Assembly: GCF_014269395.1 (NCBI RefSeq) | Contig: NZ_JACOGK010000013.1 | Span: 6,279 to 70,278 of the forward strand | Length of the DNA: 64,000 nt | Direction: 5' to 3' | From: Megasphaera hominis | GTDB lineage: Bacteria > Bacillota > Negativicutes > Veillonellales > Megasphaeraceae | Part shown: in pieces, positions 1 through 64,000 of the stretch | Layout: each line of letters begins with the position of its first letter | Position numbering within the stretch: position 1 is the first letter of the stretch | Made by a program: the position numbers and the translations under genes | Notes under the pieces: model-generated | Told to the model about the DNA's origin: nothing | Seen by the model: only the letters and a program-made list of their open reading frames with translations | Databases searched by the model: none

Positions 1-504
1 GGCGCTGCTGTCGGTTCGTCCCGTCCGGTTGCAGAAACGTTGAAATATGTTCCCCTCAACCGCTATGTAGGGATGTCGGGACAGAAGTTTACGGGCAACC
101 TCTATATTGCCTGCGGTATTTCTGGCGCTAAACAGCATCTGAAAGGCATTAAAGAAGCTTCGACGATTGTCGCTATCAATAAAAATGGGAATGCCCCGAT
201 TTTCAAGAATTGTGACTATGGTATTGTTGGCGATGTCAACGAAATTCTGCCGCTCTTGGCAGATGCCTTGGGCCGTGGTGAAAAGAAAGCAGCACCGCCT
301 ATGGTGAAGATGAAACGCCCGGTTGTACCAAAACCGGAACCGATCGGTCCCCGTTACGTATGTAATGGCTGCGGCTATGAATATGTACCGGAACTGGGCG
401 ATGAAGAAGCAGATATCGCACCGGGGACACTCTTTGAAAATCTGCCTGATGACTGGGTTTGCCCGGAATGTGCAGAAGCTAAAGAAAACTTTATCAAAGA
501 ATAA
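1..504 (+). CDS. etfA: Electron transfer flavoprotein alpha subunit fused to C-terminal rubredoxin (5' end outside window)
   Basis: The reading frame is open from base 1, so the start lies upstream. The first ~95 visible residues are the FAD-binding C-terminal half of EtfA (SSRPVAE, then GISGAKQHL and VAINKN motifs). A Pro-rich linker follows, then a complete rubredoxin of about 50 residues with CNGCGY and CPEC, four Cys that would hold one Fe, and the DDWVCP signature. ETF passes electrons from NADH or acyl-CoA enzymes; rubredoxin is the classic donor to flavodiiron proteins, and one lies 25 bp downstream. The fusion is unusual and probably makes a dedicated ETF-to-rubredoxin relay. Family identity is certain; the physiological partner is inferred. 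Confidence 0.93.
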   Translation, partial: GAAVGSSRPVAETLKYVPLNRYVGMSGQKFTGNLYIACGISGAKQHLKGIKEASTIVAINKNGNAPIFKNCDYGIVGDVNEILPLLADALGRGEKKAAPPMVKMKRPVVPKPEPIGPRYVCNGCGYEYVPELGDEEADIAPGTLFENLPDDWVCPECAEAKENFIKE

Positions 505-529
505 GCGGACCGAAAGGAGCAGATGATAT

Positions 530-1753
530 ATGTATTGTGTACGGAAAGTTACAGATGATTTATTTTGGGTAGGCGCCAATGACCACCGCCTGCACCTGTT
601 TGAAAATATTCACCCCATCCCGCAGGGCGTATCCTATAATGCCTACGTGCTGCTGGATAAAGCGACTGTCCTCTTCGATACAGTAGACTGGGCTGTATGC
701 CGTCAGTTCCTGGAAAATGTCGAACACGTTCTTCAGGGCCGTCCACTGGATTACATGGTAATTAACCATATGGAACCGGACCATTGTGCCTGCATTGAAG
801 AAATTATCCTGCGCTATCCGAAAGTAAAGATCATTAGCACAGAAAAATCCTTCATGCTCATGCATCAGTTTGGCTTCCACATCGATAAACAGGAATTAAT
901 CGAAGTTAAGGAAGGGGATACGTATTCCTTTGGCGGCCACACGGTTACCTTCGTAGAAGCACCGATGGTTCACTGGCCGGAAGCAATGGTTACTCTTGAT
1001 CTGACCAATGGCGCTCTCTTCTCGGCCGATGCCTTTGGTTCCTTCATCGGCCTCGATGGTCACCTCTTTGCTGATGAAGTCAACTTCGACCGCGACTGGC
1101 TCGATGAAGCACGCCGCTATTATACGAATATCGTCGGCAAATATGGTCCGCACGTACAGCTGCTTTTAGGCAAGGCTGCGACGGTTCTCGACAAGATCAA
1201 ATTCATTTGCCCGCTCCATGGTCCGGTTTGGCGTAAAGACTTCGGCTATATCCTGGATAAATACCAGCACTGGAGCACGTACGAACCGGAAGAAAAGGGC
1301 GTTCTCATCGTCTACGCTTCCATGTACGGCAATACAGAAGCGGCAGCCCAGGATTTGGCCGCCCGCCTCTGCGAAAAGGGCATTACCAATACGCGCCTTT
1401 ACGACGTATCGTCTACCCACGTATCGGAATTGATTTCCCAGACCTTCGAATATTCGCACCTCGTCTTGGCTTCTGTTACGTACAACCTGGGCATTTACCC
1501 GGTAATGCTTGATTATCTGGAAGATATGAAAGCCCTCAACCTCCAGAAACGGACCGTAGCGATCATTGAAAACGGTTCGTGGGCAATCAAGTCGGGCGAT
1601 CTCATGCAGAAATTCCTCGACGACAATATGAAGGATATGACTGTACTGAACGAACGCGTATCCCTCGCTTCGACCTTGCCGGATGACAAAGTATCCGAAA
1701 TGGAACAGCTGGCCCAGGCTTTGGCCGACAGTGTAAACGGCGTAGAAAAATAA
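530..1753 (+). CDS. Flavodiiron protein (A-type flavoprotein, O2/NO reductase)
   Basis: 407 residues, usual length for a class A flavodiiron protein. An N-terminal metallo-beta-lactamase-like domain (about 1-250) carries the diiron ligands H80, E82, D84, H85, H148, D167 and H230. A C-terminal flavodoxin domain (about 257-400) has an FMN loop at YASMYGNTE. Such cytoplasmic enzymes reduce O2 to water or NO to N2O with electrons from rubredoxin. The rubredoxin domain encoded just upstream is the obvious donor, and the two genes appear co-transcribed. The ATG at 530 follows AAAGGAG at a good distance. A FprA/Roo-type detoxification role is well supported; O2 versus NO preference cannot be read from sequence. 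Confidence 0.95.
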   Translation: MYCVRKVTDDLFWVGANDHRLHLFENIHPIPQGVSYNAYVLLDKATVLFDTVDWAVCRQFLENVEHVLQGRPLDYMVINHMEPDHCACIEEIILRYPKVKIISTEKSFMLMHQFGFHIDKQELIEVKEGDTYSFGGHTVTFVEAPMVHWPEAMVTLDLTNGALFSADAFGSFIGLDGHLFADEVNFDRDWLDEARRYYTNIVGKYGPHVQLLLGKAATVLDKIKFICPLHGPVWRKDFGYILDKYQHWSTYEPEEKGVLIVYASMYGNTEAAAQDLAARLCEKGITNTRLYDVSSTHVSELISQTFEYSHLVLASVTYNLGIYPVMLDYLEDMKALNLQKRTVAIIENGSWAIKSGDLMQKFLDDNMKDMTVLNERVSLASTLPDDKVSEMEQLAQALADSVNGVEK

Positions 1754-1880
1754 TTCCGCAGCCTTTGCGGCACGCCTCTTTCTACCATCTCTAACAAAAC
1801 AACATGGGGCTTGTGGCGGAATGCCTCCCCAAAACAGGCCTGCATGAAGTCCGATATAGGATGCCTTTCCCTTCGGATTC
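1754..1880 (+). other. Structured 3' region after flavodiiron gene
   Basis: This 127-base stretch contains no credible gene but several potential hairpins: CCGCA/TGCGG at its start, a TGGGG...CCCCA stem enclosing GGC/GCC, and GCAT/ATGC with an inner CC/GG. It runs directly into the terminator at 1881-1919. It may be a long 3' UTR or a processed small RNA. I do not recognise an RNA family and see no separate promoter. Confidence 0.3.
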
Positions 1881-1919
1881 AAAAATCCCTCTCAGTGGTT
1901 ACTGGGAGGGATTTTTTTT
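1881..1919 (+). terminator. Rho-independent terminator
   Basis: GC-containing stem AATCCCTC...GAGGGATT with ACTG/CAGT inside, ending in a run of eight T. It ends the EtfA-Rd/flavodiiron transcript. Confidence 0.9.
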
Positions 1920-2042
1920 GGCAGTAGAAGAAATTATTACGTGTTTCTTATCATATCCATAGAAAGATATATAATGAATGCATATTTTTTCTCTTATAGG
2001 ATGTACAATTTTATAGCAAATGTGATATGCTTATACTATTAG

Positions 2043-2366
2043 AATGATGGTTAACCCGTGATAAACAGCGTATATCTTGATTTTGTGAAGTGCATGCTGT
2101 TGGCATGGTCAGAATCTGCCTGAGATAACTGTAAATAAAAATACATTAGAAATTTTATATAGGAAACGAAGAAAAAAGGATTTTTTATTATTTCGTACGT
2201 TTCATGCTCTAAGATACGTTTTCTATATAACAAAAAGACGAACGGTTGTCTTTGGCAGGAGTAAGGGAGGCATGCGTCATACGGAAGTCCTGTTCGGGAA
2301 TACAGGAAAAATGCAATAAAAAGCAAAAAGATGAAAGAAAATACAAGGTGTGAAAGAAGGAATAGT
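2043..2366 (+). promoter_or_regulatory. Structured, gene-free leader upstream of the zinc-ribbon cluster
   Basis: No credible gene lies between the terminator at 1919 and the ATG at 2367. A TATACT box at 2032-2037 could be the promoter -10 element, with a poor -35. Downstream are AACAGC (2065-2070) opposite GCTGTT (2096-2101), a 14-base arm at 2155-2168 opposite 2217-2230 (one G-T pair), an inner A6/T6 hairpin at 2172-2186, and CCTGT/ACAGG at 2289-2306. This suggests a folded mRNA leader of about 320 bases. No known riboswitch class was recognised. Confidence 0.35.
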
Positions 2367-3695
2367 ATGCATATGTGGCAAAAAGAGAATAGGAAATATG
2401 GCTTTGTTCATAAAGGCCTCGTGCTGATTGCTGCCTTGGCTGGTGTAGTCGTTCTAGGCGGTTGCGGTACGATAAAAGCAGATTTAACCTTTCATGATGA
2501 TGGCACGATTACATCGAGTACTTCCTTTTCCGTCAATGATTCCGTACGGAATCTTTACCCTCAAATTATGAATGAACTCAAGAAAATGGAAGATGAAGAA
2601 CGGGCCAATGGCAATGAAATTAAGAAAATTCATAATGGCTTTAGTGAGACTGCCGTGCATAGTGATATCCAATCTTTAGTCGATAATGGCGGGGAAATCT
2701 ACCGGGATAATGGTCCGGGCAGCGTGCGCTATCGCAAGGGAGTACTGTATGATATGTATTCCCTCCATTTGGGACTTCAGGGAAAGGAATCATCAATGCC
2801 TGGCATGAATGATTTATATGGCATGGATGCGTTATATGGGGCTATGCTACAAAGCACCTATGAGTCAGCTAAATTTGATTATCGTATTACCTTGCCTCAG
2901 TCTGCTGACGCCACAAACGCTAAGAACGTAAGCGCAGATCAACGGACCTATACATGGGATCTCAAACCGGCACTTTTTGGTCAGCAGGATGTGAAGGTGA
3001 ATATTGATTTTAGAATATATCACAAGAATGTGCTCTATGCCTTTGCCGGTATCGGTGCTATTCTGCTTATTTGTGCGCTCGTATGCTTTATTTATGGCAT
3101 CATGAATAAAACGGACGCTGTCAGAAAAAAACAGCTTTTCATAGTGGCAGGAGTGTTATTGGCAATTGTTTTGTGTGGCGGTGGCTACATCAAGTATATG
3201 CTTGATAATCCGCCTGTGTTAACAGCCGCTGATAATATCATCAAAACAGGTACCAGCACAGCTGTAAATACGGATACGCAGGCAGGAACCGATAAGAAGG
3301 ACGGGACGGATCAAACCGCCCAGACGGCTAGTAAGCCGGCAGTACCCCTTTCTCCGGCTGAAAAAACGTTGCAAGCCTATTACAAGAACATTACGCAGAA
3401 AAATTACCGTACTGCCTATGATATGATGACACCGGAACTGCAGCAGCAAATTGGTGCATATGAAGACTATGCTGCTGGATATAAAACGACGATTTCCAGT
3501 GAAGTATCGAATATGAAAGTGATATCTTCATCTGCTACCAGTGCGAAGCTGGAATTTACCTTAACGGCCAGAGATACAGATAATGGCGGCGTAAAGGTAC
3601 AGTACTTTGCCGGTCAGGCCACGTTGTCTAATGTAAATGGTGTATGGAAAATCAGTGATACATCTGTTAGTAAGACTGGCGAAGCCAGAGAATAA
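2367..3695 (+). CDS. LppM-like lipoprotein with two membrane segments and NTF2-like tail
   Basis: 442 residues. The ATG at 2367 is chosen because AGAAGG lies six bases upstream; the in-frame ATG at 2331 has no ribosome site. A hydrophobic signal ends in a lipobox (VVLGGC), so the protein should be lipidated. The next ~180 residues resemble LppM/DUF3153 domains (DLTFHDDGTI pattern). Two transmembrane helices follow (around 220-245 and 255-275), then a Thr/Ala/Asp-rich linker and a ~110-residue C-terminal domain of the DUF4878/NTF2-like kind (TLQAYYKNI...YRTAYDMM). First gene of a four-gene membrane cluster with two zinc-ribbon proteins. Function unknown; domain labels are moderate. Confidence 0.75.
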   Translation: MHMWQKENRKYGFVHKGLVLIAALAGVVVLGGCGTIKADLTFHDDGTITSSTSFSVNDSVRNLYPQIMNELKKMEDEERANGNEIKKIHNGFSETAVHSDIQSLVDNGGEIYRDNGPGSVRYRKGVLYDMYSLHLGLQGKESSMPGMNDLYGMDALYGAMLQSTYESAKFDYRITLPQSADATNAKNVSADQRTYTWDLKPALFGQQDVKVNIDFRIYHKNVLYAFAGIGAILLICALVCFIYGIMNKTDAVRKKQLFIVAGVLLAIVLCGGGYIKYMLDNPPVLTAADNIIKTGTSTAVNTDTQAGTDKKDGTDQTAQTASKPAVPLSPAEKTLQAYYKNITQKNYRTAYDMMTPELQQQIGAYEDYAAGYKTTISSEVSNMKVISSSATSAKLEFTLTARDTDNGGVKVQYFAGQATLSNVNGVWKISDTSVSKTGEARE

Positions 3696-3728
3696 TACTA
3701 GTTTGGCTATGTAGAAGAGGTGAGCATA

Positions 3729-5783
3729 ATGAGTAAGCAATGTACCAATTGTGGGGCTGCCATTCCAGACAACAGTAAATTTTGTGAATTTTGTGGTAAG
3801 CCTGTAGAAGCAGAAAAAAAGAAACAACCTGTTTGCCTGCATTGTGGTGCGCCTATTGCCAAGGGGGACGCCTTTTGTACGGCCTGCGGTACGCCGGTAG
3901 AGGCCCCGGTGGAAGAGGAAAAAGCAGAGAAAAAACAGCCATCTGTACCGGAAGAAACGTCTCCTGCAGCAGAGGAACCCTTAAAAATCGTCAAATTGCA
4001 GGAGCCGGAAACGGAACCGGTACAGGAAAATGATGCTCCTTTGGAAAACGTGCATACGAGCGGGCCGGAACAGGATACGGCATCAGCGAAAGAACCGGCA
4101 GCCAATGGGAGCACACGTGCGTATTGCCAAACCTGCGGTGCCCCACTTGCAGCAGACGATAAGTTTTGTATGGCCTGTGGCACCCCGGTAGCAGCAATGG
4201 CTAGTGGGCAGGAAGTGGTCACAACAGCGGCAGAAGAACCGCTACACACAGTGAAGCTGGCAGACGATGTGCCGGCGCAAGGACCGGAAGCTAAAGAAAA
4301 TGCTGTTACGCACTGCCCGTCTTGCGGCGCTGTGCTTGCAGCAGAAGATAAATTTTGCACGGCCTGTGGCGCCCCGGTAGCAGCAACGGCTAGCGAGCAA
4401 GAAGTGGTCACAGCAGCGGCAGAAGAACCGCTGCACACTGTGAAGTTGGCAGACGATGTGCCGGCACAAGGATCGGAAACTAAAGAAAATGCTGTTACGC
4501 ACTGCCTGTCTTGTGGTGCCGTGCTCGCGGCAGACGATAAATTTTGTACGATCTGTGGTGCCCCGATAGCAGCAACGGCTAGCGGACAGGAAGCGGTCAG
4601 CGCAGCGGCAGAAGAACCGCTGCACACTGTGAAGCAGGCAGACGATGTGCCGGCGCAGGGACCGGAAGCTAAAGGAAATGCTGTTACGCACTGCCCGTCT
4701 TGCGGCGCCGTGCTTGCGGCAGGCGATAAATTTTGCACGACCTGTGGTGCCCCAGTAGCAGCAACGGCGAGCGGGCAGGAAGCAGTCACAGCAGTGGCAG
4801 AAGAACCGCTGCATATCGTGAAGCAGGCAGAGGATGTGCCGGCGCAGGGACCGGAAGCTAAAGGAAATGCTGTTACGCACTGCCCGTCTTGCGGCGCCGT
4901 GCTTGCGGCAGGCGATAAATTTTGCACGACCTGTGGTGTCCCAGTAGCAGCAACGGCGAGCGGGCAGGAAGCAGTCAGCGCAGCGGCAGAAGAACCGCTG
5001 CATATCGTGAAGCTGGCAGACGATGTGCCGGCGCAGGGAACGGAATTTAAAGAGACTGCTGTTACGCACTGCCCGTCTTGCGGCGCTGTGCTTGCAGCAG
5101 ATGATACATTTTGCACGACTTGTGGCGCACCTGTAGAAGCAAAGCCGGCTGTTCCGGAAGCAGCTGCAACTTCGAAGACGCTGTATTGCCATTCTTGTGG
5201 GGCCGTAGTGAATGCAGGTGATACATTTTGTGCTTCCTGCGGAGCACCTATACGTGCGGTTTCTAAAGTAAGACAGGGGAATGACCCGTTGCCTGTCGTA
5301 CACTTACATGATGAAATACCGCCTCATACAGGATCGTCTGGGCAGCCAGGTACAGGTAGCGCTGGCGTGCCGCCTGTAGCGGATGGAGCAGAACTGTTGG
5401 TAAAAAACATCAAGCCCCTTCTTTCTGTCATCGCCGCTATCGCTGCTATTTTGTTTCTATTATTCAAGTTTTCCAGTGGCGGAGCCGTCCAGGAAGTAAA
5501 AGAAATGAAATTTCATGATTTTAGCACGACCGTCACAATCGGCCAGGCCTTCGATCGCCGCTTTGAAGAGGAGGACTGGAGTTCAGAAGGTTCGGGCAAG
5601 GTTAAAACTGTCATTTTTAAGGGGAGAGATAAGGATACGGGTAAAATGTGGAAGGTCTACTTTAAAGTAACGGAAGGAAAAGAGTATTACCAGTGTGAAG
5701 TTACTAAAATTGTAGTGGACCAAACGGTATCGACGAACAATTGGGATGTGGGCAGGCTTTTGACCTATATTTATGACGGTTAA
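3729..5783 (+). CDS. Membrane protein with nine zinc-ribbon repeats
   Basis: 684 residues, starting at the ATG at 3729 with GAGGTG seven bases upstream. It carries nine double-CxxC zinc ribbons (pattern CxxCGxxxxxxxxFCxxCGxP): the first two lie close together, the rest are spaced by a Glu/Ala/Val-rich linker, giving a 63-residue repeat. One transmembrane helix (about 564-581) follows, then a ~95-residue C-terminal domain of unknown type, presumably outside the membrane. The ribbons would be cytoplasmic. Zinc ribbons plus a membrane helix are common in bacterial proteins of unknown function, but nine near-identical copies is extreme. Neighbours are membrane proteins, one with another zinc ribbon. 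A metal-binding or protein-docking array is plausible, unproven. Confidence 0.85.
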   Translation: MSKQCTNCGAAIPDNSKFCEFCGKPVEAEKKKQPVCLHCGAPIAKGDAFCTACGTPVEAPVEEEKAEKKQPSVPEETSPAAEEPLKIVKLQEPETEPVQENDAPLENVHTSGPEQDTASAKEPAANGSTRAYCQTCGAPLAADDKFCMACGTPVAAMASGQEVVTTAAEEPLHTVKLADDVPAQGPEAKENAVTHCPSCGAVLAAEDKFCTACGAPVAATASEQEVVTAAAEEPLHTVKLADDVPAQGSETKENAVTHCLSCGAVLAADDKFCTICGAPIAATASGQEAVSAAAEEPLHTVKQADDVPAQGPEAKGNAVTHCPSCGAVLAAGDKFCTTCGAPVAATASGQEAVTAVAEEPLHIVKQAEDVPAQGPEAKGNAVTHCPSCGAVLAAGDKFCTTCGVPVAATASGQEAVSAAAEEPLHIVKLADDVPAQGTEFKETAVTHCPSCGAVLAADDTFCTTCGAPVEAKPAVPEAAATSKTLYCHSCGAVVNAGDTFCASCGAPIRAVSKVRQGNDPLPVVHLHDEIPPHTGSSGQPGTGSAGVPPVADGAELLVKNIKPLLSVIAAIAAILFLLFKFSSGGAVQEVKEMKFHDFSTTVTIGQAFDRRFEEEDWSSEGSGKVKTVIFKGRDKDTGKMWKVYFKVTEGKEYYQCEVTKIVVDQTVSTNNWDVGRLLTYIYDG
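4122..5255 (+). repeat. Tandem 189-bp in-frame repeats
   Basis: Equivalent Cys-codon positions recur at 4122, 4311, 4500, 4689, 4878 and 5067, exactly 189 bp apart, with strong DNA identity between the middle units. The unit is in frame (63 codons) and encodes one zinc ribbon plus linker; the last copy is diverged and incomplete. The array likely changes copy number by recombination or slippage. The lack of stops on the opposite strand is a by-product of the repeat. Confidence 0.92.
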
Positions 5784-5802
5784 TATATGAAGGGATGATA
5801 CA

Positions 5803-6399
5803 ATGATATTTTTTGCACTAATACTGAACGGCGTTATCAGTTTTTTCAATGCCCGTGTAGCCGGAAAGATTTGGGCTGAATCAAAGGGCATTGGCGGCAA
5901 CGTGCGCATTATGGCGTGGTGCGCTGCTATTCAATCAGCCATTGGTTTTTCTTACATTTACATCACAATTTTGGTATATGCGTGCAGCGCTCTCCATATA
6001 TTGTCCCATAGTGGCATCAATTTTATGACCAGCCTGACCTATGTATTTCTGATTGTCCCTTTGCTGGGGACGGGCATTATTATTACCATTCAGTCCTGGA
6101 TACAGGCGTCACGGGAAAAATCCCTGCTTTCCATGGGCGTAGCCGGCTGGAATACTTTTGCTACGGCATATAATCTGTACCATGCCATCCAGTCCTTTGG
6201 CCCGGCTTGGGAAATGGCTACGAAAGGTATTTCGGACATCTTTTCCGGCGATGATGATGACGACGAAGACAGTGTCGTACTGGCACTGGTTATCTTAGCG
6301 CTATTGGCCGGTGTCATGACGACAAAAATTATTATGAATGTGTATACAGCCAGTCTGCCTGTATCGAGAACGGTACGGCAGCGGTATGAAACAATGTGA
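5803..6399 (+). CDS. Polytopic membrane protein, unknown function
   Basis: 198 residues, no family recognised. Hydrophobic stretches fit about four or five transmembrane helices (near 1-20, 38-60, 75-102 and 158-178). A very acidic patch, DDDDDEDS, sits before the last helix. GAAGGG precedes the ATG. It lies 19 bp after the nine-zinc-ribbon gene, and its stop overlaps the ribosome site of the next gene, so it is surely co-translated with the cluster. Confidence 0.7.
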   Translation: MIFFALILNGVISFFNARVAGKIWAESKGIGGNVRIMAWCAAIQSAIGFSYIYITILVYACSALHILSHSGINFMTSLTYVFLIVPLLGTGIIITIQSWIQASREKSLLSMGVAGWNTFATAYNLYHAIQSFGPAWEMATKGISDIFSGDDDDDEDSVVLALVILALLAGVMTTKIIMNVYTASLPVSRTVRQRYETM

Positions 6400-6412
6400 G
6401 GAGGAATCTGTT

Positions 6413-6934
6413 ATGAGTAAGTTTTGTTCCCAATGTGGAACCCCGCTTTCTGAAGGGGCACGCTTTTGTCCCTCCTGTGGTGCTCCGGTACAGGGAGAGG
6501 TTGCAGTTCAGCCTGCCTATGAAAATAACGCCGTACCTGCCTATGGCAACACGCCAGATGTAGTGGAAATGCAGTGGAATGGTTATGTAGAAGATAAAAC
6601 CATCAAAGCGATGTTCTTTACGAGTAAAGGCCGGCTAAACAGGAAGCGGTATATTATGCGCAGTTTAATGCTTCTGCCGGTATCCATGATAGGGATGCTC
6701 CTGATTTATACTATGGTGACTCCCCTCATAGTAATTGGCTTCCTGCTCATCCTGTCCTTGTGCATCCCCAATGTGCTGTTGGCTATCCGCCGCTGCCATG
6801 ATTTGAACCGGTCAGGATATTTCTACTTACTTACGGCTGTTCCGATTGCCAATATTATTGTTCCCCTAATGCTGTTGTTTCAAAAGGGATCGACAGGCCC
6901 GAATCAATATGGTCCTGATCCTCTTGGCAACTAA
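6413..6934 (+). CDS. Zinc-ribbon DUF805 membrane protein
   Basis: 173 residues. The ATG at 6413 follows GAGGAGG; longer in-frame starts would run into the previous gene. The N-terminus is a zinc ribbon (CSQCG...FCPSCGAPV) matching the repeats of the large upstream protein. After a Pro/Asn linker comes a DUF805 domain: SKGRLNRKRY, hydrophobic helices, the IRRCHDLNRSG motif and a final PNQYGPDP. DUF805 proteins are small inner-membrane proteins of unknown role. Last gene of the cluster, followed by an inverted repeat at 6957-6997. Domain call is strong; role unknown. Confidence 0.88.
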   Translation: MSKFCSQCGTPLSEGARFCPSCGAPVQGEVAVQPAYENNAVPAYGNTPDVVEMQWNGYVEDKTIKAMFFTSKGRLNRKRYIMRSLMLLPVSMIGMLLIYTMVTPLIVIGFLLILSLCIPNVLLAIRRCHDLNRSGYFYLLTAVPIANIIVPLMLLFQKGSTGPNQYGPDPLGN

Positions 6935-6956
6935 GGGGAATTAGCAGTTTCTATAA

Positions 6957-6997
6957 ACATCGTACAATTATGTAATAAATGCATGATTGTACGATGT
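6957..6997 (+). terminator. Terminator-like inverted repeat after zinc-ribbon cluster
   Basis: Perfect 12-bp arms ACATCGTACAAT / ATTGTACGATGT around a 17-base loop, followed by TATTTTATTT. Likely ends the four-gene transcript, although the stem is AT-rich. Confidence 0.65.
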
Positions 6998-7005
6998 TAT
7001 TTTAT

Positions 7006-7034
7006 TTGATAAACAAAATGATATCAGTTATAAT
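7006..7034 (+). promoter_or_regulatory. Near-consensus sigma-70 promoter not followed by a gene
   Basis: TTGATA (7006-7011), 17-base spacer, TATAAT (7029-7034). Transcription would start near 7041, yet no reading frame begins before 7418, which has its own -10 element. This points to a noncoding transcript. Confidence 0.7.
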
Positions 7035-7040
7035 AAGAGA

Positions 7041-7270
7041 AAACAAACGAGGCTCTAACCTATCAAAACACTCTCGTTAAGAAAGAACTATAACCAAGAG
7101 ATGGTAGTCCTTGTACGTAACGGGAGCTTAAAACAGACACCTATGATCCTATTTTGTTGTGCCACTTAGCAATAAGAGAAACTAAATATGATTGTCGGAA
7201 AACCATGAGCGTACCGTAACGCTTGAAATCATCAGGACGTTGTCTGCCCTATTTTGTATGATTTTATTTT
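7041..7270 (+). ncRNA. Candidate structured noncoding RNA
   Basis: Gene-free stretch behind a strong promoter. It can fold: ACGAG/CTCGT hairpin near 7050-7080; a long bulged helix pairing CAGACA-CCT-TGAT (about 7134-7147) with ATCA-AGG-TGTCTG (about 7229-7246); and an inner hairpin AGCGT/ACGCT near 7208-7223. CCTATTTTGT occurs twice (7149-7158 and 7249-7258). I could not match it to tmRNA, 6S, SRP RNA or riboswitch classes I know. The 3' end is unclear. Confidence 0.4.
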
Positions 7271-7334
7271 ACGGCATCTAGAGAATTTCCGATATGAATG
7301 TTTCTAAAATCCGGGAAGACCACGTGTAAGCTTT

Positions 7335-7351
7335 TTTGTAAAATTTACAAA
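7335..7351. promoter_or_regulatory. Palindrome upstream of GNAT gene
   Basis: TTTGTAAA, one central A, then TTTACAAA: a perfect 17-bp palindrome about 40 bp before the -10 element of the next gene. A possible operator; AT-rich chance palindromes are common. Confidence 0.3.
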
Positions 7352-7387
7352 TTTTGCCACAAAGACTACTAAAATTGTCTATTAATA

Positions 7388-7396
7388 TGGTATACT
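7388..7396 (+). promoter_or_regulatory. Extended -10 promoter for GNAT gene
   Basis: TGGTATACT, an extended -10 box, ends 21 bp before the start codon at 7418. No good -35 at the normal distance. Confidence 0.55.
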
Positions 7397-7417
7397 ATGC
7401 ACAAGGAGATGATTTAA

Positions 7418-7693
7418 ATGGAATTAGTACAAGGTGAAAATAAATTTTGTATTAAAGATGACTCCGGTAAAATCCTGGGAGAAATAGATTTCCTCGCTGA
7501 TCAAAATGGAAAATACGATATCGTTCATACAGAAGTGGATCCGTCTTTAGGCGGCCAGGGCTGGGCCGGCAAGCTCGTGCAGGCAGCCGCTGATTATATC
7601 CGCAGTGAAGGCAAGAAGACCAGTGCTTCCTGTTCGTATGCGTCGCGTTGGCTTCAGCGCCATAAAGAGTATGACGATATTTATGAACCGTAA
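7418..7693 (+). CDS. Small GNAT-type N-acetyltransferase (YidJ/YjdJ-like)
   Basis: 91 residues, the length of the compact GCN5-related acetyltransferases. The core motif is VDPSLGGQGWAGKLVQAAADY, the acetyl-CoA loop (Gly-rich), followed by a conserved SCSYASRWLQRHKEY end typical of this subfamily. AAGGAG precedes the ATG. The substrate is unknown for the family. It is transcribed alone from the extended -10 upstream; the queuosine promoter lies right after its stop. Confidence 0.88.
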   Translation: MELVQGENKFCIKDDSGKILGEIDFLADQNGKYDIVHTEVDPSLGGQGWAGKLVQAAADYIRSEGKKTSASCSYASRWLQRHKEYDDIYEP

Positions 7694-7702
7694 GCTCGTG
7701 CA

Positions 7703-7731
7703 TTGACAGTTCTTTTCTCTGCGTGTACAAT
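7703..7731 (+). promoter_or_regulatory. Promoter of queuosine operon
   Basis: TTGACA (7703-7708), 17-base spacer, TACAAT (7726-7731). Start near 7738, leaving a 120-base leader that holds the preQ1 riboswitch. Confidence 0.85.
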
Positions 7732-7750
7732 AAAATAGTTGTAATGCAGA

Positions 7751-7790
7751 CCGACAGTTCGTTTGTACCATCCTGTCGTAAAACAAAACC
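7751..7790 (+). promoter_or_regulatory. preQ1-I riboswitch aptamer
   Basis: P1 stem CGACAG (7752-7757) / CTGTCG (7773-7778) encloses a 15-base loop starting TTCG and containing GTACC. An A-rich tail, TAAAACAAAACC, follows; its AAAC can pair with GTTT in the loop as the class I pseudoknot. The tail closely resembles that of the well-studied Thermoanaerobacter preQ1 aptamer. The downstream genes are queuosine genes, and a terminator sits 20 bases on, so ligand binding should switch transcription off. Confidence 0.8.
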
Positions 7791-7810
7791 AGGACTTGTT
7801 CTTTGTCATG

Positions 7811-7842
7811 AACAGCCCCGTCGTCTGCGGGGCTGCTTTTTT
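7811..7842 (+). terminator. Riboswitch-controlled terminator before queD
   Basis: CAGCCCC...GGGGCTG stem with a T7 tail, between the preQ1 aptamer and queD. A competing GTTC/GAAC pairing just upstream could act as antiterminator. Confidence 0.85.
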
Positions 7843-7857
7843 TATAGGAGAAGTACC

Positions 7858-8277
7858 ATGTATTATTTAAAGACCGAACAGTGCTTTGATGCGGCCCATT
7901 TCCTCCAGGGCTATGACGGAAAATGCCATAACCTGCACGGCCACCGCTGGCGCGTCGTCGTCGAAATTAAGGCGGACACACTCCAGGAAGGCCGTCAGTG
8001 CCGTGGTATGGTCATCGATTTCTCGGAATTAAAGCACGTTTTGAAGGATATTTGTGACTATTTTGATCATTCCTTTATTTTTGAAAAGAACTCCCTGCGT
8101 CCCCTTACGCTGGCAGCTCTTAGGGCTGAAGATTTTTGTCTGCGAGAAGTGCCCTTCCGGCCGACGGCAGAAGAGTTTTCCCGCTACATATATGAAACCA
8201 TTCAGGCGAAGGGCTATGACCTGTCCCGTGTGGATGTTTATGAAACGCCAAATAATTGTGCATCCTACGGAGGCTGA
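7858..8277 (+). CDS. queD: 6-carboxy-5,6,7,8-tetrahydropterin synthase
   Basis: 139 residues. The ATG at 7858 follows TAGGAG; earlier in-frame starts would include the riboswitch terminator. It converts 7,8-dihydroneopterin triphosphate to 6-carboxytetrahydropterin, the second step to the queuosine precursor preQ0. Zinc ligands are His in DAAHFL and the pair in LHGH; the catalytic Cys precedes in GKCHNLHGH. The conserved end PTAEEFSRYI and YETPNNCASY support QueD over other 6-pyruvoyltetrahydropterin synthase relatives. First gene of a tightly packed trio under the preQ1 riboswitch. Confidence 0.96.
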   Translation: MYYLKTEQCFDAAHFLQGYDGKCHNLHGHRWRVVVEIKADTLQEGRQCRGMVIDFSELKHVLKDICDYFDHSFIFEKNSLRPLTLAALRAEDFCLREVPFRPTAEEFSRYIYETIQAKGYDLSRVDVYETPNNCASYGG

Positions 8278-8279
8278 CC

Positions 8280-8942
8280 ATGAAAGTAGTCGAACTATTT
8301 ACGAGTATCAACGGCGAAGGTACGCGGGCTGGGGAACTGGCTGTCTTCGTCCGTTTCCAGGGCTGTAATCTGCGCTGCAGCTATTGTGATACCATGTGGG
8401 CTAATGAAAGGGACTGTGCGTATACGGAGCTTACGCCGGCAGAAATTACAGACCGCATTTTGGCAACGGGGATCCGTAACGTTACGCTGACAGGGGGCGA
8501 ACCCTTGCTGCAGCCACAGCTGACGGAACTCTTACAGGCATTGGCGGCGCATCCGGAATTACGTGTAGAGATCGAGACCAATGGCGCCGTGAGCCTGGCT
8601 CCCTTTGGCATAGAGGCACCGTGGCGGCCTGTATTTACGATGGACTATAAGCTGCCGTCGAGCGGCTGGGAACAAGCCATGGTGACGGAAAATTTTTCTC
8701 TCCTCGAGGCAGCTGATACAGTTAAGTTCGTTTCGGGCAGCCTGGCTGATCTGGAACGGGCCCGGGACATTATAGAACAATATGACCTGACGCACCGTTG
8801 TCACGTGTACTTGAGCCCTATCTTTGGGGCCATTGAGCCCGTCGCTATGGTAGAATTTATGAAACAGCACAAACTGAATGATGTGCGTCTGCAAATCCAA
8901 ATCCACAAGGTGATTTGGGATCCGCAAAAACGAGGTGTATGA
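8280..8942 (+). CDS. queE: 7-carboxy-7-deazaguanine synthase (radical SAM)
   Basis: 220 residues, ATG two bases after the queD stop with GGAGG upstream. The radical SAM cluster motif is CNLRCSYC near residue 30, followed by [10 protein letters not shown], the SAM-binding region. It contracts 6-carboxytetrahydropterin to 7-carboxy-7-deazaguanine, the third queuosine step. The N-terminal [13 protein letters not shown] is typical of QueE. Translational coupling with queD is likely. QueC and QueF, which would finish preQ1, are not in this window. Confidence 0.95.
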
Positions 8943-8943
8943 C

Positions 8944-9513
8944 ATGATTGATACGAAAGCAATAGAAGAACATATCCGCGGCATTCTCGTCGCCCTCGGC
9001 GAAGATCCCAATCGGGAGGGTCTCGTGGAAACGCCTAAACGCGTAGCCAAGATGTATGAAGAAGTCTTTGCCGGTATGAATTACACGAATCATGAGCTGG
9101 CGGATCTTTTGAACAAGACCTTTTCGGAAGACGACGGTACGACCGACAGCGATCAGGTCGTTGTCATGAAGGATATCGATCTCTTTTCGTATTGTGAACA
9201 TCACATGGCACTCATGTATGATATGAAGGCTACTGTGGCTTATATCCCTAAAGGTAAGGTCATCGGCCTTTCCAAGATTGCCCGTATGTGCGATATGGCC
9301 GGCCGGCGGTTGCAGCTGCAAGAACGGCTGGGCCGGGATATTGCCGATATTCTTAGTGAAATTACAGGCAGCCAGGATATTGCCGTAATCCTTGAAGGCC
9401 GGCACAGCTGTGTCAGTGCCAGAGGTATTAAGAAAACGAATGCCAAGACAAAAACCGTGGAATTACGGGGCCGTTTTAAAGACGAAACAGCCTTGCAGCT
9501 GTACTTACATTGA
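8944..9513 (+). CDS. folE: GTP cyclohydrolase I
   Basis: 189 residues. The start is the ATG at 8944, one base after the queE stop, with GAGGTG upstream. The enzyme opens GTP to 7,8-dihydroneopterin triphosphate, the QueD substrate, and also feeds folate. Zinc and catalytic motifs are present: YCEHHMALM, the GLSKIARM segment and the final [11 protein letters not shown]. It is translationally coupled to queDE, so here it probably serves queuosine first. Ends at a strong bidirectional hairpin. Confidence 0.96.
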
Positions 9514-9563
9514 AAAAGGACGTTATCTGTAGCAGAGCGGAAGCTACAGATAACGTCCTTTTT
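9513..9563. terminator. Bidirectional terminator folE / LD-carboxypeptidase
   Basis: Perfect 21-bp stem with a 9-base loop, A5 at the left edge and T5 at the right edge, so it works on both strands between convergent genes. It overlaps the last base of the folE stop codon. Confidence 0.93.
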
Positions 9564-9565
9564 AG

Positions 9566-10630
9566 TTAGCGGGCGGCGCTTTCCAGAATTTCCAGCTGGG
9601 CCGTACCGTCTGCGTTGGCCGTCACGCGGGCCGGAATCCCTAAAGGCAAAAACATATTATCCCGCGTATGGCCTGCAGGCAGGCCCTTGATAGCTGGCTT
9701 GCCTGAAAGTTTGGCATAGTGGGCGATGATGGCTGCAAGCTCCGGATCGTCATTGCGGTCGCCGTCACTGTCAGGGAAATTACCAAAAACAATGGCCTTG
9801 ACGCGGCTCAAAAGACCGTTTTGATAGAGCTGCAGGAGATCTCTGTCAAGTTTATAGGGACTTTCGTCTGTATCTTCAAGAAAGAGAATGGCACCGTCCC
9901 CTTTTAATTCGTAGGGCGTACCGGCCAGGGACGCGAGGATAGTAATGTTGCCACCGGCCAGACGGCCTTCGGCAGTACCCGGAACCAGCGTCGTCAAGGT
10001 ATCGCCTGCCGGCAGGGACACGTTTCCGGGAGGGCTTGTCCGGACCAGACCTTCTTCGAACTGATAGAGCGTATAGGCTGTCGTAGCGTGGGTCAGGGAC
10101 GTGAGCATAGGACCGTGCACAGTGACTAGCTGACAGCGTTCTCCTAAGACGGTGTGCAAGGCCGTGATATCACTGTAGCCGATAAAGAGCTTAGGGTGCT
10201 TAGCAATCGTGTCGTAATCGAGCAAACCTAAAAGCCGGGCTGAGCCATAGCCACCACGTAGGCAGAGAATTGCTTTAACTGAATCGTCAGCAAAAAAATC
10301 GTTCATATCTTTAGCACGGACCGCGTCGGTACCGGCGAGATATGTTCCTTCAGCCGTCGCAGATGCACCTAGCTTGACGTGGTAGCCCATCGCTTCCAGA
10401 AGTGCGACTTCGGCAGGCAGTTCGTCGTTGAGCGCATGCGAAGCCGGGGCAATGACGCCAATCGTATCGCCTGGCTGTAAGGCAGGGCCGCGCTGGCGCC
10501 GCCCGGTGAACGCAGCGTAATGCCAGGATAAGGCCGGCATTACCTGTGGTATGACGTACCAGCACGTGCCTGCCAGCAATAGGGCACAGAGTAAGCCTAA
10601 AAATAGGCGATGATGTTTTTTTTGATACAT
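9566..10630 (-). CDS. Membrane-anchored LD-carboxypeptidase (peptidase family S66)
   Basis: 354 residues. An N-terminal hydrophobic segment (about 8-28) is a signal or anchor, then the S66 fold: LQPGDTIGVIAPAS, CLRGGYGSARLL, and the catalytic Ser in GYSDITALH, Glu in FLEDTDE and His near PAGHTRDN. S66 enzymes trim the terminal D-Ala from murein tetrapeptides for recycling (LdcA) or cleave related peptides (MccF). Cytoplasmic LdcA usually lacks a signal, so this one likely acts outside the membrane. Convergent with folE; separate from the TetR gene by a hairpin. Confidence 0.9.
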   Translation of the reverse strand: MYQKKHHRLFLGLLCALLLAGTCWYVIPQVMPALSWHYAAFTGRRQRGPALQPGDTIGVIAPASHALNDELPAEVALLEAMGYHVKLGASATAEGTYLAGTDAVRAKDMNDFFADDSVKAILCLRGGYGSARLLGLLDYDTIAKHPKLFIGYSDITALHTVLGERCQLVTVHGPMLTSLTHATTAYTLYQFEEGLVRTSPPGNVSLPAGDTLTTLVPGTAEGRLAGGNITILASLAGTPYELKGDGAILFLEDTDESPYKLDRDLLQLYQNGLLSRVKAIVFGNFPDSDGDRNDDPELAAIIAHYAKLSGKPAIKGLPAGHTRDNMFLPLGIPARVTANADGTAQLEILESAAR

Positions 10631-10674
10631 GACCAGAACCTCACAATCTTGACTCTATGCCAGTATAACACAAA

Positions 10675-10710
10675 TACCGGGAAAGAAGAAAAGCTTCTTC
10701 TTTCCCGGTA
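10675..10710 (-). terminator. Terminator after TetR gene
   Basis: 16-bp arms TACCGGGAAAGAAGAA/TTCTTCTTTCCCGGTA around AAGC, just after the TetR stop on the minus strand. The T tract is short, so strength is uncertain. Confidence 0.7.
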
Positions 10711-10722
10711 ACGGTGACATGT

Positions 10723-11355
10723 TTATTTTTCAACGATTCCTTTGACAGTCCCCATGACAGCCGTAACGGCCATGTCAGGTAAAGAAGGGGCCTGCGGATT
10801 CATGCACCAAAGGACTTCGACGCCGATCAAGGAGGAGAGAAGCAAGAGGATCATTGCGTCTTCCGACCGGTCCTGGCCGATGATGCCTTCATCCTTGCCG
10901 GACTGTAATATCTTTCGTAAGCACTTGATGAGGCGGCGGTCATTCCCGTAGAAATTAAATTCACGATAGGAAAAATAATTGGAGATAATTGCTTTAATGA
11001 TCCCCTTACCGCGTTTTTCATATTGAATATATGAGAGGCGGATAAATTCTTCCATCATGATCAGAAATGGCTGGCCCTTAATTCGGGTATATACCTTCTC
11101 ATAAATATCATCGGACTGCTGAAACGTGTAGAGAATCAGGGCATCCTTTGTTTCAAAATAGTTGTAGAAGCTGCCCTTCGCTACGTTAGCGGCTGTCGTA
11201 ATATCCTCAATGGTTACATTTTCAAACCCTTTTTCATTGATGATTTTTACGGCTGTATCGTAGATGCGGTTTTTGGTTTGGATAGCCTGGAGCTGCCTTC
11301 GCGTCAGGGGCTTGACGGGAGAACTTTCTGGCGGTAAGGCGTGTCTTGGTGGCAT
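10723..11355 (-). CDS. TetR/AcrR-family transcriptional regulator
   Basis: 210 residues. The ATG at 11355 follows GGGGAG; a start ten codons upstream lacks a site. The N-terminal helix-turn-helix is clear: AAVKIINEKGFENVTIEDITTAANVAKGSFYNYFETKDAL, roughly residues 37-75. The C-terminal ligand domain is divergent, so the inducer is unknown. The gene is transcribed alone between two hairpins. The YkvI-like transporter and opine dehydrogenase lie upstream on the same strand and are possible targets, but this is only a neighbourhood guess. Confidence 0.93.
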   Translation of the reverse strand: MPPRHALPPESSPVKPLTRRQLQAIQTKNRIYDTAVKIINEKGFENVTIEDITTAANVAKGSFYNYFETKDALILYTFQQSDDIYEKVYTRIKGQPFLIMMEEFIRLSYIQYEKRGKGIIKAIISNYFSYREFNFYGNDRRLIKCLRKILQSGKDEGIIGQDRSEDAMILLLLSSLIGVEVLWCMNPQAPSLPDMAVTAVMGTVKGIVEK

Positions 11356-11481
11356 AATTATCTCCCCTTTGAAAGAGAAACGCACTGCATAGGAATGGAA
11401 AACAATTCTTAATGGCTTACAGTATACGGTATTTCCTGAAAAATGTAAAGTTCCATTCCTTATTGATATGATTGGATGTGT

Positions 11482-11521
11482 AATAAAAGCCCTGTAGCAA
11501 AATCCATACAGGGCTTTTATT
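11482..11521 (-). terminator. Terminator after YkvI-like transporter gene
   Basis: 15-bp arms AATAAAAGCCCTGTA/TACAGGGCTTTTATT around a 10-base loop. It lies downstream of the transporter gene on the minus strand. Confidence 0.85.
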
Positions 11522-11577
11522 AGAGCATGGTAAGACAGTCTGTTTACTTATAAAAAGATGCTACTCATAAGAACGTC

Positions 11578-12744
11578 TTAATGGGACGCCGTATTATGTG
11601 TGGCTTCTATCGTTTTGTCAGTACTTTCTTCGGAAATGCCCTGACGTTCTTCATGACGCACGCGGATAAACTTAATAATCATCAAGACAGCCAGAAGATC
11701 ACCGGAAAAGCCGAGGATCGAGTAGACAATATTGACGATGACACTGAAGGGAATAAACGTACCGCCAATGGCACCAAAGGCAGCCGTACCGAAAATAATG
11801 GCATACGATTTTTTACTTCCTTCTACAGCAAAACGGTCAGAAAGGAGGAAGAGCATGCCTGTAGCCGTAGTAAAAATCCCGAGGATGATAACGATCGAAT
11901 ACGGGAAGGCTAACATGGGCAGTGTGTGCTGAATGGCTGCCAGCATAGGAATCTGTGTGCCGGCAACGGCGTCGAGATTGATCATCAGGGCGACGGCAAC
12001 GGCCATAGCAGCGCTAAAGAGGAAAATAGCGGAGCAGAAGGCGGCGACGCCAGCCTGTTTCGTGTTGCTTAATAATTTACCCATAGACGTAACCCACGGC
12101 AATGCCAGCGTCAAAATGCCAGAGTAGAATAACCCTGCCATAATCGGGTTGGTTTCGCCAAAGAAACTAGGCTGCAGGATAATTCCTTCTTCTACGTAGG
12201 TCTGTGTATTGGCCGCAGCAGCTATAGGCGACTGGTCGGCTGTGACGATCATGTATAAGCCACAGAAAATCGTAAAGGACATGATGACGATACCGATGGA
12301 ACCCAAGACATCAACGAGCTTGCGCAGGCCCAGGCAGGCTACAGCCGAGCAGATAACTGCCATGAAAAGAGTACCTACGTATTCCGGTGTACCAAAATAT
12401 TGGTTCAACGTAGCCCCGCTGCCGGTAATCATGACGAGAACGAAGGCGACCAAGGTAATATATACGTAATAATCAAAAAGACGGCCCAGATGCTTGCCGC
12501 AGAAATAGTAGTAATACTGGTTAGGCTTCTTAAAGGTTTTTAGGAACCCTGTGCGGTACATGATGAAGTTGGTGATCATCGTAAAAATAATGGCAATGGC
12601 GAAAACCAGGAAGGGCGTATAGCCGCCCCAGGAAACGAAAAACTGTGTGATTTCATTGCCTGTGGCAAAGCCGGAGCCAATATGATAGGCTGTATAAGCG
12701 CCAGCCAGTTTAATGGCTGTGCCGTAACCGACGTTTTTACTCAT
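11578..12744 (-). CDS. YkvI-like APC/LeuT-fold membrane transporter
   Basis: 388 residues with about ten hydrophobic helices. The first helix has AYHIGSGFATGNEITQFF, the unwound glycine-rich substrate motif of LeuT-fold carriers, as in the YkvI family. The C-terminal ~25 residues are hydrophilic. Substrates of this family are not established; amino acids or related amines are likely. The opine dehydrogenase gene lies 101 bp upstream on the same strand, separated by a terminator, hinting that the carrier moves an opine or its amino-acid precursor. Confidence 0.82.
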   Translation of the reverse strand: MSKNVGYGTAIKLAGAYTAYHIGSGFATGNEITQFFVSWGGYTPFLVFAIAIIFTMITNFIMYRTGFLKTFKKPNQYYYYFCGKHLGRLFDYYVYITLVAFVLVMITGSGATLNQYFGTPEYVGTLFMAVICSAVACLGLRKLVDVLGSIGIVIMSFTIFCGLYMIVTADQSPIAAAANTQTYVEEGIILQPSFFGETNPIMAGLFYSGILTLALPWVTSMGKLLSNTKQAGVAAFCSAIFLFSAAMAVAVALMINLDAVAGTQIPMLAAIQHTLPMLAFPYSIVIILGIFTTATGMLFLLSDRFAVEGSKKSYAIIFGTAAFGAIGGTFIPFSVIVNIVYSILGFSGDLLAVLMIIKFIRVRHEERQGISEESTDKTIEATHNTASH

Positions 12745-12788
12745 AATTAGTCTCTCCTCTCAAAGAAGGTAGCTGTGAGTTGATAGAA

Positions 12789-12825
12789 TAAAACGAGCTG
12801 TATAAGGTGTATACAGCTCGTTTTA
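12789..12825 (-). terminator. Terminator after opine dehydrogenase gene
   Basis: 16-bp arms TAAAACGAGCTGTATA/TATACAGCTCGTTTTA with a 5-base loop; the minus strand ends in T tract. Partial read-through to the transporter gene is possible. Confidence 0.88.
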
Positions 12826-12845
12826 TGACTTCTGCTAATTTACGA

Positions 12846-14114
12846 TTATGCTTTCGGTGTAAACTTGCCTTCGCGCAGATAGCTTTGGAGCTGTTCGTCA
12901 GTCATATGGCCGATGTCCAGATAATCCAAGGTGTATTTGCTCTGAGCAGCCAGATCGCGTTTCAACATGGTGCTGGCAAGAAGAATCATCGAGTCTATAA
13001 TCGGCGTCGGAACATTGTATTTCTTACCTAACTGACTCATGAGGTAGCAGCCTACAGGAACGTCTTCTGTGATGTAGCGGTTTTCCAGATCGAACGGGCC
13101 ATCACCGAAGAAGTTTTCATATTTTTCATCAAACGGAACGGCGAAATCAGGTCCCATATATTCTTTGCCGTACATCGTCGTGCGGGAGAAGAAGTCTTCA
13201 TAATTTACTGTGCAAAGACCGATGTGCATGGCTTTAGACAATGCTTTTTCTTCTTCCCAGAACTGGGCCTGTACTTCGGCAATAGCCGGGCAAAGAGCGA
13301 AACCATAGAGGGAATAGTTCTTCTTTTCCTGGTCGAGGACTTTGTCGAAGTTCTGCATGGTCGAGACGCCTAATACAGTACCCGGTACGTGGATAACGGG
13401 GTTAACGTTAGAAAGGTTAATATCGAGAACGGTATTGCCTTCTACAAACCCGTGATGGAATTCTTCGCCCTTTTGGGAAATGGTGACTTCCCCTTCTGCA
13501 TCGATAATAGCGCCAAAGGCCGGAATATAATAGGCAGAAGCCATAAAGGCTTCGTTATCGGTCATTGGCAGTGCGCAGCCCCGAATCGTCGTAATGCGGT
13601 CTTCAACCTTGCATTCGTTGGTTACGACGCCACCGCGTTTTACGACGCGGATACCGTATGGTGCAGTATACCAGGCGCCGACGATAACTTTCTTCGTGCA
13701 GTTCATTTCACGCATCAGTTTGCGAAGAACAAGGCTGCCGCAGTTATCCGGCAGAATATGGATGACCTGGCCATCTTCGAGAAGCGGAACGAGTTCCCGG
13801 AAGATCGTTTCATGGGCAATGGCAACGGCTGCGACGATGATGATGCCGGCGCCTTTAACGGCTTTAGCCATATCGTCTGTTGCCAGGGCTAATTTGACGG
13901 TCCCTTTGCGCTGGTAACCAAAATAACTGAACTGGTTGCCGCTCAAGGTAATCCCCGTTTTTTCAATATTGGTGAAGTTTCTCTTGGCAAATGCCGGCTG
14001 ATCCCAAATGCGGACTTCTTTGCCTGCAAGTGCACAATCGGCTGCCATAGTTTTACCAACGGCGCCACCACCCAAAACTGCAATCGGTTTGTCTTTCAAA
14101 TAACTCATGTCCAT
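12846..14114 (-). CDS. Opine dehydrogenase (NAD(P) octopine/nopaline dehydrogenase family)
   Basis: 422 residues. The ATG at 14114 is chosen because AGAGGAGG lies eight bases upstream. An N-terminal Rossmann fold (PIAVLGGGAVGKTMAAD, residues about 8-25) binds NAD(P)H. The C-terminal helical domain of the octopine dehydrogenase family has the catalytic His region at NPVIHVPGTVLG and a long helical tail. Enzymes of this family reductively join an amino acid to a 2-oxo acid, or run the reverse. The substrate cannot be told. Its leader holds a 19-bp palindrome and a good promoter; the transporter gene follows. Confidence 0.87.
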   Translation of the reverse strand: MDMSYLKDKPIAVLGGGAVGKTMAADCALAGKEVRIWDQPAFAKRNFTNIEKTGITLSGNQFSYFGYQRKGTVKLALATDDMAKAVKGAGIIIVAAVAIAHETIFRELVPLLEDGQVIHILPDNCGSLVLRKLMREMNCTKKVIVGAWYTAPYGIRVVKRGGVVTNECKVEDRITTIRGCALPMTDNEAFMASAYYIPAFGAIIDAEGEVTISQKGEEFHHGFVEGNTVLDINLSNVNPVIHVPGTVLGVSTMQNFDKVLDQEKKNYSLYGFALCPAIAEVQAQFWEEEKALSKAMHIGLCTVNYEDFFSRTTMYGKEYMGPDFAVPFDEKYENFFGDGPFDLENRYITEDVPVGCYLMSQLGKKYNVPTPIIDSMILLASTMLKRDLAAQSKYTLDYLDIGHMTDEQLQSYLREGKFTPKA

Positions 14115-14149
14115 ACGAATAACCTCCTCTAAATACATATATTATTTAC

Positions 14150-14168
14150 ATTTAGGCTCTGCCTAAAT
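14150..14168. promoter_or_regulatory. Palindrome in opine dehydrogenase leader
   Basis: ATTTAGGC TCT GCCTAAAT, perfect 8-bp arms, between the promoter at 14214-14242 and the start codon at 14114. It may be an operator or an mRNA hairpin. Confidence 0.45.
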
Positions 14169-14213
14169 AAATTGACTTTAATTCACTGACTTACGGTCAT
14201 TTATCTTGACTAA

Positions 14214-14242
14214 AGTATCTCATGTTTCTTTTATCATGTCAA
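14214..14242 (-). promoter_or_regulatory. Promoter of opine dehydrogenase gene
   Basis: On the minus strand: TTGACA (14242-14237), 17-base spacer ending TGA, then GATACT (14219-14214). Confidence 0.7.
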
Positions 14243-14306
14243 TAGGTTGTTTTTATTATTCGAAAAAATCATTAAAATAATCATTTGATATGAAAAAATG
14301 TAATAA

Positions 14307-14347
14307 AAATACCAGGGACTTTCGCCTGGAGGCTGTCCCTGGTATTT
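14307..14347 (-). terminator. Terminator after tex
   Basis: 13-bp arms AAATACCAGGGAC/GTCCCTGGTATTT; on the minus strand the stem is followed by a T-rich tract. It lies 105 bp beyond the tex stop. Confidence 0.85.
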
Positions 14348-14452
14348 AAAATAGCTATTACGTAGGATGAGATTGCAAAAATCTTGCCTAAAATATAACA
14401 AATATGCTACAATAATACGCGCCGATTTCCGTCTAGTACAGGAAAATCGGCA

Positions 14453-16627
14453 TTACCTTTTATGTTGTTGTACCCGTTTCATAGAGAGGGCAATGCGTTT
14501 ACGTGGCGCATCGACAGAAAGAATGACGCACGTGACGATGTCACCGACGTGGACAATGTCCATGGGATGGTGAAAAGGATGTGTACTGAGTTCTGAACGA
14601 TGGACGAGGCCGGGGATCTTGAGGCCGAAGTCGACGAAAGCACCGAAATCGACGACGTTTTGGACGGTCCCCTGGACGAGAGCGCCAGCTTGCAGTTCAT
14701 CCAGCGAAACGACGTGCTGGCGTGTCAATGGCTGGGGAAATTCACTGCGGGCATCGCGGCCGGTCTTACGCAGCTCTTCCAGAATATCGCGGATGGACTG
14801 TTCGCTCGTACCTAGTTCGGCAGCTAAGCCCGGGGCGGCATTCATTTGCAGCCTGTTTTGCAGTTCCTGCAATAACTGGGGATCCCGGATGTCGTCTTCA
14901 CAGTAGCCGTAGTGCTCGATAATCTGACCGGCTAATTCATACGACTCGGGGTGAACCGACGTGTTATCTAACGGTTCCGTACCGCCGGCAATGCGCAGGA
15001 AGCCCGCACATTGTGTAAACGTAGCCGGTCCCAGCCGATTGACTGCTAAGAGCTCTTGCCGGTTTTTAAAGGGGCCTTTTTCTCTACGGTAGGCGACAAT
15101 ATTACCGGCCGTTGCTGCAGTAAGCCCTGAAATATGCTGTAAAAGGGCGGCAGATGCCGTATTCAGATCCACTCCGACGTAATTGACTACCGATTCAAAA
15201 ACGGCGTCCAGAGCGGCATTTAGCGCTTTCTGATTGACATCGTGCTGATACTGGCCGACGCCAATGGATTGGGGATCGATTTTAACGGCTTCTGCCAGAG
15301 GATCCTGAATGCGCCGGGCAATCGACACAGCACCGCGGATGGTAACGTCCAGATCGGGCATTTCTTCGCGGGCCAGATCGGAAGCAGAATAGACGGAAGC
15401 ACCGGCTTCATTGGCTATGATATAGCGGCAGCGCAGTTTTTGGTCGGCAATCAGCTGGGAAATAACCTGTTCCGTTTCATAGGAAGCCGTGCCATTGCCG
15501 ATGGAAATAAGTGTAACGCCGTGCTTGCGGATCATAGCAGTCAGGGCCGCTGTGCCTTCCTTTTTCTGCTTTTCCGAGCCCGTCAGGTAATACGCGCCAT
15601 AGTCGAGTACCTTTCCCGTCGCATCGATGACGGCGGCCTTGCAGCCTGTACGGAAGCCCGGATCCAGGCCGAGAATGGTCTGTCCGGCAAAGGGTGGCTG
15701 TAAGAGCAGGCTGCGCAGGTTGCCTGCAAAGACGCGGATAGCCTGGCGTTCTGCCTTTTCTGTCAGGGCATTGCGCACTTCCCGTTCAATTTGCGGACCC
15801 ATAAGGCGCTTGTAGCTGTCTGCAGCTGCGTCTGCCAGAATTTGGCTGTACGGAGAGGTGCCGTGTATGATCAGCTCCTGCAGCCGTTTGATATAAGCCT
15901 CTGCCGGCACCTGGAGAGAGACTTTAAGGATCTTCTGGGCTTCGCCGCGGTTAATCGCTAAAATACGGTGACTGGGCAGGGTACGTACATGTTCGCTGAA
16001 CTCCTTATACGAGAGAAAGGGGCCGGCTTTCGCTTCTTCCACTTGCAGCGCGCACAGAATCCTGCCGTCCTGGCGGAAGGACTGACGCAGGTAACGGCGG
16101 AAGGGGGCCAGCTCGGAGCAGCGTTCGGCAATAATGTTGGCTGCCCCTTGAATGGCATCCTCTGTCGTGGGCACTGCCGGGGACACATAAGGCCGGGCTG
16201 CTTCTTCCGGTGCCGGTGCCTGGGGATCCTGTTTCCAGAATAAATCAGCTAAGGGTTCCAAGCCGGCAGCACGGGCAACGGAGGCTTTCGTCCGTTTTTT
16301 AGGACGATAGGGCAGATAAATATCCTCGACATCCTGCAGCTGGCGGGCTGCCAGCAGCTGTTGGCGCAAGGTATTACTCCAAAGGCCTTGGTCCATCAGG
16401 GATTGGCGGATCGTTTCTTTACGGGCTTCCAGAGCCTGTTCGTATTCGTACTGGGCTTGTATATTACGCAGCTGTACTTCATCCAGCACGCCTGTGGCTT
16501 CTTTGCGGTAGCGGGCAATGAAGGGAACCGTGTTACCGTCGGCAAATAAGCGTAGGGCGGCTGCTACCTGGTTTGGCCGGATATGCTGGTCTGTGGCAAT
16601 TTGTTGAATAATCTTATCTTCACTCAT
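14453..16627 (-). CDS. tex: Tex family RNA-binding transcription accessory protein
   Basis: 724 residues, full length for Tex. Domains in order: N-terminal helical region (1-300), YqgF/RuvC-like domain (about 320-450, ILGLDPGFRTGCK), helix-hairpin-helix region (about 490-560, VGVDLNTASAALLQHISGL), and an S1 RNA-binding domain (about 645-720, GALVQGTVQNVVDFGAFVDFG). Tex binds nucleic acids and RNA polymerase, and in several pathogens affects toxin or fitness genes. AAAGGAG precedes the ATG, and a TTGACG/CATAAT promoter lies upstream. It is transcribed alone. Confidence 0.97.
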   Translation of the reverse strand: MSEDKIIQQIATDQHIRPNQVAAALRLFADGNTVPFIARYRKEATGVLDEVQLRNIQAQYEYEQALEARKETIRQSLMDQGLWSNTLRQQLLAARQLQDVEDIYLPYRPKKRTKASVARAAGLEPLADLFWKQDPQAPAPEEAARPYVSPAVPTTEDAIQGAANIIAERCSELAPFRRYLRQSFRQDGRILCALQVEEAKAGPFLSYKEFSEHVRTLPSHRILAINRGEAQKILKVSLQVPAEAYIKRLQELIIHGTSPYSQILADAAADSYKRLMGPQIEREVRNALTEKAERQAIRVFAGNLRSLLLQPPFAGQTILGLDPGFRTGCKAAVIDATGKVLDYGAYYLTGSEKQKKEGTAALTAMIRKHGVTLISIGNGTASYETEQVISQLIADQKLRCRYIIANEAGASVYSASDLAREEMPDLDVTIRGAVSIARRIQDPLAEAVKIDPQSIGVGQYQHDVNQKALNAALDAVFESVVNYVGVDLNTASAALLQHISGLTAATAGNIVAYRREKGPFKNRQELLAVNRLGPATFTQCAGFLRIAGGTEPLDNTSVHPESYELAGQIIEHYGYCEDDIRDPQLLQELQNRLQMNAAPGLAAELGTSEQSIRDILEELRKTGRDARSEFPQPLTRQHVVSLDELQAGALVQGTVQNVVDFGAFVDFGLKIPGLVHRSELSTHPFHHPMDIVHVGDIVTCVILSVDAPRKRIALSMKRVQQHKR

Positions 16628-16654
16628 GGGGAGCTCCTTTCTGCATGTATTAAT

Positions 16655-16683
16655 ATTATGCTGGTAAACGGAGTTCTCGTCAA
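16655..16683 (-). promoter_or_regulatory. Promoter of tex
   Basis: Minus strand TTGACG (16683-16678), 17-base spacer, CATAAT (16660-16655). Confidence 0.6.
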
Positions 16684-16773
16684 CTTTTTGTTTTTTTTGC
16701 TTGAAGAATCTCTAACGGAGTATCGTTTTTAAAAAAAAATTACTATTTCTAGCGTAATATAACAATTCTCATA

Positions 16774-16802
16774 TTGCCATATAAATCAATAACATGTAAA
16801 AT
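16774..16802 (+). promoter_or_regulatory. Promoter of the Fur/PerR regulator
   Basis: TTGCCA (16774-16779), 17-base spacer, TAAAAT (16797-16802). The leader then holds the inverted repeat at 16839-16862. Confidence 0.6.
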
Positions 16803-16838
16803 ATAGGTGAGGTTGGAAGTAAAAACAAAACTCAACAA

Positions 16839-16862
16839 ATATCTATAACAAATTGTAGATAT
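16839..16862. promoter_or_regulatory. Inverted repeat, possible PerR/Fur operator
   Basis: ATATCTATAA and TTGTAGATAT pair at nine of ten positions around four bases, about 35 bp after the likely transcription start. It resembles AT-rich PerR/Fur boxes, suggesting autoregulation. Confidence 0.45.
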
Positions 16863-16890
16863 GAGGTAGGTAGAAAGGAGGTTGTTATTC

Positions 16891-17298
16891 ATGGATATTG
16901 CTGCAGTATTACGAGAAAATGGATACAAGGTTACGCCGCAACGACTGGCAGTCTACGAAGTAGTAAATCAGAACACGACGCATCCCAACGCGGAGGCTAT
17001 ATACAAAACGTTACAGCCTAAGTACCCGTTTATAAGTTTGGCAACCGTCTATAAGACGATGGAAATATTTGCCAAAATCGGAGTAGTACAGGTACTGCAG
17101 TGCGAAGAAGACGCACATCGCTACGACTATAATACTAAGCCGCATGCGCATATTCGTTGTACCCGCTGCAACAAGGTGATGGATGTGGACATCGACCAGG
17201 ACAAGCTATCTGAAATGGCAGGTAGTCAGACCGGCTATCGTGTAGATAGCATTAGTTTGTCATTCACAGGAGTTTGTGCTGAATGCCAGAAAAAATAG
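16891..17298 (+). CDS. Fur-family metalloregulator, PerR-like
   Basis: 135 residues. The ATG at 16891 follows AAAGGAGG. The winged helix is N-terminal (ENGYKVTPQRLAVYEVV, SLATVYKTMEIF). Two CxxC pairs (CTRC and CAEC) form the structural zinc site. The sensor site has YDYN, PHAHI and a later Asp, the His/Asp set of PerR, which senses peroxide by Fe-catalysed His oxidation. Fur and Zur are alternatives; the Asp after the YD motif favours PerR. It is monocistronic, ended by a hairpin, with an inverted repeat in its leader. Several oxygen-defence genes in the window are candidate targets. Confidence 0.88.
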   Translation: MDIAAVLRENGYKVTPQRLAVYEVVNQNTTHPNAEAIYKTLQPKYPFISLATVYKTMEIFAKIGVVQVLQCEEDAHRYDYNTKPHAHIRCTRCNKVMDVDIDQDKLSEMAGSQTGYRVDSISLSFTGVCAECQKK

Positions 17299-17306
17299 GA
17301 AAAGCC

Positions 17307-17351
17307 AAAACAGGCTGTAACGAAGCGTTTGCGTTCGTTGCAGCCTGTTTT
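17307..17351 (+). terminator. Terminator after the Fur/PerR gene
   Basis: AAAACAGGCTG...CAGCCTGTTTT stem with inner AACGAA/TTCGTT pairing. Confidence 0.88.
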
Positions 17352-17380
17352 CCTGTCTTCAGGAAAGAAAGGAGAATACT

Positions 17381-18214
17381 ATGCTGCACATCGGCTGTCA
17401 TTTATCTGTATCCCAAGGATTTTTACATATGGGCCGGGAAGCCCTGTCCCTGGGAGCTGATACATTTCAATTTTTTACACGCAATCCCCGGGGCGGGAAT
17501 GTCCGGCCTCTTGATATAGAGGATATGCAGGCTCTCAATGCCCTTATGGAAGTACATCACTTTGCGCCGATTCTGGCGCACGCGCCGTATACGCTAAACG
17601 GTTGTTCCAAAACGGAAAAGACGCGGGATTTTGCCCGGCGGGCCATGAAGGAAGACTTAGAGCGTCTGGAGTACCTGGATCATTGCCGCTATAACTTTCA
17701 TCCCGGCAGCCATGTTGGCCAGGGAGCGGAAACCGGTATTACCCTGATTGCTGACATGCTCAACGAATGCCTCTGGCCGGAACAAAAGACGACGGTCCTC
17801 TTAGAAACCATGGCCGGCAAAGGAACCGAAGTAGGTCGGAATTTTGAAGAAATTTCTGCTATAATAGAAAAGACAACTCTTTCGGATAAGCTGGGCGTCT
17901 GCCTCGATACGTGCCACGTCTTTGACGGCGGCTATGATATTGTCGGGCAGCTCGAAGAGGTACTGCATCAGTTTGACAGCACCATCGGTCTCAGCCGTCT
18001 GAAAGCAATCCATATTAATGACAGCAAAAATAGCCTGGGCAGCCATAAGGACCGCCATGAAAAAATAGGCCAGGGCCAGATTGGCATAGAGGCCTTTACT
18101 GCGATCATCAATCATCCGGCACTGCGGGATTTGCCTTTCTATTTGGAAACGCCGAATGATCTGGCCGGCTATGCTGCGGAAATAGCCATGCTGCGCCGCT
18201 TGCAGCAGGCCTAA
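17381..18214 (+). CDS. nfo: Deoxyribonuclease IV (AP endonuclease)
   Basis: 277 residues, ATG after AAAGGAG. A TIM-barrel enzyme that nicks DNA at abasic sites in base excision repair. Zinc ligands fall in conserved segments: AHAPYTLN, NFHPGSH, LLETMAGKG, CLDTCHVFDGGYD, HINDSKNSLGSHKDRHEKIG, and FYLETPN. The N-terminal IGCHLSVSQGF is typical. Followed at 18 bp by sbcD and sbcC, making a DNA repair operon. Confidence 0.96.
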   Translation: MLHIGCHLSVSQGFLHMGREALSLGADTFQFFTRNPRGGNVRPLDIEDMQALNALMEVHHFAPILAHAPYTLNGCSKTEKTRDFARRAMKEDLERLEYLDHCRYNFHPGSHVGQGAETGITLIADMLNECLWPEQKTTVLLETMAGKGTEVGRNFEEISAIIEKTTLSDKLGVCLDTCHVFDGGYDIVGQLEEVLHQFDSTIGLSRLKAIHINDSKNSLGSHKDRHEKIGQGQIGIEAFTAIINHPALRDLPFYLETPNDLAGYAAEIAMLRRLQQA

Positions 18215-18232
18215 GACAGAAGAGGTGACGGT

Positions 18233-19384
18233 ATGCGTATTTTACATACGGCAGATTGGCATTTAGGGAAAATGTTCTATGGTGAATATTTGACAGATGA
18301 GCAGGCCTATGTTCTCAAAGAACAGTTCCTGCCACTGCTGAAAAGTGAGCACATTGACGCGGTTGTTCTGGCAGGGGATGTATATGACCGCAGCTTGCCG
18401 CCGGCAGCGGCAGTAGAATTATTTGACGAAATTTCGACGAAGGTTACGGCAGAAATGCACGTGCCTTTTTTCGTTATCAGTGGCAATCACGACAGTGCAG
18501 CACGACTGTCTTTTGGCAGCCGCCTCCTGGCTCGTCAGCAGCTCTACATTGCCGGCGACCTGGATAAACTATCAGGTCCCGTCGTTCTGGATGATGCGGC
18601 CGGACCGGTCGCCTTTATTATGCTGCCCTATGCTGAACCGGCCGATGTGCGGCAGCTTCTGGGTGATGACAGTATCCGTGATCATCAGACTGCCCTGAGC
18701 CGTCTGGCAGCCTTTCAGTCAAAAGGAACAGCCGGCCTGCGTACGGTCTGCCTTGCCCATGTCTTTGCCAGTGGGGGTACGGCTAGTGACTCTGAACGGC
18801 CTCTCTCTCTTGGAGGAACAGAATGTATCGATACAGCTGTCTTTGCACCTTATTCCTATACTGCCCTGGGGCATCTGCATGGGCCGCAGCAGGCTGGCCG
18901 TGCGAATATCCGCTATGCCGGCAGCCTTATGAAATATTCCTTCAGCGAAGCGAAGCAAAAAAAGGGGGCAGTCATTGCCGACTTGGCAGCAGACGGTACA
19001 GTGACGACTACCCATGTGCCTTTTGTGCCACGTAAAGACGTGCGCATTCTGACAGGCACCTTTGCAGAAATAATGGAACGCGAAGACGGGCAGACAGACG
19101 ATTTCATCCTCGCGCGGGTAGACGATACACAGCCAATCCTGGATGGGATGGGGAAATTACGGCGTAAGTATCCTAATGCCCTGGCTTTAGAAACGCCACA
19201 ACGCCAGATGGCGGCCAACAGCGGTGACAGAAATTTTGACCTGCGCCAGGCATCTGATCAGGTGCTTTTTGATAATTTTGCCGCGGCCATCCGGCCGGAT
19301 CAGCCCCTCTCGGAAAAGGAAACTGCCTATCTCCAGCGTCTTTGGGAGACCTTGCAGCGTGAAGAAGGGAGTGATGACCAATGA
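18233..19384 (+). CDS. sbcD: Exonuclease SbcD (Mre11-like nuclease subunit)
   Basis: 383 residues. Metallophosphoesterase motifs: ILHTADWHLGK, LAGDVYDRS, ISGNHDS, and later HVFASGG and YTALGHLHGPQ. With SbcC it forms a Mn-dependent nuclease that opens DNA hairpins and protein-blocked ends. GAGGTGA precedes the ATG. Its stop overlaps the sbcC start by four bases (ATGA), so the subunits are translationally coupled. Confidence 0.97.
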   Translation: MRILHTADWHLGKMFYGEYLTDEQAYVLKEQFLPLLKSEHIDAVVLAGDVYDRSLPPAAAVELFDEISTKVTAEMHVPFFVISGNHDSAARLSFGSRLLARQQLYIAGDLDKLSGPVVLDDAAGPVAFIMLPYAEPADVRQLLGDDSIRDHQTALSRLAAFQSKGTAGLRTVCLAHVFASGGTASDSERPLSLGGTECIDTAVFAPYSYTALGHLHGPQQAGRANIRYAGSLMKYSFSEAKQKKGAVIADLAADGTVTTTHVPFVPRKDVRILTGTFAEIMEREDGQTDDFILARVDDTQPILDGMGKLRRKYPNALALETPQRQMAANSGDRNFDLRQASDQVLFDNFAAAIRPDQPLSEKETAYLQRLWETLQREEGSDDQ

Positions 19385-22300
19385 AACCCATCTATTTGGA
19401 AATGCACGCTTTTGGTCCCTATGCAGGCAAACAGATCATAGATTTCCGCCAGCTCGGCACGCGCCAGCTGTTTCTTATTTATGGGCCTACCGGATCCGGT
19501 AAGACGACGATCCTCGACGCCATTTGCTATGCCCTTTATGGAGACACGAGCGGTAACAGCCGCTCCGGAACCAACATGCGCAGTGAATACGCGACAGCAG
19601 ATGAAGCTACGAAGGTTCTCTTTGCCTTTGCCATTGGCGAGAAGTGTTACTGTATTGAACGCAGTCCTGAACAATACGTAGCCAAAAAGCGGGGCACAGG
19701 CCTGAAGCACGAGCCTATGCACGCAGCCTTGTATGAATGGCAGGGCGATGAGATGACAGGTACACTGATTACGAGCCGCAACGTAAAAGCTGAAGTAGAA
19801 AACCTCTTAGGCTTTAAATACGATCAGTTCCGGCAAGTCGTGCTCCTGCCGCAAGGGGAGTTCCGCCGGCTGCTTCTGGCACCGTCGGCAGAACGGCAGC
19901 AGATTATGCAGGTTCTCTTTCATACCGAGCGCTATGGCCGGCTGGAACAACTGGCGGATGCGGAACAAAAGGCGGCCGGCAAGGGCAACGAAGAGAGAAA
20001 TATGAAAATTGCCCAATACCTGGAACTGGCAGGTGCCGCCGATGAACAGGCCCTGGCGGCCACGATTGCAGCCCGCACAGGTGACGTGAAAACGAAAGAA
20101 GAAGAAGTCCGCGTGGCCCTGCAGCAACGGGATGCGCACCAGCGCCAGGTCCAGCAGCTGGAAGTACTGGACCATCAGTGGCAAACTCTGGACCGGGCTG
20201 AAAAAGAGCTGCAGGCCCTGCAGCAACAGGAAACAGCTATCGCCAAAGAACGGGAGTATTTGCAAAAGCTGGAAAAGGCAGAGCTCTTAGCAGAGCCATG
20301 CCAGCATTTGGCAGATATCTTACGGCAGGGCAAGGCAGCCCGTGCCGAATACGACCGTTTTCAAGCCGAGGCACAGCAGGCACAGCAGGCTGAAAAAGAG
20401 CTGCAGGTACAATCGGAACGGTGGGAAAAAGAACGGCCGGCTTATACTGAACGGGCTAAGCAGATTGGCAAGTTGGAAGGACTGCAGGCCCAGGCGGCAG
20501 CCTATGCCGACGTATGCCGTCAGGAAAAGCAGGCGGCGGCCCGGGCTGCAGGCGCGCAGAAAGAACAGGAAAAGGCCCAGGCATCGGTATTGTCATGGCG
20601 TCAGAAGGTGCAGCGTGCACAGGAACAGACCGGCAACCTGCCACAGCTGGCTGCGACAGCGGAACAGAAACGGGCAGACGTGCAGAACGCTGAGGTGTGC
20701 TTAAGCCGGGAACTGGCCTTGGAGGCCTTAGCACAGGATATCCATCAGGCAGAGGCCTGTTGGCGCCAGGCGATACAAGAACTGACGAAAGCTGACGAAG
20801 CAGCAGCGCACGACCGCGTTGATTTCGAAGCTGTGAGTCAGCGGTATCAACAGGGACAGGCTTTTGTCCTATCGGAAACACTGACCGAAGGGGCACCCTG
20901 TCCGGTCTGTGGTGCGACGACGCATCCCCATAAGGCAGCCAAACCGGCCGATTTTCCCCAAAAGTCCGATGTGGACCGGCGCAAAGCGCTTGCTGCGGAG
21001 AGTGAAAAAAAGAGGCAGGCCGCAGAAGTACAGGCTAAGAGCCTGGAAACGGCTTTAAAAGAAAAACAGAAGCAGTATGAGCAGCAGCGGCGTACCTATC
21101 CGGCAGAAAAGGACAGCCGTACATGGCAGACATATGTACAGGAAGGAAAACAGCAGTTAGCAGACGTAGACCGCCAGGTAAAGGCTTTGCAGCAGCTGCA
21201 GCATGATCTGCTCCAGTGGCAGCAGAGCCTGGCAGATCAGGAAACGGCGGCAGAAAAAGCCCGCCAAGAGGCGGAAACAGCAGGCCGTGAACACGTTCGC
21301 CAAATAGAGATCAAAACACAGGCTGAAGCTGTATTACCCGAAGAATACCGTCAGCCTGAGGCCTTACAGCAGGCCCTGCAAGGTCTTAGGGAGCAACAAC
21401 AGGCCTTTGACAGGGCAACGTCGGCCCTGCAGCAGCAGCTGGCAGAAACGATGCAGGCAGCTGCCCGCTTTAGCGGCCAGGCGGCTGCGGCACTGAAGCA
21501 ACGGGAAAACCTGGCAGCGCAATATACGGAAACGCGAACGGCTTTGACAGAGCAGGCTCAGGCCTATGGCTTTGCGTCCCTGCAGGAATGTCAGGACCTG
21601 CAGGCCCATATTCCCAATGCGGCAACTGTACGGCAGGCAATTAAAGACTACGAAGGGCAGGTACAACAGGTACAAGGCCAGCTGCAACTGGCCCGTCAGG
21701 CAACGACTGGTAAGGAACGGCCACAAATGCAGGTTGCCTATGAAAAGCTGAAAGAGGAAAATGAACGTTGTCAGCACCTGTCCCAGGCTGTAGCGGCCCT
21801 GCAGACAGAACTCAGACAGTTAGAGACCTATGAGCGTCAAATTGCCAAATGGCAACAGGAACAGGCAACCCTTGCCAAACGCTATGAAACGATCCGCAGC
21901 GTCTATGATCTCCTGAAAGGTGATGCTACAGGTGTTAACTTTGAGCGGTATGTCCTGGGGGCCCTGCTCGATGAGGTGCTGCAGGCCGCCAATTTGCGCC
22001 TGGAAAAGATGAGCCGCAGCCGCTATGAGCTGCAGCGTTCGCATAGCCGGGAAGATAAGCGCGTCTTACGGGCAGGCCTCGATATAGAGGTTTTTGATAC
22101 GTATACAGGCTATGCCCGGCCGGCCAATACCCTGTCCGGCGGGGAAACGTTCCTGGCCTCCCTGTCTTTGGCGCTGGGCCTGACTGACGTTGTTCAGGCC
22201 TATTCAGGTGGTATTCATTTGGATACGATCTTTATTGACGAAGGCTTTGGTACGCTCGATCCGGAAACGCTGGATTTTGCCTTAAAAACGCTGATGGAAC

Positions 22301-22425
22301 TTAAGCAGGGCGGCCGTCTGGTCGGCATTATTTCCCACGTCGGTGAATTACGGGAACGGATTGATACGCGCCTGGCCATTCAAAAGACGAAGCGGGGCAG
22401 TACGGCTTCCTTTGAGCTTCTCTAA
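19381..22425 (+). CDS. sbcC: Exonuclease SbcC (Rad50-like SMC ATPase)
   Basis: 1014 residues. Walker A GPTGSGKT at 35-42; a long Gln/Ala/Glu-rich antiparallel coiled coil from about 200 to 850; the zinc hook CPVC at about 507-510; and a C-terminal half with the LSGGETF signature and Walker B IFIDEGFGTLD. Partner of SbcD in the hairpin nuclease. The coiled coil is rich in Gln and GC. The gene overlaps sbcD and ends the operon; ybaK downstream has its own promoter. Confidence 0.97.
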   Translation: MKPIYLEMHAFGPYAGKQIIDFRQLGTRQLFLIYGPTGSGKTTILDAICYALYGDTSGNSRSGTNMRSEYATADEATKVLFAFAIGEKCYCIERSPEQYVAKKRGTGLKHEPMHAALYEWQGDEMTGTLITSRNVKAEVENLLGFKYDQFRQVVLLPQGEFRRLLLAPSAERQQIMQVLFHTERYGRLEQLADAEQKAAGKGNEERNMKIAQYLELAGAADEQALAATIAARTGDVKTKEEEVRVALQQRDAHQRQVQQLEVLDHQWQTLDRAEKELQALQQQETAIAKEREYLQKLEKAELLAEPCQHLADILRQGKAARAEYDRFQAEAQQAQQAEKELQVQSERWEKERPAYTERAKQIGKLEGLQAQAAAYADVCRQEKQAAARAAGAQKEQEKAQASVLSWRQKVQRAQEQTGNLPQLAATAEQKRADVQNAEVCLSRELALEALAQDIHQAEACWRQAIQELTKADEAAAHDRVDFEAVSQRYQQGQAFVLSETLTEGAPCPVCGATTHPHKAAKPADFPQKSDVDRRKALAAESEKKRQAAEVQAKSLETALKEKQKQYEQQRRTYPAEKDSRTWQTYVQEGKQQLADVDRQVKALQQLQHDLLQWQQSLADQETAAEKARQEAETAGREHVRQIEIKTQAEAVLPEEYRQPEALQQALQGLREQQQAFDRATSALQQQLAETMQAAARFSGQAAAALKQRENLAAQYTETRTALTEQAQAYGFASLQECQDLQAHIPNAATVRQAIKDYEGQVQQVQGQLQLARQATTGKERPQMQVAYEKLKEENERCQHLSQAVAALQTELRQLETYERQIAKWQQEQATLAKRYETIRSVYDLLKGDATGVNFERYVLGALLDEVLQAANLRLEKMSRSRYELQRSHSREDKRVLRAGLDIEVFDTYTGYARPANTLSGGETFLASLSLALGLTDVVQAYSGGIHLDTIFIDEGFGTLDPETLDFALKTLMELKQGGRLVGIISHVGELRERIDTRLAIQKTKRGSTASFELL

Positions 22426-22435
22426 GGTGAAATGC

Positions 22436-22465
22436 TTGTACAGAAGTTCTTTTGTAGTATATAAT
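22436..22465 (+). promoter_or_regulatory. Promoter of ybaK-like gene
   Basis: TTGTAC (22436-22441), 18-base spacer, TATAAT (22460-22465). Confidence 0.65.
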
Positions 22466-22511
22466 AATAGCGTTAAAAGAATTGATAAATCCGGCTGAGG
22501 GGGGGATCTGT

Positions 22512-22994
22512 ATGTCCTTGGAAAAGGTCCGGGACTATCTGGCGCCTTTTGGCGCTGCCACACGCATTCAGGTATTGGCAGAATCCAGTGCGACTGTGGA
22601 GCTGGCGGCGGCTGCCCTGCATACGGAGGGCAAGCGTATTGCCAAGTCTATGTCGTTTTACCGGCCTGATCATGATGGGGCTTTTTTAGTGATTTTTGCC
22701 GGTGATGCCCGCGTGGACAACCACCGTTTTAAAGAAACGTTTCATACAAAGGCCAGTATGGTGAAGGCAACGGATGTGAAACGACTGACTGGCCATCCCG
22801 TTGGCGGTGTCTGTCCCTTTGCCGTCAATCCTGGCGTAGACATCTATCTGGATCTGTCCCTGAAACGCTTTACGACGGTGTTTCCTGCCTGCGGTACCGG
22901 CAATAGTGCCATTGAAGTGACCTTGCCTGAATTAGAAGTTTTTTCTCATGCTGCAGGCTGGGTCGATGTAGCGAAAGGCTGGCAGGAAGAATAA
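22512..22994 (+). CDS. YbaK/ProX-type aminoacyl-tRNA deacylase
   Basis: 160 residues. The ATG at 22512 follows GAGGGGGG. The fold is the YbaK/aminoacyl-tRNA editing domain: SATVELAAAALHTEG near the N-terminus, the GDARVDNHRF region, and the conserved GHPVGGVCPFAV loop. Members free tRNA from wrong amino acids (Cys, Pro or Ala). Which tRNA is edited is not clear from sequence. It forms a small operon with the glyoxalase gene 17 bp downstream. Confidence 0.9.
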   Translation: MSLEKVRDYLAPFGAATRIQVLAESSATVELAAAALHTEGKRIAKSMSFYRPDHDGAFLVIFAGDARVDNHRFKETFHTKASMVKATDVKRLTGHPVGGVCPFAVNPGVDIYLDLSLKRFTTVFPACGTGNSAIEVTLPELEVFSHAAGWVDVAKGWQEE

Positions 22995-23011
22995 AAAGGA
23001 GGCTGTATAGC

Positions 23012-23374
23012 ATGGAATTTAAGTTTGCACACACCAATTTCAACGTTCTTAATCTGGAAAAAAGTATGGCTTTTTATCAAGAGGCCTTAGGCCTTACAGA
23101 ACAGCGCCGCATTGAAAACCCGGCGTTTACCATTGTCTATGTGGGCAATGAAGCCAGCGATTTTCAGCTGGAACTGACGTGGATTAAAGACCGCAAGGAA
23201 CCGTATAATCTGGGCGAAAATGAATTCCATACGGCATTCCGCGTACAGGATTTTGCTGCAGCTCATAAGAAACATGAAGAAATGGGCTGTATCGTCTTTG
23301 AAAACAAAGGAATGGGTATTTACTTCATTGCCGATCCCGACGGCTATTGGCTGGAAATCATTCCGGTCCGTTAA
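23012..23374 (+). CDS. gloA: Glyoxalase I-like VOC protein (lactoylglutathione lyase)
   Basis: 120 residues, usual for single-domain glyoxalase I. Metal ligands match: His in FAHTNFNV, Glu in QLELTW, His in NEFHTAF, and Glu in YWLEIIPV. Two beta-alpha-beta-beta-beta units are visible. It would isomerise methylglyoxal hemithioacetal in the cytoplasm. AAAGGAGG precedes the ATG. Other VOC enzymes are possible, but the ligand set and ADPDGYWLE end are characteristic. A terminator follows. Confidence 0.88.
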   Translation: MEFKFAHTNFNVLNLEKSMAFYQEALGLTEQRRIENPAFTIVYVGNEASDFQLELTWIKDRKEPYNLGENEFHTAFRVQDFAAAHKKHEEMGCIVFENKGMGIYFIADPDGYWLEIIPVR

Positions 23375-23407
23375 GTCTGTATGACGTTAAATGTATATTG
23401 CGGAAGC

Positions 23408-23435
23408 AAATCCCCCGCATAAGGCGGGGGATTTT
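23408..23435 (+). terminator. Terminator after glyoxalase gene
   Basis: AAATCCCCCGC/GCGGGGGATTT stem with a 5-base loop. It rules out starts of the next gene upstream of it. Confidence 0.9.
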
Positions 23436-23459
23436 ATATTGGAAAGGAGAGACTCTCTT

Positions 23460-24194
23460 TTGGAAATAAGGGAAGTACCTGCGCAACAGCTGCAACTGCT
23501 GTACAAACCGGATTTATTTATTTTTGATATGGACGGTCTTATGTTTGACACAGAACGGATTTCCGTACCTTGCTGGCGGGCCGCAGGAAAAAAATATGGT
23601 ATTACCCTGAGCGATTCCTTTTTTGATCGTATTTTTGGCATGAACGACCGGCAAATCAAAGAAGTCTTTCTCCAAACCTTTGGCAGGGACTTTCCGTATG
23701 AGGCCATGCACACAGAAAAGGCGGCAGCCCAGCTGGCTATATATGAACAGTCCGGAGCGCCGCTGGAGCCGGGCCTGAGGGAATGTCTGGACTACGCCAA
23801 AACGGCGGGCATTGCCTGTGCCATTGCTTCGTCTTCCTCTGAAAATACCGTGCGCATGCTGCTTGAAAAGGCAGGCCTTACGGCTTATTTTTGTCTTATT
23901 CAGAGCGGTGCCGAACTGGCGCATAGCAAGCCTGCGCCGGATATCTTTCAACGCGTTTGCGCGCAGCTGCACGTTATGCCGGCAGCTGCGCTGGTTTTTG
24001 AAGACTCGGCCAATGGCCTGCTGGCTGCCCGGGCGGCAGGCATCCCGGCTATTTGGGTACCGGACCTCGTCCGCGTGCCTGCTGCAGTGGCGGCATCGGC
24101 CTGGCATACGTGTCAGACCTTGGGTGAAGTACCGGCACTAATAGAACGGCTGCAGGAAAAGAGAGGAGAACGTTATAGTAATGGTAAAAACTAA
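23460..24194 (+). CDS. HAD-family hydrolase, beta-phosphoglucomutase-like
   Basis: 244 residues from a TTG at 23460 preceded by GGAAAGGAG; earlier frames overlap the terminator. HAD motifs: FDMDGLMFDTE (nucleophile Asp), SSSSENTV, KPAPDIF (Lys) and FEDSANGL (acidic pair). The cap is the alpha-helical type of subfamily I, as in beta-phosphoglucomutases and sugar phosphatases. The substrate is not clear. Its stop overlaps the start of the exporter gene by 14 bases, so the two are translated together. Confidence 0.88.
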   Translation: MEIREVPAQQLQLLYKPDLFIFDMDGLMFDTERISVPCWRAAGKKYGITLSDSFFDRIFGMNDRQIKEVFLQTFGRDFPYEAMHTEKAAAQLAIYEQSGAPLEPGLRECLDYAKTAGIACAIASSSSENTVRMLLEKAGLTAYFCLIQSGAELAHSKPAPDIFQRVCAQLHVMPAAALVFEDSANGLLAARAAGIPAIWVPDLVRVPAAVAASAWHTCQTLGEVPALIERLQEKRGERYSNGKN

Positions 24195-25404
24195 GCAAGA
24201 AAAAATGATGCTATGGATGACTGTATTTATGGGCATGCTGGCGGCGATTGCACCGCTATCGACAGACATGTATTTGCCAGGCTTGCCGGCCATGATGGCC
24301 GATTTTGCTGTCTCGCCGTCTATGATTCAGCTGACCCTGACCGCATCTATGGCAGGCATGGCTGCCAGCCAGATCATTTCCGGTCCCGTTAGCGATAAAA
24401 AAGGGCGGCGCCGGCCTCTCTTTTTGGGGATGGCTATTTTTTCCCTGTCGTCCCTGGCCTGTATTTTATCCCATACGATCTATTGGCTATTGTTGTTTCG
24501 TTTTATTCAAGGTTTTTCCGGTGGCGCCGGCATTGTCATTGCCCGGGCCATTGCCCGTGACCTTTGCCGCGGGACTGCCCTGACAAAGCTCTTTTCTATG
24601 CTCATGCTGGTCAATGGTCTGGCACCTATTTTAGCGCCGGTGATTGGCGGCCAGATTTTGCGCTTTTCCTCATGGCGCGGTATTTTCTGGCTCCTTGTCA
24701 GCATTGGCATCGTGTTGGCCGTCTGTGCCTGGCTTATGCCGGAAACGCTGCCGCAAAAACGCCGTTTGGTCAGCAACGCTGCCGGTGGCCTGAAGCAGTT
24801 TGCTTCACTCTTTGGCGACCGCTATTTTATGGGCCATTGTATTATGCAGTGTTTTGCCTTTGCCGCTTTCTTTGCGTATATTTCCGGTTCGTCTTTTGTC
24901 TTTCAGAACGTGTATCACGTGAGTCCCCAGGCGTTTAGCCTCATTTTCGGTCTCAATGGCATTGGCCTCATGATCAGCGGCGCTGTTACGGGACGCCTGA
25001 CCGGACGTATTGCCGACTGGCGTATGCTGCGCGTTGTCCTTTGGGTGGCACTCATTGGCAGTGGCCTGCTGCTCCTGGGCTTTTTAGCCGGCCTGCCCGT
25101 ATATGCGATCATTACCATTCTCTTCTTTACGGTGGCAACGCTGGCGTCTATGTCGACGACGAGCTTTTCCCTGGCCATGCAGGCCCAGGGAAAACAGGCC
25201 GGCAGTGCTTCGGCATTGATCGGTTTCTTTTCTATGATTTCCGGTGCTGTCATGGCACCTGTCGTCGGTATTGCCGGCAGTTATACGGCGATTCCTATGG
25301 GCCTGGTCATGGTTTTTGGTGAAGCCGGTGCGCTGCTTTCATTTTATTTTCTTATTTATCCGGCTCATACGCATAGCCAGGATGTGCAGGATATGATACA
25401 ATGA
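24181..25404 (+). CDS. Bcr/CflA-family multidrug efflux transporter
   Basis: 407 residues with twelve likely transmembrane helices, full length for the family. Early motif: APLSTDMYLPGLPAMM, diagnostic for Bcr/CflA, and the MFS loop GPVSDKKGRRRPL. Family members are proton antiporters exporting bicyclomycin, sulfonamides or cysteine. The start lies inside the end of the HAD gene, so expression is coupled. The specific substrate is unknown. Confidence 0.93.
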   Translation: MVKTKQEKMMLWMTVFMGMLAAIAPLSTDMYLPGLPAMMADFAVSPSMIQLTLTASMAGMAASQIISGPVSDKKGRRRPLFLGMAIFSLSSLACILSHTIYWLLLFRFIQGFSGGAGIVIARAIARDLCRGTALTKLFSMLMLVNGLAPILAPVIGGQILRFSSWRGIFWLLVSIGIVLAVCAWLMPETLPQKRRLVSNAAGGLKQFASLFGDRYFMGHCIMQCFAFAAFFAYISGSSFVFQNVYHVSPQAFSLIFGLNGIGLMISGAVTGRLTGRIADWRMLRVVLWVALIGSGLLLLGFLAGLPVYAIITILFFTVATLASMSTTSFSLAMQAQGKQAGSASALIGFFSMISGAVMAPVVGIAGSYTAIPMGLVMVFGEAGALLSFYFLIYPAHTHSQDVQDMIQ

Positions 25405-25431
25405 TGTTATAAAATCTAATGAGGTGATATT

Positions 25432-25860
25432 ATGAACGCTAAAGCAGAAAAGTTTAAAGCTTATTATGACGAACACGATCCTAAGGCCTTTACGGCTGAA
25501 GAAGTAAAAGACGATCCGATGCATATGGTTGTCTTCCGTTCTTCCATCGTAGTAAAAGGCCAGCATCTGCCCTTATTCGTCCTGGCAGATGACAGCATCT
25601 ATTCTATTACCCGTGTCATTATCGCCGGCCAGGCAGTAAACGATGACAACCGGGCAAAGATCGTAGATTTCCTGAACCTTTGCAACCAGCAGTATAAGAT
25701 TTCCAAATTCTTCGTTGCACAGGATGGCACAATCGTTCTCGATTGCTGCATTGCAGCTACAGACGAACAGTTTGATCCGGCTATGATCTACGTACTCATT
25801 CGGGATGCCGTCTTCCAGTGCCTGAATGATCATTTCACAGAAATTATGGAAAAAATCTAA
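25432..25860 (+). CDS. YbjN-like conserved protein
   Basis: 142 residues, soluble. GAGGTGA precedes the ATG, 28 bp after the exporter. The alpha-beta pattern and length resemble the YbjN / type III chaperone-like fold (central strands YSITRVII, KISKFFVAQDGTIVLDCC). No catalytic motif. YbjN proteins are of poorly defined regulatory role. Domain assignment is tentative. It is the last gene before the convergent terminators. Confidence 0.6.
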   Translation: MNAKAEKFKAYYDEHDPKAFTAEEVKDDPMHMVVFRSSIVVKGQHLPLFVLADDSIYSITRVIIAGQAVNDDNRAKIVDFLNLCNQQYKISKFFVAQDGTIVLDCCIAATDEQFDPAMIYVLIRDAVFQCLNDHFTEIMEKI

Positions 25861-25864
25861 ACAG

Positions 25865-25923
25865 CAAACGAAAAAAGGCCATGACTGCCCTCCCGGACTG
25901 GTTCATAGCCTTTTTTTCGTTTG
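25865..25923 (+). terminator. Terminator of exporter operon
   Basis: CAAACGAAAAAAGGC paired with GCCTTTTTTTCGTTTG around a 28-base loop. Confidence 0.85.
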
Positions 25924-25935
25924 TCTGCTAGCCAA

Positions 25936-25982
25936 AAAAGCCGTTGTCACAGACAGGTTACAGTCTGTGACAACGGCTTTTA
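25936..25982 (-). terminator. Terminator after M20 amidohydrolase gene
   Basis: 19-bp arms AAAAGCCGTTGTCACAGAC/GTCTGTGACAACGGCTTTT around 8 bases; minus strand ends in T run. Confidence 0.92.
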
Positions 25983-25993
25983 GTACGGTGTGC

Positions 25994-27313
25994 TTATTTT
26001 GTACTGCGTAAGGATTCCATGAATTTCAAATATTCATCCTTCGTCATGAGCGGCGTATATCCTTTTAAAATACCTTCTAAGGAAGCTGCATCGGCGTAGA
26101 GCAGATCGATAAGCGTCATGGCCAGAACTTTGGTCGTCTTGGCATAGGCTGTTTCCTTTTGGAAGAGATCGAATTCAGCACTGTGCAAGGCCCCGTGGAC
26201 ACTGCCTACATAGGGATGGATGCAGGGCATGATATAAGAAATGTCACCCATATCGGTGCTGCCGGAATCGAAAGGTGGCTGGGCATCGACGTGTTCTTTG
26301 CCGAAGATTTCATTGGAATTGGCTTCCAGCAGGTCACACATGGCCTGATTTTGGAACATGGGCAGGTAGCCCGGCATATTTTTTATTTCACACGTAGCGC
26401 CTACGGCGTCAGCGCCGGCTTTTAAGGCTCTGTCTACCGCTTCATTATAATGCTTCATGGCGTCGGCTGACGCAGCGCGGACGTAGCTTTCCATACGGAC
26501 GAAATCCGGTACGACATTGACCAGGTCCCCGCCGCTGGTAATGATGGGATGGAAGCGGACGTGGTCTTTTTCCTGGAAGGTTTCACGCAGGGCATTGACG
26601 CCCATGACACCGAGCATGCAGGCATTGAGGGCGTTGACTCCTTCGTGGGGAGCAGCTGCCGCATGCGCTGCGTGGCCATGGTAGTCAATCAATTTCGTGA
26701 TAAAGCCATTGCAACGGGCATTGATGCGGATGTCACCTTCCGGATCGTCTGTCGGGTTGACGTGCATCTGCATGGCCGCATCAATATCGTCGAAGCCGCC
26801 TTGGCGGATGATTTCCTGCTTGCCGCCAAAGAAATGAATTTTCCCTTTTTCCATCAGTTGTTCCCGGTATTCAATTTCAATGCATTCTTCACTGGGGACG
26901 GCAAAGAAGACGACGTCGCCACCGAGATACTGCATGGCATTCGTATCTTTTAAGGCCATGGCTACGCCGAGCATGTCCGAAACCTGAACGTTATGGCCGC
27001 AGCAGTGGGCTGCACCCGTAACGGGATCGGCTGATGGATGACGGCGGCAAACGACGGAATCGAGTTCGCCCATGACGGCGATGGTCCGTTTGGAAGCGGC
27101 ACCGGTCAAGCGTCCTTTGACGCCGGTCAGACCCCAGCCCGTCGTATAGGGAATACCGAGCTTATCAAATTCCTTTTGAATTTTAGCCGAAGTCTTTGTT
27201 TCTTTATATCCGAGTTCCGGTTCTGCGAAGACGGATTCCCCAAAGGCAACCATTTCTTCATAGCGTTTGTCAATTGCTTCGCAGACTTGTTTTTTCAGTT
27301 CTTCTTTGGTCAT
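25994..27313 (-). CDS. M20-family amidohydrolase, AbgB-like
   Basis: 439 residues from the ATG at 27313 behind AGGAGG. The M20 metallopeptidase ligands are recognisable: GELD (Asp), CCGHN (His), PSEECIE (Glu-Glu), DAAMQMHVN (His), and a C-terminal HGALHSAEFD. The residue pattern fits aminobenzoyl-glutamate hydrolase subunit B and its relatives, which cleave amide bonds of N-acylated amino acids. It is the last of three minus-strand genes with a DUF3100 membrane protein and another M20 enzyme. The real substrate is unknown. Confidence 0.87.
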   Translation of the reverse strand: MTKEELKKQVCEAIDKRYEEMVAFGESVFAEPELGYKETKTSAKIQKEFDKLGIPYTTGWGLTGVKGRLTGAASKRTIAVMGELDSVVCRRHPSADPVTGAAHCCGHNVQVSDMLGVAMALKDTNAMQYLGGDVVFFAVPSEECIEIEYREQLMEKGKIHFFGGKQEIIRQGGFDDIDAAMQMHVNPTDDPEGDIRINARCNGFITKLIDYHGHAAHAAAAPHEGVNALNACMLGVMGVNALRETFQEKDHVRFHPIITSGGDLVNVVPDFVRMESYVRAASADAMKHYNEAVDRALKAGADAVGATCEIKNMPGYLPMFQNQAMCDLLEANSNEIFGKEHVDAQPPFDSGSTDMGDISYIMPCIHPYVGSVHGALHSAEFDLFQKETAYAKTTKVLAMTLIDLLYADAASLEGILKGYTPLMTKDEYLKFMESLRSTK

Positions 27314-27334
27314 ACTGTAAAACCTCCTTGTATG

Positions 27335-27364
27335 CAAATAATCCGGCCTGGGCCGGATTATTTG
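27335..27364 (-). terminator. Hairpin between DUF3100 and AbgB-like genes
   Basis: Perfect 14-bp arms CAAATAATCCGGCC/GGCCGGATTATTTG with a 2-base loop. The weak T tract suggests partial termination or RNA processing. Confidence 0.65.
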
Positions 27365-27371
27365 GTTCGTA

Positions 27372-28679
27372 TTAGATAACGCCTTCTAAGTGGAGCATGA
27401 CTTCTGCCATGAGGGTAGCGCAGATGAAAGTACCCGAGGCTACCATGAGGGCAACCGGTACAATACGCCAGGAAAGACGTTTAAAAGCAGGAATATCTTT
27501 GCCCAGGGAGAGACCGCCGTAGGCAAGAATCGGCGTGCAGGCAGCCAGGAAGTTGACCGGATTCGTAGCGGCTGTAATCGTCGTAGCGCCCGGTACGGAC
27601 GGAATGGATACGATAACAGCGATGATGGAAACCCAGAAAACGACAGGCAGCTTCTTCAGGCCCGGGATACGGGCGATGAGAATACCGGCAAAGCAGATAG
27701 CAATAATCATGAGACAGCCGATAAAATCATCAGCCGGATTGACTTTGAAGCCGACGAAATTGCCAATCAGTGTCAGAACACCGGTGAGGCAGAGAATGAA
27801 CAGGTCGTCGCCAAGGGAGGATTTTTCCCGTACTTCTTTGGCTTCTTCTTCTTCCTTAGCAATCGTATCGGCTACGGCGTTTTCCTGTACTTCACCGGCA
27901 GCGACTTCTTCATGTCTTTTACGGCCTGTTACCCATTCGTATACTTTAATCGTAACCGGCAGGGAAATGAAGAGGGAGAAATAAATGCCGATGACCGAGG
28001 TCATGAGGTTAGCAGCGCCGGCAAAGGCGGTAATCTTTTCCGTTTCTTCCGGGAAAACGGCGACAATCGAACCGACGGAAGCAGCCATCATACTGGCCGA
28101 ACCAATGCCACCACCCATAGCCAGGGCGTAGGGATGGAAGAGGCCTGTACGGGCGATGATGCCGGCGAGGATGGAAATCCATAGCGCGCCGAACAGAGTG
28201 CCGCAAATGTACATGCCCATTACGCCACGGCCTTCAGGCGAGAAGATACCGAACTTTTCAGCGATAATGGCGACGTTGGCTTCACGGTCGATGGAGTAGC
28301 AGGCGCCGATGGCTTCACGGCCCATTTTTAGGAGAATGGCCGTCGGCAGACCGAAGATCAGCGTACCGAAGAAATGACCAAATTCCTGCATGATCAGGGC
28401 AATACCGGAGTTCAGTAAGAGGTGCAGGTTCGGGCCGATGCCTAAGCCGATCTTGGCGATGAGGAACAACATGGTAATACTCATCAGGTTGCCGGCCCGG
28501 GTCATCTGTTTTTCATTTAAAATATGGAATGAAGGATAACTGATAATACCGCCGAGAACCAGGGCGTAGAGCATGGGCAGGAAAATGACCAGGCCGTGCT
28601 TTTGGATACCAATGGTTTCGGCTACGATGACGAGGATCAGCGCAAAAAGATGGATGCGCCAGTTTTTTACTAAGTCCAC
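27372..28679 (-). CDS. DUF3100 polytopic membrane protein, putative transporter
   Basis: 435 residues, starting at a GTG at 28679 with AAAGGAGG ten bases upstream. About ten hydrophobic helices; a charged loop near 250-290 (rich in Glu, Lys) splits the protein. The glycine-rich segments GGGIGSASMMAASVG and PEGRGVMGMYICGTLFG fit the DUF3100 family of putative carriers. It lies between two M20 amidohydrolases, the place taken by AbgT in abg operons, so import or export of an acylated amino acid is likely. Family call strong, role inferred. Confidence 0.82.
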   Translation of the reverse strand: MDLVKNWRIHLFALILVIVAETIGIQKHGLVIFLPMLYALVLGGIISYPSFHILNEKQMTRAGNLMSITMLFLIAKIGLGIGPNLHLLLNSGIALIMQEFGHFFGTLIFGLPTAILLKMGREAIGACYSIDREANVAIIAEKFGIFSPEGRGVMGMYICGTLFGALWISILAGIIARTGLFHPYALAMGGGIGSASMMAASVGSIVAVFPEETEKITAFAGAANLMTSVIGIYFSLFISLPVTIKVYEWVTGRKRHEEVAAGEVQENAVADTIAKEEEEAKEVREKSSLGDDLFILCLTGVLTLIGNFVGFKVNPADDFIGCLMIIAICFAGILIARIPGLKKLPVVFWVSIIAVIVSIPSVPGATTITAATNPVNFLAACTPILAYGGLSLGKDIPAFKRLSWRIVPVALMVASGTFICATLMAEVMLHLEGVI

Positions 28680-28740
28680 TAATAGTAGCCTCCTTTAAAA
28701 ATAAATCAAGCAAATACACGGCCGATTGGCACGTGTGGTA

Positions 28741-28781
28741 TAAAATGAGCAGGCACCTTATATAGGTGTATGCTCATTTTA
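28741..28781 (-). terminator. Terminator after AbgA-like gene
   Basis: TAAAATGAGCA/TGCTCATTTTA arms with inner CACCT/AGGTG. Confidence 0.85.
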
Positions 28782-28840
28782 CAATATTTACTCTATAAAT
28801 ACAAATGTCTTTTCCGAGCTTGCATCATAGGAAAATATAA

Positions 28841-30103
28841 TTATACATTACGCGCTGCCAGCTCGTTCAGTGGTTCGTCAGTCCGTTCAAAGGGCAGATC
28901 CGGCTGGGTCTTGAAGAATTCCAAGGCATAGGCCAAACCCGTCGTAGCGCCTACGGCCAGGGCATCTTCATCCAAATCGAATTGCGGTGTGTGGTGGTTG
29001 GCACCGCTGCCCTTTTCCGGATTGGCAATCCCTGTGAAGGTCATGAGCCCCGGATAGAGACGGGTCAAGATGGCAAAGGTTTCCGATGCCATCCACGGTT
29101 CGCACTGGGTCAGGCTGCCGGCACCGAGTGTTTCTGTGACTGCCTTTTTGGCCAGGTCTACACAGACCGGATTATTCTGTACTTCGTAAAGAGGCTTGGG
29201 CATGTCGAGAATATCATAGGTACAATGATAGGTATCACAGTCGTTGCTCAGGAGACGGAAAAATTCATCGAAGAAGCGGCGGCCGGCATGGTCATAGCTG
29301 AAAAAGCGGCACGTACCGGCAAATTCGAGGCTGTCAGGGACTACGTTTTGCAGTTCGCCACTATGGACACTGCCGACGGAAACGGTCAGGCATTCCTGCG
29401 GGGCAATAGCCCGCAGACGCAGCTCCTGTAAATGTGTATGGAACGAGGTGAAGCAATCAATCGGGCTATAGGCGAGATCCGGACGCGAACCGTGTCCGCC
29501 CTTGCCGGCAATGCGGACGCGGAACCGGAAACCGCCGGCCATGGGGGCATTGTCACAAATCGCTACTTTGCCGACGGGAACATCCCAGCGCAGGTGTGTC
29601 GCATAACAGCTGTCAATGGAAAGGCCACTTTTTTCTTCCAAATAAGGGACGATATAGCGCATAGCCGGTGAATCTTCTTCCCCTTGTTCAAAAAGAATGG
29701 CTGCCGTGCCGTTCCACTGGTCTTTCGTTTCCTGCAGCAGTTTGGCAACGACCAGCTGCATGGCAATATGGCCGTCATGGCCACAGGCGTGCATGACGCC
29801 GGGCGTTTCCGAACGGACGACGCGGGGGCAGGAAAGATTGCTTTCGCTTTCAGTGATCGGCAGGGCATCGATATCAGCCCGCAGGAGCAGCGTTTTACCG
29901 GGAGCCTGGCCGTCGATGCGGGCCAGGATGCCGCCCTTATCGATATGCTGCCAGGCAATACCAAATTTTGTCAGTTCCTCTTCAATATAGGCCATGGTCT
30001 GCGTTTCCTGCCACGAGAGTTCCGGGTGGCGGTGGCAAAAACGACGGATTTCGATGAGTAAAGGAATATTTTCTTCAACTAGTTGTTTACAGTTAATAGC
30101 CAT
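28841..30103 (-). CDS. M20D-type amidohydrolase (AbgA/HipO-like)
   Basis: 420 residues. Conserved steps of M20D: FCHRHPELSWQE, LRADIDALPITE (Asp), VMHACGHDGHIAM (Cys and His), LFEQGEEDSPAM (Glu pair), AGKGGHGSRPD, and a final GANHHTPQFDLDE. Enzymes of this group hydrolyse N-acyl or indole-acetyl amino acids, hippurate or aminobenzoyl-glutamate. GGAGGCACCTACT precedes the ATG. The first of the three-gene minus-strand group; its own terminator separates it from the DUF3100 gene. Confidence 0.93.
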   Translation of the reverse strand: MAINCKQLVEENIPLLIEIRRFCHRHPELSWQETQTMAYIEEELTKFGIAWQHIDKGGILARIDGQAPGKTLLLRADIDALPITESESNLSCPRVVRSETPGVMHACGHDGHIAMQLVVAKLLQETKDQWNGTAAILFEQGEEDSPAMRYIVPYLEEKSGLSIDSCYATHLRWDVPVGKVAICDNAPMAGGFRFRVRIAGKGGHGSRPDLAYSPIDCFTSFHTHLQELRLRAIAPQECLTVSVGSVHSGELQNVVPDSLEFAGTCRFFSYDHAGRRFFDEFFRLLSNDCDTYHCTYDILDMPKPLYEVQNNPVCVDLAKKAVTETLGAGSLTQCEPWMASETFAILTRLYPGLMTFTGIANPEKGSGANHHTPQFDLDEDALAVGATTGLAYALEFFKTQPDLPFERTDEPLNELAARNV

Positions 30104-30234
30104 AGTAGGTGCCTCCTTAGAGAATAATCTTTCTAAATTATAGCATAAATAATCAATAAAAACAGCGTTTTTTTAATATTTTATAAATATATTATTCTTA
30201 GCTTTGCCGGTCCGGCATCTGGCCAGGGGCAAAC

Positions 30235-30264
30235 TTGTATTTCACAGGTATACTATAGTATAAT
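30235..30264 (+). promoter_or_regulatory. Promoter of cca
   Basis: TTGTAT (30235-30240), 18-base spacer, TATAAT (30259-30264). Confidence 0.65.
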
Positions 30265-30267
30265 TGG

Positions 30268-30300
30268 TATACTAAAAGGGGAGAGTTCCCGTTTAGTATA
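30268..30300. promoter_or_regulatory. Inverted repeat at cca transcription start
   Basis: TATACTAAAAGGGGA and TTCCCGTTTAGTATA, 15-base arms with two mismatches and a 3-base centre, directly after the promoter. It could be an operator or a 5' mRNA hairpin. Confidence 0.45.
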
Positions 30301-30333
30301 TTCTCTTTCGTAATAGAAAGTGAGGAATTCCTG

Positions 30334-31773
30334 TTGAACCGGATTGTACGCAGCGTACTGCACGCCTTGGAAGAAGCCGGGTATGAGGCTTATCTGGTCG
30401 GCGGTGCTGTGCGTGATATATTGATGCAGCGCGAACCCCATGATTATGATGTGACTACATCGGCGCGGCCGGAAGAAATCCGTGCCGTCGGGGCGGCGCA
30501 AGGCTGGCATACAGTAGAAATAAATAGCGAACGTTTTGGCATTGTCGTCCTTGTCGTCGACGGCATGACCATTGAAACGGCGACCTTTCGCGGTGAAGCC
30601 TATGGTGCAGACAGTCATCGGCCGGCTTCGGTCTGGTATGCAGACACTTTGCGGGAAGACGTGTTACGCCGTGATTTTACGGTGAACGCCCTGGCGATGG
30701 ATCAATATGGGACCGTATATGATTACGTAGGCGGACAGAAGGATTTGCACAAAAAGCGCCTGGTCACCGTCGGTGATGCTACGCGCCGCTTTACGGAAGA
30801 TGCCCTGCGTCTGTTCCGTGCCTGCCGTTTTACAGGCCAGCTCGGCTTTATACCGGATAAAACAATGCTGCGGGCTATGCCGGCAGCTTTTTATCGCGTA
30901 CAGGGGCTCTCCTTGGAACGGGTCGTACAGGAAATTGACCGTCTCATGCTGACGCCGGAGGTTAGCAAGGGCCTCGATGTGCTCGTGCGGAGCGGGCTGG
31001 GGGCTTGCAGCTGCCGGCAAAAGGAAAACGGTGTTTACCGGGAGGTCCCCATTTTACCGGAACTCAGTCACTTGCCGGAAACGCCCCAGTCCCGGCCGTT
31101 TCATGTGTTTGATGCCTGGTTCCATACGCTGGCGGCGGTAGCGCATACACCAGCCGATTTGACGATCCGCTATGCCATGCTGTTTCATGATGTAGCTAAG
31201 GGCCTGCCCGGTATTCGCGGCATCCATAAGGGCCGTTTTACCGACTATGGCCATGACAATAAAGGGGCGGAAATCGCGACGGCTATTTTGACGCGCTGGG
31301 GGAAACGTCCGGCCTTTGTGCAACGTGTAGCCTGGCTCGTGCAGACCCATATGAAGTTTCATTATTATGCCAATACGGGCGAAGGGGACTTGGCGAAATG
31401 GCTGCGCCATGAAGCGCTGCAGGGACCGTTTCGCCGCACAGACGAACTGACCGATGCGGTAGAACAGGCAACAGCCGTAGCTGTCGGTGATATTTGGGGC
31501 TGCGGCCGTACGGAAGCCAATACCCAAGGGACAGAAGAATTCGGCCGCTTCATGGCTGACCTGGCCCAGGCTATGCCCGTTTCTACCAAAGACCTCCATT
31601 ACGACCGGCGCCTTACTATGCAGTGTGGTAAAGAAACCGGCGCCTGCCTGCACAACCTGTTGCAGCGTGTGCAAAACGGACAGCTGGAAAATGACCCGGA
31701 TGTATTGTATGAGGCAGCCGAAAAATGGCTGAAACGACAGGGTGAAAAAAATCATGAAGACCAAACAAGATAA
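30334..31773 (+). CDS. cca: CCA-adding tRNA nucleotidyltransferase with HD domain
   Basis: 479 residues from a TTG at 30334 preceded by GTGAGG. The N-terminal class II nucleotidyltransferase has YLVGGAVRDIL and the catalytic HDYDVTTS, then RRDFTVNALAMD and EDALRLFRACRF. The middle has an HD phosphohydrolase motif (LFHDVAKGLPG). It adds or repairs the tRNA 3' CCA end. Only tRNA-Ile is in the window, and its CCA is encoded, so repair is a role. Its end overlaps the start of the penicillin-binding protein gene. Confidence 0.96.
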   Translation: MNRIVRSVLHALEEAGYEAYLVGGAVRDILMQREPHDYDVTTSARPEEIRAVGAAQGWHTVEINSERFGIVVLVVDGMTIETATFRGEAYGADSHRPASVWYADTLREDVLRRDFTVNALAMDQYGTVYDYVGGQKDLHKKRLVTVGDATRRFTEDALRLFRACRFTGQLGFIPDKTMLRAMPAAFYRVQGLSLERVVQEIDRLMLTPEVSKGLDVLVRSGLGACSCRQKENGVYREVPILPELSHLPETPQSRPFHVFDAWFHTLAAVAHTPADLTIRYAMLFHDVAKGLPGIRGIHKGRFTDYGHDNKGAEIATAILTRWGKRPAFVQRVAWLVQTHMKFHYYANTGEGDLAKWLRHEALQGPFRRTDELTDAVEQATAVAVGDIWGCGRTEANTQGTEEFGRFMADLAQAMPVSTKDLHYDRRLTMQCGKETGACLHNLLQRVQNGQLENDPDVLYEAAEKWLKRQGEKNHEDQTR

Positions 31774-33736
31774 AAAAAGAGACAACCAGATGCGCCGGCG
31801 CATGTCCAGTTGTATTATCTGCATGTTTATCCTTGTCGTACTGATCTTTGGCGAGTTATTCTGGCTGCAAGTCGTACGGCGGGCGGATATGAATGCCATG
31901 GCCGATGCCCAATCCGAAGAAAGCCGGGAAATTACGTCGCCCCGTGGTACTATTCTTGACCGCGATGGCCGCGTCCTGGCGATTAGCGAAATGGCAAAGT
32001 CGCTTTATGCCGACCCGACAATGATTAACCGCTCACCGGCAGAAATGGCTCATCTCCTGGCACCGTATCTGAGTATTAGCGAAAGCCAGATTCAGGAACG
32101 GCTGCAACGGGACACGGCCTTTGTCTGGCTCGACAGAAAAATGGACCACGATAAATACGAAGCCGTAGCCGAACTGATCAAGGATCAGAAACTGCAGGGC
32201 CTGCGCTTTAATAATGAAAGCCACCGTTTTTATCCGAATGGTACGATGGCAGCCCAGCTGATCGGCTTTGTCGGCGAAAACGACCGTGGCTTAGACGGCA
32301 TAGAAATGGTCCTCGACAAGGAAATCAAGGGGGATGTAGAACGCTATCAGCTGTTGACAGACAGCCACAATATCCCTATTTTGGATTCGGCTTTGGAAAA
32401 AATACTGCCTAACAAAGAACGGTCCGTACAGCTGACCATCGACAGTACAATCCAGTATGTGGCAGAACAGGGTCTCGATGGCATTATGAAACGCAATCAT
32501 CCCTCTGGTGCTGCAGTCATCGTCATGAATCCTAAAACGGGAGAAATCCTGGCCATGGCCAGCCGTCCGAATTTCGATCCTAACGACTATGGCAAGGGCA
32601 ACCAGGAAGCGTACAAGAACCGGGCCGTCGTCAATTTGTATGAACCGGGCTCGACGTTCAAGCCGATTATGGCAGCCGCCGCCTTGGCATCGGGAAAATG
32701 GGATGTCAACCGCGTGTATCACGATGTGGGCTATATAGACATTGACGACCGTACGATCCACAACTGGGATGATGCGGGGATGGGCAATGTGACGCTGAAG
32801 GAAATCATTAAGTTTTCCATTAATACGGCCATGGCCTATATCGGCATGCAAATGGGCGGTAAAATAGAAACGGAATATGCGCATCGCTTTGGCTTTGGCC
32901 AGCCCACAGGGATAGAGCTGCCAGGCGAAGGCTCAGGGATCCTCTTTGACGCTGATTCGATGAGCAAAATCGATGAAGCGATTATGGCTATTGGCCAAGG
33001 GAATGCCGTAACGCCCTTACAGATGGTCCAGGCGTTTGGTGCCATTGCCAATGGCGGCCATATGATGAAGCCCTTTGTTATTAAGGAAATTGATAATCCC
33101 GATGGGTCCATTTATAAAAAAGCAGAACCCGTCGAAGTAGGACAGCCTATTTCGCCGGAAATCAGCCAGACGATCAGTAAAATTATGGCCGAAGAAATCG
33201 CATCTGGCGGCGGGCAAAATGCCAAGGTTGACGGCTATGCCTTTTGCGGCAAGACCGGTACAGCCCAGCGCTTGAATGCAGAAGGCACAGGCTATGCGGA
33301 AAATCAGTATATTGGTTCTTTCGTCGGCTTTGGCCCTTTGGAGGACCCGCAGTACGTCGTACTGATCGTCGTAGATAATCCGAGTGGTGTATACTATGGT
33401 GCCCAAGTAGCGGCGCCGGTGTTTAAAGAAATGATGACCCAGATTGTCCGCATCAAAGGTTTGCGGCCTACGGAAGCGACGTCCTTAGCGGGGCTGCCGC
33501 AAAAGGCGGACACGAAGGCTAAACCGGCCCGGGTGATTCCGGATATAAAACGATCTGATGCAGGGGTCCTGGTGCCTTCATTCCTGGGCTGGGATAACCG
33601 GGAAGTCAATGACTGGCTCGACCGGGCAGGACTGGGCTTCGTACCGAACGGTGCTGGTCATGCTGTGTATCAGAATCCGCCGGCAGGTACCTACGTGCCG
33701 GATGGCTCTGATGTACAGGTTACGTTCTTACAGTAA
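31754..33736 (+). CDS. Penicillin-binding protein 2-type transpeptidase with PASTA domain
   Basis: 660 residues; the ATG at 31754 (AGGGTG upstream) is preferred to a GTG four codons earlier. One N-terminal membrane helix (about 20-40), a dimerisation domain with SPRGTILDRDG, and a transpeptidase domain with the active Ser in STFK (300-303), SIN (355-357) and KTG (500-502). The last ~65 residues are a PASTA domain (VPSFLGW...NPPAGTYVPDGS). This is the FtsI/SpoVD-like class B set that cross-links septal or cell-wall peptidoglycan. It overlaps cca and lies outside a division (dcw) cluster. Confidence 0.93.
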   Translation: MKTKQDKKRDNQMRRRMSSCIICMFILVVLIFGELFWLQVVRRADMNAMADAQSEESREITSPRGTILDRDGRVLAISEMAKSLYADPTMINRSPAEMAHLLAPYLSISESQIQERLQRDTAFVWLDRKMDHDKYEAVAELIKDQKLQGLRFNNESHRFYPNGTMAAQLIGFVGENDRGLDGIEMVLDKEIKGDVERYQLLTDSHNIPILDSALEKILPNKERSVQLTIDSTIQYVAEQGLDGIMKRNHPSGAAVIVMNPKTGEILAMASRPNFDPNDYGKGNQEAYKNRAVVNLYEPGSTFKPIMAAAALASGKWDVNRVYHDVGYIDIDDRTIHNWDDAGMGNVTLKEIIKFSINTAMAYIGMQMGGKIETEYAHRFGFGQPTGIELPGEGSGILFDADSMSKIDEAIMAIGQGNAVTPLQMVQAFGAIANGGHMMKPFVIKEIDNPDGSIYKKAEPVEVGQPISPEISQTISKIMAEEIASGGGQNAKVDGYAFCGKTGTAQRLNAEGTGYAENQYIGSFVGFGPLEDPQYVVLIVVDNPSGVYYGAQVAAPVFKEMMTQIVRIKGLRPTEATSLAGLPQKADTKAKPARVIPDIKRSDAGVLVPSFLGWDNREVNDWLDRAGLGFVPNGAGHAVYQNPPAGTYVPDGSDVQVTFLQ

Positions 33737-33749
33737 GGGGGAGATTTTT

Positions 33750-34589
33750 ATGGTTATATTAGATGGCAAAGCCGTGGCTGCGTTTCACCGAGAGAAGGTG
33801 GAACGGCGGTTATATGATTTTCAGGAACGCCATATACAGCCGGGACTGGCGATTATCTTAGCCGGCAGTGATAAACCTTCTGATTTGTATGCCCGGTCGC
33901 TGCAAAAGGTAGCTCAGGGCGTAGGATTATCAGCAGAAATTTACAGGCTGGCAGAGACGGTATGTGAACACGATCTGATCTCTATGATCACGCATTTTAA
34001 TGAGGACAAAAATATTTTTGGTATTCTCATGATGATGCCTTTGCCGCGCCATATTGATGCGGCAAAAGTGATTAACTGTATCAGTCCGGAAAAGGACGTC
34101 GATGGCCTGACGGACAGCAACATAGCCCGTCTCTTTTCGGGCCGTCCCGGGTTTGTTCCCTGTACGCCCCGGGCTGTTATGGCAATTCTGGATTATTATC
34201 ATATTTCTTTGACGGGGAAAGAGGTGGTGATTATCGGGAGAAGTAATGTAGTTGGCAAACCTTTGGCGCAGCTTTGCCTGAACCGCAACGCTACGGTGAC
34301 GCATTGTCACACACGCACGCGCGATTTAGTAGCAGCTGCCCGGCGGGCTGATATTTTGATCAGCGCTGCCGGCTCACCGGGACTGGTAACGGCAGATATG
34401 GTAAAACCAGGCGCCATCGTCATCGACGTGGGCATTAACCGGGTAGAAGGGAAGACCGTAGGTGATGTAGAATTTGAGGCGGTTTCACAAATCGCCGGCG
34501 CAGTAACACCCGTACCAGGTGGCGTAGGAGCCGTGACAACCATGATGGTATTGGAAAATGCTGTGTGCGGCATAGAAAACAGAGCATAA
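33750..34589 (+). CDS. folD: Bifunctional methylenetetrahydrofolate dehydrogenase/cyclohydrolase
   Basis: 279 residues, ATG at 33750 behind GGGGGAG. The N-terminal catalytic part has SDLYARSLQK with the Lys typical of FolD; the Rossmann half has VVIIGRSNVVGKPLAQL and the final PVPGGVGAVTT. It interconverts 5,10-methylene-, methenyl- and 10-formyl-tetrahydrofolate. It sits 13 bp after the PBP gene and is co-transcribed with it. Confidence 0.96.
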   Translation: MVILDGKAVAAFHREKVERRLYDFQERHIQPGLAIILAGSDKPSDLYARSLQKVAQGVGLSAEIYRLAETVCEHDLISMITHFNEDKNIFGILMMMPLPRHIDAAKVINCISPEKDVDGLTDSNIARLFSGRPGFVPCTPRAVMAILDYYHISLTGKEVVIIGRSNVVGKPLAQLCLNRNATVTHCHTRTRDLVAAARRADILISAAGSPGLVTADMVKPGAIVIDVGINRVEGKTVGDVEFEAVSQIAGAVTPVPGGVGAVTTMMVLENAVCGIENRA

Positions 34590-34618
34590 ATTAAATTTAT
34601 CTGAATGAAGGTGTTAGC

Positions 34619-35785
34619 ATGCATTTAATGGATAATTTTCTTATTTATTATTTGCAACGATTCGACAAATACTGCTTTGATGTAGTATTGCATGGGAAAC
34701 ATTATACGATTGGTACGGGCGAACCCTTATTTCGCGTTATCTTTCATAAAGACATCCCAAAGAAAGAATTGCTGACTTCGACTTCTTTATCCTTAGGGGA
34801 AGCTTTTATGCGGGGGGATTTGGAAATTGAAGGAGATTTATTCACAGTATTGGAATGTCTGCTCGAACAGGTAGATCAATTCTCCTTAGACAGAAGTGCC
34901 GTCAATTCGCTTCTCTATCCGTCGGAAGACAAAACGACACAGCGGGAAGAAGTATGCTCCCATTACGACTTGGGCAATGATTTCTATAAGCTCTGGCTCG
35001 ATCCGACACTGAGTTATTCCTGTGCGTATTTCAAGCATGATGACGATACGCTGGAAGAAGCACAGAAAAATAAGGTTCATTATATTTTATCCAAGCTGCA
35101 CCTGGAAAAGGGACAAAGCCTTCTCGATATTGGCTGCGGCTGGGGCTACTTACTCATTGAAGCCGCGCAAAAGTACGGCGTCAAGGGCTATGGCTGCACC
35201 CTGAGCCATGAACAGTGGGCTATGGGACAGGAACGGATCAAGGCATTAGGCCTGGAAGATCAGGTCCATATCGATCTTCTCGATTACCGTGATCTGCCCA
35301 AGAAAGATATCAAGTTCGATCGCGTCGTCAGTGTAGGCATGCTCGAACACGTAGGCCGTTCCCAATTCGAACGATATATGAATGTCGTCGATAAGGTCAT
35401 GAAGGACGGCGGGCTCTTCCTTCTCCACTACATCGATGGCCGGGACGAACAGAACAGCAATCCGTGGATGCGTAAGTATATTTTCCCGGGCGGTACGCTG
35501 CCGACTATCTATGAAATCGTGGAATTGGCCTACAAAGGACCGTTCCAGCTCCTCGATGCAGAAAGCCTGCGCCGGCACTATTACAAGACGCTGAGCTGCT
35601 GGTACCACAATTTCCAGAAGGTCCGCGCCCAGGTAGCCGCAGATAAAGGTGAAGAATTTGTCCGCATGTGGGATCTCTATTTGTGCGGCTGTGCTGTAGC
35701 CTTCTATATCGGCTATATCGATGTACATCAGCTCCTCTTTACGAAGGGTACGAATAATGACCTGCCTATGACCCGGTGGTACTAA
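34619..35785 (+). CDS. cfa: Cyclopropane-fatty-acyl-phospholipid synthase
   Basis: 388 residues, typical for Cfa. The C-terminal SAM methyltransferase domain has HYDLGNDFYKLWLDP, the SAM loop LLDIGCGWGYLL, GCTLSHEQ, and GMLEHVG. The enzyme adds a methylene across phospholipid double bonds at the membrane, often for stress or acid tolerance. It follows folD after 29 bp. Short SD (GAAGGTG) upstream of the ATG at 34619; a second ATG three codons later is an option. Confidence 0.94.
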   Translation: MHLMDNFLIYYLQRFDKYCFDVVLHGKHYTIGTGEPLFRVIFHKDIPKKELLTSTSLSLGEAFMRGDLEIEGDLFTVLECLLEQVDQFSLDRSAVNSLLYPSEDKTTQREEVCSHYDLGNDFYKLWLDPTLSYSCAYFKHDDDTLEEAQKNKVHYILSKLHLEKGQSLLDIGCGWGYLLIEAAQKYGVKGYGCTLSHEQWAMGQERIKALGLEDQVHIDLLDYRDLPKKDIKFDRVVSVGMLEHVGRSQFERYMNVVDKVMKDGGLFLLHYIDGRDEQNSNPWMRKYIFPGGTLPTIYEIVELAYKGPFQLLDAESLRRHYYKTLSCWYHNFQKVRAQVAADKGEEFVRMWDLYLCGCAVAFYIGYIDVHQLLFTKGTNNDLPMTRWY

Positions 35786-35868
35786 AAAGTAAAGATTCCG
35801 AATCAATAAAAAGTGCTACCATTTCAGGAAAAAATGATTCTTAGGTAATATACAATTCGCTTTGTTTA

Positions 35869-35877
35869 TGCTATACT
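35869..35877 (+). promoter_or_regulatory. Extended -10 promoter of desulfoferrodoxin gene
   Basis: TGCTATACT at 35869-35877, with a poor -35. It starts a leader of about 75 bases. Confidence 0.55.
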
Positions 35878-35959
35878 ATTCGTATAAGATATGATATGGA
35901 ACGAAGCGTCCATTCATGTTTTCTACGGTATCGTTTTATCTCTGAAGGGGGTAAGGAAC

Positions 35960-36334
35960 ATGGCAGTAGAATTTTACAAATGCGAATTGTGCGGTAATAT
36001 TATTGCAGTCATCAAATCCGGTGGCGGCACGAATCTTACGTGCTGTGGACAGCCTATGGTACATCTCGTACCGGGATCGGTTGATGCAGCGACGGAAAAA
36101 CATACGCCGGCTGTAGAAAAAGGCGATAAGATGATGCATGTAACGGTTGGCTCCGTAGAACATCCTATGCTCGACAACCATTACATCGAATGGATTGCCT
36201 TAGCCAGCGAAGGTAAACTGCTCTTTAAATATCTGAAACCGGGTGAAAAACCGGAAACAGAATTCCATCTCGTCGGTTCCGGTACAGTATATGCATACTG
36301 TAATCTGCACGGCCTGTGGAAGACAGAAATCTAA
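35960..36334 (+). CDS. dfx: Desulfoferrodoxin (2Fe superoxide reductase)
   Basis: 124 residues from the ATG at 35960 behind GGGGGTAAGG. The N-terminal desulforedoxin centre has CELC and a CC pair (TCCGQP). The catalytic centre has EKHTP, HVTVGSVEHPM with HYIEW and the CNLHGLW Cys/His, giving four His plus one Cys. It reduces superoxide to H2O2 without making O2, with electrons from rubredoxin. Monocistronic, ended by a strong terminator. The rubredoxin domain on EtfA or a free rubredoxin may feed it. Confidence 0.96.
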   Translation: MAVEFYKCELCGNIIAVIKSGGGTNLTCCGQPMVHLVPGSVDAATEKHTPAVEKGDKMMHVTVGSVEHPMLDNHYIEWIALASEGKLLFKYLKPGEKPETEFHLVGSGTVYAYCNLHGLWKTEI

Positions 36335-36351
36335 GTATCAGGCAGTATGTG

Positions 36352-36382
36352 GCGGGCCCGCTTTCACGGGCCCGCTTTTTTT
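36352..36382 (+). terminator. Terminator after desulfoferrodoxin gene
   Basis: GCGGGCCCG/CGGGCCCGC with a 6-base loop and T8. Confidence 0.93.
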
Positions 36383-36412
36383 TGCAATACATATGAAAAG
36401 GAGAACGCAATT

Positions 36413-36988
36413 GTGAAAAAAATATGGCTGATCCGCCACGGTGAAAGTACAGCAAATGCCGGAGCTGCTACGGAAGACCATCGTACGATTCCCTTGTCTC
36501 CGCTGGGAGAAGAACAGGCTAAGGCTGTCAGCCTGATCGTGCCCCGCCCGGATCTTATCATCACCTCACCGTACGCACGGGCCCGGCAGACGGCGGCTCC
36601 CTTGTGCCGCCTATATCCGGACGTGCCTGTAGAGGTTTGGCCGTCAGTGCATGAATTTGTATACCTTTCACCCCGTACCTGCGTAGGTACGACGTCGGCC
36701 CAGCGCCGGCCCAGGGTGATTGCGTATTGGCGCAATCTGAACCCGGACTATGTGGATGCCGGTGATGCAGAGAGCTATAGAGACCTCGTGTCACGCATTA
36801 CAGAAACCCTGTCAGCTCTGGAAAAACGGCGTGAGCATTTTATCGTCATTTTTACGCACGCCCAGTTCATTCGCAACCTGCTCCTCGTCCGGCACGAGCC
36901 CGGTTTGGCAGCAGCTGCCTATATGCACCGCTTTTTGCACAGCCCGGCCATCAAAAATGGCCAAATTGTTGAAATCACGCTGCCCTGA
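36413..36988 (+). CDS. Histidine phosphatase (phosphoglycerate mutase family)
   Basis: 191 residues from a GTG at 36413, ten bases after AAAAGGAG. The RHGEST motif at the start holds the phospho-His; PLSPLGEEQA, TSPYARARQTA and a late FTHAQFIRNLL His complete the site. It removes phosphate from an unknown small molecule or protein. Substrate identification is not possible here. Transcribed between two terminator/promoter units. Confidence 0.88.
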   Translation: MKKIWLIRHGESTANAGAATEDHRTIPLSPLGEEQAKAVSLIVPRPDLIITSPYARARQTAAPLCRLYPDVPVEVWPSVHEFVYLSPRTCVGTTSAQRRPRVIAYWRNLNPDYVDAGDAESYRDLVSRITETLSALEKRREHFIVIFTHAQFIRNLLLVRHEPGLAAAAYMHRFLHSPAIKNGQIVEITLP

Positions 36989-37005
36989 TCCAAGGGCGGA
37001 TAAAG

Positions 37006-37034
37006 TTGACAGGGATTCGTAATTGTGATAGAAT
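37006..37034 (+). promoter_or_regulatory. Strong promoter of rpsD
   Basis: TTGACA (37006-37011), 17-base spacer ending in TGA, TAGAAT (37029-37034). Confidence 0.82.
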
Positions 37035-37092
37035 AACAACACTGCATTGTGTGCAGAAAATATCTAATTATTTACTATGAGGTGATGTAGAA

Positions 37093-37680
37093 ATGGCAAC
37101 GAGGAGAGACCCGCGTTTTAAGGAATGTCGCCGGTTCGGACTGAATGTGTACGGACATCCTAAGGCATTAAAACGCGTTAAGAAAGATCAGCGTCAGAAG
37201 AAAATGTCTGAATATGGTACACAGTTATTGGAAAAACAGAAGCTCCGTGCATATTACAACTTGCTGGAACGTCAGTTTGTCCGTTATTATGATAAAGCTA
37301 AGAAGATGGAAGGCGTTACAGGCCAGAACATGCTGAAACTGCTGGAATGCCGCCTCGATAACCTGGTTTATCGTATTGGCTTCGCTAATTCCATCCGTCA
37401 GGCTCGTCAGATGGTAAACCACGGCCACATCCTTGTCGATGGCAAGCGGTGCGATATTCCGTCGGCTAACGTCAAAGTGGGTTCCGTTATTTCCCTGAAA
37501 GAAAGCTCTCGTTCGAATGAAATGTTCAAAAAATCTTTCACAGAACTGAAATCTTTCGATGTCGCTTATATCGACAAAGACTTCGATAACTTTGCTGGTA
37601 CCCTTACCCGCATTCCGGAACGTGACGAACTCCCTATCGAAATCAACGAAACGCTTATCGTCGAATTGTACAGCAAATAA
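37093..37680 (+). CDS. rpsD: 30S ribosomal protein S4, zinc-free form
   Basis: 195 residues. The C-terminal S4 RNA-binding region is clear ([35 protein letters not shown]). The N-terminus lacks the four-Cys zinc motif of the common S4 and instead begins [16 protein letters not shown]4 binds 16S rRNA early in 30S assembly. The gene stands alone behind a near-perfect promoter and before a terminator, not in the alpha operon. It may be the only S4 or a zinc-sparing copy. Confidence 0.95.
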
Positions 37681-37713
37681 TAATCATATTTGGCGATACA
37701 CAAACCTATGCAG

Positions 37714-37747
37714 AAAACAGGAAACCTTCGGGTTTCCTGTTTTTTTA
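37714..37747 (+). terminator. Terminator after rpsD
   Basis: AAAACAGGAAACC/GGTTTCCTGTTTT with TTCG loop and T tail. Confidence 0.92.
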
Positions 37748-37832
37748 TGCTGTCGTGCGGCTCCGTTTGTGATACATTGCTTTCCGTGATACAATCGAAG
37801 TATCATTTTGTTACTTACGAGGAGGAGTTTGT

Positions 37833-38813
37833 ATGAAATCCCGCATTTATATTATTGGCTGTGGCGGCACTATTGCCGGCCGGGCCGGTGCTGCTGATGA
37901 ATTGCTTGGTTATCAGGCCGGTGAAGTTTCTGTTGCCGAATTGATCGCGTCCGTACCGGCACTGGCTGAATACGCCTCTATTGCAGGCGAACAATACTGC
38001 AATATCGATAGTTCGTCTATGACGGAAGAGCTATTGACCGGTCTTTCCGCACGGATTCAGGCCGTAGCAGACCGGGACGACGTGGACGGTATCGTCGTGA
38101 CGCACGGTACGGATTCTATGGATGAAACGGCCTATTTTCTCAATCTGACTGTGCATACGCACAAGCCCATTGTGATCGTCGGCGCCATGCGTCCGGCTAC
38201 GGCCATCAGTGCCGATGGCCCGCTAAACCTGCTGGAAGCAGTACGGCTTGCAGCCTGCCCGGAAGCCGGTGACTATGGCGTTTTGCAGCTCATGAATAGT
38301 TCTATCTGCGCGGCCCGGTACGTAGAAAAAACAGATACGACCCATGTCCACGCTTTTTCTGATGGCCAGCTGGGGTATGTGGGCTTTATGCAGGACGGTG
38401 TCCCCGTTTTTTATCAAAAGCCTTTACGTAAGCACACGTATACATCTGAATGGACGTGCCAGGCTGGGAAACGCCTGCCGGCAGTCTGGATCATCTATTG
38501 CCATATCGGCATGAGTGAAGACCTCATCGAAGCCGCTTTGGCAGCCCATGTGGAGGGACTCGTATTTTGTGGTTTTGGCCATGGCAACCTGCCTCTTTAT
38601 CTTAAGGAAGGGCTCGAAAAGGCCCTAGGCCAGGGCGTCGTCGTTGTCCGTGCGACGCGGGCTTCCGGCGGTATCGTCAGTCCTGTGCCGCAATGGCCCG
38701 GAGTCGTCGGTGCCGATAATCTGTCACCGCAAAAGGCACGCCTCCTGTTACAGCTCATACTGGAAAAGACACACGATCCGGAAGCTGTGCAGCAGTACTT
38801 CCAGCTGTACTGA
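37833..38813 (+). CDS. ansA: L-asparaginase (type I, cytoplasmic)
   Basis: 326 residues with no signal peptide. Active-site threonines are in IIGCGGTIAGR and VVTHGTDSMDETAYFL; GAMRPATAISADGPLNL is the conserved third block. It hydrolyses asparagine to aspartate and ammonia. The C-terminal half (GLVFCGFGHGNLP) matches. Type I and glutaminase activities are not fully separable by sequence. It ends 125 bp before the S-layer-homology pair, with no clear terminator between. Confidence 0.93.
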   Translation: MKSRIYIIGCGGTIAGRAGAADELLGYQAGEVSVAELIASVPALAEYASIAGEQYCNIDSSSMTEELLTGLSARIQAVADRDDVDGIVVTHGTDSMDETAYFLNLTVHTHKPIVIVGAMRPATAISADGPLNLLEAVRLAACPEAGDYGVLQLMNSSICAARYVEKTDTTHVHAFSDGQLGYVGFMQDGVPVFYQKPLRKHTYTSEWTCQAGKRLPAVWIIYCHIGMSEDLIEAALAAHVEGLVFCGFGHGNLPLYLKEGLEKALGQGVVVVRATRASGGIVSPVPQWPGVVGADNLSPQKARLLLQLILEKTHDPEAVQQYFQLY

Positions 38814-38938
38814 CAGGCGTCAGCCTTGTGACACGGCGTGCTATATGATAAAATATGATAAATAGAGTCAATCATCAGACTGACCTTGTTTGGCCTGATA
38901 TAACGAGTACTATAGACCTTGGATAGGAGTGGGATACC

Positions 38939-39970
38939 ATGAAAAAATATACGAAGTTTCTGGCAGTAGCAGCCCTTGCCGCGGCCATGAGCAGTGGCGC
39001 CATGGCTGCAGGAACTGTCAGTGGTTTACAGGATATTGACAGCTATTGGGGTAAGAGTGCAATAGAATATTTCTATGATAATCATTATATTAGCGGCAGC
39101 AACGGGTATTTCTATCCGAATGATCCGATTACGCGGGAAAGCATTGCCTCCATTTTGGATAATATGCTGGGTGAAAACGATACTGTCCTGCGCTCTGATT
39201 TTAAAGACGTTCGCGGCCGCTGGTCTGAACGGGCCATTGCCTCACTCGTAGATAAACAGATTATGAGCGGCTATAAGGATAATACGTTCCGCCCGACACA
39301 GGATATTACGCGTCAGGAATTTGCCGTTATTGCCTACAATTATATGAACTATAAGGGCATTATCGTGCAGGATACGGCAACGCCGTATACCGACGAAGCG
39401 TCCATTGCGCCGTGGGCGAAAAAAGCCGTCAATACGTTGTCTGCTGCCGGCTATATGCAGGGTGCCAACAACTATTTCCAGCCGAACCAAAAGGTAACCC
39501 GCGGGGAAGCTGTTAACGTCCTGTATCGCATTATCAACAACAGCCAGGGCAGTTCGGAAAAGCAAAATAGCCTGCAGACACAGGTCTTTAAAGACGTGAC
39601 TGACGTGTACGGGTCGGTCAAAAACTTTGCCAAGGATGGCATTATGTACTGGATGGATAATAAACTTCACGTAGGCGTGAAGACCAAGGCTAACCAGGAC
39701 AAGCTGGAACAGGTCATTGCTACGGATTCGGCAATCCCTGCAGGCAGTGTTATTGTCCAGCGTTCGACGTACAGCTATAACGACTATAAAAATATCAAAG
39801 CCCAGGCAGAAAAAATCTATCGCGCAACTGAACCGACGGGCACGGCTGTAGAAACAAAAGAAGATTATTTGAATGAACGCGTAGACTTGATCGTCCCGTC
39901 GATCAGCAAAGAAACACAAGCGGCGTTAAATAAACAACTGGGCAGTGTACTGCGCATTGTCATCCAGTAA
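38939..39970 (+). CDS. S-layer homology domain protein with unnamed C-terminal domain
   Basis: 343 residues with a signal peptide ending AMAAG. Three SLH-like modules follow (to about 200): IDSYWGKSAIEYFYDN, then SDFKDVRGRWSERAIASLVDK, then SIAPWAKKAVNTLSAAGY, each with an ITRxE/ xxFxP segment. SLH modules bind secondary wall polymers or, in Negativicutes, anchor the outer membrane. The C-terminal ~125 residues (YWMDNKLHVGVKT to the end) are shared with the next protein and unknown to me. GATAGGAG precedes the ATG. Tandem duplication with the next gene. Confidence 0.85.
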   Translation: MKKYTKFLAVAALAAAMSSGAMAAGTVSGLQDIDSYWGKSAIEYFYDNHYISGSNGYFYPNDPITRESIASILDNMLGENDTVLRSDFKDVRGRWSERAIASLVDKQIMSGYKDNTFRPTQDITRQEFAVIAYNYMNYKGIIVQDTATPYTDEASIAPWAKKAVNTLSAAGYMQGANNYFQPNQKVTRGEAVNVLYRIINNSQGSSEKQNSLQTQVFKDVTDVYGSVKNFAKDGIMYWMDNKLHVGVKTKANQDKLEQVIATDSAIPAGSVIVQRSTYSYNDYKNIKAQAEKIYRATEPTGTAVETKEDYLNERVDLIVPSISKETQAALNKQLGSVLRIVIQ

Positions 39971-39989
39971 TCAGGCAGGAGGAATAATC

Positions 39990-41183
39990 ATGGTTAAGCG
40001 AAAGAAAGTTTTGGCTGTCTTGACAGCCCTCGTTGCCTGCACGTCTTTTTCTGTGTTCGCAGCTGCGCCCTATACCGATCTGGGCGGCTTGAAGAGCCGC
40101 GTGGCGATCGATTATCTCTACGATAATAACTGCCTGTCCTTTGCGCCGGGCACAACCTTTTCACCACAGCAGGTGCTGACCCGTGGCGATTTGGCACAAC
40201 TTATTTATGGCACGGCTTTGAATTTGCCGACAGCACCGTTGAATTTTACAGATGCGCCGTCTCCGAAGGCCAACGATGCGATGGCTGCCGTTGCCTCCCA
40301 TGGCATTCTGGAGGGCTATGCGGATGGCTCCTTTAAACCTGACCAGCCGGTAACGCGGGAAGAATTTGCTGCTGTGTTATACCAGTATTTAAAGTACTGC
40401 GGCCTTACGGATGTCTCGCGTACAGTAGCACCCTATGCGGACCAGGCCTCTATCGATGCAGCAGACCTGGAAGCGGTACAGTACTTGCATAATAAAAATC
40501 TCATGCTTTCCGCAGACAACCTGTTTCGTCCCAAAGACGGCATAACCCGGGCGGAAGCAGCGGAAACTATGTACCACGTGAGCCATTCTGACGGCGATTA
40601 TGTATCCCATGTCGATGTAGAACGGCAGGTCATCCGGGCGCTCAACGCGGAATATGGCAGTATGCCTGCCTATTTCCAGCAGGGGACGCTGTACTGGGAT
40701 GGCAATAAACTCGTCTTGGGTATGAAAACGGGACCGCATATGTTCCTCAATCAACGCCTGAAACGGGATGTCAGCCGCTATGATGTGCTGGAAATCCGTC
40801 CGGCCCGCTTTGCCCGGAGTGATTATGACCAGCTCATGATGCGGGCTATTAATTGCATTGTTTCGGAAGAAGGCGTGCAGAATTATATCGGGGCTATGCC
40901 TGATTACAAGGCAGAACAAATTGACGTGATCGTGCGCCGGCCTTTAGCAGCTTCGACCTTACAAAAATTGGAAGAACGCGTAGGTAAAGGCATTGTCAGA
41001 ATTCGGGATCTTCAGACCATTGCGGCGGCTAAGCCGGCAGTCCAGGCAGGCGACGCAACGGACGAAGACCTGACGGATACGCAGACGAATACAGATCGTG
41101 ATGGCGCTAATGTGTACTCACCGCTGTATGATACGGCTACGAACAAAGCTGTCGATTCAGTTATTCAGGATACGATTAAATAA
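39990..41183 (+). CDS. S-layer homology domain protein, paralog of preceding
   Basis: 397 residues from the ATG at 39990 behind GCAGGAGG. Signal peptide (to AAAPYTD), three SLH-like modules with ILEGYADGSFKPDQPVTREEFA, and the same C-terminal region as the neighbour (YWDGNKLVLGMKT ... IDVIVRRPL). The last ~50 residues are a polar Asp/Thr-rich tail. It is 19 bp from the previous gene, so they share a transcript. Role: cell envelope structure, inferred. Confidence 0.85.
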   Translation: MVKRKKVLAVLTALVACTSFSVFAAAPYTDLGGLKSRVAIDYLYDNNCLSFAPGTTFSPQQVLTRGDLAQLIYGTALNLPTAPLNFTDAPSPKANDAMAAVASHGILEGYADGSFKPDQPVTREEFAAVLYQYLKYCGLTDVSRTVAPYADQASIDAADLEAVQYLHNKNLMLSADNLFRPKDGITRAEAAETMYHVSHSDGDYVSHVDVERQVIRALNAEYGSMPAYFQQGTLYWDGNKLVLGMKTGPHMFLNQRLKRDVSRYDVLEIRPARFARSDYDQLMMRAINCIVSEEGVQNYIGAMPDYKAEQIDVIVRRPLAASTLQKLEERVGKGIVRIRDLQTIAAAKPAVQAGDATDEDLTDTQTNTDRDGANVYSPLYDTATNKAVDSVIQDTIK

Positions 41184-41224
41184 AAAAACAACCTGTTCCT
41201 CTTGAAGGAACAGGTTGTTTTTAT
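41183..41224. terminator. Bidirectional terminator SLH operon / HAD gene
   Basis: AAACAACCTGTTCCT/AGGAACAGGTTGTTT with a 5-base loop, A run and T run at the edges. Confidence 0.92.
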
Positions 41225-41901
41225 TAGTCGCCAGAAAGGAGGAGCGTCTGTAATTCTTGCGGCGTCTGTACGAGGTAGTCCGGCTGCAACGCTTCCAAAA
41301 AGGCCGGATCCCGGAAACCCCAGGTGACGAGGATAGAATCCAGGCCGGCATTATCTGCTGTGCGCTTATCTACCTCCGAATCGCCTATGTAGACGGCGTC
41401 TTCCTGGGCACAGCCCAGGCGCTTTAAGGCTTCCCAGACCATATCCGGCGCCGGTTTCTTTTGATAAAGCGGCGATTCACCCAGAGAAAACGTAACCAGG
41501 CCGGAGAAGAACTCTTCGTGCAGCGTCGTCACGGCAGCCTGGCCCTTGTTGGAAACGATCGCAGTCTGCCGTCCTGCGTCTTTTAGAGCCTGTAATAATT
41601 CGTGAATACCGGCGTACAGACAGGTGTGGCCGGCGCAATGAGCGCCATACCAGTCCTTGAATTCCCGGGCCAATTGTTCTTGTTCCGCCACCGGCAGATC
41701 AGGGACGGCCCGCTGAATCAGGCCAATATAGCCATAGCCCAGGCAGGCACGGACTTCCTGACTGGTTTTTTCCGGGAGTCCGTGCTGCCGGAAAATGTGA
41801 GCTAAGGAGTGGGTTAATTCATCTAACGTATCGAGGACAGTTCCGTCCATATCGAAAATAATCGCTTTATATGGTTTCATAATACATGCCGGAATCGGCA
41901 T
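41224..41901 (-). CDS. HAD hydrolase, phosphoglycolate phosphatase-like
   Basis: 225 residues; the ATG at 41901 is used because AAAGGAGG precedes it (short spacing); a later ATG eight codons on is an alternative. Motifs: IIFDMDGTVLDTLDEL, the Thr/Ser block IVSNKG, the Lys at YQKKPAPDM and the acidic YIGDSEVDKRTADNAG. The family removes phosphate from 2-phosphoglycolate and similar small compounds; AHGEs cannot be separated by sequence. An extended -10 (TGGTATAAT, minus strand, about 41930-41938) gives it its own promoter. Confidence 0.88.
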   Translation of the reverse strand: MPIPACIMKPYKAIIFDMDGTVLDTLDELTHSLAHIFRQHGLPEKTSQEVRACLGYGYIGLIQRAVPDLPVAEQEQLAREFKDWYGAHCAGHTCLYAGIHELLQALKDAGRQTAIVSNKGQAAVTTLHEEFFSGLVTFSLGESPLYQKKPAPDMVWEALKRLGCAQEDAVYIGDSEVDKRTADNAGLDSILVTWGFRDPAFLEALQPDYLVQTPQELQTLLLSGD

Positions 41902-42060
41902 AAGGCCTCCTTTGTTTAACATGCTTTTTATTATACCACGGAATGGGGACAGAGACGAAAAATTACGTCATATCTGCCTTTTTCTAAACTGGAAGTTGTG
42001 TACTATCTATGGTAAAATAGGGCTTAAGATTATGTTATAGGTTATAGAGGAGAGGATGAA

Positions 42061-44109
42061 ATGTCTAGTTATTTGCCGTATATCATACTGGCAGGCGTAG
42101 TACTTGTTTTTTTCGTTATTTGCCTGATTTTCTTTTCCGGCAGCAAGGCTGAAAAAAGCCATAAAAAGCAGGAACGGGAAGAAGCCCAGCAGTTAGCGCA
42201 AAAGAAAGCTGAAGAAAAGGCCGCATGGGCACAAATCGAAGCCTTGCACAATGAACGGCAGGCTGAACGGGCTACAGCCCGGTCGCATACAGCGCCGGTA
42301 CCCAAGATATCGACGGTAACCGTGCGGGAACGCCGGGAAAATCCGGAAGAAACCGCTTTTGTTACGACCAAAGGGGAAGCCGTTCGCCAGGATGGCCATA
42401 TTGTCTATAAGGCTGCGGACACGCAGCATAGCCATAAAACGGCAAAGGATAACCTCGACGCCACACGGGTCTTGTCACGTGATGAAATCATCGAGGCCAT
42501 GGATAAAGTAGATAAAGAAGAAGCAGCGGCTTTCAAGGCGGAAGCAGAGGAAGCCAAAAAACGCCGTGAAGAGGAAGCAGCCCGGGCAGCGGAAAAGGAA
42601 GCGGCAGAACGCCAGGTTGCTGAAGCAGAGCGCCGCAGAAAACAGGCAGAAGCTCTGCGCCAGCGGCAGGAACAGGCTGCGGCACATAAGAAGGAAGAAA
42701 CAAAGGAGGCCGGCGACCCTTCATTAGCTCACATGGCTGCCGTCGTTTCGGCAGACCTGGCAGCTAAAAATGCGCCTGCCGGCGAAGCGGCAGCTACAGC
42801 CGCCACGACAGTCATTCCTGCTGTCAAGGTAGCGGCTGCTGTTGCTGACAGTGCCGGCGACCAGACACAGATTATGCCGCCCGTGAAGGCAAGAACACAC
42901 ACCCTCTCATCCAATGCACCAGGTGATGAAACACGCCGCATGGAACCTGTACAGGTAGATACAGCCAGCAAAGATACCGGTGCGAACCGGCCTGTACAGG
43001 CTGCGGGCAAGACTACGGACAGACGGACCCAGAGCCGGGCTGCGGCAGAGGCCAGAAAAAGCCCATGGGGCAATGAATTACCGGCATCGGGAACAGAAAC
43101 ACGCCCTGTGTCCCACGATTCGATCTGGGCCTCGGATACGGTGGAAAATTCTTCTATTATCCGCGAATGTGCCCATCACTTCATGGGTCAGTATGGCATT
43201 GCCACAGAAGAATTTCAGCAGAATGTCAACAATATTACAGCAGCAGCCTTTAACCGTGTGGGCTGCAAAACCGATGCCGAACGGGAAAAGATGGTAGCAC
43301 CGCTTATCGTACAGGAAGCCCTGCAGAATTTGCAGAAGGCCTACGTGTCGGATCCACAGGATTATGTTGCCACAATGGGACTGCGTGCCTTTTATGATAT
43401 CGTCTGCTGCCCTGCCGTTTCTACACGGCACCTGGTAGCCATCGATGCCCTGAAAGTAATGCCTTACCTGAACCGTTCCCATTATCAGATTTTGGCTCTC
43501 TTGTTGCTCTTCCTTTACTCGCGTAATTCCCACAATGTAGATAAGGCGACATTTGGCCAATACATTGATAAATACGTCATGCCTTTCCTCGATCATTTTC
43601 CGACGGAACGGCCCTATTATCAGCAGCTCGACTATTTACATTGTACGGCGCTAGAAACGAAGGAAACACGCTTTGCCGAAATTCTGGCAGACTCGTATCC
43701 GCTCTTGTTCCGTTACCGTGGCTTTACAGAAGAAGAACTGCGCAAGGCCTTGAAAGGACAGCGGATTCCGCGGGAATATATCGTTCGCTCCTTTAATTCA
43801 CCGCTCATCAAGTTAGCTCTCGTCGATGATACGATGGCTATCCGCTACTTCCGCACAACCGGTATTACAGAACGGGAAATGCAGGACCGTCTCTTGCGTC
43901 TGGCTAAAAAACGGCCGTGTAATTTTGCCGGTGAGGAAGCCCTGGATGTCATGGAAGATATTTCGCCTATCCTGGCCGACTTGGGAGATATTTGGGATAG
44001 CACGCTCTTACGGATTTCTACTCTGTCTCTCTTGGGCCTCTATTTGGCACAAGGCTATGTGAAAGAAACCATTGGTGAAGAATTTGACCTGTCACGCTGG
44101 TTTGAATAA
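42061..44109 (+). CDS. Membrane-anchored protein with coiled coil, unknown C-terminal domain
   Basis: 682 residues. One N-terminal membrane helix (about 5-27) with only a few residues before it. Then a long Glu/Ala/Arg-rich coiled coil (about 35-230), a Thr/Ala/Pro low-complexity section with repeated ETR/QVDT words (to about 350), and a folded alpha-helical C-terminal domain of about 330 residues (SSIIRECAHHFMGQYG onward). No family recognised. The topology puts most of it in the cytoplasm. galU is 13 bp downstream and likely co-transcribed, hinting at envelope biology. Confidence 0.65.
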   Translation: MSSYLPYIILAGVVLVFFVICLIFFSGSKAEKSHKKQEREEAQQLAQKKAEEKAAWAQIEALHNERQAERATARSHTAPVPKISTVTVRERRENPEETAFVTTKGEAVRQDGHIVYKAADTQHSHKTAKDNLDATRVLSRDEIIEAMDKVDKEEAAAFKAEAEEAKKRREEEAARAAEKEAAERQVAEAERRRKQAEALRQRQEQAAAHKKEETKEAGDPSLAHMAAVVSADLAAKNAPAGEAAATAATTVIPAVKVAAAVADSAGDQTQIMPPVKARTHTLSSNAPGDETRRMEPVQVDTASKDTGANRPVQAAGKTTDRRTQSRAAAEARKSPWGNELPASGTETRPVSHDSIWASDTVENSSIIRECAHHFMGQYGIATEEFQQNVNNITAAAFNRVGCKTDAEREKMVAPLIVQEALQNLQKAYVSDPQDYVATMGLRAFYDIVCCPAVSTRHLVAIDALKVMPYLNRSHYQILALLLLFLYSRNSHNVDKATFGQYIDKYVMPFLDHFPTERPYYQQLDYLHCTALETKETRFAEILADSYPLLFRYRGFTEEELRKALKGQRIPREYIVRSFNSPLIKLALVDDTMAIRYFRTTGITEREMQDRLLRLAKKRPCNFAGEEALDVMEDISPILADLGDIWDSTLLRISTLSLLGLYLAQGYVKETIGEEFDLSRWFE

Positions 44110-44121
44110 GGAGGCAAGGGT

Positions 44122-44991
44122 ATGAAGAAAATTCGTAAAGCCGTTATTCCCGCAGCCGGGTTTGGCACGCGATTTTTGCCGGCTACAAAAGCAACACCGA
44201 AAGAAATGCTGCCCATTGTGGACAAACCGACCATTCAGTATATTGTAGAAGAAGCATTGCAGAGTGGTATCGAAGAAATCCTGATCATCAGTGGACATGC
44301 GAAACGGGCCATTGAAGATCACTTTGATACAAATATTGCCTTGGAGCTAAACCTGCAGGAACATCATAAGACGGAACTGTTACGAATGGTCCGCAGTATT
44401 TCGGAGATCAATATCCATTATATCCGGCAAAAGCACATGCGCGGCTTAGGCGATGCCATCCTCTGTGCCCAATCGTTCATTGACGATGAACCTTTTGCTG
44501 TACTGCTGGGGGACGATGTCGTCTACAATGAAACTGTGCCGGCCTTACGGCAAATGATCGATATGTATAATAAGGTTGGTGCTACCGTTCTGGGCTGTCA
44601 GGAAGTACCCCGGGATAAGGTATCCGCCTATGGCATCGTCAAGGGCGTACCTGCGCCGGATGCAAAGCTGATGCGGGTCACGAATATGATCGAAAAGCCT
44701 AGCATTGAAGAAGCGCCGAGCCGTATTGCCGTCTTGGGCCGTTACATCATCACACCGGATATTTTTGAAATTTTGCGCCGTACGGAACCGGGCAAGGGCG
44801 GTGAAGTACAGCTGACCGATGCCTTGCAAACTATGGCGTCCAGGGAAGCTGTCTATGCCTATTGCTTTACAGGCAAACGCTATGACGTAGGAGACAAACT
44901 GGGCTTCTTAAAAGCCACTGTAGAATACGCCTTGCGCCGTCCTGATTTGGGCCAGGAATTCCGGGATTATTTAAAAAGCCTTTCTCTATAA
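44122..44991 (+). CDS. galU: UTP--glucose-1-phosphate uridylyltransferase
   Basis: 289 residues, the usual GalU length. The nucleotide-sugar signature is AAGFGTRFLPATKATPKEMLP at the N-terminus, followed by VDKPTIQYIVEEA; further blocks are GLGDAILCA, LLGDDV and KGGEVQLTDAL. It makes UDP-glucose for polysaccharides and lipids. Ends at a strong terminator. Coupled with the unknown membrane-anchored protein. Confidence 0.96.
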   Translation: MKKIRKAVIPAAGFGTRFLPATKATPKEMLPIVDKPTIQYIVEEALQSGIEEILIISGHAKRAIEDHFDTNIALELNLQEHHKTELLRMVRSISEINIHYIRQKHMRGLGDAILCAQSFIDDEPFAVLLGDDVVYNETVPALRQMIDMYNKVGATVLGCQEVPRDKVSAYGIVKGVPAPDAKLMRVTNMIEKPSIEEAPSRIAVLGRYIITPDIFEILRRTEPGKGGEVQLTDALQTMASREAVYAYCFTGKRYDVGDKLGFLKATVEYALRRPDLGQEFRDYLKSLSL

Positions 44992-44996
44992 TATAG

Positions 44997-45038
44997 GGCA
45001 GGGAAAGCAGACGTTCGTCTGCTTTCCCTGCTTTTTTA
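44997..45038 (+). terminator. Terminator after galU
   Basis: GCAGGGAAAGCAGACG paired with the TCTGCTTTCCCTGC arm around TTCG, followed by T6. Confidence 0.93.
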
Positions 45039-45141
45039 TTTTCTCGGCCAGTAAACCAGCAGAAATAACATTGTGATTAGAAGAAAAAATGATAAGGTCA
45101 AAAAGGCAACGATGCTATACCTAAAGGACACCATAGAGGTG

Positions 45142-45170
45142 TTGATTATTGAGAATTTGCATGCTATACT
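45142..45170 (+). promoter_or_regulatory. Promoter of rseC-like gene
   Basis: TTGATT (45142-45147), 17-base spacer, TATACT (45165-45170), with extended TGC. Confidence 0.7.
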
Positions 45171-45229
45171 AGCTTTGAAAAGCAAAAGATAATTATTCTT
45201 CATAACATAGGATGAAAGAAGGGGTCTTT

Positions 45230-45649
45230 ATGAAGATCGAAGAAGGTACGATCGTAGGGATCAACGATAATGGATTGGCAGATGTGAAGGTTGGCCGTCA
45301 TTCCGATTGCATGGCTTGCGGTGCTTGCGATGGCGCACAAAATATAGTCGTTCAGGCGTTAAATCCTGTAGGCGCTGAAGTGGGGCAGCATGTCAAGTTT
45401 GAAATGCGGGAAACGAACATCGTCATTGGCGCGTTTGTCTGTTTTGTCATGCCCCTCCTGGTTGCGGCAGCAGGCGTGTTTATCGGCCATTGGATCGCCC
45501 TTTCCCAGGGACTGAATGAAATTAACCTGGAAATTGCCGGCGGCATTATCGGTTTTCTCCTCGGCGCTGTCGGTGTCAAGCTCTTTGACCGTTCTTTAAG
45601 CAACGATGCCAATGCAAAACCGAAGATTGTCGAAGTACTAGTCAGATAA
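45230..45649 (+). CDS. rseC: RseC/MucC-like membrane protein with Cys cluster
   Basis: 139 residues from the ATG at 45230 behind AAGAAGGGG. The N-terminal soluble part has DCMACGACDG, a CxxCxxC site that can bind Fe-S. Two membrane helices follow (about 65-90 and 103-125). The family includes RseC and SoxR-reducing-system partners, tied to redox control in the inner membrane. No rnf or sigmaE genes are near, so its partner is unknown. Stand-alone unit between terminators. Confidence 0.82.
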   Translation: MKIEEGTIVGINDNGLADVKVGRHSDCMACGACDGAQNIVVQALNPVGAEVGQHVKFEMRETNIVIGAFVCFVMPLLVAAAGVFIGHWIALSQGLNEINLEIAGGIIGFLLGAVGVKLFDRSLSNDANAKPKIVEVLVR

Positions 45650-45654
45650 GTGAC

Positions 45655-45698
45655 AAAAAGCCCCTTCCGGAACGAGTGCTCTGGAAGGGGCTTTTTTC
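45655..45698. terminator. Bidirectional terminator after rseC-like gene
   Basis: AAAAAGCCCCTTCC/GGAAGGGGCTTTTT around a loop of about 14 bases. It serves both rseC and the minus-strand gene. Confidence 0.93.
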
Positions 45699-45717
45699 GT
45701 TATACTGGTACGCGTTG

Positions 45718-46767
45718 TCAGTGGGGAACTTTATCTGCCAGCTGCAGTGTCGAACCATCTGCACGGGTAATGCCTGTAATGCGCAGGTGGCTGTGCGTGC
45801 CGTCTAAATTGGTGCGCGTTATGAGCGCATACTGGCTGGGAATCATAGGATTTAACAGGAACTGGCTCGTATGGGCCTGATTGGATATAACCGGTGACAA
45901 GTGGATCGTACCGGAATAGAGGATGGCCTTGTCAGCATCCCGCTGTAATTCATAGAGACCGTGGATTTCCTGAATCCCTGTGTTTCCGGTAATGACAGGC
46001 GTATACGTAAGGCGCAGAAAGGTTTGTTGGCCATCGCCGTGAATGAGCGTTGCTGACGTATTTTTTAAGGTGACCAGCGCATCTATTTGCTGTTGCAGGG
46101 ACGCGTTATACGTTGCCAGCGCCTGGGAGCGGGCCGTGTCGATGTGATCGATGAACGCTTTAGGATCGGCCAGGCCGCTGACCTGCCAGACATGCGGCGA
46201 AATACGGGTGAATTGAATCCGGCAGGGAATATACGCTTGTAATTCATCATTGTAAAGGGTAATATCCATTTCGGCGTGGGTACTGTCTGTTTTGTGGGCG
46301 AACTCATGGCCTGCATAATGCCAGCCTGTCAGGGGGATAGGGGCATTTAGGGCCTGCAGACAAGCCTTGAGCGAATCCTCCATGCCCTTGCGTTCCAGTC
46401 CGTTTGCCTGGGGCTGTAAGGACAGTGTAACCAGGCGGCTGCTGTCGTCAATAAAATCAGTGCGCAAGGGGGCCCAGGCTGTACGCAGGATAGGAAAGGA
46501 GTCAATACCGCTGACATTGGCCGAAAGCGTATCAAAGATCTGGGCGGCGATATTTTTAGAGTCTGTTAAGGCATTGGTTTTCTCGCTGTCCTCCTGCTGA
46601 ACGGCTACGACGAGCTGCTTGAATGAATAGTCCGGCGTAGCTTTATAGACTTCTTCATAGGCGCCAATGGCAGCCTCTATACAAAGTAAAATGATAAATA
46701 AGGCTGCCAGGATGGAGACGTCCGGTGTAGGAATTTTATGTTTTTTCAAGAATAAAACCTTCTTCAT
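45718..46767 (-). CDS. Membrane-anchored extracytoplasmic protein, unknown
   Basis: 349 residues starting at the ATG at 46767; an ATG at 46800 overlaps the promoter -10 (TGGTATAAT, minus strand) and so is before the transcript start. No clear ribosome site at 46767. One N-terminal membrane helix (about 15-37) and a long soluble region rich in beta-strand and Gln/Thr, with DYSFKQLVVAVQQEDSEK near the anchor, resembling DUF2939-like domains. Function not recognised. Convergent with rseC, divergent from the nucleoside kinase gene. Confidence 0.6.
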   Translation of the reverse strand: MKKVLFLKKHKIPTPDVSILAALFIILLCIEAAIGAYEEVYKATPDYSFKQLVVAVQQEDSEKTNALTDSKNIAAQIFDTLSANVSGIDSFPILRTAWAPLRTDFIDDSSRLVTLSLQPQANGLERKGMEDSLKACLQALNAPIPLTGWHYAGHEFAHKTDSTHAEMDITLYNDELQAYIPCRIQFTRISPHVWQVSGLADPKAFIDHIDTARSQALATYNASLQQQIDALVTLKNTSATLIHGDGQQTFLRLTYTPVITGNTGIQEIHGLYELQRDADKAILYSGTIHLSPVISNQAHTSQFLLNPMIPSQYALITRTNLDGTHSHLRITGITRADGSTLQLADKVPH

Positions 46768-46896
46768 ATATAACAAATAGAGAGAACGGATTAAAATCAT
46801 TATACCATTTTTGTAAAAATAAACGTATAATATTTCTAGATGTATTTGCCAGAAATAAACCGGCTGGAATAAAATGAAGAAAGAGGAGACGCATAG

Positions 46897-48537
46897 ATGA
46901 TTACTTTACACGATAAAACAAATAAAAAAGTCTATGAAGTTCCGGAAGGAACGACGTTATTGGCCATTAGCCAAAAGGAATATCCTCAGGCCAAACCACG
47001 CATTGCCGCTGCGTTATATAACAATGAAATGGCAGGCCTGCAGACGAAGGTCCATGCCGATGGGGACATTGAATGGTTTTCCCTGGCAACGACGGAGGGC
47101 AATCAGTGTATTGTACGCACGGCTATTTTTCTTTTGGTCCGGGCTGTATCGGATCTCTATCCCCAGGGCAAGGTGCTTGTCAAGCATGCCCTGCGTAAGT
47201 CCCTTTATTGTGAACTGGAGCTGGGACATACGGTTACCCTGCACGATGTAGAAGAAATAAAAAAACGGATGGAGGAAATCGTCGAGCAGGATGAAACGAT
47301 TACCCAGGTCGTAGCCAGCGCCGACACAGCCATGGCCATGTGCCGCAACCGCGGCATGACGCGGGAGGCGGAACTGTTGCAGCACGTAGACGTGACGCAT
47401 ATTATGGCCTACCAGTGCGGCCAATGCTTTGACTACTACATGGGCCCGCTCTTGCCAAGCATGGGCTATTTGACCTGCTTCAACCTGCGCCTCTATGCGC
47501 CTGGAATCATTTTGGAATATCCTAAGGTGGAAAATCCGGAAGAATTGCCGGAATATAAGGAAATTCCCAAGATGGCCCGCCTCTTCCTGGATGCAGAAGA
47601 ATGGGGCCGTATCGTACGCTGCGAATACGTATCGGACTTGAATCATTATATTGAAAATGGTACGATACAGGAGATTATCGATATGGCAGAAGCCTTGCAG
47701 GAAAAGAAGCTGGGCCAGATTGCCGATTATATCGTCAATCAAAAGCCCGGTATCAAAGTCGTATTGATCGCCGGGCCGTCATCAGCCGGCAAGACGACCT
47801 TTTGCAAGCGCTTGACGACGCAGCTGCGCGTCGTAGGTCTCCGGCCGGTACGTATTTCCCTGGATGATTATTTTTATAATCGCGAAGATACGCCGCGCAA
47901 TCCCGATGGCAGTTATGATTTTGAATCGTTGCGGGCTATTGACGTACCCTTGTTCAATCAGCAAATAGATGATCTGAGTCAGGGCAAGGAAGTCTATTTA
48001 TCGCGTTTTGATTTCGTAACGGGCCAGCGTCATTTCGACGAAAAGCCTACCGTCCTTGAGGCCAATCAGCCTATTGTCGTCGAAGGCCTGCACGCGTTAA
48101 ACGATTCCCTGACCTACATGCTGCCGCGCTATGAAAAGGTGAAGATTTCCCTGGGTGTGCTGACGCAGATACGTATTAACGACCACAACCGTATTTCTAC
48201 ATCGGACACGCGGATTATCCGCCGTCTCGTACGAGACCATCAGTTCCGCGCCCGTGGTCCGCAGGCGACATTAGAAATCTGGAGTGACGTCCGCCGTGGA
48301 GAAGAAACGAATATTTACCCTTATCAGGAAGATGCCGATACCATTTTTAATACGGCCTTGCCCTACGAACTGTCTGTACTCAAGCCCTTTGCGGAACCAC
48401 TCTTAGCTTCTGTAGAACCGGATAATCCTTATTATGCAGAAGCCCAGCGGCTGCTCCTCTTTTTAAAACCCTTCCGTTCTGTCGACGCGTCCGTCGTACC
48501 GAATAATTCCTTATTGCGGGAATTTATCGGCAAATAG
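46897..48537 (+). CDS. TGS-domain nucleoside (uridine-type) kinase
   Basis: 546 residues. An N-terminal TGS-like domain (about 1-65) and an aminoacyl-tRNA-synthetase-like second domain (about 68-200) precede a P-loop kinase of the PRK/uridine kinase class: VVLIAGPSSAGKTT with the P-loop at 293-300, then RISLDDYFYNRED and a FNQQIDDLSQG region and VVEGLHALND. Such long nucleoside kinases are common in Clostridia-type bacteria and phosphorylate uridine or cytidine, but the synthetase-like part is of unknown use. GAGGAGA precedes the ATG. Confidence 0.88.
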   Translation: MITLHDKTNKKVYEVPEGTTLLAISQKEYPQAKPRIAAALYNNEMAGLQTKVHADGDIEWFSLATTEGNQCIVRTAIFLLVRAVSDLYPQGKVLVKHALRKSLYCELELGHTVTLHDVEEIKKRMEEIVEQDETITQVVASADTAMAMCRNRGMTREAELLQHVDVTHIMAYQCGQCFDYYMGPLLPSMGYLTCFNLRLYAPGIILEYPKVENPEELPEYKEIPKMARLFLDAEEWGRIVRCEYVSDLNHYIENGTIQEIIDMAEALQEKKLGQIADYIVNQKPGIKVVLIAGPSSAGKTTFCKRLTTQLRVVGLRPVRISLDDYFYNREDTPRNPDGSYDFESLRAIDVPLFNQQIDDLSQGKEVYLSRFDFVTGQRHFDEKPTVLEANQPIVVEGLHALNDSLTYMLPRYEKVKISLGVLTQIRINDHNRISTSDTRIIRRLVRDHQFRARGPQATLEIWSDVRRGEETNIYPYQEDADTIFNTALPYELSVLKPFAEPLLASVEPDNPYYAEAQRLLLFLKPFRSVDASVVPNNSLLREFIGK

Positions 48538-48564
48538 GGCGGACAGGCGTCAGATAATTAATCA

Positions 48565-48593
48565 TTGACAAAGCATAGACTGATGGATATAAT
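48565..48593 (+). promoter_or_regulatory. Consensus promoter of yceD-rpmF
   Basis: TTGACA (48565-48570), 17-base spacer, TATAAT (48588-48593): a perfect match to the sigma-70 consensus. Confidence 0.92.
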
Positions 48594-48614
48594 AGTATAG
48601 TCGAGGTAGAAATA

Positions 48615-49109
48615 ATGAAACTACAAGTCGAAGAAGCACTCAAGGCTGAAGGAAAGCAATTTCCTTTTTCCTTTCAAAAACCGGCTGCCGAACTGGGTGA
48701 TGTAGACGCTTTTCCCTGGAAAAGCCATGATGTGGCTGTGGAAGGCACGTTTTGGTTCGATGGCAACCATCTGGTTGTACAAGGAACTGTACATACAACG
48801 GGTATGTATTCCTGCAGTCGCTGCCTGACACCGGTATCGGTGGATCGGAATGCAACACTGTCTGAAGTCTATGGTACGGAAGCAGAGCTTCCCGAAGATA
48901 TACTGCCTTATAACGGTGAGTATATTGATCTGACGGAGACAATTAGAGAAATCTTGATCCTCAGCGAGCCTATGAAGGTATTGTGCCGGCCTGATTGCAA
49001 AGGGCTTTGTCCGCAATGCGGTGCAGACCTAAACCAAGGACCCTGTAGTTGTCCTACCGACAGTATTGACCCAAGAATGGCTGTCTTGGGGAAGTTACTT
49101 AAAAACTAG
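48615..49109 (+). CDS. yceD: YceD (DUF177) 23S rRNA accumulation protein
   Basis: 164 residues. Two Cys sites: CSRCL near the middle and a C-terminal CRPDCKGLCPQCGADLNQGPCSC zinc-like cluster. DUF177 proteins affect 23S rRNA amounts and are almost always followed by rpmF, as here (36 bp). GAGGTAG precedes the ATG, behind a perfect consensus promoter. Confidence 0.92.
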   Translation: MKLQVEEALKAEGKQFPFSFQKPAAELGDVDAFPWKSHDVAVEGTFWFDGNHLVVQGTVHTTGMYSCSRCLTPVSVDRNATLSEVYGTEAELPEDILPYNGEYIDLTETIREILILSEPMKVLCRPDCKGLCPQCGADLNQGPCSCPTDSIDPRMAVLGKLLKN

Positions 49110-49145
49110 AACAATCACGTACCATGATTTAAGGAGGTGCAGAAC

Positions 49146-49331
49146 ATGGCAGTACCAAAGAACAGATTATCCCAGACTCGTCAGAAAATGCGTCGTGCCA
49201 ACTGGAAGTTGACAGCACCGGGTTTTGTTGAATGCCCGCAGTGCCACGAAGCAGTAATGCCTCATCATGTATGCCCGACTTGCGGCTACTACAAAGGCAA
49301 ACAGGTTGTTAACAACACTACAGCTGAATAA
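49146..49331 (+). CDS. rpmF: 50S ribosomal protein L32
   Basis: 61 residues, starting MAVPKNRLSQTRQ at the ATG at 49146 with AAGGAGG upstream. Zinc finger with CPQCHEAV and CPTCGYYKG. Co-transcribed with yceD; a terminator follows, so plsX-fabH, the usual downstream genes, are absent here. Confidence 0.97.
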   Translation: MAVPKNRLSQTRQKMRRANWKLTAPGFVECPQCHEAVMPHHVCPTCGYYKGKQVVNNTTAE

Positions 49332-49336
49332 GAGTT

Positions 49337-49380
49337 CGACATAAAAAAGAGTATCCTTGCGAGGGTGCTCTTTTTTGTCG
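49337..49380 (+). terminator. Terminator after rpmF
   Basis: AAAAAAGAG/CTCTTTTTT pairing, extended by CGAC/GTCG ends, with the loop holding ATCCTTGCGAGGGT. Confidence 0.85.
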
Positions 49381-49454
49381 ATTCCGATACAGAAATACCT
49401 AAAAAGCATGAAATGCTCATACGAGATAAGTATGCTCTATGGCTGGATATAGCG

Positions 49455-49483
49455 TTCACAGGCCTGCTCCCTTGATGTATAAT
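49455..49483 (+). promoter_or_regulatory. Promoter of flavodoxin lipoprotein gene
   Basis: TTCACA (49455-49460), 17-base spacer, TATAAT (49478-49483). Confidence 0.7.
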
Positions 49484-49558
49484 AGAACGTAGTAATAAAT
49501 GATTTCCCGGGCGCCTTCAAGCGGGCCCGGCAAGGGGATTACACAAGGGGGTATTCCA

Positions 49559-50188
49559 ATGAAAATGAAAAAGATATTGGTTCTGGCCTTAGGCCTGCTC
49601 ATGGTATTTGGCCTTTCGGCCTGTGGCAACAAAGCAGATTCGGCTTCCGGAGCGTCTGCAAAGGAAACGAAGACGGAAGCTTCAGCTCAGGCTATTAAGC
49701 ATGACGGCAAAGTCCTGGTCGTGTATTACTCGGCTTCGGGACATACGAAAAATGTAGCCTCGTACATCGCCACGGCAACCAAAGGCGACGTCCTGGAACT
49801 GCAGCCGGCTCAGCCGTATAGTGAAGCTGATTTGGACTATAATAATGATACGAGCCGCGTATCCAAGGAACACAAGGATGAAAGTCTGCGTAACGTGCCG
49901 CTGGTAAAGGATAAAGTGGACAACTGGTCGTCGTACGATACGGTTTTCATTGGCTATCCTATTTGGTGGGGAATCGCTGCCTGGCCGGTCGATACGTTTG
50001 TAAAAGCCAATGACTTTACCGGTAAGACGGTCATTCCGTTCGCTACCTCCTATAGCTCTGGTCTTGGTGAAAGCGGTAAGCTCCTGCAGAAAATGGCAGG
50101 CACGGGCAACTGGCTGGAAGGCAAACGGTTCCCGTCTGGTGCATCACAGCAGGATGTACAGGATTGGATAAAAACCCTAGGCTTCTAA
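49559..50188 (+). CDS. Flavodoxin-domain lipoprotein
   Basis: 209 residues from the ATG at 49559, twelve bases after AAGGGGG. A signal with lipobox (VFGLSAC) predicts lipid anchoring outside the cytoplasmic membrane. After a Ser/Ala/Lys linker comes a flavodoxin fold of the Flavodoxin_4 kind: VLVVYYSASGHTKNVA (FMN phosphate loop), VFIGYPIWWGIAAWPV, and ATSYSSGLGES. Secreted FMN-dependent reductases are rare. Possible roles are quinone or extracellular electron transfer. Own promoter and terminator. Confidence 0.88.
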   Translation: MKMKKILVLALGLLMVFGLSACGNKADSASGASAKETKTEASAQAIKHDGKVLVVYYSASGHTKNVASYIATATKGDVLELQPAQPYSEADLDYNNDTSRVSKEHKDESLRNVPLVKDKVDNWSSYDTVFIGYPIWWGIAAWPVDTFVKANDFTGKTVIPFATSYSSGLGESGKLLQKMAGTGNWLEGKRFPSGASQQDVQDWIKTLGF

Positions 50189-50200
50189 CAGCTTGGATAA

Positions 50201-50246
50201 CAGCGGGGCAGCATGCATATAACGCATGCTTGTCCCGCTCTTTTTG
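50201..50246 (+). terminator. Terminator after flavodoxin gene
   Basis: AGCGGG/CCCGCT outer arms with inner GCATGC/GCATGC pairing and a CTTTTTG tail. Confidence 0.85.
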
Positions 50247-50300
50247 TTTCGTAAAAATGACGTAAAACAAGTGCCTATCTGTACCATCCGGCCTGTTTCA

Positions 50301-50309
50301 TGATATAAT
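50301..50309 (+). promoter_or_regulatory. Extended -10 promoter of ruvC operon
   Basis: TGATATAAT with no strong -35; it heads the ruvCAB-secDF run. Confidence 0.5.
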
Positions 50310-50360
50310 ACAATTTAGTCTATCAATTAGTTAGTCTTTGCGTGTGGAGGCAGGTAACCT

Positions 50361-50861
50361 ATGCGGGCTATGGGAATCGATCCGGGCACGGCCATCTGCG
50401 GCTTTGGCGTCGTCGACGCGAGTGGCAGCCGGCTGCGTCCCGTTACATACGGAACGGTACAAACGACGCCGGAGTATAGCGATGCCGAACGGCTGGTCAT
50501 GCTGTACGACGGACTCAACGAATTATATAAGAAATATAAGCCGGACGTCGTCGGTGTAGAACAGCTTTTTTTTAATCGCAATGTGACGACGGCTATTACA
50601 GTCGGTCAGGCCCGGGGCATTATCTTGTTGACGGCCCAGCAGGCAGGAATTCCCATTCTGGAATTTTCGCCGCTGCAGGTCAAGCAGGGTGTAACGGGCT
50701 ACGGCCGGGCGACGAAGGAACAGGTTATCGATATGACCATGCGCCTTTTGGGTATTCGCGAGAAAATCAAGCCTGACGATGCGGCTGATGCACTGGCTAT
50801 GGCTATTTATACGATTTATTCCAGTCATTCGCTCAGCTTAAAAAGGACGGTGCAGCTATGA
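50361..50861 (+). CDS. ruvC: Crossover junction endodeoxyribonuclease RuvC
   Basis: 166 residues. Catalytic acids: Asp in MGIDPGTAICG, Glu in VGVEQLFFNRN, and the late pair in IKPDDAADALAMA. It resolves Holliday junctions as a dimer with RuvAB. The stop overlaps ruvA by four bases. First gene of a run with ruvA, ruvB, DUF2905, SpoIID, queA, tgt, yajC, secD, secF. Confidence 0.97.
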   Translation: MRAMGIDPGTAICGFGVVDASGSRLRPVTYGTVQTTPEYSDAERLVMLYDGLNELYKKYKPDVVGVEQLFFNRNVTTAITVGQARGIILLTAQQAGIPILEFSPLQVKQGVTGYGRATKEQVIDMTMRLLGIREKIKPDDAADALAMAIYTIYSSHSLSLKRTVQL

Positions 50862-51457
50862 TTGGCTATTTAAAAGGAAAAATTACCCATGTATTTGCCA
50901 ACTCCTGTTTCATTGAAGTAGGCGGTGTCGGCTACCGGACCATCGTTTCCGGAACGACACTGGGTGAGCTCAGCGTCGGCAAAGAGACGATGCTCTATAC
51001 GTACATGAGTGTTACGGAAAACGATATTACCCTCTATGGCTTTCTGACCCAGGATGAGTATGAACTGTTTTTGCTGCTCATTACTGTAAACGGCATTGGG
51101 CCCAAACTGGCTGTCAACGCCTTAGGAGCGGTTACACCGGATACGCTGCGCCTGGCCATTAGCCAGAACAATATGAGCGTCTTGACGAAGCTGCCCGGCA
51201 TCGGCAAAAAAACGGCGAACCGGCTGGTACTCGAATTGAAGGATAAAATCGGTACGGTTGATGCCGGCGACATGGCCATAAAGGATGTCGTCAGTACGCC
51301 TGCTGGCGGTGCCGCAGCCGAAACGCTGGCAGCGCTTCAATCCCTGGGCTATGCCGAACAGGAGGTACTGCCGGCTATTCAAAAATATGCAGGCCAGTAC
51401 GACAATGTAGAGGACCTGCTGAAGATTGTCCTGCGTACACTAGGCAGCGGGAGGTAA
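50858..51457 (+). CDS. ruvA: Holliday junction branch migration protein RuvA
   Basis: 199 residues, N-terminal OB fold (MIGYLKGKITHVF), helix-hairpin-helix (VNGIGPKLAVNAL and LPGIGKKTANRLVLELK) and the C-terminal RuvB-binding module. Binds Holliday junctions as tetramer. Overlaps ruvC and is three bases before ruvB. Confidence 0.97.
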   Translation: MIGYLKGKITHVFANSCFIEVGGVGYRTIVSGTTLGELSVGKETMLYTYMSVTENDITLYGFLTQDEYELFLLLITVNGIGPKLAVNALGAVTPDTLRLAISQNNMSVLTKLPGIGKKTANRLVLELKDKIGTVDAGDMAIKDVVSTPAGGAAAETLAALQSLGYAEQEVLPAIQKYAGQYDNVEDLLKIVLRTLGSGR

Positions 51458-51460
51458 GAG

Positions 51461-52507
51461 ATGGAGGAAAACCGGATTATTGAGACAGCAGATCTGCCAG
51501 GTGATTCTTGGCAGTACAGTCTGCGTCCTCATTATTTAAATGAATACATTGGCCAGACAAAGGCCAAAGAAAACCTGCGCGTTTTTATCGAGGCGGCTAA
51601 GCTGCGCAAGGAAGCCTTGGATCATGTTTTGCTCTACGGGCCGCCCGGCTTGGGCAAGACGACCATGGCCGGCATTATTGCCAATGAATTAGGCGTCAAT
51701 CTGCGCATTACGTCGGGGCCGGCTATTGAACGGCCCGGTGATTTGGCCGCCTTGCTGACGAATCTCCAGGAACGGGACCTCCTCTTTATCGACGAAATCC
51801 ACCGCCTGTCCCATAGCGTAGAAGAAGTCCTCTATGCAGCGATGGAAGATTACGCCTTGGATATTGTCATCGGCAAGGGCCCTAGTGCCCGGTCGGTGCG
51901 CATCGATTTGCCACCCTTTACACTGGTCGGCGCGACGACCCAGGTAGGCCGTCTGGCACCGCCTTTACGGGACCGCTTTGGTGTCATCAGCCGCCTGGAA
52001 TTCTATAAACCTGAAGAGCTGGTGCTGATCATCAAGCGGACGGCAGAAATCCTGGACATAGAAATTGAAGAACAGGGAGCCTTGGAAATTGCCCGGCGTT
52101 CCCGTGGCACGCCGCGTATTGCCAACCGCCTGTTAAAGCGTGTCCGCGATTTTGCCCAAGTGGCGGGATCGCCTGCCATTACCGACCAAATTGCTGCCTC
52201 GGCCCTGGACCGTCTGGAAGTAGACCGCTGTGGCCTGGACCGTACAGACCGTCGGGTATTGCAGGTCATTATCGAGAAATTTGCCGGCGGACCTGTGGGC
52301 CTCGATACGATTGCTGCGGCAATCAGTGAATCCGTCGATGCTGTAGAAGACGTGTACGAGCCTTTCCTGATGCAGCAGGGCTTCCTGAATCGTACGCCCC
52401 GGGGCCGCGTCGTTACGGCAGCAGCCTATCGGCATTTGGGCATTCCGGAACCACAACAGACGGGTGCGTCCAGTCCGTCGCTCTTTGGGGAGGAAAACAA
52501 TGGGTAA
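51461..52507 (+). CDS. ruvB: Holliday junction helicase RuvB
   Basis: 348 residues. AAA+ motor with Walker [10 protein letters not shown], Walker B LFIDEIHR, sensor [18 protein letters not shown] and the C-terminal winged helix ([11 protein letters not shown]...RTPRGRVVT). Drives branch migration with RuvA. Overlaps the next gene by eight bases. Confidence 0.97.
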
Positions 52508-52715
52508 GATACTAATGGCTATTGGCGGCCTCATTTTTCTGGCCGGTGCTGCCTGGACCGTGTTAGACCGCTTGGGCCTGGGACGTTTTTTTGGCCGTCT
52601 GCCAGGCGATATTCATGTAGTCCATGGTAATACGACCTTTGATTTCCCCATAGTGACCTGTATTGTTTTGAGCATTGTTTTGTCTATCTTACTCAATGTC
52701 TTTTTCCGTCATTGA
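52500..52715 (+). CDS. DUF2905 small membrane protein
   Basis: 71 residues from the ATG at 52500, inside the end of ruvB with GGGGAGG upstream. Two membrane helices flank the conserved centre [16 protein letters not shown]2905 proteins often sit next to ruvB or spoIID and have no known function. Translation is coupled to ruvB. Confidence 0.88.
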
Positions 52716-52733
52716 AAGGGAGGCTACAGTGGA

Positions 52734-53972
52734 ATGAAGCACTTTTTTTGGCGCATAGCAGCTGTTGTGCTGGCCCTGGGAGTCTATGTCAGCAGTGCAG
52801 CCTGGGCTTCCGGCTTAGGCCAGGATGTACGCATCGGTATTCGTGAAGAACGCAGTTCTGTGACGCTGACCAGTCCGGCTGGCCTGGCAATCTGGTCCCA
52901 GGGAAAGCTTTGGAAAAAATTTCCCGCCCAGACGCCGGTTCAATTTTCTATTGCTGGCAATGCCATTCAGGTGGCCGGAAAAAAAGTAGGTGACGTAGAA
53001 GTACGTCCTCTGTCTTCTTCCGGATTTGTCCGTATTACCGATGGCTATGCGTATCGCGGATCCTTGGAAATCATGAAATCTCCCCAGCGCTGGGGCCTTA
53101 CAGTCGTCAACGTCGTGCCAATGGAAGAATATCTCTATGGTGTTGTTGGCAAGGAAATGTCCCCGTCGTGGCATCCGGAAGCGCTGAAAGCGCAGGCCGT
53201 AGCGGCCCGGACCTATGCTGTTACGCATAAAAATTATTTTTCCCGCCGGGGTTTTGATATGACCGATGATACGGCGAGCCAGACCTACGCAGGAATTAAC
53301 GGAGAAGCGCCGGCGGTCATTCATGCCGTCGATGCTACACGCGGCGAAATCGTTACCTATCGGGGTAAGCCGATCGATGCCTTTTTCATGTCGAATGCCG
53401 GCGGCTGGACGGAAAACAGTGAAAACGTCTGGGGAAATAAGATCCCATATCTGCGTGGTGTAGCCGATGACAGCAGCCACATGCCGTCGTACAGCTGGGC
53501 CGTGACGACGACGCCGGAAAAACTCGGCGCTAATCTGGCGGCTGCCGGTAAAGGCGTGGGCAAGGTCTATTCTATTACGTTGTCACCGTTAGCCCGGCGG
53601 CCCATGGCCGTACCGGACCGGGGTGTGTCCGGCCGGGTCCTGGATATGATCGTCCGTGGCTCTAAGGGTACCGTAAAGGTATCTGGCCAGGCTTTTCAGT
53701 CTATTTTTGGCCTGAAGAGTACTCTCTTCGACTTTTATCAGGGCAAGGGAAGTGCACCGGATCCCGATTCGGGCAAGACGGCCCATGGGGCAACACTGCA
53801 GCTGAAGGCCGGCGAACCCTTGACCATTTTTGGCTATGGCTGGGGGCACGGCCTGGGCATGAGCCAGTATGGCGCCTACCAGATGGCACGGGAACATGGC
53901 AGTGAACGGAATTATTATCGTAAAATACTGACCCATTACTATACAGGGACAGATATTGAAAAATTATATTAA
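52734..53972 (+). CDS. SpoIID/LytB-domain cell wall protein
   Basis: 412 residues with a signal peptide (to SSAAWA). The SpoIID/LytB domain starts near RGSLEIMKS and has NVVPMEEYLYGVVGKEMSPSWHPEALKAQAVAARTYA, the catalytic Glu region, and a late GYGWGHGLGMSQYGA. SpoIID is a lytic transglycosylase on denuded peptidoglycan in sporulators; the family also occurs in non-sporulating bacteria as a wall amidase enhancer. AAAGGGAGG precedes the ATG. It is in an operon with DNA repair and tRNA genes. Confidence 0.92.
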   Translation: MKHFFWRIAAVVLALGVYVSSAAWASGLGQDVRIGIREERSSVTLTSPAGLAIWSQGKLWKKFPAQTPVQFSIAGNAIQVAGKKVGDVEVRPLSSSGFVRITDGYAYRGSLEIMKSPQRWGLTVVNVVPMEEYLYGVVGKEMSPSWHPEALKAQAVAARTYAVTHKNYFSRRGFDMTDDTASQTYAGINGEAPAVIHAVDATRGEIVTYRGKPIDAFFMSNAGGWTENSENVWGNKIPYLRGVADDSSHMPSYSWAVTTTPEKLGANLAAAGKGVGKVYSITLSPLARRPMAVPDRGVSGRVLDMIVRGSKGTVKVSGQAFQSIFGLKSTLFDFYQGKGSAPDPDSGKTAHGATLQLKAGEPLTIFGYGWGHGLGMSQYGAYQMAREHGSERNYYRKILTHYYTGTDIEKLY

Positions 53973-54018
53973 GGCAGCTGCCAGAGCAGCTGCTCAGTAA
54001 GAGATGGGAAGGATACTT

Positions 54019-55038
54019 TTGAAACTGACAGATTTTTCGTATGAATTGCCAAAAGAATTAATTGCCCAGCATCCGGCAGAACCGCGTGATCACGCGCGGC
54101 TCATGCTCTATGATAAGGAAACAGGGGCAGTAGAACACAAATATTTTTATGATCTTCTCGATGAACTCCACGCCGGAGATGTCCTGGTCTTTAACGACTC
54201 CAAAGTCATTCCGGCCCGCTTATACGGCCATCGTCAGCAGACAGGCGGTAAGGTAGAAGTCCTGCTGCTCACACCGGTCGGTGAGGACCGCTGGGAAGTT
54301 CTGGTGAAACCGGGCAAGAAGGCGTTGCCGGGAACGATCATCGAGTTCCCTGAAGGATTGACGGCAGAAGTACTCGACCGGACCGATTTCGGTGGCCGCG
54401 TAGTTCAATTCCATTATGAAGGCGTCTTTGACGATATTATCGATACGATTGGTGAAATGCCCTTGCCGCCGTACATTCACGAAAAAATGGAAGACCCCAA
54501 TGAATATCAGACCGTGTATGCCCGGGAAAAAGGTTCGGCAGCGGCGCCGACGGCAGGCCTGCATTTTACGGAAGAACTGCTGGAAAAGATCAAGGCCAAA
54601 GGCGTAGAGCTGGTCTTTGTCACCCTTCACGTGGGCCTTGGCACGTTCCGCCCTGTAGAAGAAGAAAATATTGAAGATCACGCGATGCATAGTGAATTTT
54701 ACAGCATCACAGAAGAGGCGGCAGCTACCGTCAACAAAGCCAAAGCCGAAGGCCGGCGGGTCATTGCTGTCGGCACGACGAGCATCCGGACACTGGAAAG
54801 CGCCGGCACGACAGGCGTCCTCCAAAGCGGCTCCGGCTGGACAAATATCTTCATTTATCCGGGCTTTACGTTCCACATCGTCGACGCTTTGGTTACAAAT
54901 TTCCATTTGCCTGAATCGACGCTGCTCATGCTGATCAGCGCCATGTCGACGCGGGAAAAGATCCTTCATGCTTACGAAATTGCGGTGCAGGAAAAATATC
55001 GTTTCTTTAGCTTCGGCGATGCCATGTTTATTCATTAA
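54019..55038 (+). CDS. queA: S-adenosylmethionine:tRNA ribosyltransferase-isomerase
   Basis: 339 residues from a TTG at 54019 with GGAAGG seven bases upstream, giving the family start [11 protein letters not shown]; an in-frame ATG at 54004 is the alternative. Signature segments: [50 protein letters not shown] and a C-terminal [11 protein letters not shown]. It moves ribose from SAM to preQ1-tRNA, making epoxyqueuosine. Adjacent to tgt, 12 bp away, as in many genomes. Confidence 0.96.
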
Positions 55039-56157
<1,119 letters not shown>

Positions 56158-56214
56158 GCCATGCGCAGCATCATGAACATATCTTATATTTTCTTTTTGT
56201 AGGAGGTAAAAACT

Positions 56215-56547
56215 GTGGATTCTATTGCAAATTTCTTTAATGGTTTGACGAACTATGACAACCTTGGCATTTTTGGTGATTTAGGACAGATGTGGCCCTT
56301 GCTCTTTATGGTCCTGCTCTTTTATTTCATCCTTTATCGCCCGCAGAAACGTCAGCAGAAACGACGCCAGGAAATGTTTGCCAGCCTGAAGAAAAATACC
56401 AAAGTTGTTACTGTTGGTGGTGTTTATGGTACGATTACGGAAATTAAAGACGACTACGTCCGTATCCGTATTGCTGACAAAGTAGAAATTAAAATGACGA
56501 AAGAATCCATTAGCGCAATTGCCGGTGAAGAAGAAGAAATGAAATAA
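56215..56547 (+). CDS. yajC: Preprotein translocase subunit YajC
   Basis: 110 residues from a GTG at 56215 behind TAGGAGG. One membrane helix (about 28-44, LLFMVLLFYFILYRPQ) and the conserved RPQKRQQKRRQE and KVVTVGGVYGTI. It associates with SecDF in the membrane. A strong hairpin and 141 bp separate it from secD. Confidence 0.95.
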   Translation: MDSIANFFNGLTNYDNLGIFGDLGQMWPLLFMVLLFYFILYRPQKRQQKRRQEMFASLKKNTKVVTVGGVYGTITEIKDDYVRIRIADKVEIKMTKESISAIAGEEEEMK

Positions 56548-56580
56548 ACCGGTCTGACGCTGTCCCGGCTATGTCTCATA

Positions 56581-56615
56581 GGGGAACAGTCCTGTTTTGT
56601 ACAGGCCTGTTCCCT
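56581..56615 (+). other. Stable hairpin between yajC and secD
   Basis: GGGAACAG/CTGTTCCC arms with inner CCTGT/ACAGG. There is no T run, so it is not a standard terminator; it may protect or process the mRNA. Confidence 0.5.
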
Positions 56616-56688
56616 GCTTGCCGTTTAGCCGGACCGGCTACGGATTTTATATTTGCTATTATCTGTTTCCCAAGAGGGGGGAGAGCTT

Positions 56689-57939
56689 TTGCGGACCCGA
56701 AATATGATTAAGTTTTTTGGTGCCGTCATCATCATTCTCGCGGCTTTCGTCACCTTTATTTATCCGCTGGCCAACTCGATCAAGCAGGGCCTGGATTTAC
56801 AAGGTGGTACACACATCGTTCTCGAAGCCGTCGATACGCCGGACGCTCCGGTTACGGAGGATTCCCTGAACCGTGCCGTGACCATCGTCGAACGCCGTAT
56901 CAATGAAATGGGTTTGACAGAACCATTAGTACAGAAAGAAGGGGCACGCCGGATCATCGTCGAACTGCCTGGGGAAAAGAACCCGGAAAAGGCTATCGAA
57001 ACGATTGGTAAAACGGCTGTCATGGAATTTAAAGATGAATCGGGGACAACGCGCCTGACCGGTTCGGATCTGAAGAATGCAAAGGAACAGATCGACCAGG
57101 GCCATAAAAACGTAGTTGCCATTGAATTCACCGATGAAGGGGCAAAGAAATTTGCTGACCTGACGGCTTCCAATGTCGGTCATAAAATTGCCATTACCCT
57201 GGATGGCCAGGTCCTGACGGATCCGGTCGTCAACGAACCGATTACGGGCGGCAAAGCCGTTATTACGGGCAGCCGTACCTTAGAGGATGCGAAGAACCTG
57301 GCTATTCTCCTGCGTTCCGGCGCCCTGCCTGTCAAATTGCAGGTTATGGAAGTCCGGACAATCGGGCCGAGCCTGGGGCAGGACTCCAAAATAAAATCGG
57401 AAAAAGCCTTTGCCGTCGGCATCGTGCTGATCATGGTCTTCTTGATCATTATTTACCGTATTTCCGGCTTGGTTGCCAACATTGCCTTGCTCGTGTATAT
57501 CCTGATTCTCTTATCCATTCTGAAGTATCTCGATGCGACGCTGACCCTGCCGGGCATTGCCGGTGTTATCCTCTCTATGGGCTTTGCCGTCGATGCGAAT
57601 ATCCTCATCTTTGAACGCTTTAAGGAAGAGGTGCTCATTGGCAAGAGCTTGCGAACGTCTATGGAAGCGGGCTTCAAACGGGCCTTTAATACGATCCTCG
57701 ATGCGAACGTATCCGTCATGATTGCAGCCATCGTCCTCATCGTCATGGGTAGTGGCACTGTCAAAGGGTTTGCTGTCAACCTGGCCTTGGGGATTATCGT
57801 CAGCATGTTCACGGCCATCGTCGTCAGCCGTTCGCTTTTAACGTGGTTCATCAATACGGGCTTGGTTACCAATCCCTGGTTCTATGGACTGAACCGCAAG
57901 GTGCCGGAACACATGAAGAATAAGGGGGGACTGAAATGA
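56689..57939 (+). CDS. secD: Protein translocase subunit SecD
   Basis: 416 residues from a TTG at 56689, seven bases after GGGGGGAG. One N-terminal helix, the periplasmic head (GLDLQGGTHIVLEA to GRTLED), and five more helices with GFAVDANILIFERFKEE. It uses proton-motive force in late protein export. Its last bases overlap secF (ATGA). Confidence 0.95.
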   Translation: MRTRNMIKFFGAVIIILAAFVTFIYPLANSIKQGLDLQGGTHIVLEAVDTPDAPVTEDSLNRAVTIVERRINEMGLTEPLVQKEGARRIIVELPGEKNPEKAIETIGKTAVMEFKDESGTTRLTGSDLKNAKEQIDQGHKNVVAIEFTDEGAKKFADLTASNVGHKIAITLDGQVLTDPVVNEPITGGKAVITGSRTLEDAKNLAILLRSGALPVKLQVMEVRTIGPSLGQDSKIKSEKAFAVGIVLIMVFLIIIYRISGLVANIALLVYILILLSILKYLDATLTLPGIAGVILSMGFAVDANILIFERFKEEVLIGKSLRTSMEAGFKRAFNTILDANVSVMIAAIVLIVMGSGTVKGFAVNLALGIIVSMFTAIVVSRSLLTWFINTGLVTNPWFYGLNRKVPEHMKNKGGLK

Positions 57940-58889
57940 GATTTGACATTGTAGCTCATAAAAAATGGTGGTTCACCCTGTCGTCTGTCCTGGTTATCTT
58001 CAGTATCGTTTCCATGTTTGTCAATGGCTTTAACTTCGGCATTGACTATACGGGCGGTACGATTCTGGATCTGCAGTTCAAACAGCCTGTCACGGTTGAA
58101 CAGGTGCGTAACGTCGTCGACTCATCTAAACTGAACCTGAGCAACAGCGTTATCCAGCTCTCCGGTGTTACCGATCAGGATGCGTCCCAGGACGTCATGA
58201 TCCGCATGCGCAACCTGACGTCAGAAGAAAGCAAGGAAATTTCTGACGATCTGAGCAATCAGCTCGGCGGTGCCGAAGTAAAACGGACGGAATCGGTCGG
58301 TGCCGTTATCGGCTCGGAAGTTACGAAGAATGCCATTATCAATCTGGCCGTAGCTTTCATCGCCTTAGCAGCGTATATTACATTCCGGTTCGAATACAAA
58401 ATTGCCATTTCGGCTATCGTTTCTATTTTGCACGATTTGATCATGGTACTCGGCGTCTTCTCATTTTTCCATTTGGAAATTGATGCTACTTTCCTGGCGG
58501 CCATCCTGACCGTTGTCGGCTACTCCATGAACGAAGCTGTCGTTATCTTCGACCGTGTCCGCGAAAATACGCGTACCCACCGGCGGACCGATACGTATGA
58601 AAAACTGGCTCACGACAGTATTGCCCAGAGTATTCACCGCAGTATTTATACGCTGACGACGGTACTCTTTGCCTGTGGCGCCCTTCATTTCTTCGGTGGT
58701 GACTCGACGAAGAACTTCTCCCTGGTCATGCTCATCGGCTTCATTAGTGGTGCCTACAGCTCCATTTGTGTCGATACGTCCCTCTGGGTTGTATGGAAGA
58801 ACCACAGCAAGAACAGCCGCCGTGGTCCTAAAGCTGAAAAAGAAATAGAAGAAGACACGGATGCAGAAACGGCGACGGAACAAGCGTGA
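57936..58889 (+). CDS. secF: Protein translocase subunit SecF
   Basis: 317 residues. First helix, NFGIDYTGGTILDLQF, a head domain and the membrane block GYSMNEAVVIFDRVRENTR. Polar acidic C-terminus (EIEEDTDAE). Partner of SecD; ends the operon at the terminator 35 bp downstream. Confidence 0.96.
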   Translation: MRFDIVAHKKWWFTLSSVLVIFSIVSMFVNGFNFGIDYTGGTILDLQFKQPVTVEQVRNVVDSSKLNLSNSVIQLSGVTDQDASQDVMIRMRNLTSEESKEISDDLSNQLGGAEVKRTESVGAVIGSEVTKNAIINLAVAFIALAAYITFRFEYKIAISAIVSILHDLIMVLGVFSFFHLEIDATFLAAILTVVGYSMNEAVVIFDRVRENTRTHRRTDTYEKLAHDSIAQSIHRSIYTLTTVLFACGALHFFGGDSTKNFSLVMLIGFISGAYSSICVDTSLWVVWKNHSKNSRRGPKAEKEIEEDTDAETATEQA

Positions 58890-58923
58890 TTTTCCGCTAC
58901 TGCCAGCTGCTTTCTTATAACAC

Positions 58924-58962
58924 AAACACCCCTGTTTCCATTGGAATACAGGGGTGTTTTTA
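58924..58962. terminator. Bidirectional terminator secF / MFS
   Basis: AAACACCCCTGT/ACAGGGGTGTTT around a 12-base loop, T5 on the plus strand and A/T at the other edge. Confidence 0.92.
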
Positions 58963-58977
58963 GTATTCATGTGTGGT

Positions 58978-60171
58978 TCAGCGGGCAGCACGGTCCGTTT
59001 CCTGGGCTAGCCAGCTCTTTGGCGTCGGTACGAGGAACGCGAAGATGCAACCGATGATGGCGCAAATCCAAAGAATCTGCAGGGCCGTCTGGACACCGTA
59101 GAGATCAGCGCCCCAGCCGACGATAGGCGAAAGAAGACCACCTACGGTCGTGCTCAGGCCGAGTGTAATACCCGATGCAAAGCCTACATTTTTACCGAGG
59201 AAGGTCTGCCCTAATACGACGATCGGGCTGTATGGGGCAAAGAGAGAGAACGCGACAGGAATCAGAAGCAGCGTAGCGAGCCAGAGCTGGGAACTGTTGA
59301 CGAGAAAAAACATGGCAGGAATCATGAGCAGGAATGAACCGCGCATGACGCGGATAAAGCCGAACCGGTCGGCCATAACGCCGCCGAGGAAGGTGATGAC
59401 GACGCCCATGGAGAAGAGAATGGATAAGGCCAGACTGCCTGTTGTGGCCGAGGCGCCCAGAACGGTAATCCAAAAAATAGGAATGAACGTGTTACACAAG
59501 GTAAAGCCAATAGAACGGGCAAAGATGACCACGGTCAGTTTGCTAAAGGATTTCCAGTCGTTTTCGTGAATGGCGTTGGGATGCGCCTTGGCTTCAGCCT
59601 GATCGGCAGCTGCCGCCATGGACAGAACTGTCGGCATTTGCCGGTACATAATGGTGGCAATAATCAGATTGACAATACCGTAAATGACGAGGCCATGAAT
59701 GTCAAAGGTATAGGCACTGAACCCGGCGACCATAGGACCAACGGCAAAGCCGGCGTTGCCGCCGACGGAAAAGCTGCCCAAGGCCTGGCCTTTTAATTTG
59801 CCGGCAATGCGGTTTACCATGCGGGCTGCTTCCGGGTGGAAGAGACTGCCGCCGAGACCGCTGATCATGGACAAGAAGAGGATGAACCAATAGTTGGTCG
59901 TAAACGCCAGCAGTGTCAGGGACAGGCCACAGAGAATGGAGCCTAAGGGTACGAGCCAGGGCTTGGAGATTTTATCGGAGTAATAGCCAATCAACGGCTG
60001 TGTGACAGAAGAAAGGAGAATATTGGCAAAAATAATACCGGCTGCTTCCTGATAGTTTAGGTTGCACGACGATATGAAATATGGCAGTAAGGCTGGGATA
60101 CCTCCTTGGGCCCAGTCAACAGAAAAATGCCCCATGGTAAACAGGTACACATGAGGATCGAGTTTCTTCAT
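58978..60171 (-). CDS. MFS exporter, fosmidomycin-resistance (Fsr)-like
   Basis: 397 residues, start chosen at the ATG at 60171 behind AGAGGGTG; thirteen upstream codons lack a site. Twelve helices. Early motif YLFTMGHFSVDWAQGGIPALLPYF is typical of Fsr-like exporters, and SDKISKPWLVPLGS matches the MFS loop. Fsr exports fosmidomycin; the natural substrate here is unknown. Convergent with secF. Confidence 0.87.
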   Translation of the reverse strand: MKKLDPHVYLFTMGHFSVDWAQGGIPALLPYFISSCNLNYQEAAGIIFANILLSSVTQPLIGYYSDKISKPWLVPLGSILCGLSLTLLAFTTNYWFILFLSMISGLGGSLFHPEAARMVNRIAGKLKGQALGSFSVGGNAGFAVGPMVAGFSAYTFDIHGLVIYGIVNLIIATIMYRQMPTVLSMAAAADQAEAKAHPNAIHENDWKSFSKLTVVIFARSIGFTLCNTFIPIFWITVLGASATTGSLALSILFSMGVVITFLGGVMADRFGFIRVMRGSFLLMIPAMFFLVNSSQLWLATLLLIPVAFSLFAPYSPIVVLGQTFLGKNVGFASGITLGLSTTVGGLLSPIVGWGADLYGVQTALQILWICAIIGCIFAFLVPTPKSWLAQETDRAAR

Positions 60172-60309
60172 ACGAAAACACCCTCTTTTTATAGTTAAAT
60201 TTAATCCCATTGTACCATAGCACCGGGGGAAATGGTAGGTAAAGGCATTGCCTTATAGTTGCTGTAATAAGAGGGAACAGGACAGAAACATGAAAAGAAA
60301 AAATAGCTG

Positions 60310-60337
60310 TTGACAAGCATAGATAATGTGGTATACT
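60310..60337 (+). promoter_or_regulatory. Promoter of tRNA-Ile
   Basis: TTGACA (60310-60315), 16-base spacer, TGG-TATACT (-10 at 60332-60337). Confidence 0.8.
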
Positions 60338-60355
60338 AAACGAGTCGCAAGGCAT

Positions 60356-60432
<77 letters not shown>

Positions 60433-60444
60433 TAGTATTGTGTC

Positions 60445-60479
60445 ATGAGTCCGGTAGCGTACCGGGCTCATTTTTTTAT
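60445..60479 (+). terminator. Terminator after tRNA-Ile
   Basis: ATGAGTCCGGTA paired with TACCGGGCTCAT around GCG, followed by T7. Confidence 0.92.
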
Positions 60480-60589
60480 GTACCTCTGGCGGTACGACAG
60501 GGCACCTCTCTTTGGCGCAGAAAAGGTGTTTTTTTTGCCGTGGGAAATGTGCTATAATTATAATTCATAGAGAAGAATTTTTACCTATG

Positions 60590-60614
60590 AAGGCCCGCCT
60601 GGTCAGGCTGGGCC
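60590..60614 (+). promoter_or_regulatory. Hairpin in deoC leader
   Basis: AGGCCC/GGGCCT with inner GCCTG/CAGGC, between an extended -10 (TGCTATAAT at about 60550) and deoC. A short T-containing tail follows, so it could attenuate; no known riboswitch fold. Confidence 0.4.
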
Positions 60615-60655
60615 TGCTGTGTTTTGCTTATAAAACTGTAAAGGAGTTACATACT

Positions 60656-61312
60656 ATGTCCATTGCAGCGTATATTGAACATACAAATTTAAAGCCTGAA
60701 GCAACACCGGCGGCTATCCGCCGCCTTTGTGAAGAAGCACAGACCTATGGCTTTGCCGCCGTGTGCGTCAATTCGTCGTACGTCAGCCTGGCTAAGGCTG
60801 CGCTTGCAGGTACAACTGTCCTCATTTCCTCCGTTATCGGCTTCCCGTTAGGTGCTATGGCGTCAGCGGCAAAAGCACAGGAGACAGCCCTCGCTATTGC
60901 CGATGGGGCTGATGAAATCGACATGGTCCTGTCTATCGGCCGGGCGAAGGCTGGTGACTGGGACTACGTAGAAGCGGACATCCGCCAGGTCGTGGACAGC
61001 GCTTCAGGCCATCCCGTTAAGGTCATTTTGGAAACGGGGCTCTTGACGGATGAAGAAAAAGTAAAAGCCTGCCAGGCTGCCGTTGCCAGCGGAGCGGCGT
61101 ATGTAAAAACCTCGACCGGTTTTGGCCATGGCGGTGCCACTGTGGCTGATGTAGCACTGATGAGAGAAGCCGTTTGCGGCCAGGCGAAAATCAAGGCGTC
61201 CGGCGGTATTCGCGACTATGAAACGGCAAAAGCGCTCATCGCTGCCGGTGCCAATCGCATTGGCGCCAGTGCAGGTATAACGATTGTGGCGGGAGAAAAT
61301 AATGACCGATAG
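60656..61312 (+). CDS. deoC: Deoxyribose-phosphate aldolase
   Basis: 218 residues from the ATG at 60656 with AAGGAG upstream. A TIM barrel: AYIEHTNLKPEAT, CVNSSYV, VISSVIGFPLGA, ADGADEIDMVL and the Schiff-base Lys in VKTSTGFGHGGAT. It splits 2-deoxyribose-5-phosphate to acetaldehyde and glyceraldehyde-3-phosphate, for nucleoside salvage. Its end overlaps the start of the MBL gene by eleven bases, so it is part of the same operon. Confidence 0.96.
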   Translation: MSIAAYIEHTNLKPEATPAAIRRLCEEAQTYGFAAVCVNSSYVSLAKAALAGTTVLISSVIGFPLGAMASAAKAQETALAIADGADEIDMVLSIGRAKAGDWDYVEADIRQVVDSASGHPVKVILETGLLTDEEKVKACQAAVASGAAYVKTSTGFGHGGATVADVALMREAVCGQAKIKASGGIRDYETAKALIAAGANRIGASAGITIVAGENNDR

Positions 61313-62276
61313 TGAATTCCGATTAGTACAAATGGCCCGGGCTATTGGCCGTTACCGTGGCCAGTCAGAAACCGGTACAGCTATACCGGAAATAACGGCC
61401 GGCCCCGCAGCCCTGGCTGAACCGGGTGAAATCTACGGCGGCGAGATTGAGATGGGGAACGATACGGTCAGTCACCAGGGCGACTGCCTGGTCAGTCTCT
61501 TAGCCAGCAGCAGCCGTGGCAACGCGGCGTATATCCGCTGCGGCCATACGCACTTACTGATTGACGCCGGTATCAGCTGCCGGCGGATCGAAAAAGGCTT
61601 GCGCCGCTTTGGTGCGGAGCTGAGTGACCTCGATGCCGTATTCATTACGCACGAGCATACGGATCACGTCAGTGGCTTGCCGGTCTTATTGAAGCGTACG
61701 CACGTGCCTGTCTATACGACAGCAGAGACCTGGCGGGCTATGGGACCAAAGGTAGCCGCGTATCAGAACTGTTTTGTACAGCTCCCACGCCGTCTTTCTG
61801 TCGGCGAAGTGCAGGTCGTGCCCTTTGCTACGAGTCATGATGCGGCTCGTTCTGTCGGTTATTCCGTCTATCATGAAGGCTGTAAAATAACCTTGGCTAC
61901 GGATTTAGGCATCATTACACCGTCTGTTATGGCCGCTGCGGCCTGGTCGGATATCCTCATTTTGGAAGCCAACCACGATGAAGAACTGTTGCGTCATGGT
62001 CCGTATCCCTATGCGCTGCAACAGCGTATCCTTGGCCCGCAGGGGCATCTTTCTAACACGACAGCAGCCCAATTTTTGGCACAACTGCCCCGGCGCAGCC
62101 TGACTAAGGTCTTACTGGCCCATCGCAGTGAACATAATAATACACCAGCCATAACCGTACACACCATGCGCCGCGTATTGGCGGACTGCGGTGTCGTCAT
62201 CGGCCAGGACGTACTTTTGCGCCTGGCTTCGGCAAGTGGCTCCGTGCATTTTCAGAGCGGAGGTAATGTACTATGA
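61302..62276 (+). CDS. WalJ/YycJ-type metallo-beta-lactamase fold hydrolase
   Basis: 324 residues if started at the ATG at 61302. The MBL core starts near residue 58 (CLVSLLASSSRGNAAYI) and has the ligand motif THEHTDHVSG, then TSHDA and HRSEHNN. Relatives (WalJ/YycJ) sit in walRK operons and affect cell division and DNA. The first ~50 residues are extra, or the true start is an ATG at 61452 (GMGN). The start overlaps deoC and the stop overlaps htrA. Confidence 0.9.
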   Translation: MTDSEFRLVQMARAIGRYRGQSETGTAIPEITAGPAALAEPGEIYGGEIEMGNDTVSHQGDCLVSLLASSSRGNAAYIRCGHTHLLIDAGISCRRIEKGLRRFGAELSDLDAVFITHEHTDHVSGLPVLLKRTHVPVYTTAETWRAMGPKVAAYQNCFVQLPRRLSVGEVQVVPFATSHDAARSVGYSVYHEGCKITLATDLGIITPSVMAAAAWSDILILEANHDEELLRHGPYPYALQQRILGPQGHLSNTTAAQFLAQLPRRSLTKVLLAHRSEHNNTPAITVHTMRRVLADCGVVIGQDVLLRLASASGSVHFQSGGNVL

Positions 62277-63385
62277 TGCAACACAAAAAACTGGTGACCG
62301 CCGTCGTGGCGGTGGTTCTCATCGGCGCCGGAATCGTCGGTGGCTACAAGCTCCACGATATGTACTTCAGCCAGACCTATCAAGGGCCGGTCAACCAGAT
62401 TCAGGAACCGGCAAAGGGTGGGGAAATCTCCAATGCCCGTGATACAGCCATTGTCAAGGCGGCCAAAAAGGTCAGCCCGGCCGTCGTAGGGATTACGACG
62501 AAGGTCTATAACCGGGACATTTTTAATCGCAAGGTGCTCGTCGGTGAAGGCGTGGGTTCAGGTATTATCTTCGATAAGCAAGGCTATATCGTTACGAATA
62601 ATCACGTCGTAGGCAATTCAAAAACGGTCATCGTGTCCCTGGCGGATGGCCAGAGCACGGAAGGTACCGTTGTCGGCCGCGATGCCCAGACCGACCTGGC
62701 TGTCGTAAAAATCAATGTGGATAACCTGCCGGTGGCTGAATTTGGCGACAGTGATACCCTCATGGTCGGCGAACCGGCCATTGCTATCGGCAATCCGCTG
62801 GGCCTTGAATTCCAAGGGACCGTTACAGCCGGCGTCATTAGCTCGCTCAACCGTACAGTCGGGGCGGAAGGACAGGGCATGAAACTGATCCAGACCGATG
62901 CGGCTATTAATCCCGGCAACTCCGGTGGTGCGTTAGTGGACGCCGATGGCAAGGTCATGGGCATCAACAGTGCCAAGATTTCCCAGGAAGGCGTCGAAGG
63001 CCTGGGCTTTGCTATTCCCATCAACACAGCCCGGCCGATTTTGGAAGATCTCATTAAATACGGCAAAGTATCCCGTCCGTACATGGGCTTCTACGGCCTG
63101 GATAAACAGATGGCTGCCCGCTTTGGCCTGCAAATGAATAGCGATGGTGTGTATGTATATCGCGTCATTGCCGGGGCACCGCTTGATCAGGCGGGACTCC
63201 AGCGTGGTGATATCATCACGAAGATCGGTGATACGGATATTAAGAGCTTCAGTGATATCCAGACGGCCTTAAGCAAACAAAAACCAGGTGACACTGTGAG
63301 CGTCACGTATACCCGCAACGGCTCATCCCAGACAGCGGACGTCACCTTGCAGGAAGCACCAGCCAATACGGGGGATAACGGATGA
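62273..63385 (+). CDS. htrA: HtrA/DegP-family serine protease with PDZ
   Basis: 370 residues. One N-terminal membrane helix (about 7-25); trypsin-like domain with H111 (NNHVVG), D141 (QTDLAVV) and S217 (PGNSGGAL); a PDZ domain near 270-360 (GVYVYRVIAGAPLDQAGLQRGDIITKIG). A surface protease for misfolded proteins outside the membrane. Overlaps the WalJ and rlmH genes by four bases each, so all are one operon. Confidence 0.95.
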   Translation: MMQHKKLVTAVVAVVLIGAGIVGGYKLHDMYFSQTYQGPVNQIQEPAKGGEISNARDTAIVKAAKKVSPAVVGITTKVYNRDIFNRKVLVGEGVGSGIIFDKQGYIVTNNHVVGNSKTVIVSLADGQSTEGTVVGRDAQTDLAVVKINVDNLPVAEFGDSDTLMVGEPAIAIGNPLGLEFQGTVTAGVISSLNRTVGAEGQGMKLIQTDAAINPGNSGGALVDADGKVMGINSAKISQEGVEGLGFAIPINTARPILEDLIKYGKVSRPYMGFYGLDKQMAARFGLQMNSDGVYVYRVIAGAPLDQAGLQRGDIITKIGDTDIKSFSDIQTALSKQKPGDTVSVTYTRNGSSQTADVTLQEAPANTGDNG

Positions 63386-63861
63386 AATACCACATTATCG
63401 GCATAGGTAAGCTGAAAGAGGCCTACCTTACAGCCGGCCTGGATGAATTTCTGAAACGGCTGCGGCCGTACGGTAAAGTGGAATTGACCATCCTGCCGGA
63501 AGAAAAAATGCCGGACCATCCGTCAGAAGCGCAGAAAACGGCTGTCCTTGAAAAAGAAGGCGAGAAGATGCTGGCCCGCGTGCGGCCTGACTCGTATCTC
63601 TTCGTTCTCGACGTAGGCGGCAAGCTCATTTCATCAGAAGAACTGGCTGCTGCTTTTTCCGATCTGGCGCTGCACGGTACGAGTGAATTGACGTTTATCA
63701 TTGGCGGCCCCTTTGGCCTTTCTGATGCGGTGCGCCGCCGGGCCGGCAGTCGTATTTCCTTTGGCCGTATTACCCTGACCCATCAGATGATCCGTCTGTT
63801 GCTTTTGGAACAGATTTACAGGGCTATTAAAATAGAACGGCATGAACCATACCATTTATAA
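63382..63861 (+). CDS. rlmH: 23S rRNA pseudouridine-1915 N3-methyltransferase
   Basis: 159 residues, exact family length. SPOUT methyltransferase with ELTFIIGGPFGLSDAVRRRA knot region and the end LTHQMIRLLLLEQIYRAIKIERHEPYHL. It methylates m3-psi 1915 in helix 69 of 23S rRNA. Its order after walJ and htrA is conserved in Firmicutes. The IS-like element begins 20 bp after its stop. Confidence 0.96.
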   Translation: MKYHIIGIGKLKEAYLTAGLDEFLKRLRPYGKVELTILPEEKMPDHPSEAQKTAVLEKEGEKMLARVRPDSYLFVLDVGGKLISSEELAAAFSDLALHGTSELTFIIGGPFGLSDAVRRRAGSRISFGRITLTHQMIRLLLLEQIYRAIKIERHEPYHL

Positions 63862-63881
63862 AAACAAGAGCCATTCCGTCA

Positions 63882-63950
63882 TGATATGCTCCCTTCTAGG
63901 TAGACATGAGAAATAATAAAATCTCACTCTACTTGGAAGGGAGCATTTAT
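63882..63950. mobile_element. Left end of an IS3-like insertion sequence
   Basis: Just after rlmH, GCTCCCTTCTAGGTAGA (63889-63905) is nearly matched by an inverted TCTACTTGGAAGGGAGC (63929-63945), with ATGAGA/TCTCA inside: a long imperfect hairpin before a transposase-like start. Probably the terminal repeat and leader of an IS3-group element; the rest lies outside the window. Confidence 0.55.
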
Positions 63951-63951
63951 T

Positions 63952-64000
63952 ATGCATAGAACTAAGGTTTGTGCAGAAGAAAAACTACATACGGTGCTAG
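63952..64000 (+). CDS. Transposase OrfA-like (IS3 family), N-terminus only
   Basis: Sixteen codons are visible before the window ends: MHRTKVCAEEKLHTVL, resembling the start of helix-turn-helix OrfA proteins of IS3/IS150 elements. GGGAGCAT precedes the ATG. With the inverted repeat next to it, an IS is the best reading, but the segment is short. Confidence 0.5.
   Translation, partial: MHRTKVCAEEKLHTVL

What the first reader, a model, noticed from the sequence alone, without database searches (positions are those of the whole stretch)
2367..6934. Uncharacterised four-gene zinc-ribbon envelope system
A lipoprotein with two helices and an NTF2-like tail, a protein with nine zinc ribbons and a membrane helix, a polytopic protein with an acidic patch, and a zinc-ribbon-DUF805 protein are packed together. 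The same ribbon type occurs in two of the four. Together they look like a membrane complex with a cytoplasmic zinc-binding array; no role is known.
Basis: partly seen in the sequence, partly recalled or inferred. Interest (0 to 1): 0.7.

Follow-up and report, generated by a model that had tools for sequence, protein, structure and literature searches.

The report
Zinc-ribbon envelope gene neighbourhood, Negativicutes
Four neighbouring genes of a bacterium apparently related to Megasphaera encode membrane proteins, three of them from families that repeatedly sit together in related bacteria, probably as a so far unnamed system that watches over or organises the cell envelope; what it does has not been tested.

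Summary
The four genes are real and packed on one strand (gaps 13-33 bp). The extracytoplasmic domain of gene 2 ("GKAFDKFF" domain, no Pfam match over cut-off) lies within 3 kb of a DUF805 protein at 13 of 25 strong loci (0.14 expected by chance) and of a gene-1-type lipoprotein at 6 of 25 (0.09 expected); 19 of 25 have at least one partner. Genes 1, 2 and 4 thus belong to a recurrent envelope neighbourhood that elsewhere also holds ribbon + acidic-tail proteins and, at two loci, a ribbon-PrsW protease. Gene 3 is the outsider: 1 of 30 loci has any of these partners. The nine-ribbon array is a local expansion by 189-bp tandem duplication; the two closest relatives have one and two ribbons. Best reading: an inner-membrane complex with cystatin/NTF2-like and LppM-like domains outside and zinc ribbons inside as docking modules, working like Bacillus YdjG/YdjH. 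It fails the TcaA and LppM cut-offs. Three paper searches found no description. New variant of a known kind; mechanism inferred.

The parts
2367..3695 (+). Gene 1: 442-aa lipoprotein (Cys codon 2463-2465); LppM-like domain, two hydrophobic helices (about 3024-3116 and 3126-3203), NTF2-like tail (about 3366-3692)
3720..5783 (+). Gene 2: nine zinc ribbons, one membrane helix (about 5394-5489), C-terminal 'GKAFDKFF' domain (about 5490-5780), leaning to the cystatin/NTF2-like fold by weak match; ATG at 3729 is the likelier start
4146..5142 (+). 189-bp tandem repeat (5.3 copies) spanning part of ribbon 3 to ribbon 8; units 6 and 7 are 93.7% identical (no synonymous, nine non-synonymous codon differences)
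5803..6399 (+). Gene 3: five-helix membrane protein of a family without a convincing Pfam match; scattered distribution, usually without the partners seen here
6250..6270 (+). Gene 3 acidic run (DDDDDED) in the loop between helices 4 and 5, predicted outside; 3 or more acidic residues there in 32 of 36 aligned sequences
6413..6934 (+). Gene 4: one zinc ribbon (about 6425-6481) plus DUF805 membrane domain (about 6614-6916)
6956..6998 (+). Terminator-like hairpin followed by a T-rich stretch, possible end of the transcript

Best explanation
The genes encode an inner-membrane envelope surveillance or scaffold complex of diderm Negativicutes. SHOWN by sequence: the gene families of 1, 2 and 4 recur together, mostly on one strand, in this class; the gene-2 C-domain occurs both behind a membrane helix and behind a lipobox, so it lies outside the cytoplasm and the ribbons inside; the tail of gene 1 recurs on other ribbon-membrane proteins and lipoproteins, and other tails take its place in relatives. 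INFERRED: the periplasmic cystatin/NTF2-like and LppM-like domains bind an envelope component (lipid, glycan precursor or misfolded protein). Binding or damage changes the assembly of the membrane complex, and the cytoplasmic zinc ribbons dock with one another or with soluble ribbon/acidic partners to recruit effectors, much as Bacillus YdjG and YdjH recruit PspA and YdjI. Gene 3 was added to this locus in the Megasphaera lineage as a further membrane subunit. The ribbon array gives many docking sites; its number changes by tandem duplication.
For: Linkage: of 25 strong gene-2-domain loci in 22 genomes, 13 have DUF805 within 3 kb (12 on the same strand; 0.14 expected), 6 a gene-1 N-domain lipoprotein (all same strand; 0.09 expected), 12 another ribbon protein, 19 at least one partner (loci; annotation). 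With the nine weaker loci put back: DUF805 13 of 34, gene 1 6 of 34, any partner 20 of 34. Four of the six gene-1 neighbours were already found with a profile that contained no sequence picked at a gene-2 locus other than the window's own. Compact same-strand runs: L097, L100, L112, L146. Control: 0 of 172 genomes of the class of G302 match the gene-2 profile and 1 of 172 the gene-1 profile (the tool notes that an empty answer alone shows little). Topology: one helix; lipoprotein versions. Fold: gene-2 domain model pLDDT about 90 in the domain; solved folds ranked highest are largely cystatin/NTF2-like, at low Z (best 6.6, 2.5 A over 70 residues, a designed protein). Gene-1 tail family matches the C-terminal stretch of anti-sigma factor RsgI9, E 2.8e-4. 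[quoted passage not shown] loss of ydjG or ydjH delocalises PspA and deforms cells under alkaline shock (PMC8581546); extracellular NTF2-like domains are joined to zinc ribbons (PMC3924330).
Confidence: 0.42

Rival explanations
1. The genes are a transmembrane gene-regulation module: ligand binding outside triggers intramembrane cleavage (a PrsW-type protease in relatives), and freed zinc-ribbon parts act on nucleic acid or on a sigma factor.
For: Ribbon-PrsW proteins lie directly beside the gene-2 protein in L112 and L146 (PrsW 77 and 84 bits, cut-off 23.5). The gene-1 tail resembles part of the anti-sigma factor RsgI9. Genes that by eye encode small helix-turn-helix regulators lie next to the locus in L104 (8318-8563) and about 1 kb from it in L107 (6086-6364). 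PMC3924330 says such ribbons could bind nucleic acids (passages).
Against: A ribbon-PrsW gene was found in 2 of the 39 stretches searched by motif (window included), not in the window. The ribbon part of gene 2 is acidic (75 acidic to 34 basic residues in 1-560), which fits nucleic acid binding poorly. Regulator genes beside the loci were not searched for systematically.
Confidence: 0.17
2. The gene 2 array is a zinc store or sensor: nine ribbons under the membrane bind or buffer zinc, and the locus serves metal homeostasis.
Confidence: 0.1
3. The neighbourhood is real but loose: related envelope genes cluster through shared descent and domain shuffling of ribbon-membrane genes, without forming one complex; gene 3 is a chance insertion.
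For: Composition of the loci varies strongly, 6 of 25 have no partner, gene 3 lacks the partners in 29 of 30 loci, and gene 1 is unlinked in G015.
Against: Linkage of different domains (gene-2 domain, DUF805, gene-1 lipoprotein) is far above chance; gene order 2-3-4 is kept in G015 with 54% identity in the gene-2 C-region, 55% in gene 4 and a gene-3 match of 1.2e-97.
Confidence: 0.23
4. An anti-phage defence system of the membrane type.
For: Membrane proteins of unknown role; sporadic distribution of gene 3.
Against: No PADLOC model matches any of the four proteins at E up to 0.01; the scanned flanks are metabolic genes.
Confidence: 0.03

Closest known systems
Bacillus subtilis YdjG (with YdjH, YdjI, PspA)
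   Same: Zinc ribbons, membrane segment and a domain with NTF2-like fold in one protein; membrane recruitment and envelope stress (passages of PMC11237479 and PMC8581546)
   Different: No PspA, SPFH or TPM gene in the seven flanking genes scanned; different ectodomain family; different partners (DUF805, gene-1 lipoprotein)
Staphylococcal TcaA
   Same: N-terminal ribbon, then membrane helix; weak matches of the NCBIfam model to a ribbon stretch of gene 2 (24.6 bits) and to L095 and L112 relatives (26.6 and 20.9 bits)
   Different: Far below the model cut-off (550 bits); ectodomain not matched
LppM domain lipoproteins (PF21946)
   Same: In 3 of 18 genomes the only LppM match (E 0.001-0.009) falls on the gene-1 family frame
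   Different: No match reaches the cut-off; in 3 further genomes a weaker match falls elsewhere and 12 have none; 4 of 14 control genomes also ring below cut-off. Two helices and a variable tail follow
DUF805 (PF05656) with zinc ribbon
   Same: Gene 4 is a clear member
   Different: No difference found; I know of no established role of DUF805
RsgI9 (anti-sigma-I factor, PDB 7sjy)
   Same: Gene-1 tail family aligns to its C-terminal stretch. A figure legend of PMC12203970 lists an NTF2-like domain among RsgI factors (passage); that it is RsgI9's is recalled
   Different: No anti-sigma domain in gene 1

Membership tests
DUF805 (PF05656) | score over the curated cut-off | tested here: met
   Gene 4, 76.7 bits against 25.7
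Zn_Ribbon_1 (PF13240) | score over the curated cut-off, four-cysteine ribbon | tested here: met
   Gene 2, 9 stretches, 193.8 bits; gene 4, 39.5 bits; cut-off 25
TcaA (NF053815) | equivalog score over cut-off 550 | tested here: not met
   Gene 2 scores 24.6
TcaA (NF053815) | ribbon - membrane helix - ectodomain order (order recalled, not from a call) | tested here: met
YdjG-type PSP partner | operon with pspA, SPFH and TPM genes | tested here: not met
   Seven flanking window genes are rubredoxin, flavodoxin/ODP, GNAT, PTPS, radical SAM, GTP cyclohydrolase I and peptidase S66
YdjG-type PSP partner | ribbons plus NTF2-like domain plus membrane segment | tested here: inconclusive
LppM (PF21946) | score over cut-off 27 | tested here: not met
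   Best 19.9 bits in 18 genomes; window gene 1 not listed at E up to 1
NTF2-like superfamily (gene 1 tail) | homology or fold of an NTF2-like domain | tested here: inconclusive
   Sub-threshold VirB8 and MecA_N; RsgI9 C-terminal stretch E 2.8e-4 over 58 of 128 positions; no structure model of this part was made
Known anti-phage systems (PADLOC) | match to a defence-protein model | tested here: not met
   0 of 4 proteins at E up to 0.01
Envelope stress system | phenotype or induction under envelope stress | not testable with these tools
   needs experiment

The most novel reading that the evidence does not exclude
Negativicutes carry their own, undescribed envelope-surveillance machine in which zinc ribbons serve as a shared cytoplasmic docking code among membrane proteins (gene-2 type, DUF805, PrsW, acidic-tail partner), while the periplasmic sensing domains are freely exchanged, and in this lineage the docking capacity is tuned by tandem duplication of ribbons.
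Probability: 0.27. Interest if true: 0.7.

Novelty: new variant of a known kind. Interest (0 to 1): 0.48.

Why it matters
Negativicutes are diderm members of a largely monoderm phylum (general knowledge), and how they guard their envelope is little studied as far as I know. The work ties two families without a convincing Pfam match (gene 1, the gene-2 domain) and DUF805 into one recurrent neighbourhood, with a third such family (gene 3) added in one lineage, so that a single deletion series could give all of them a first function. It also suggests a use for the common ribbon-membrane proteins.

Tried and rejected

Limits of the counts; 25 loci come from 34 stretches that hold the 37 gene-2-domain rows; rows on one stretch were counted once; six with local E above 1e-12 (L147, L149, L151-L154) and three without a local match (L150, L155, L156) were dropped; of these nine only L147 has a partner (a ribbon gene). 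L001 and L038 were in the seed alignment and match by construction. The local DUF805 profile was made from three sequences. The gene-1 alignment A5 contains four sequences picked at gene-2 loci, so counts lean to linked copies. The ribbon pattern misses variants (for example L098 5940-6545) and, also rings on one frame of L020 (12351-12698) about 5 kb from gene 3. In one search nine of the 30 loci have shorter flanks than 8 kb on a side.

Full report
OBSERVATION. The flanks scanned are unrelated: rubredoxin and flavodoxin/ODP upstream; GNAT, PTPS, radical SAM, GTP cyclohydrolase I and peptidase S66 downstream. Gene 2 carries nine ribbons with identical spacing. Most of the array is a 189-bp DNA tandem repeat; units 6 and 7 are 93.7% identical (no synonymous, nine non-synonymous codon differences), the other pairs of units 3-7 81-90%. 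The array therefore grew by duplication, some of it probably recent.

WHAT THE PROTEINS ARE. Gene 1 is a lipoprotein whose N-domain has no convincing Pfam match. With the LppM model, 6 of 18 genomes gave a match at E up to 1, none over the cut-off: in three (G231, G203, G243; E 0.001-0.009) it falls on the gene-1 family frame, in three (E 0.07-0.43) elsewhere; 4 of 14 control genomes ring too, below cut-off. The LppM link is thus suggestive only. After two helices the relatives aligned carry another tail than the window's; the window's tail recurs in ribbon-membrane proteins of L040, L041 and L042 and in a lipoprotein of L103, and the tail family matches the C-terminal stretch of RsgI9 (E 2.8e-4). 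Gene 2 ends in a domain with the motif GKAFDKFF, without a Pfam match over cut-off in the window protein and without a PDB match by profile up to E 10. It also occurs behind a lipobox and in L098 is followed by a stretch with sub-threshold CAP_assoc_N and BamE matches. Its model (mean pLDDT 82.7, about 90 in the domain) leans to the cystatin/NTF2-like fold at low scores. Gene 3 is modelled with five long helices (pLDDT 89.3); 36 family members give no convincing Pfam match. Its acidic loop is predicted outside, and 32 of 36 sequences have three or more acidic residues there. Gene 4 is ribbon plus DUF805.

LINKAGE ELSEWHERE. The collection scan with the gene-3 family gave 30 loci; profiles for the partner families find them beside gene 3 in one, L001 of a Megasphaera MAG. 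Of 61 genomes in that genome's order, two hold gene 3. In the other, G015, genes 2, 3 and 4 lie in the window's order with only two ribbons, while the gene-1 homologue is about 420 kb away. In L001 the order is DUF805, gene 2 with one ribbon, gene 3, another ribbon protein. In 300 genomes of the class the gene-2 domain occurs in 30, gene 3 in 23, DUF805 in 215 and the gene-1 profile in 94, mostly as partial matches in the rows listed. Six genomes hold both gene 3 and the gene-2 domain; they are adjacent in two and on different contigs in four.

The gene-2 domain, in contrast, often has company. Of 25 strong loci, 13 have DUF805 within 3 kb (12 same strand), 6 a gene-1 N-domain, 12 another ribbon protein, 2 gene 3, and 19 at least one partner other than gene 3; 0.14 and 0.09 are expected by chance for DUF805 and gene 1. 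With nine weaker loci put back the figures are 13, 6 and 20 of 34. Four of the six gene-1 neighbours were found with a profile made before any of these loci was known. Seen from gene 1, 5 of 8 near full-length matches lie within 1.2 kb of the gene-2 domain, but four of those five were seeds picked at such loci; of the three others that were not seeds one is linked, so this second count is weak. Two further partner types recur: ribbon proteins with a strongly acidic tail in L095, L096, L097, L100 and L146, and ribbon-PrsW proteases in L112 and L146 (39 stretches searched; PrsW by Pfam). As a control, 0 of 172 and 1 of 172 genomes of the class of G302 match the two profiles.

READING. The neighbourhood is real and centred on the gene-2 domain, with the gene-1 lipoprotein and ribbon-DUF805 as frequent partners; gene 3 looks like a lineage-specific addition. 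Ectodomains are exchanged among lipoproteins and ribbon-membrane proteins, while cytoplasmic ribbons recur. That pattern suggests sensing or binding in the periplasm and a common docking mode inside. The nearest studied case I found is YdjG of Bacillus subtilis (two ribbons, NTF2-like fold, TM segment; passage of PMC11237479), which with YdjH is needed to bring PspA and YdjI to the membrane and to keep cell shape under alkaline shock (passages of PMC8581546). Extracellular NTF2-like domains joined to zinc ribbons were noted in PMC3924330 (passages). TcaA is a ribbon protein too (passage of PMC10611510), but gene 2 falls far below its model. A regulatory role remains possible: PrsW-type proteases at two loci, and by eye helix-turn-helix genes beside L104 and near L107. 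The window is not a member of YdjG, TcaA or LppM families by the tests made; it is proposed to work like the first.

NOVELTY. In the held library no paper holds DUF805 together with zinc ribbon, none combines zinc ribbon, Negativicutes, membrane protein and uncharacterized, and one holds PrsW with zinc ribbon, by title on another matter; most subscription papers are not in that library. The kind (ribbon-helix-ectodomain proteins) is known; the neighbourhood, the gene-2 domain and its partners appear undescribed there. The function remains inferred.

Noticed in passing
L157 5425-10297 and L159 5982-8356: In two genomes of the same order, five and three DUF805 genes, some with a ribbon, stand in tandem downstream of what look by eye like tryptophan biosynthesis genes, with a lipoprotein-like gene next to them.
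   Followed up: partly
L040 8875-10920 and L041 676-2727: A protein of about 680 aa combines N-terminal membrane helices, two ribbons, a further helix and the gene-1 tail domain: a fused version of parts of this neighbourhood.
   Followed up: partly
L042 8946-11013: Three consecutive ribbon-membrane genes with different ectodomains, one with the gene-1 tail.
   Followed up: no
L025 3416-8891 and L030 6449-12633: In two MAGs (titles Bradyrhizobium and Hyphomicrobiales) the gene-3 homologue lies among genes that by eye look like LPS/KDO synthesis genes; in the class of G302 the family was found in 1 of 337 genomes, so it may be horizontally acquired there.
   Followed up: partly
L002 2727-6216: Gene 3 between what look by eye like a polysaccharide pyruvyl transferase and FtsE/FtsX genes, another envelope context.
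   Followed up: no
L104 8318-8563 and L107 6086-6364: Small genes that by eye encode helix-turn-helix regulators beside or about 1 kb from the gene-2-domain gene.
   Followed up: no
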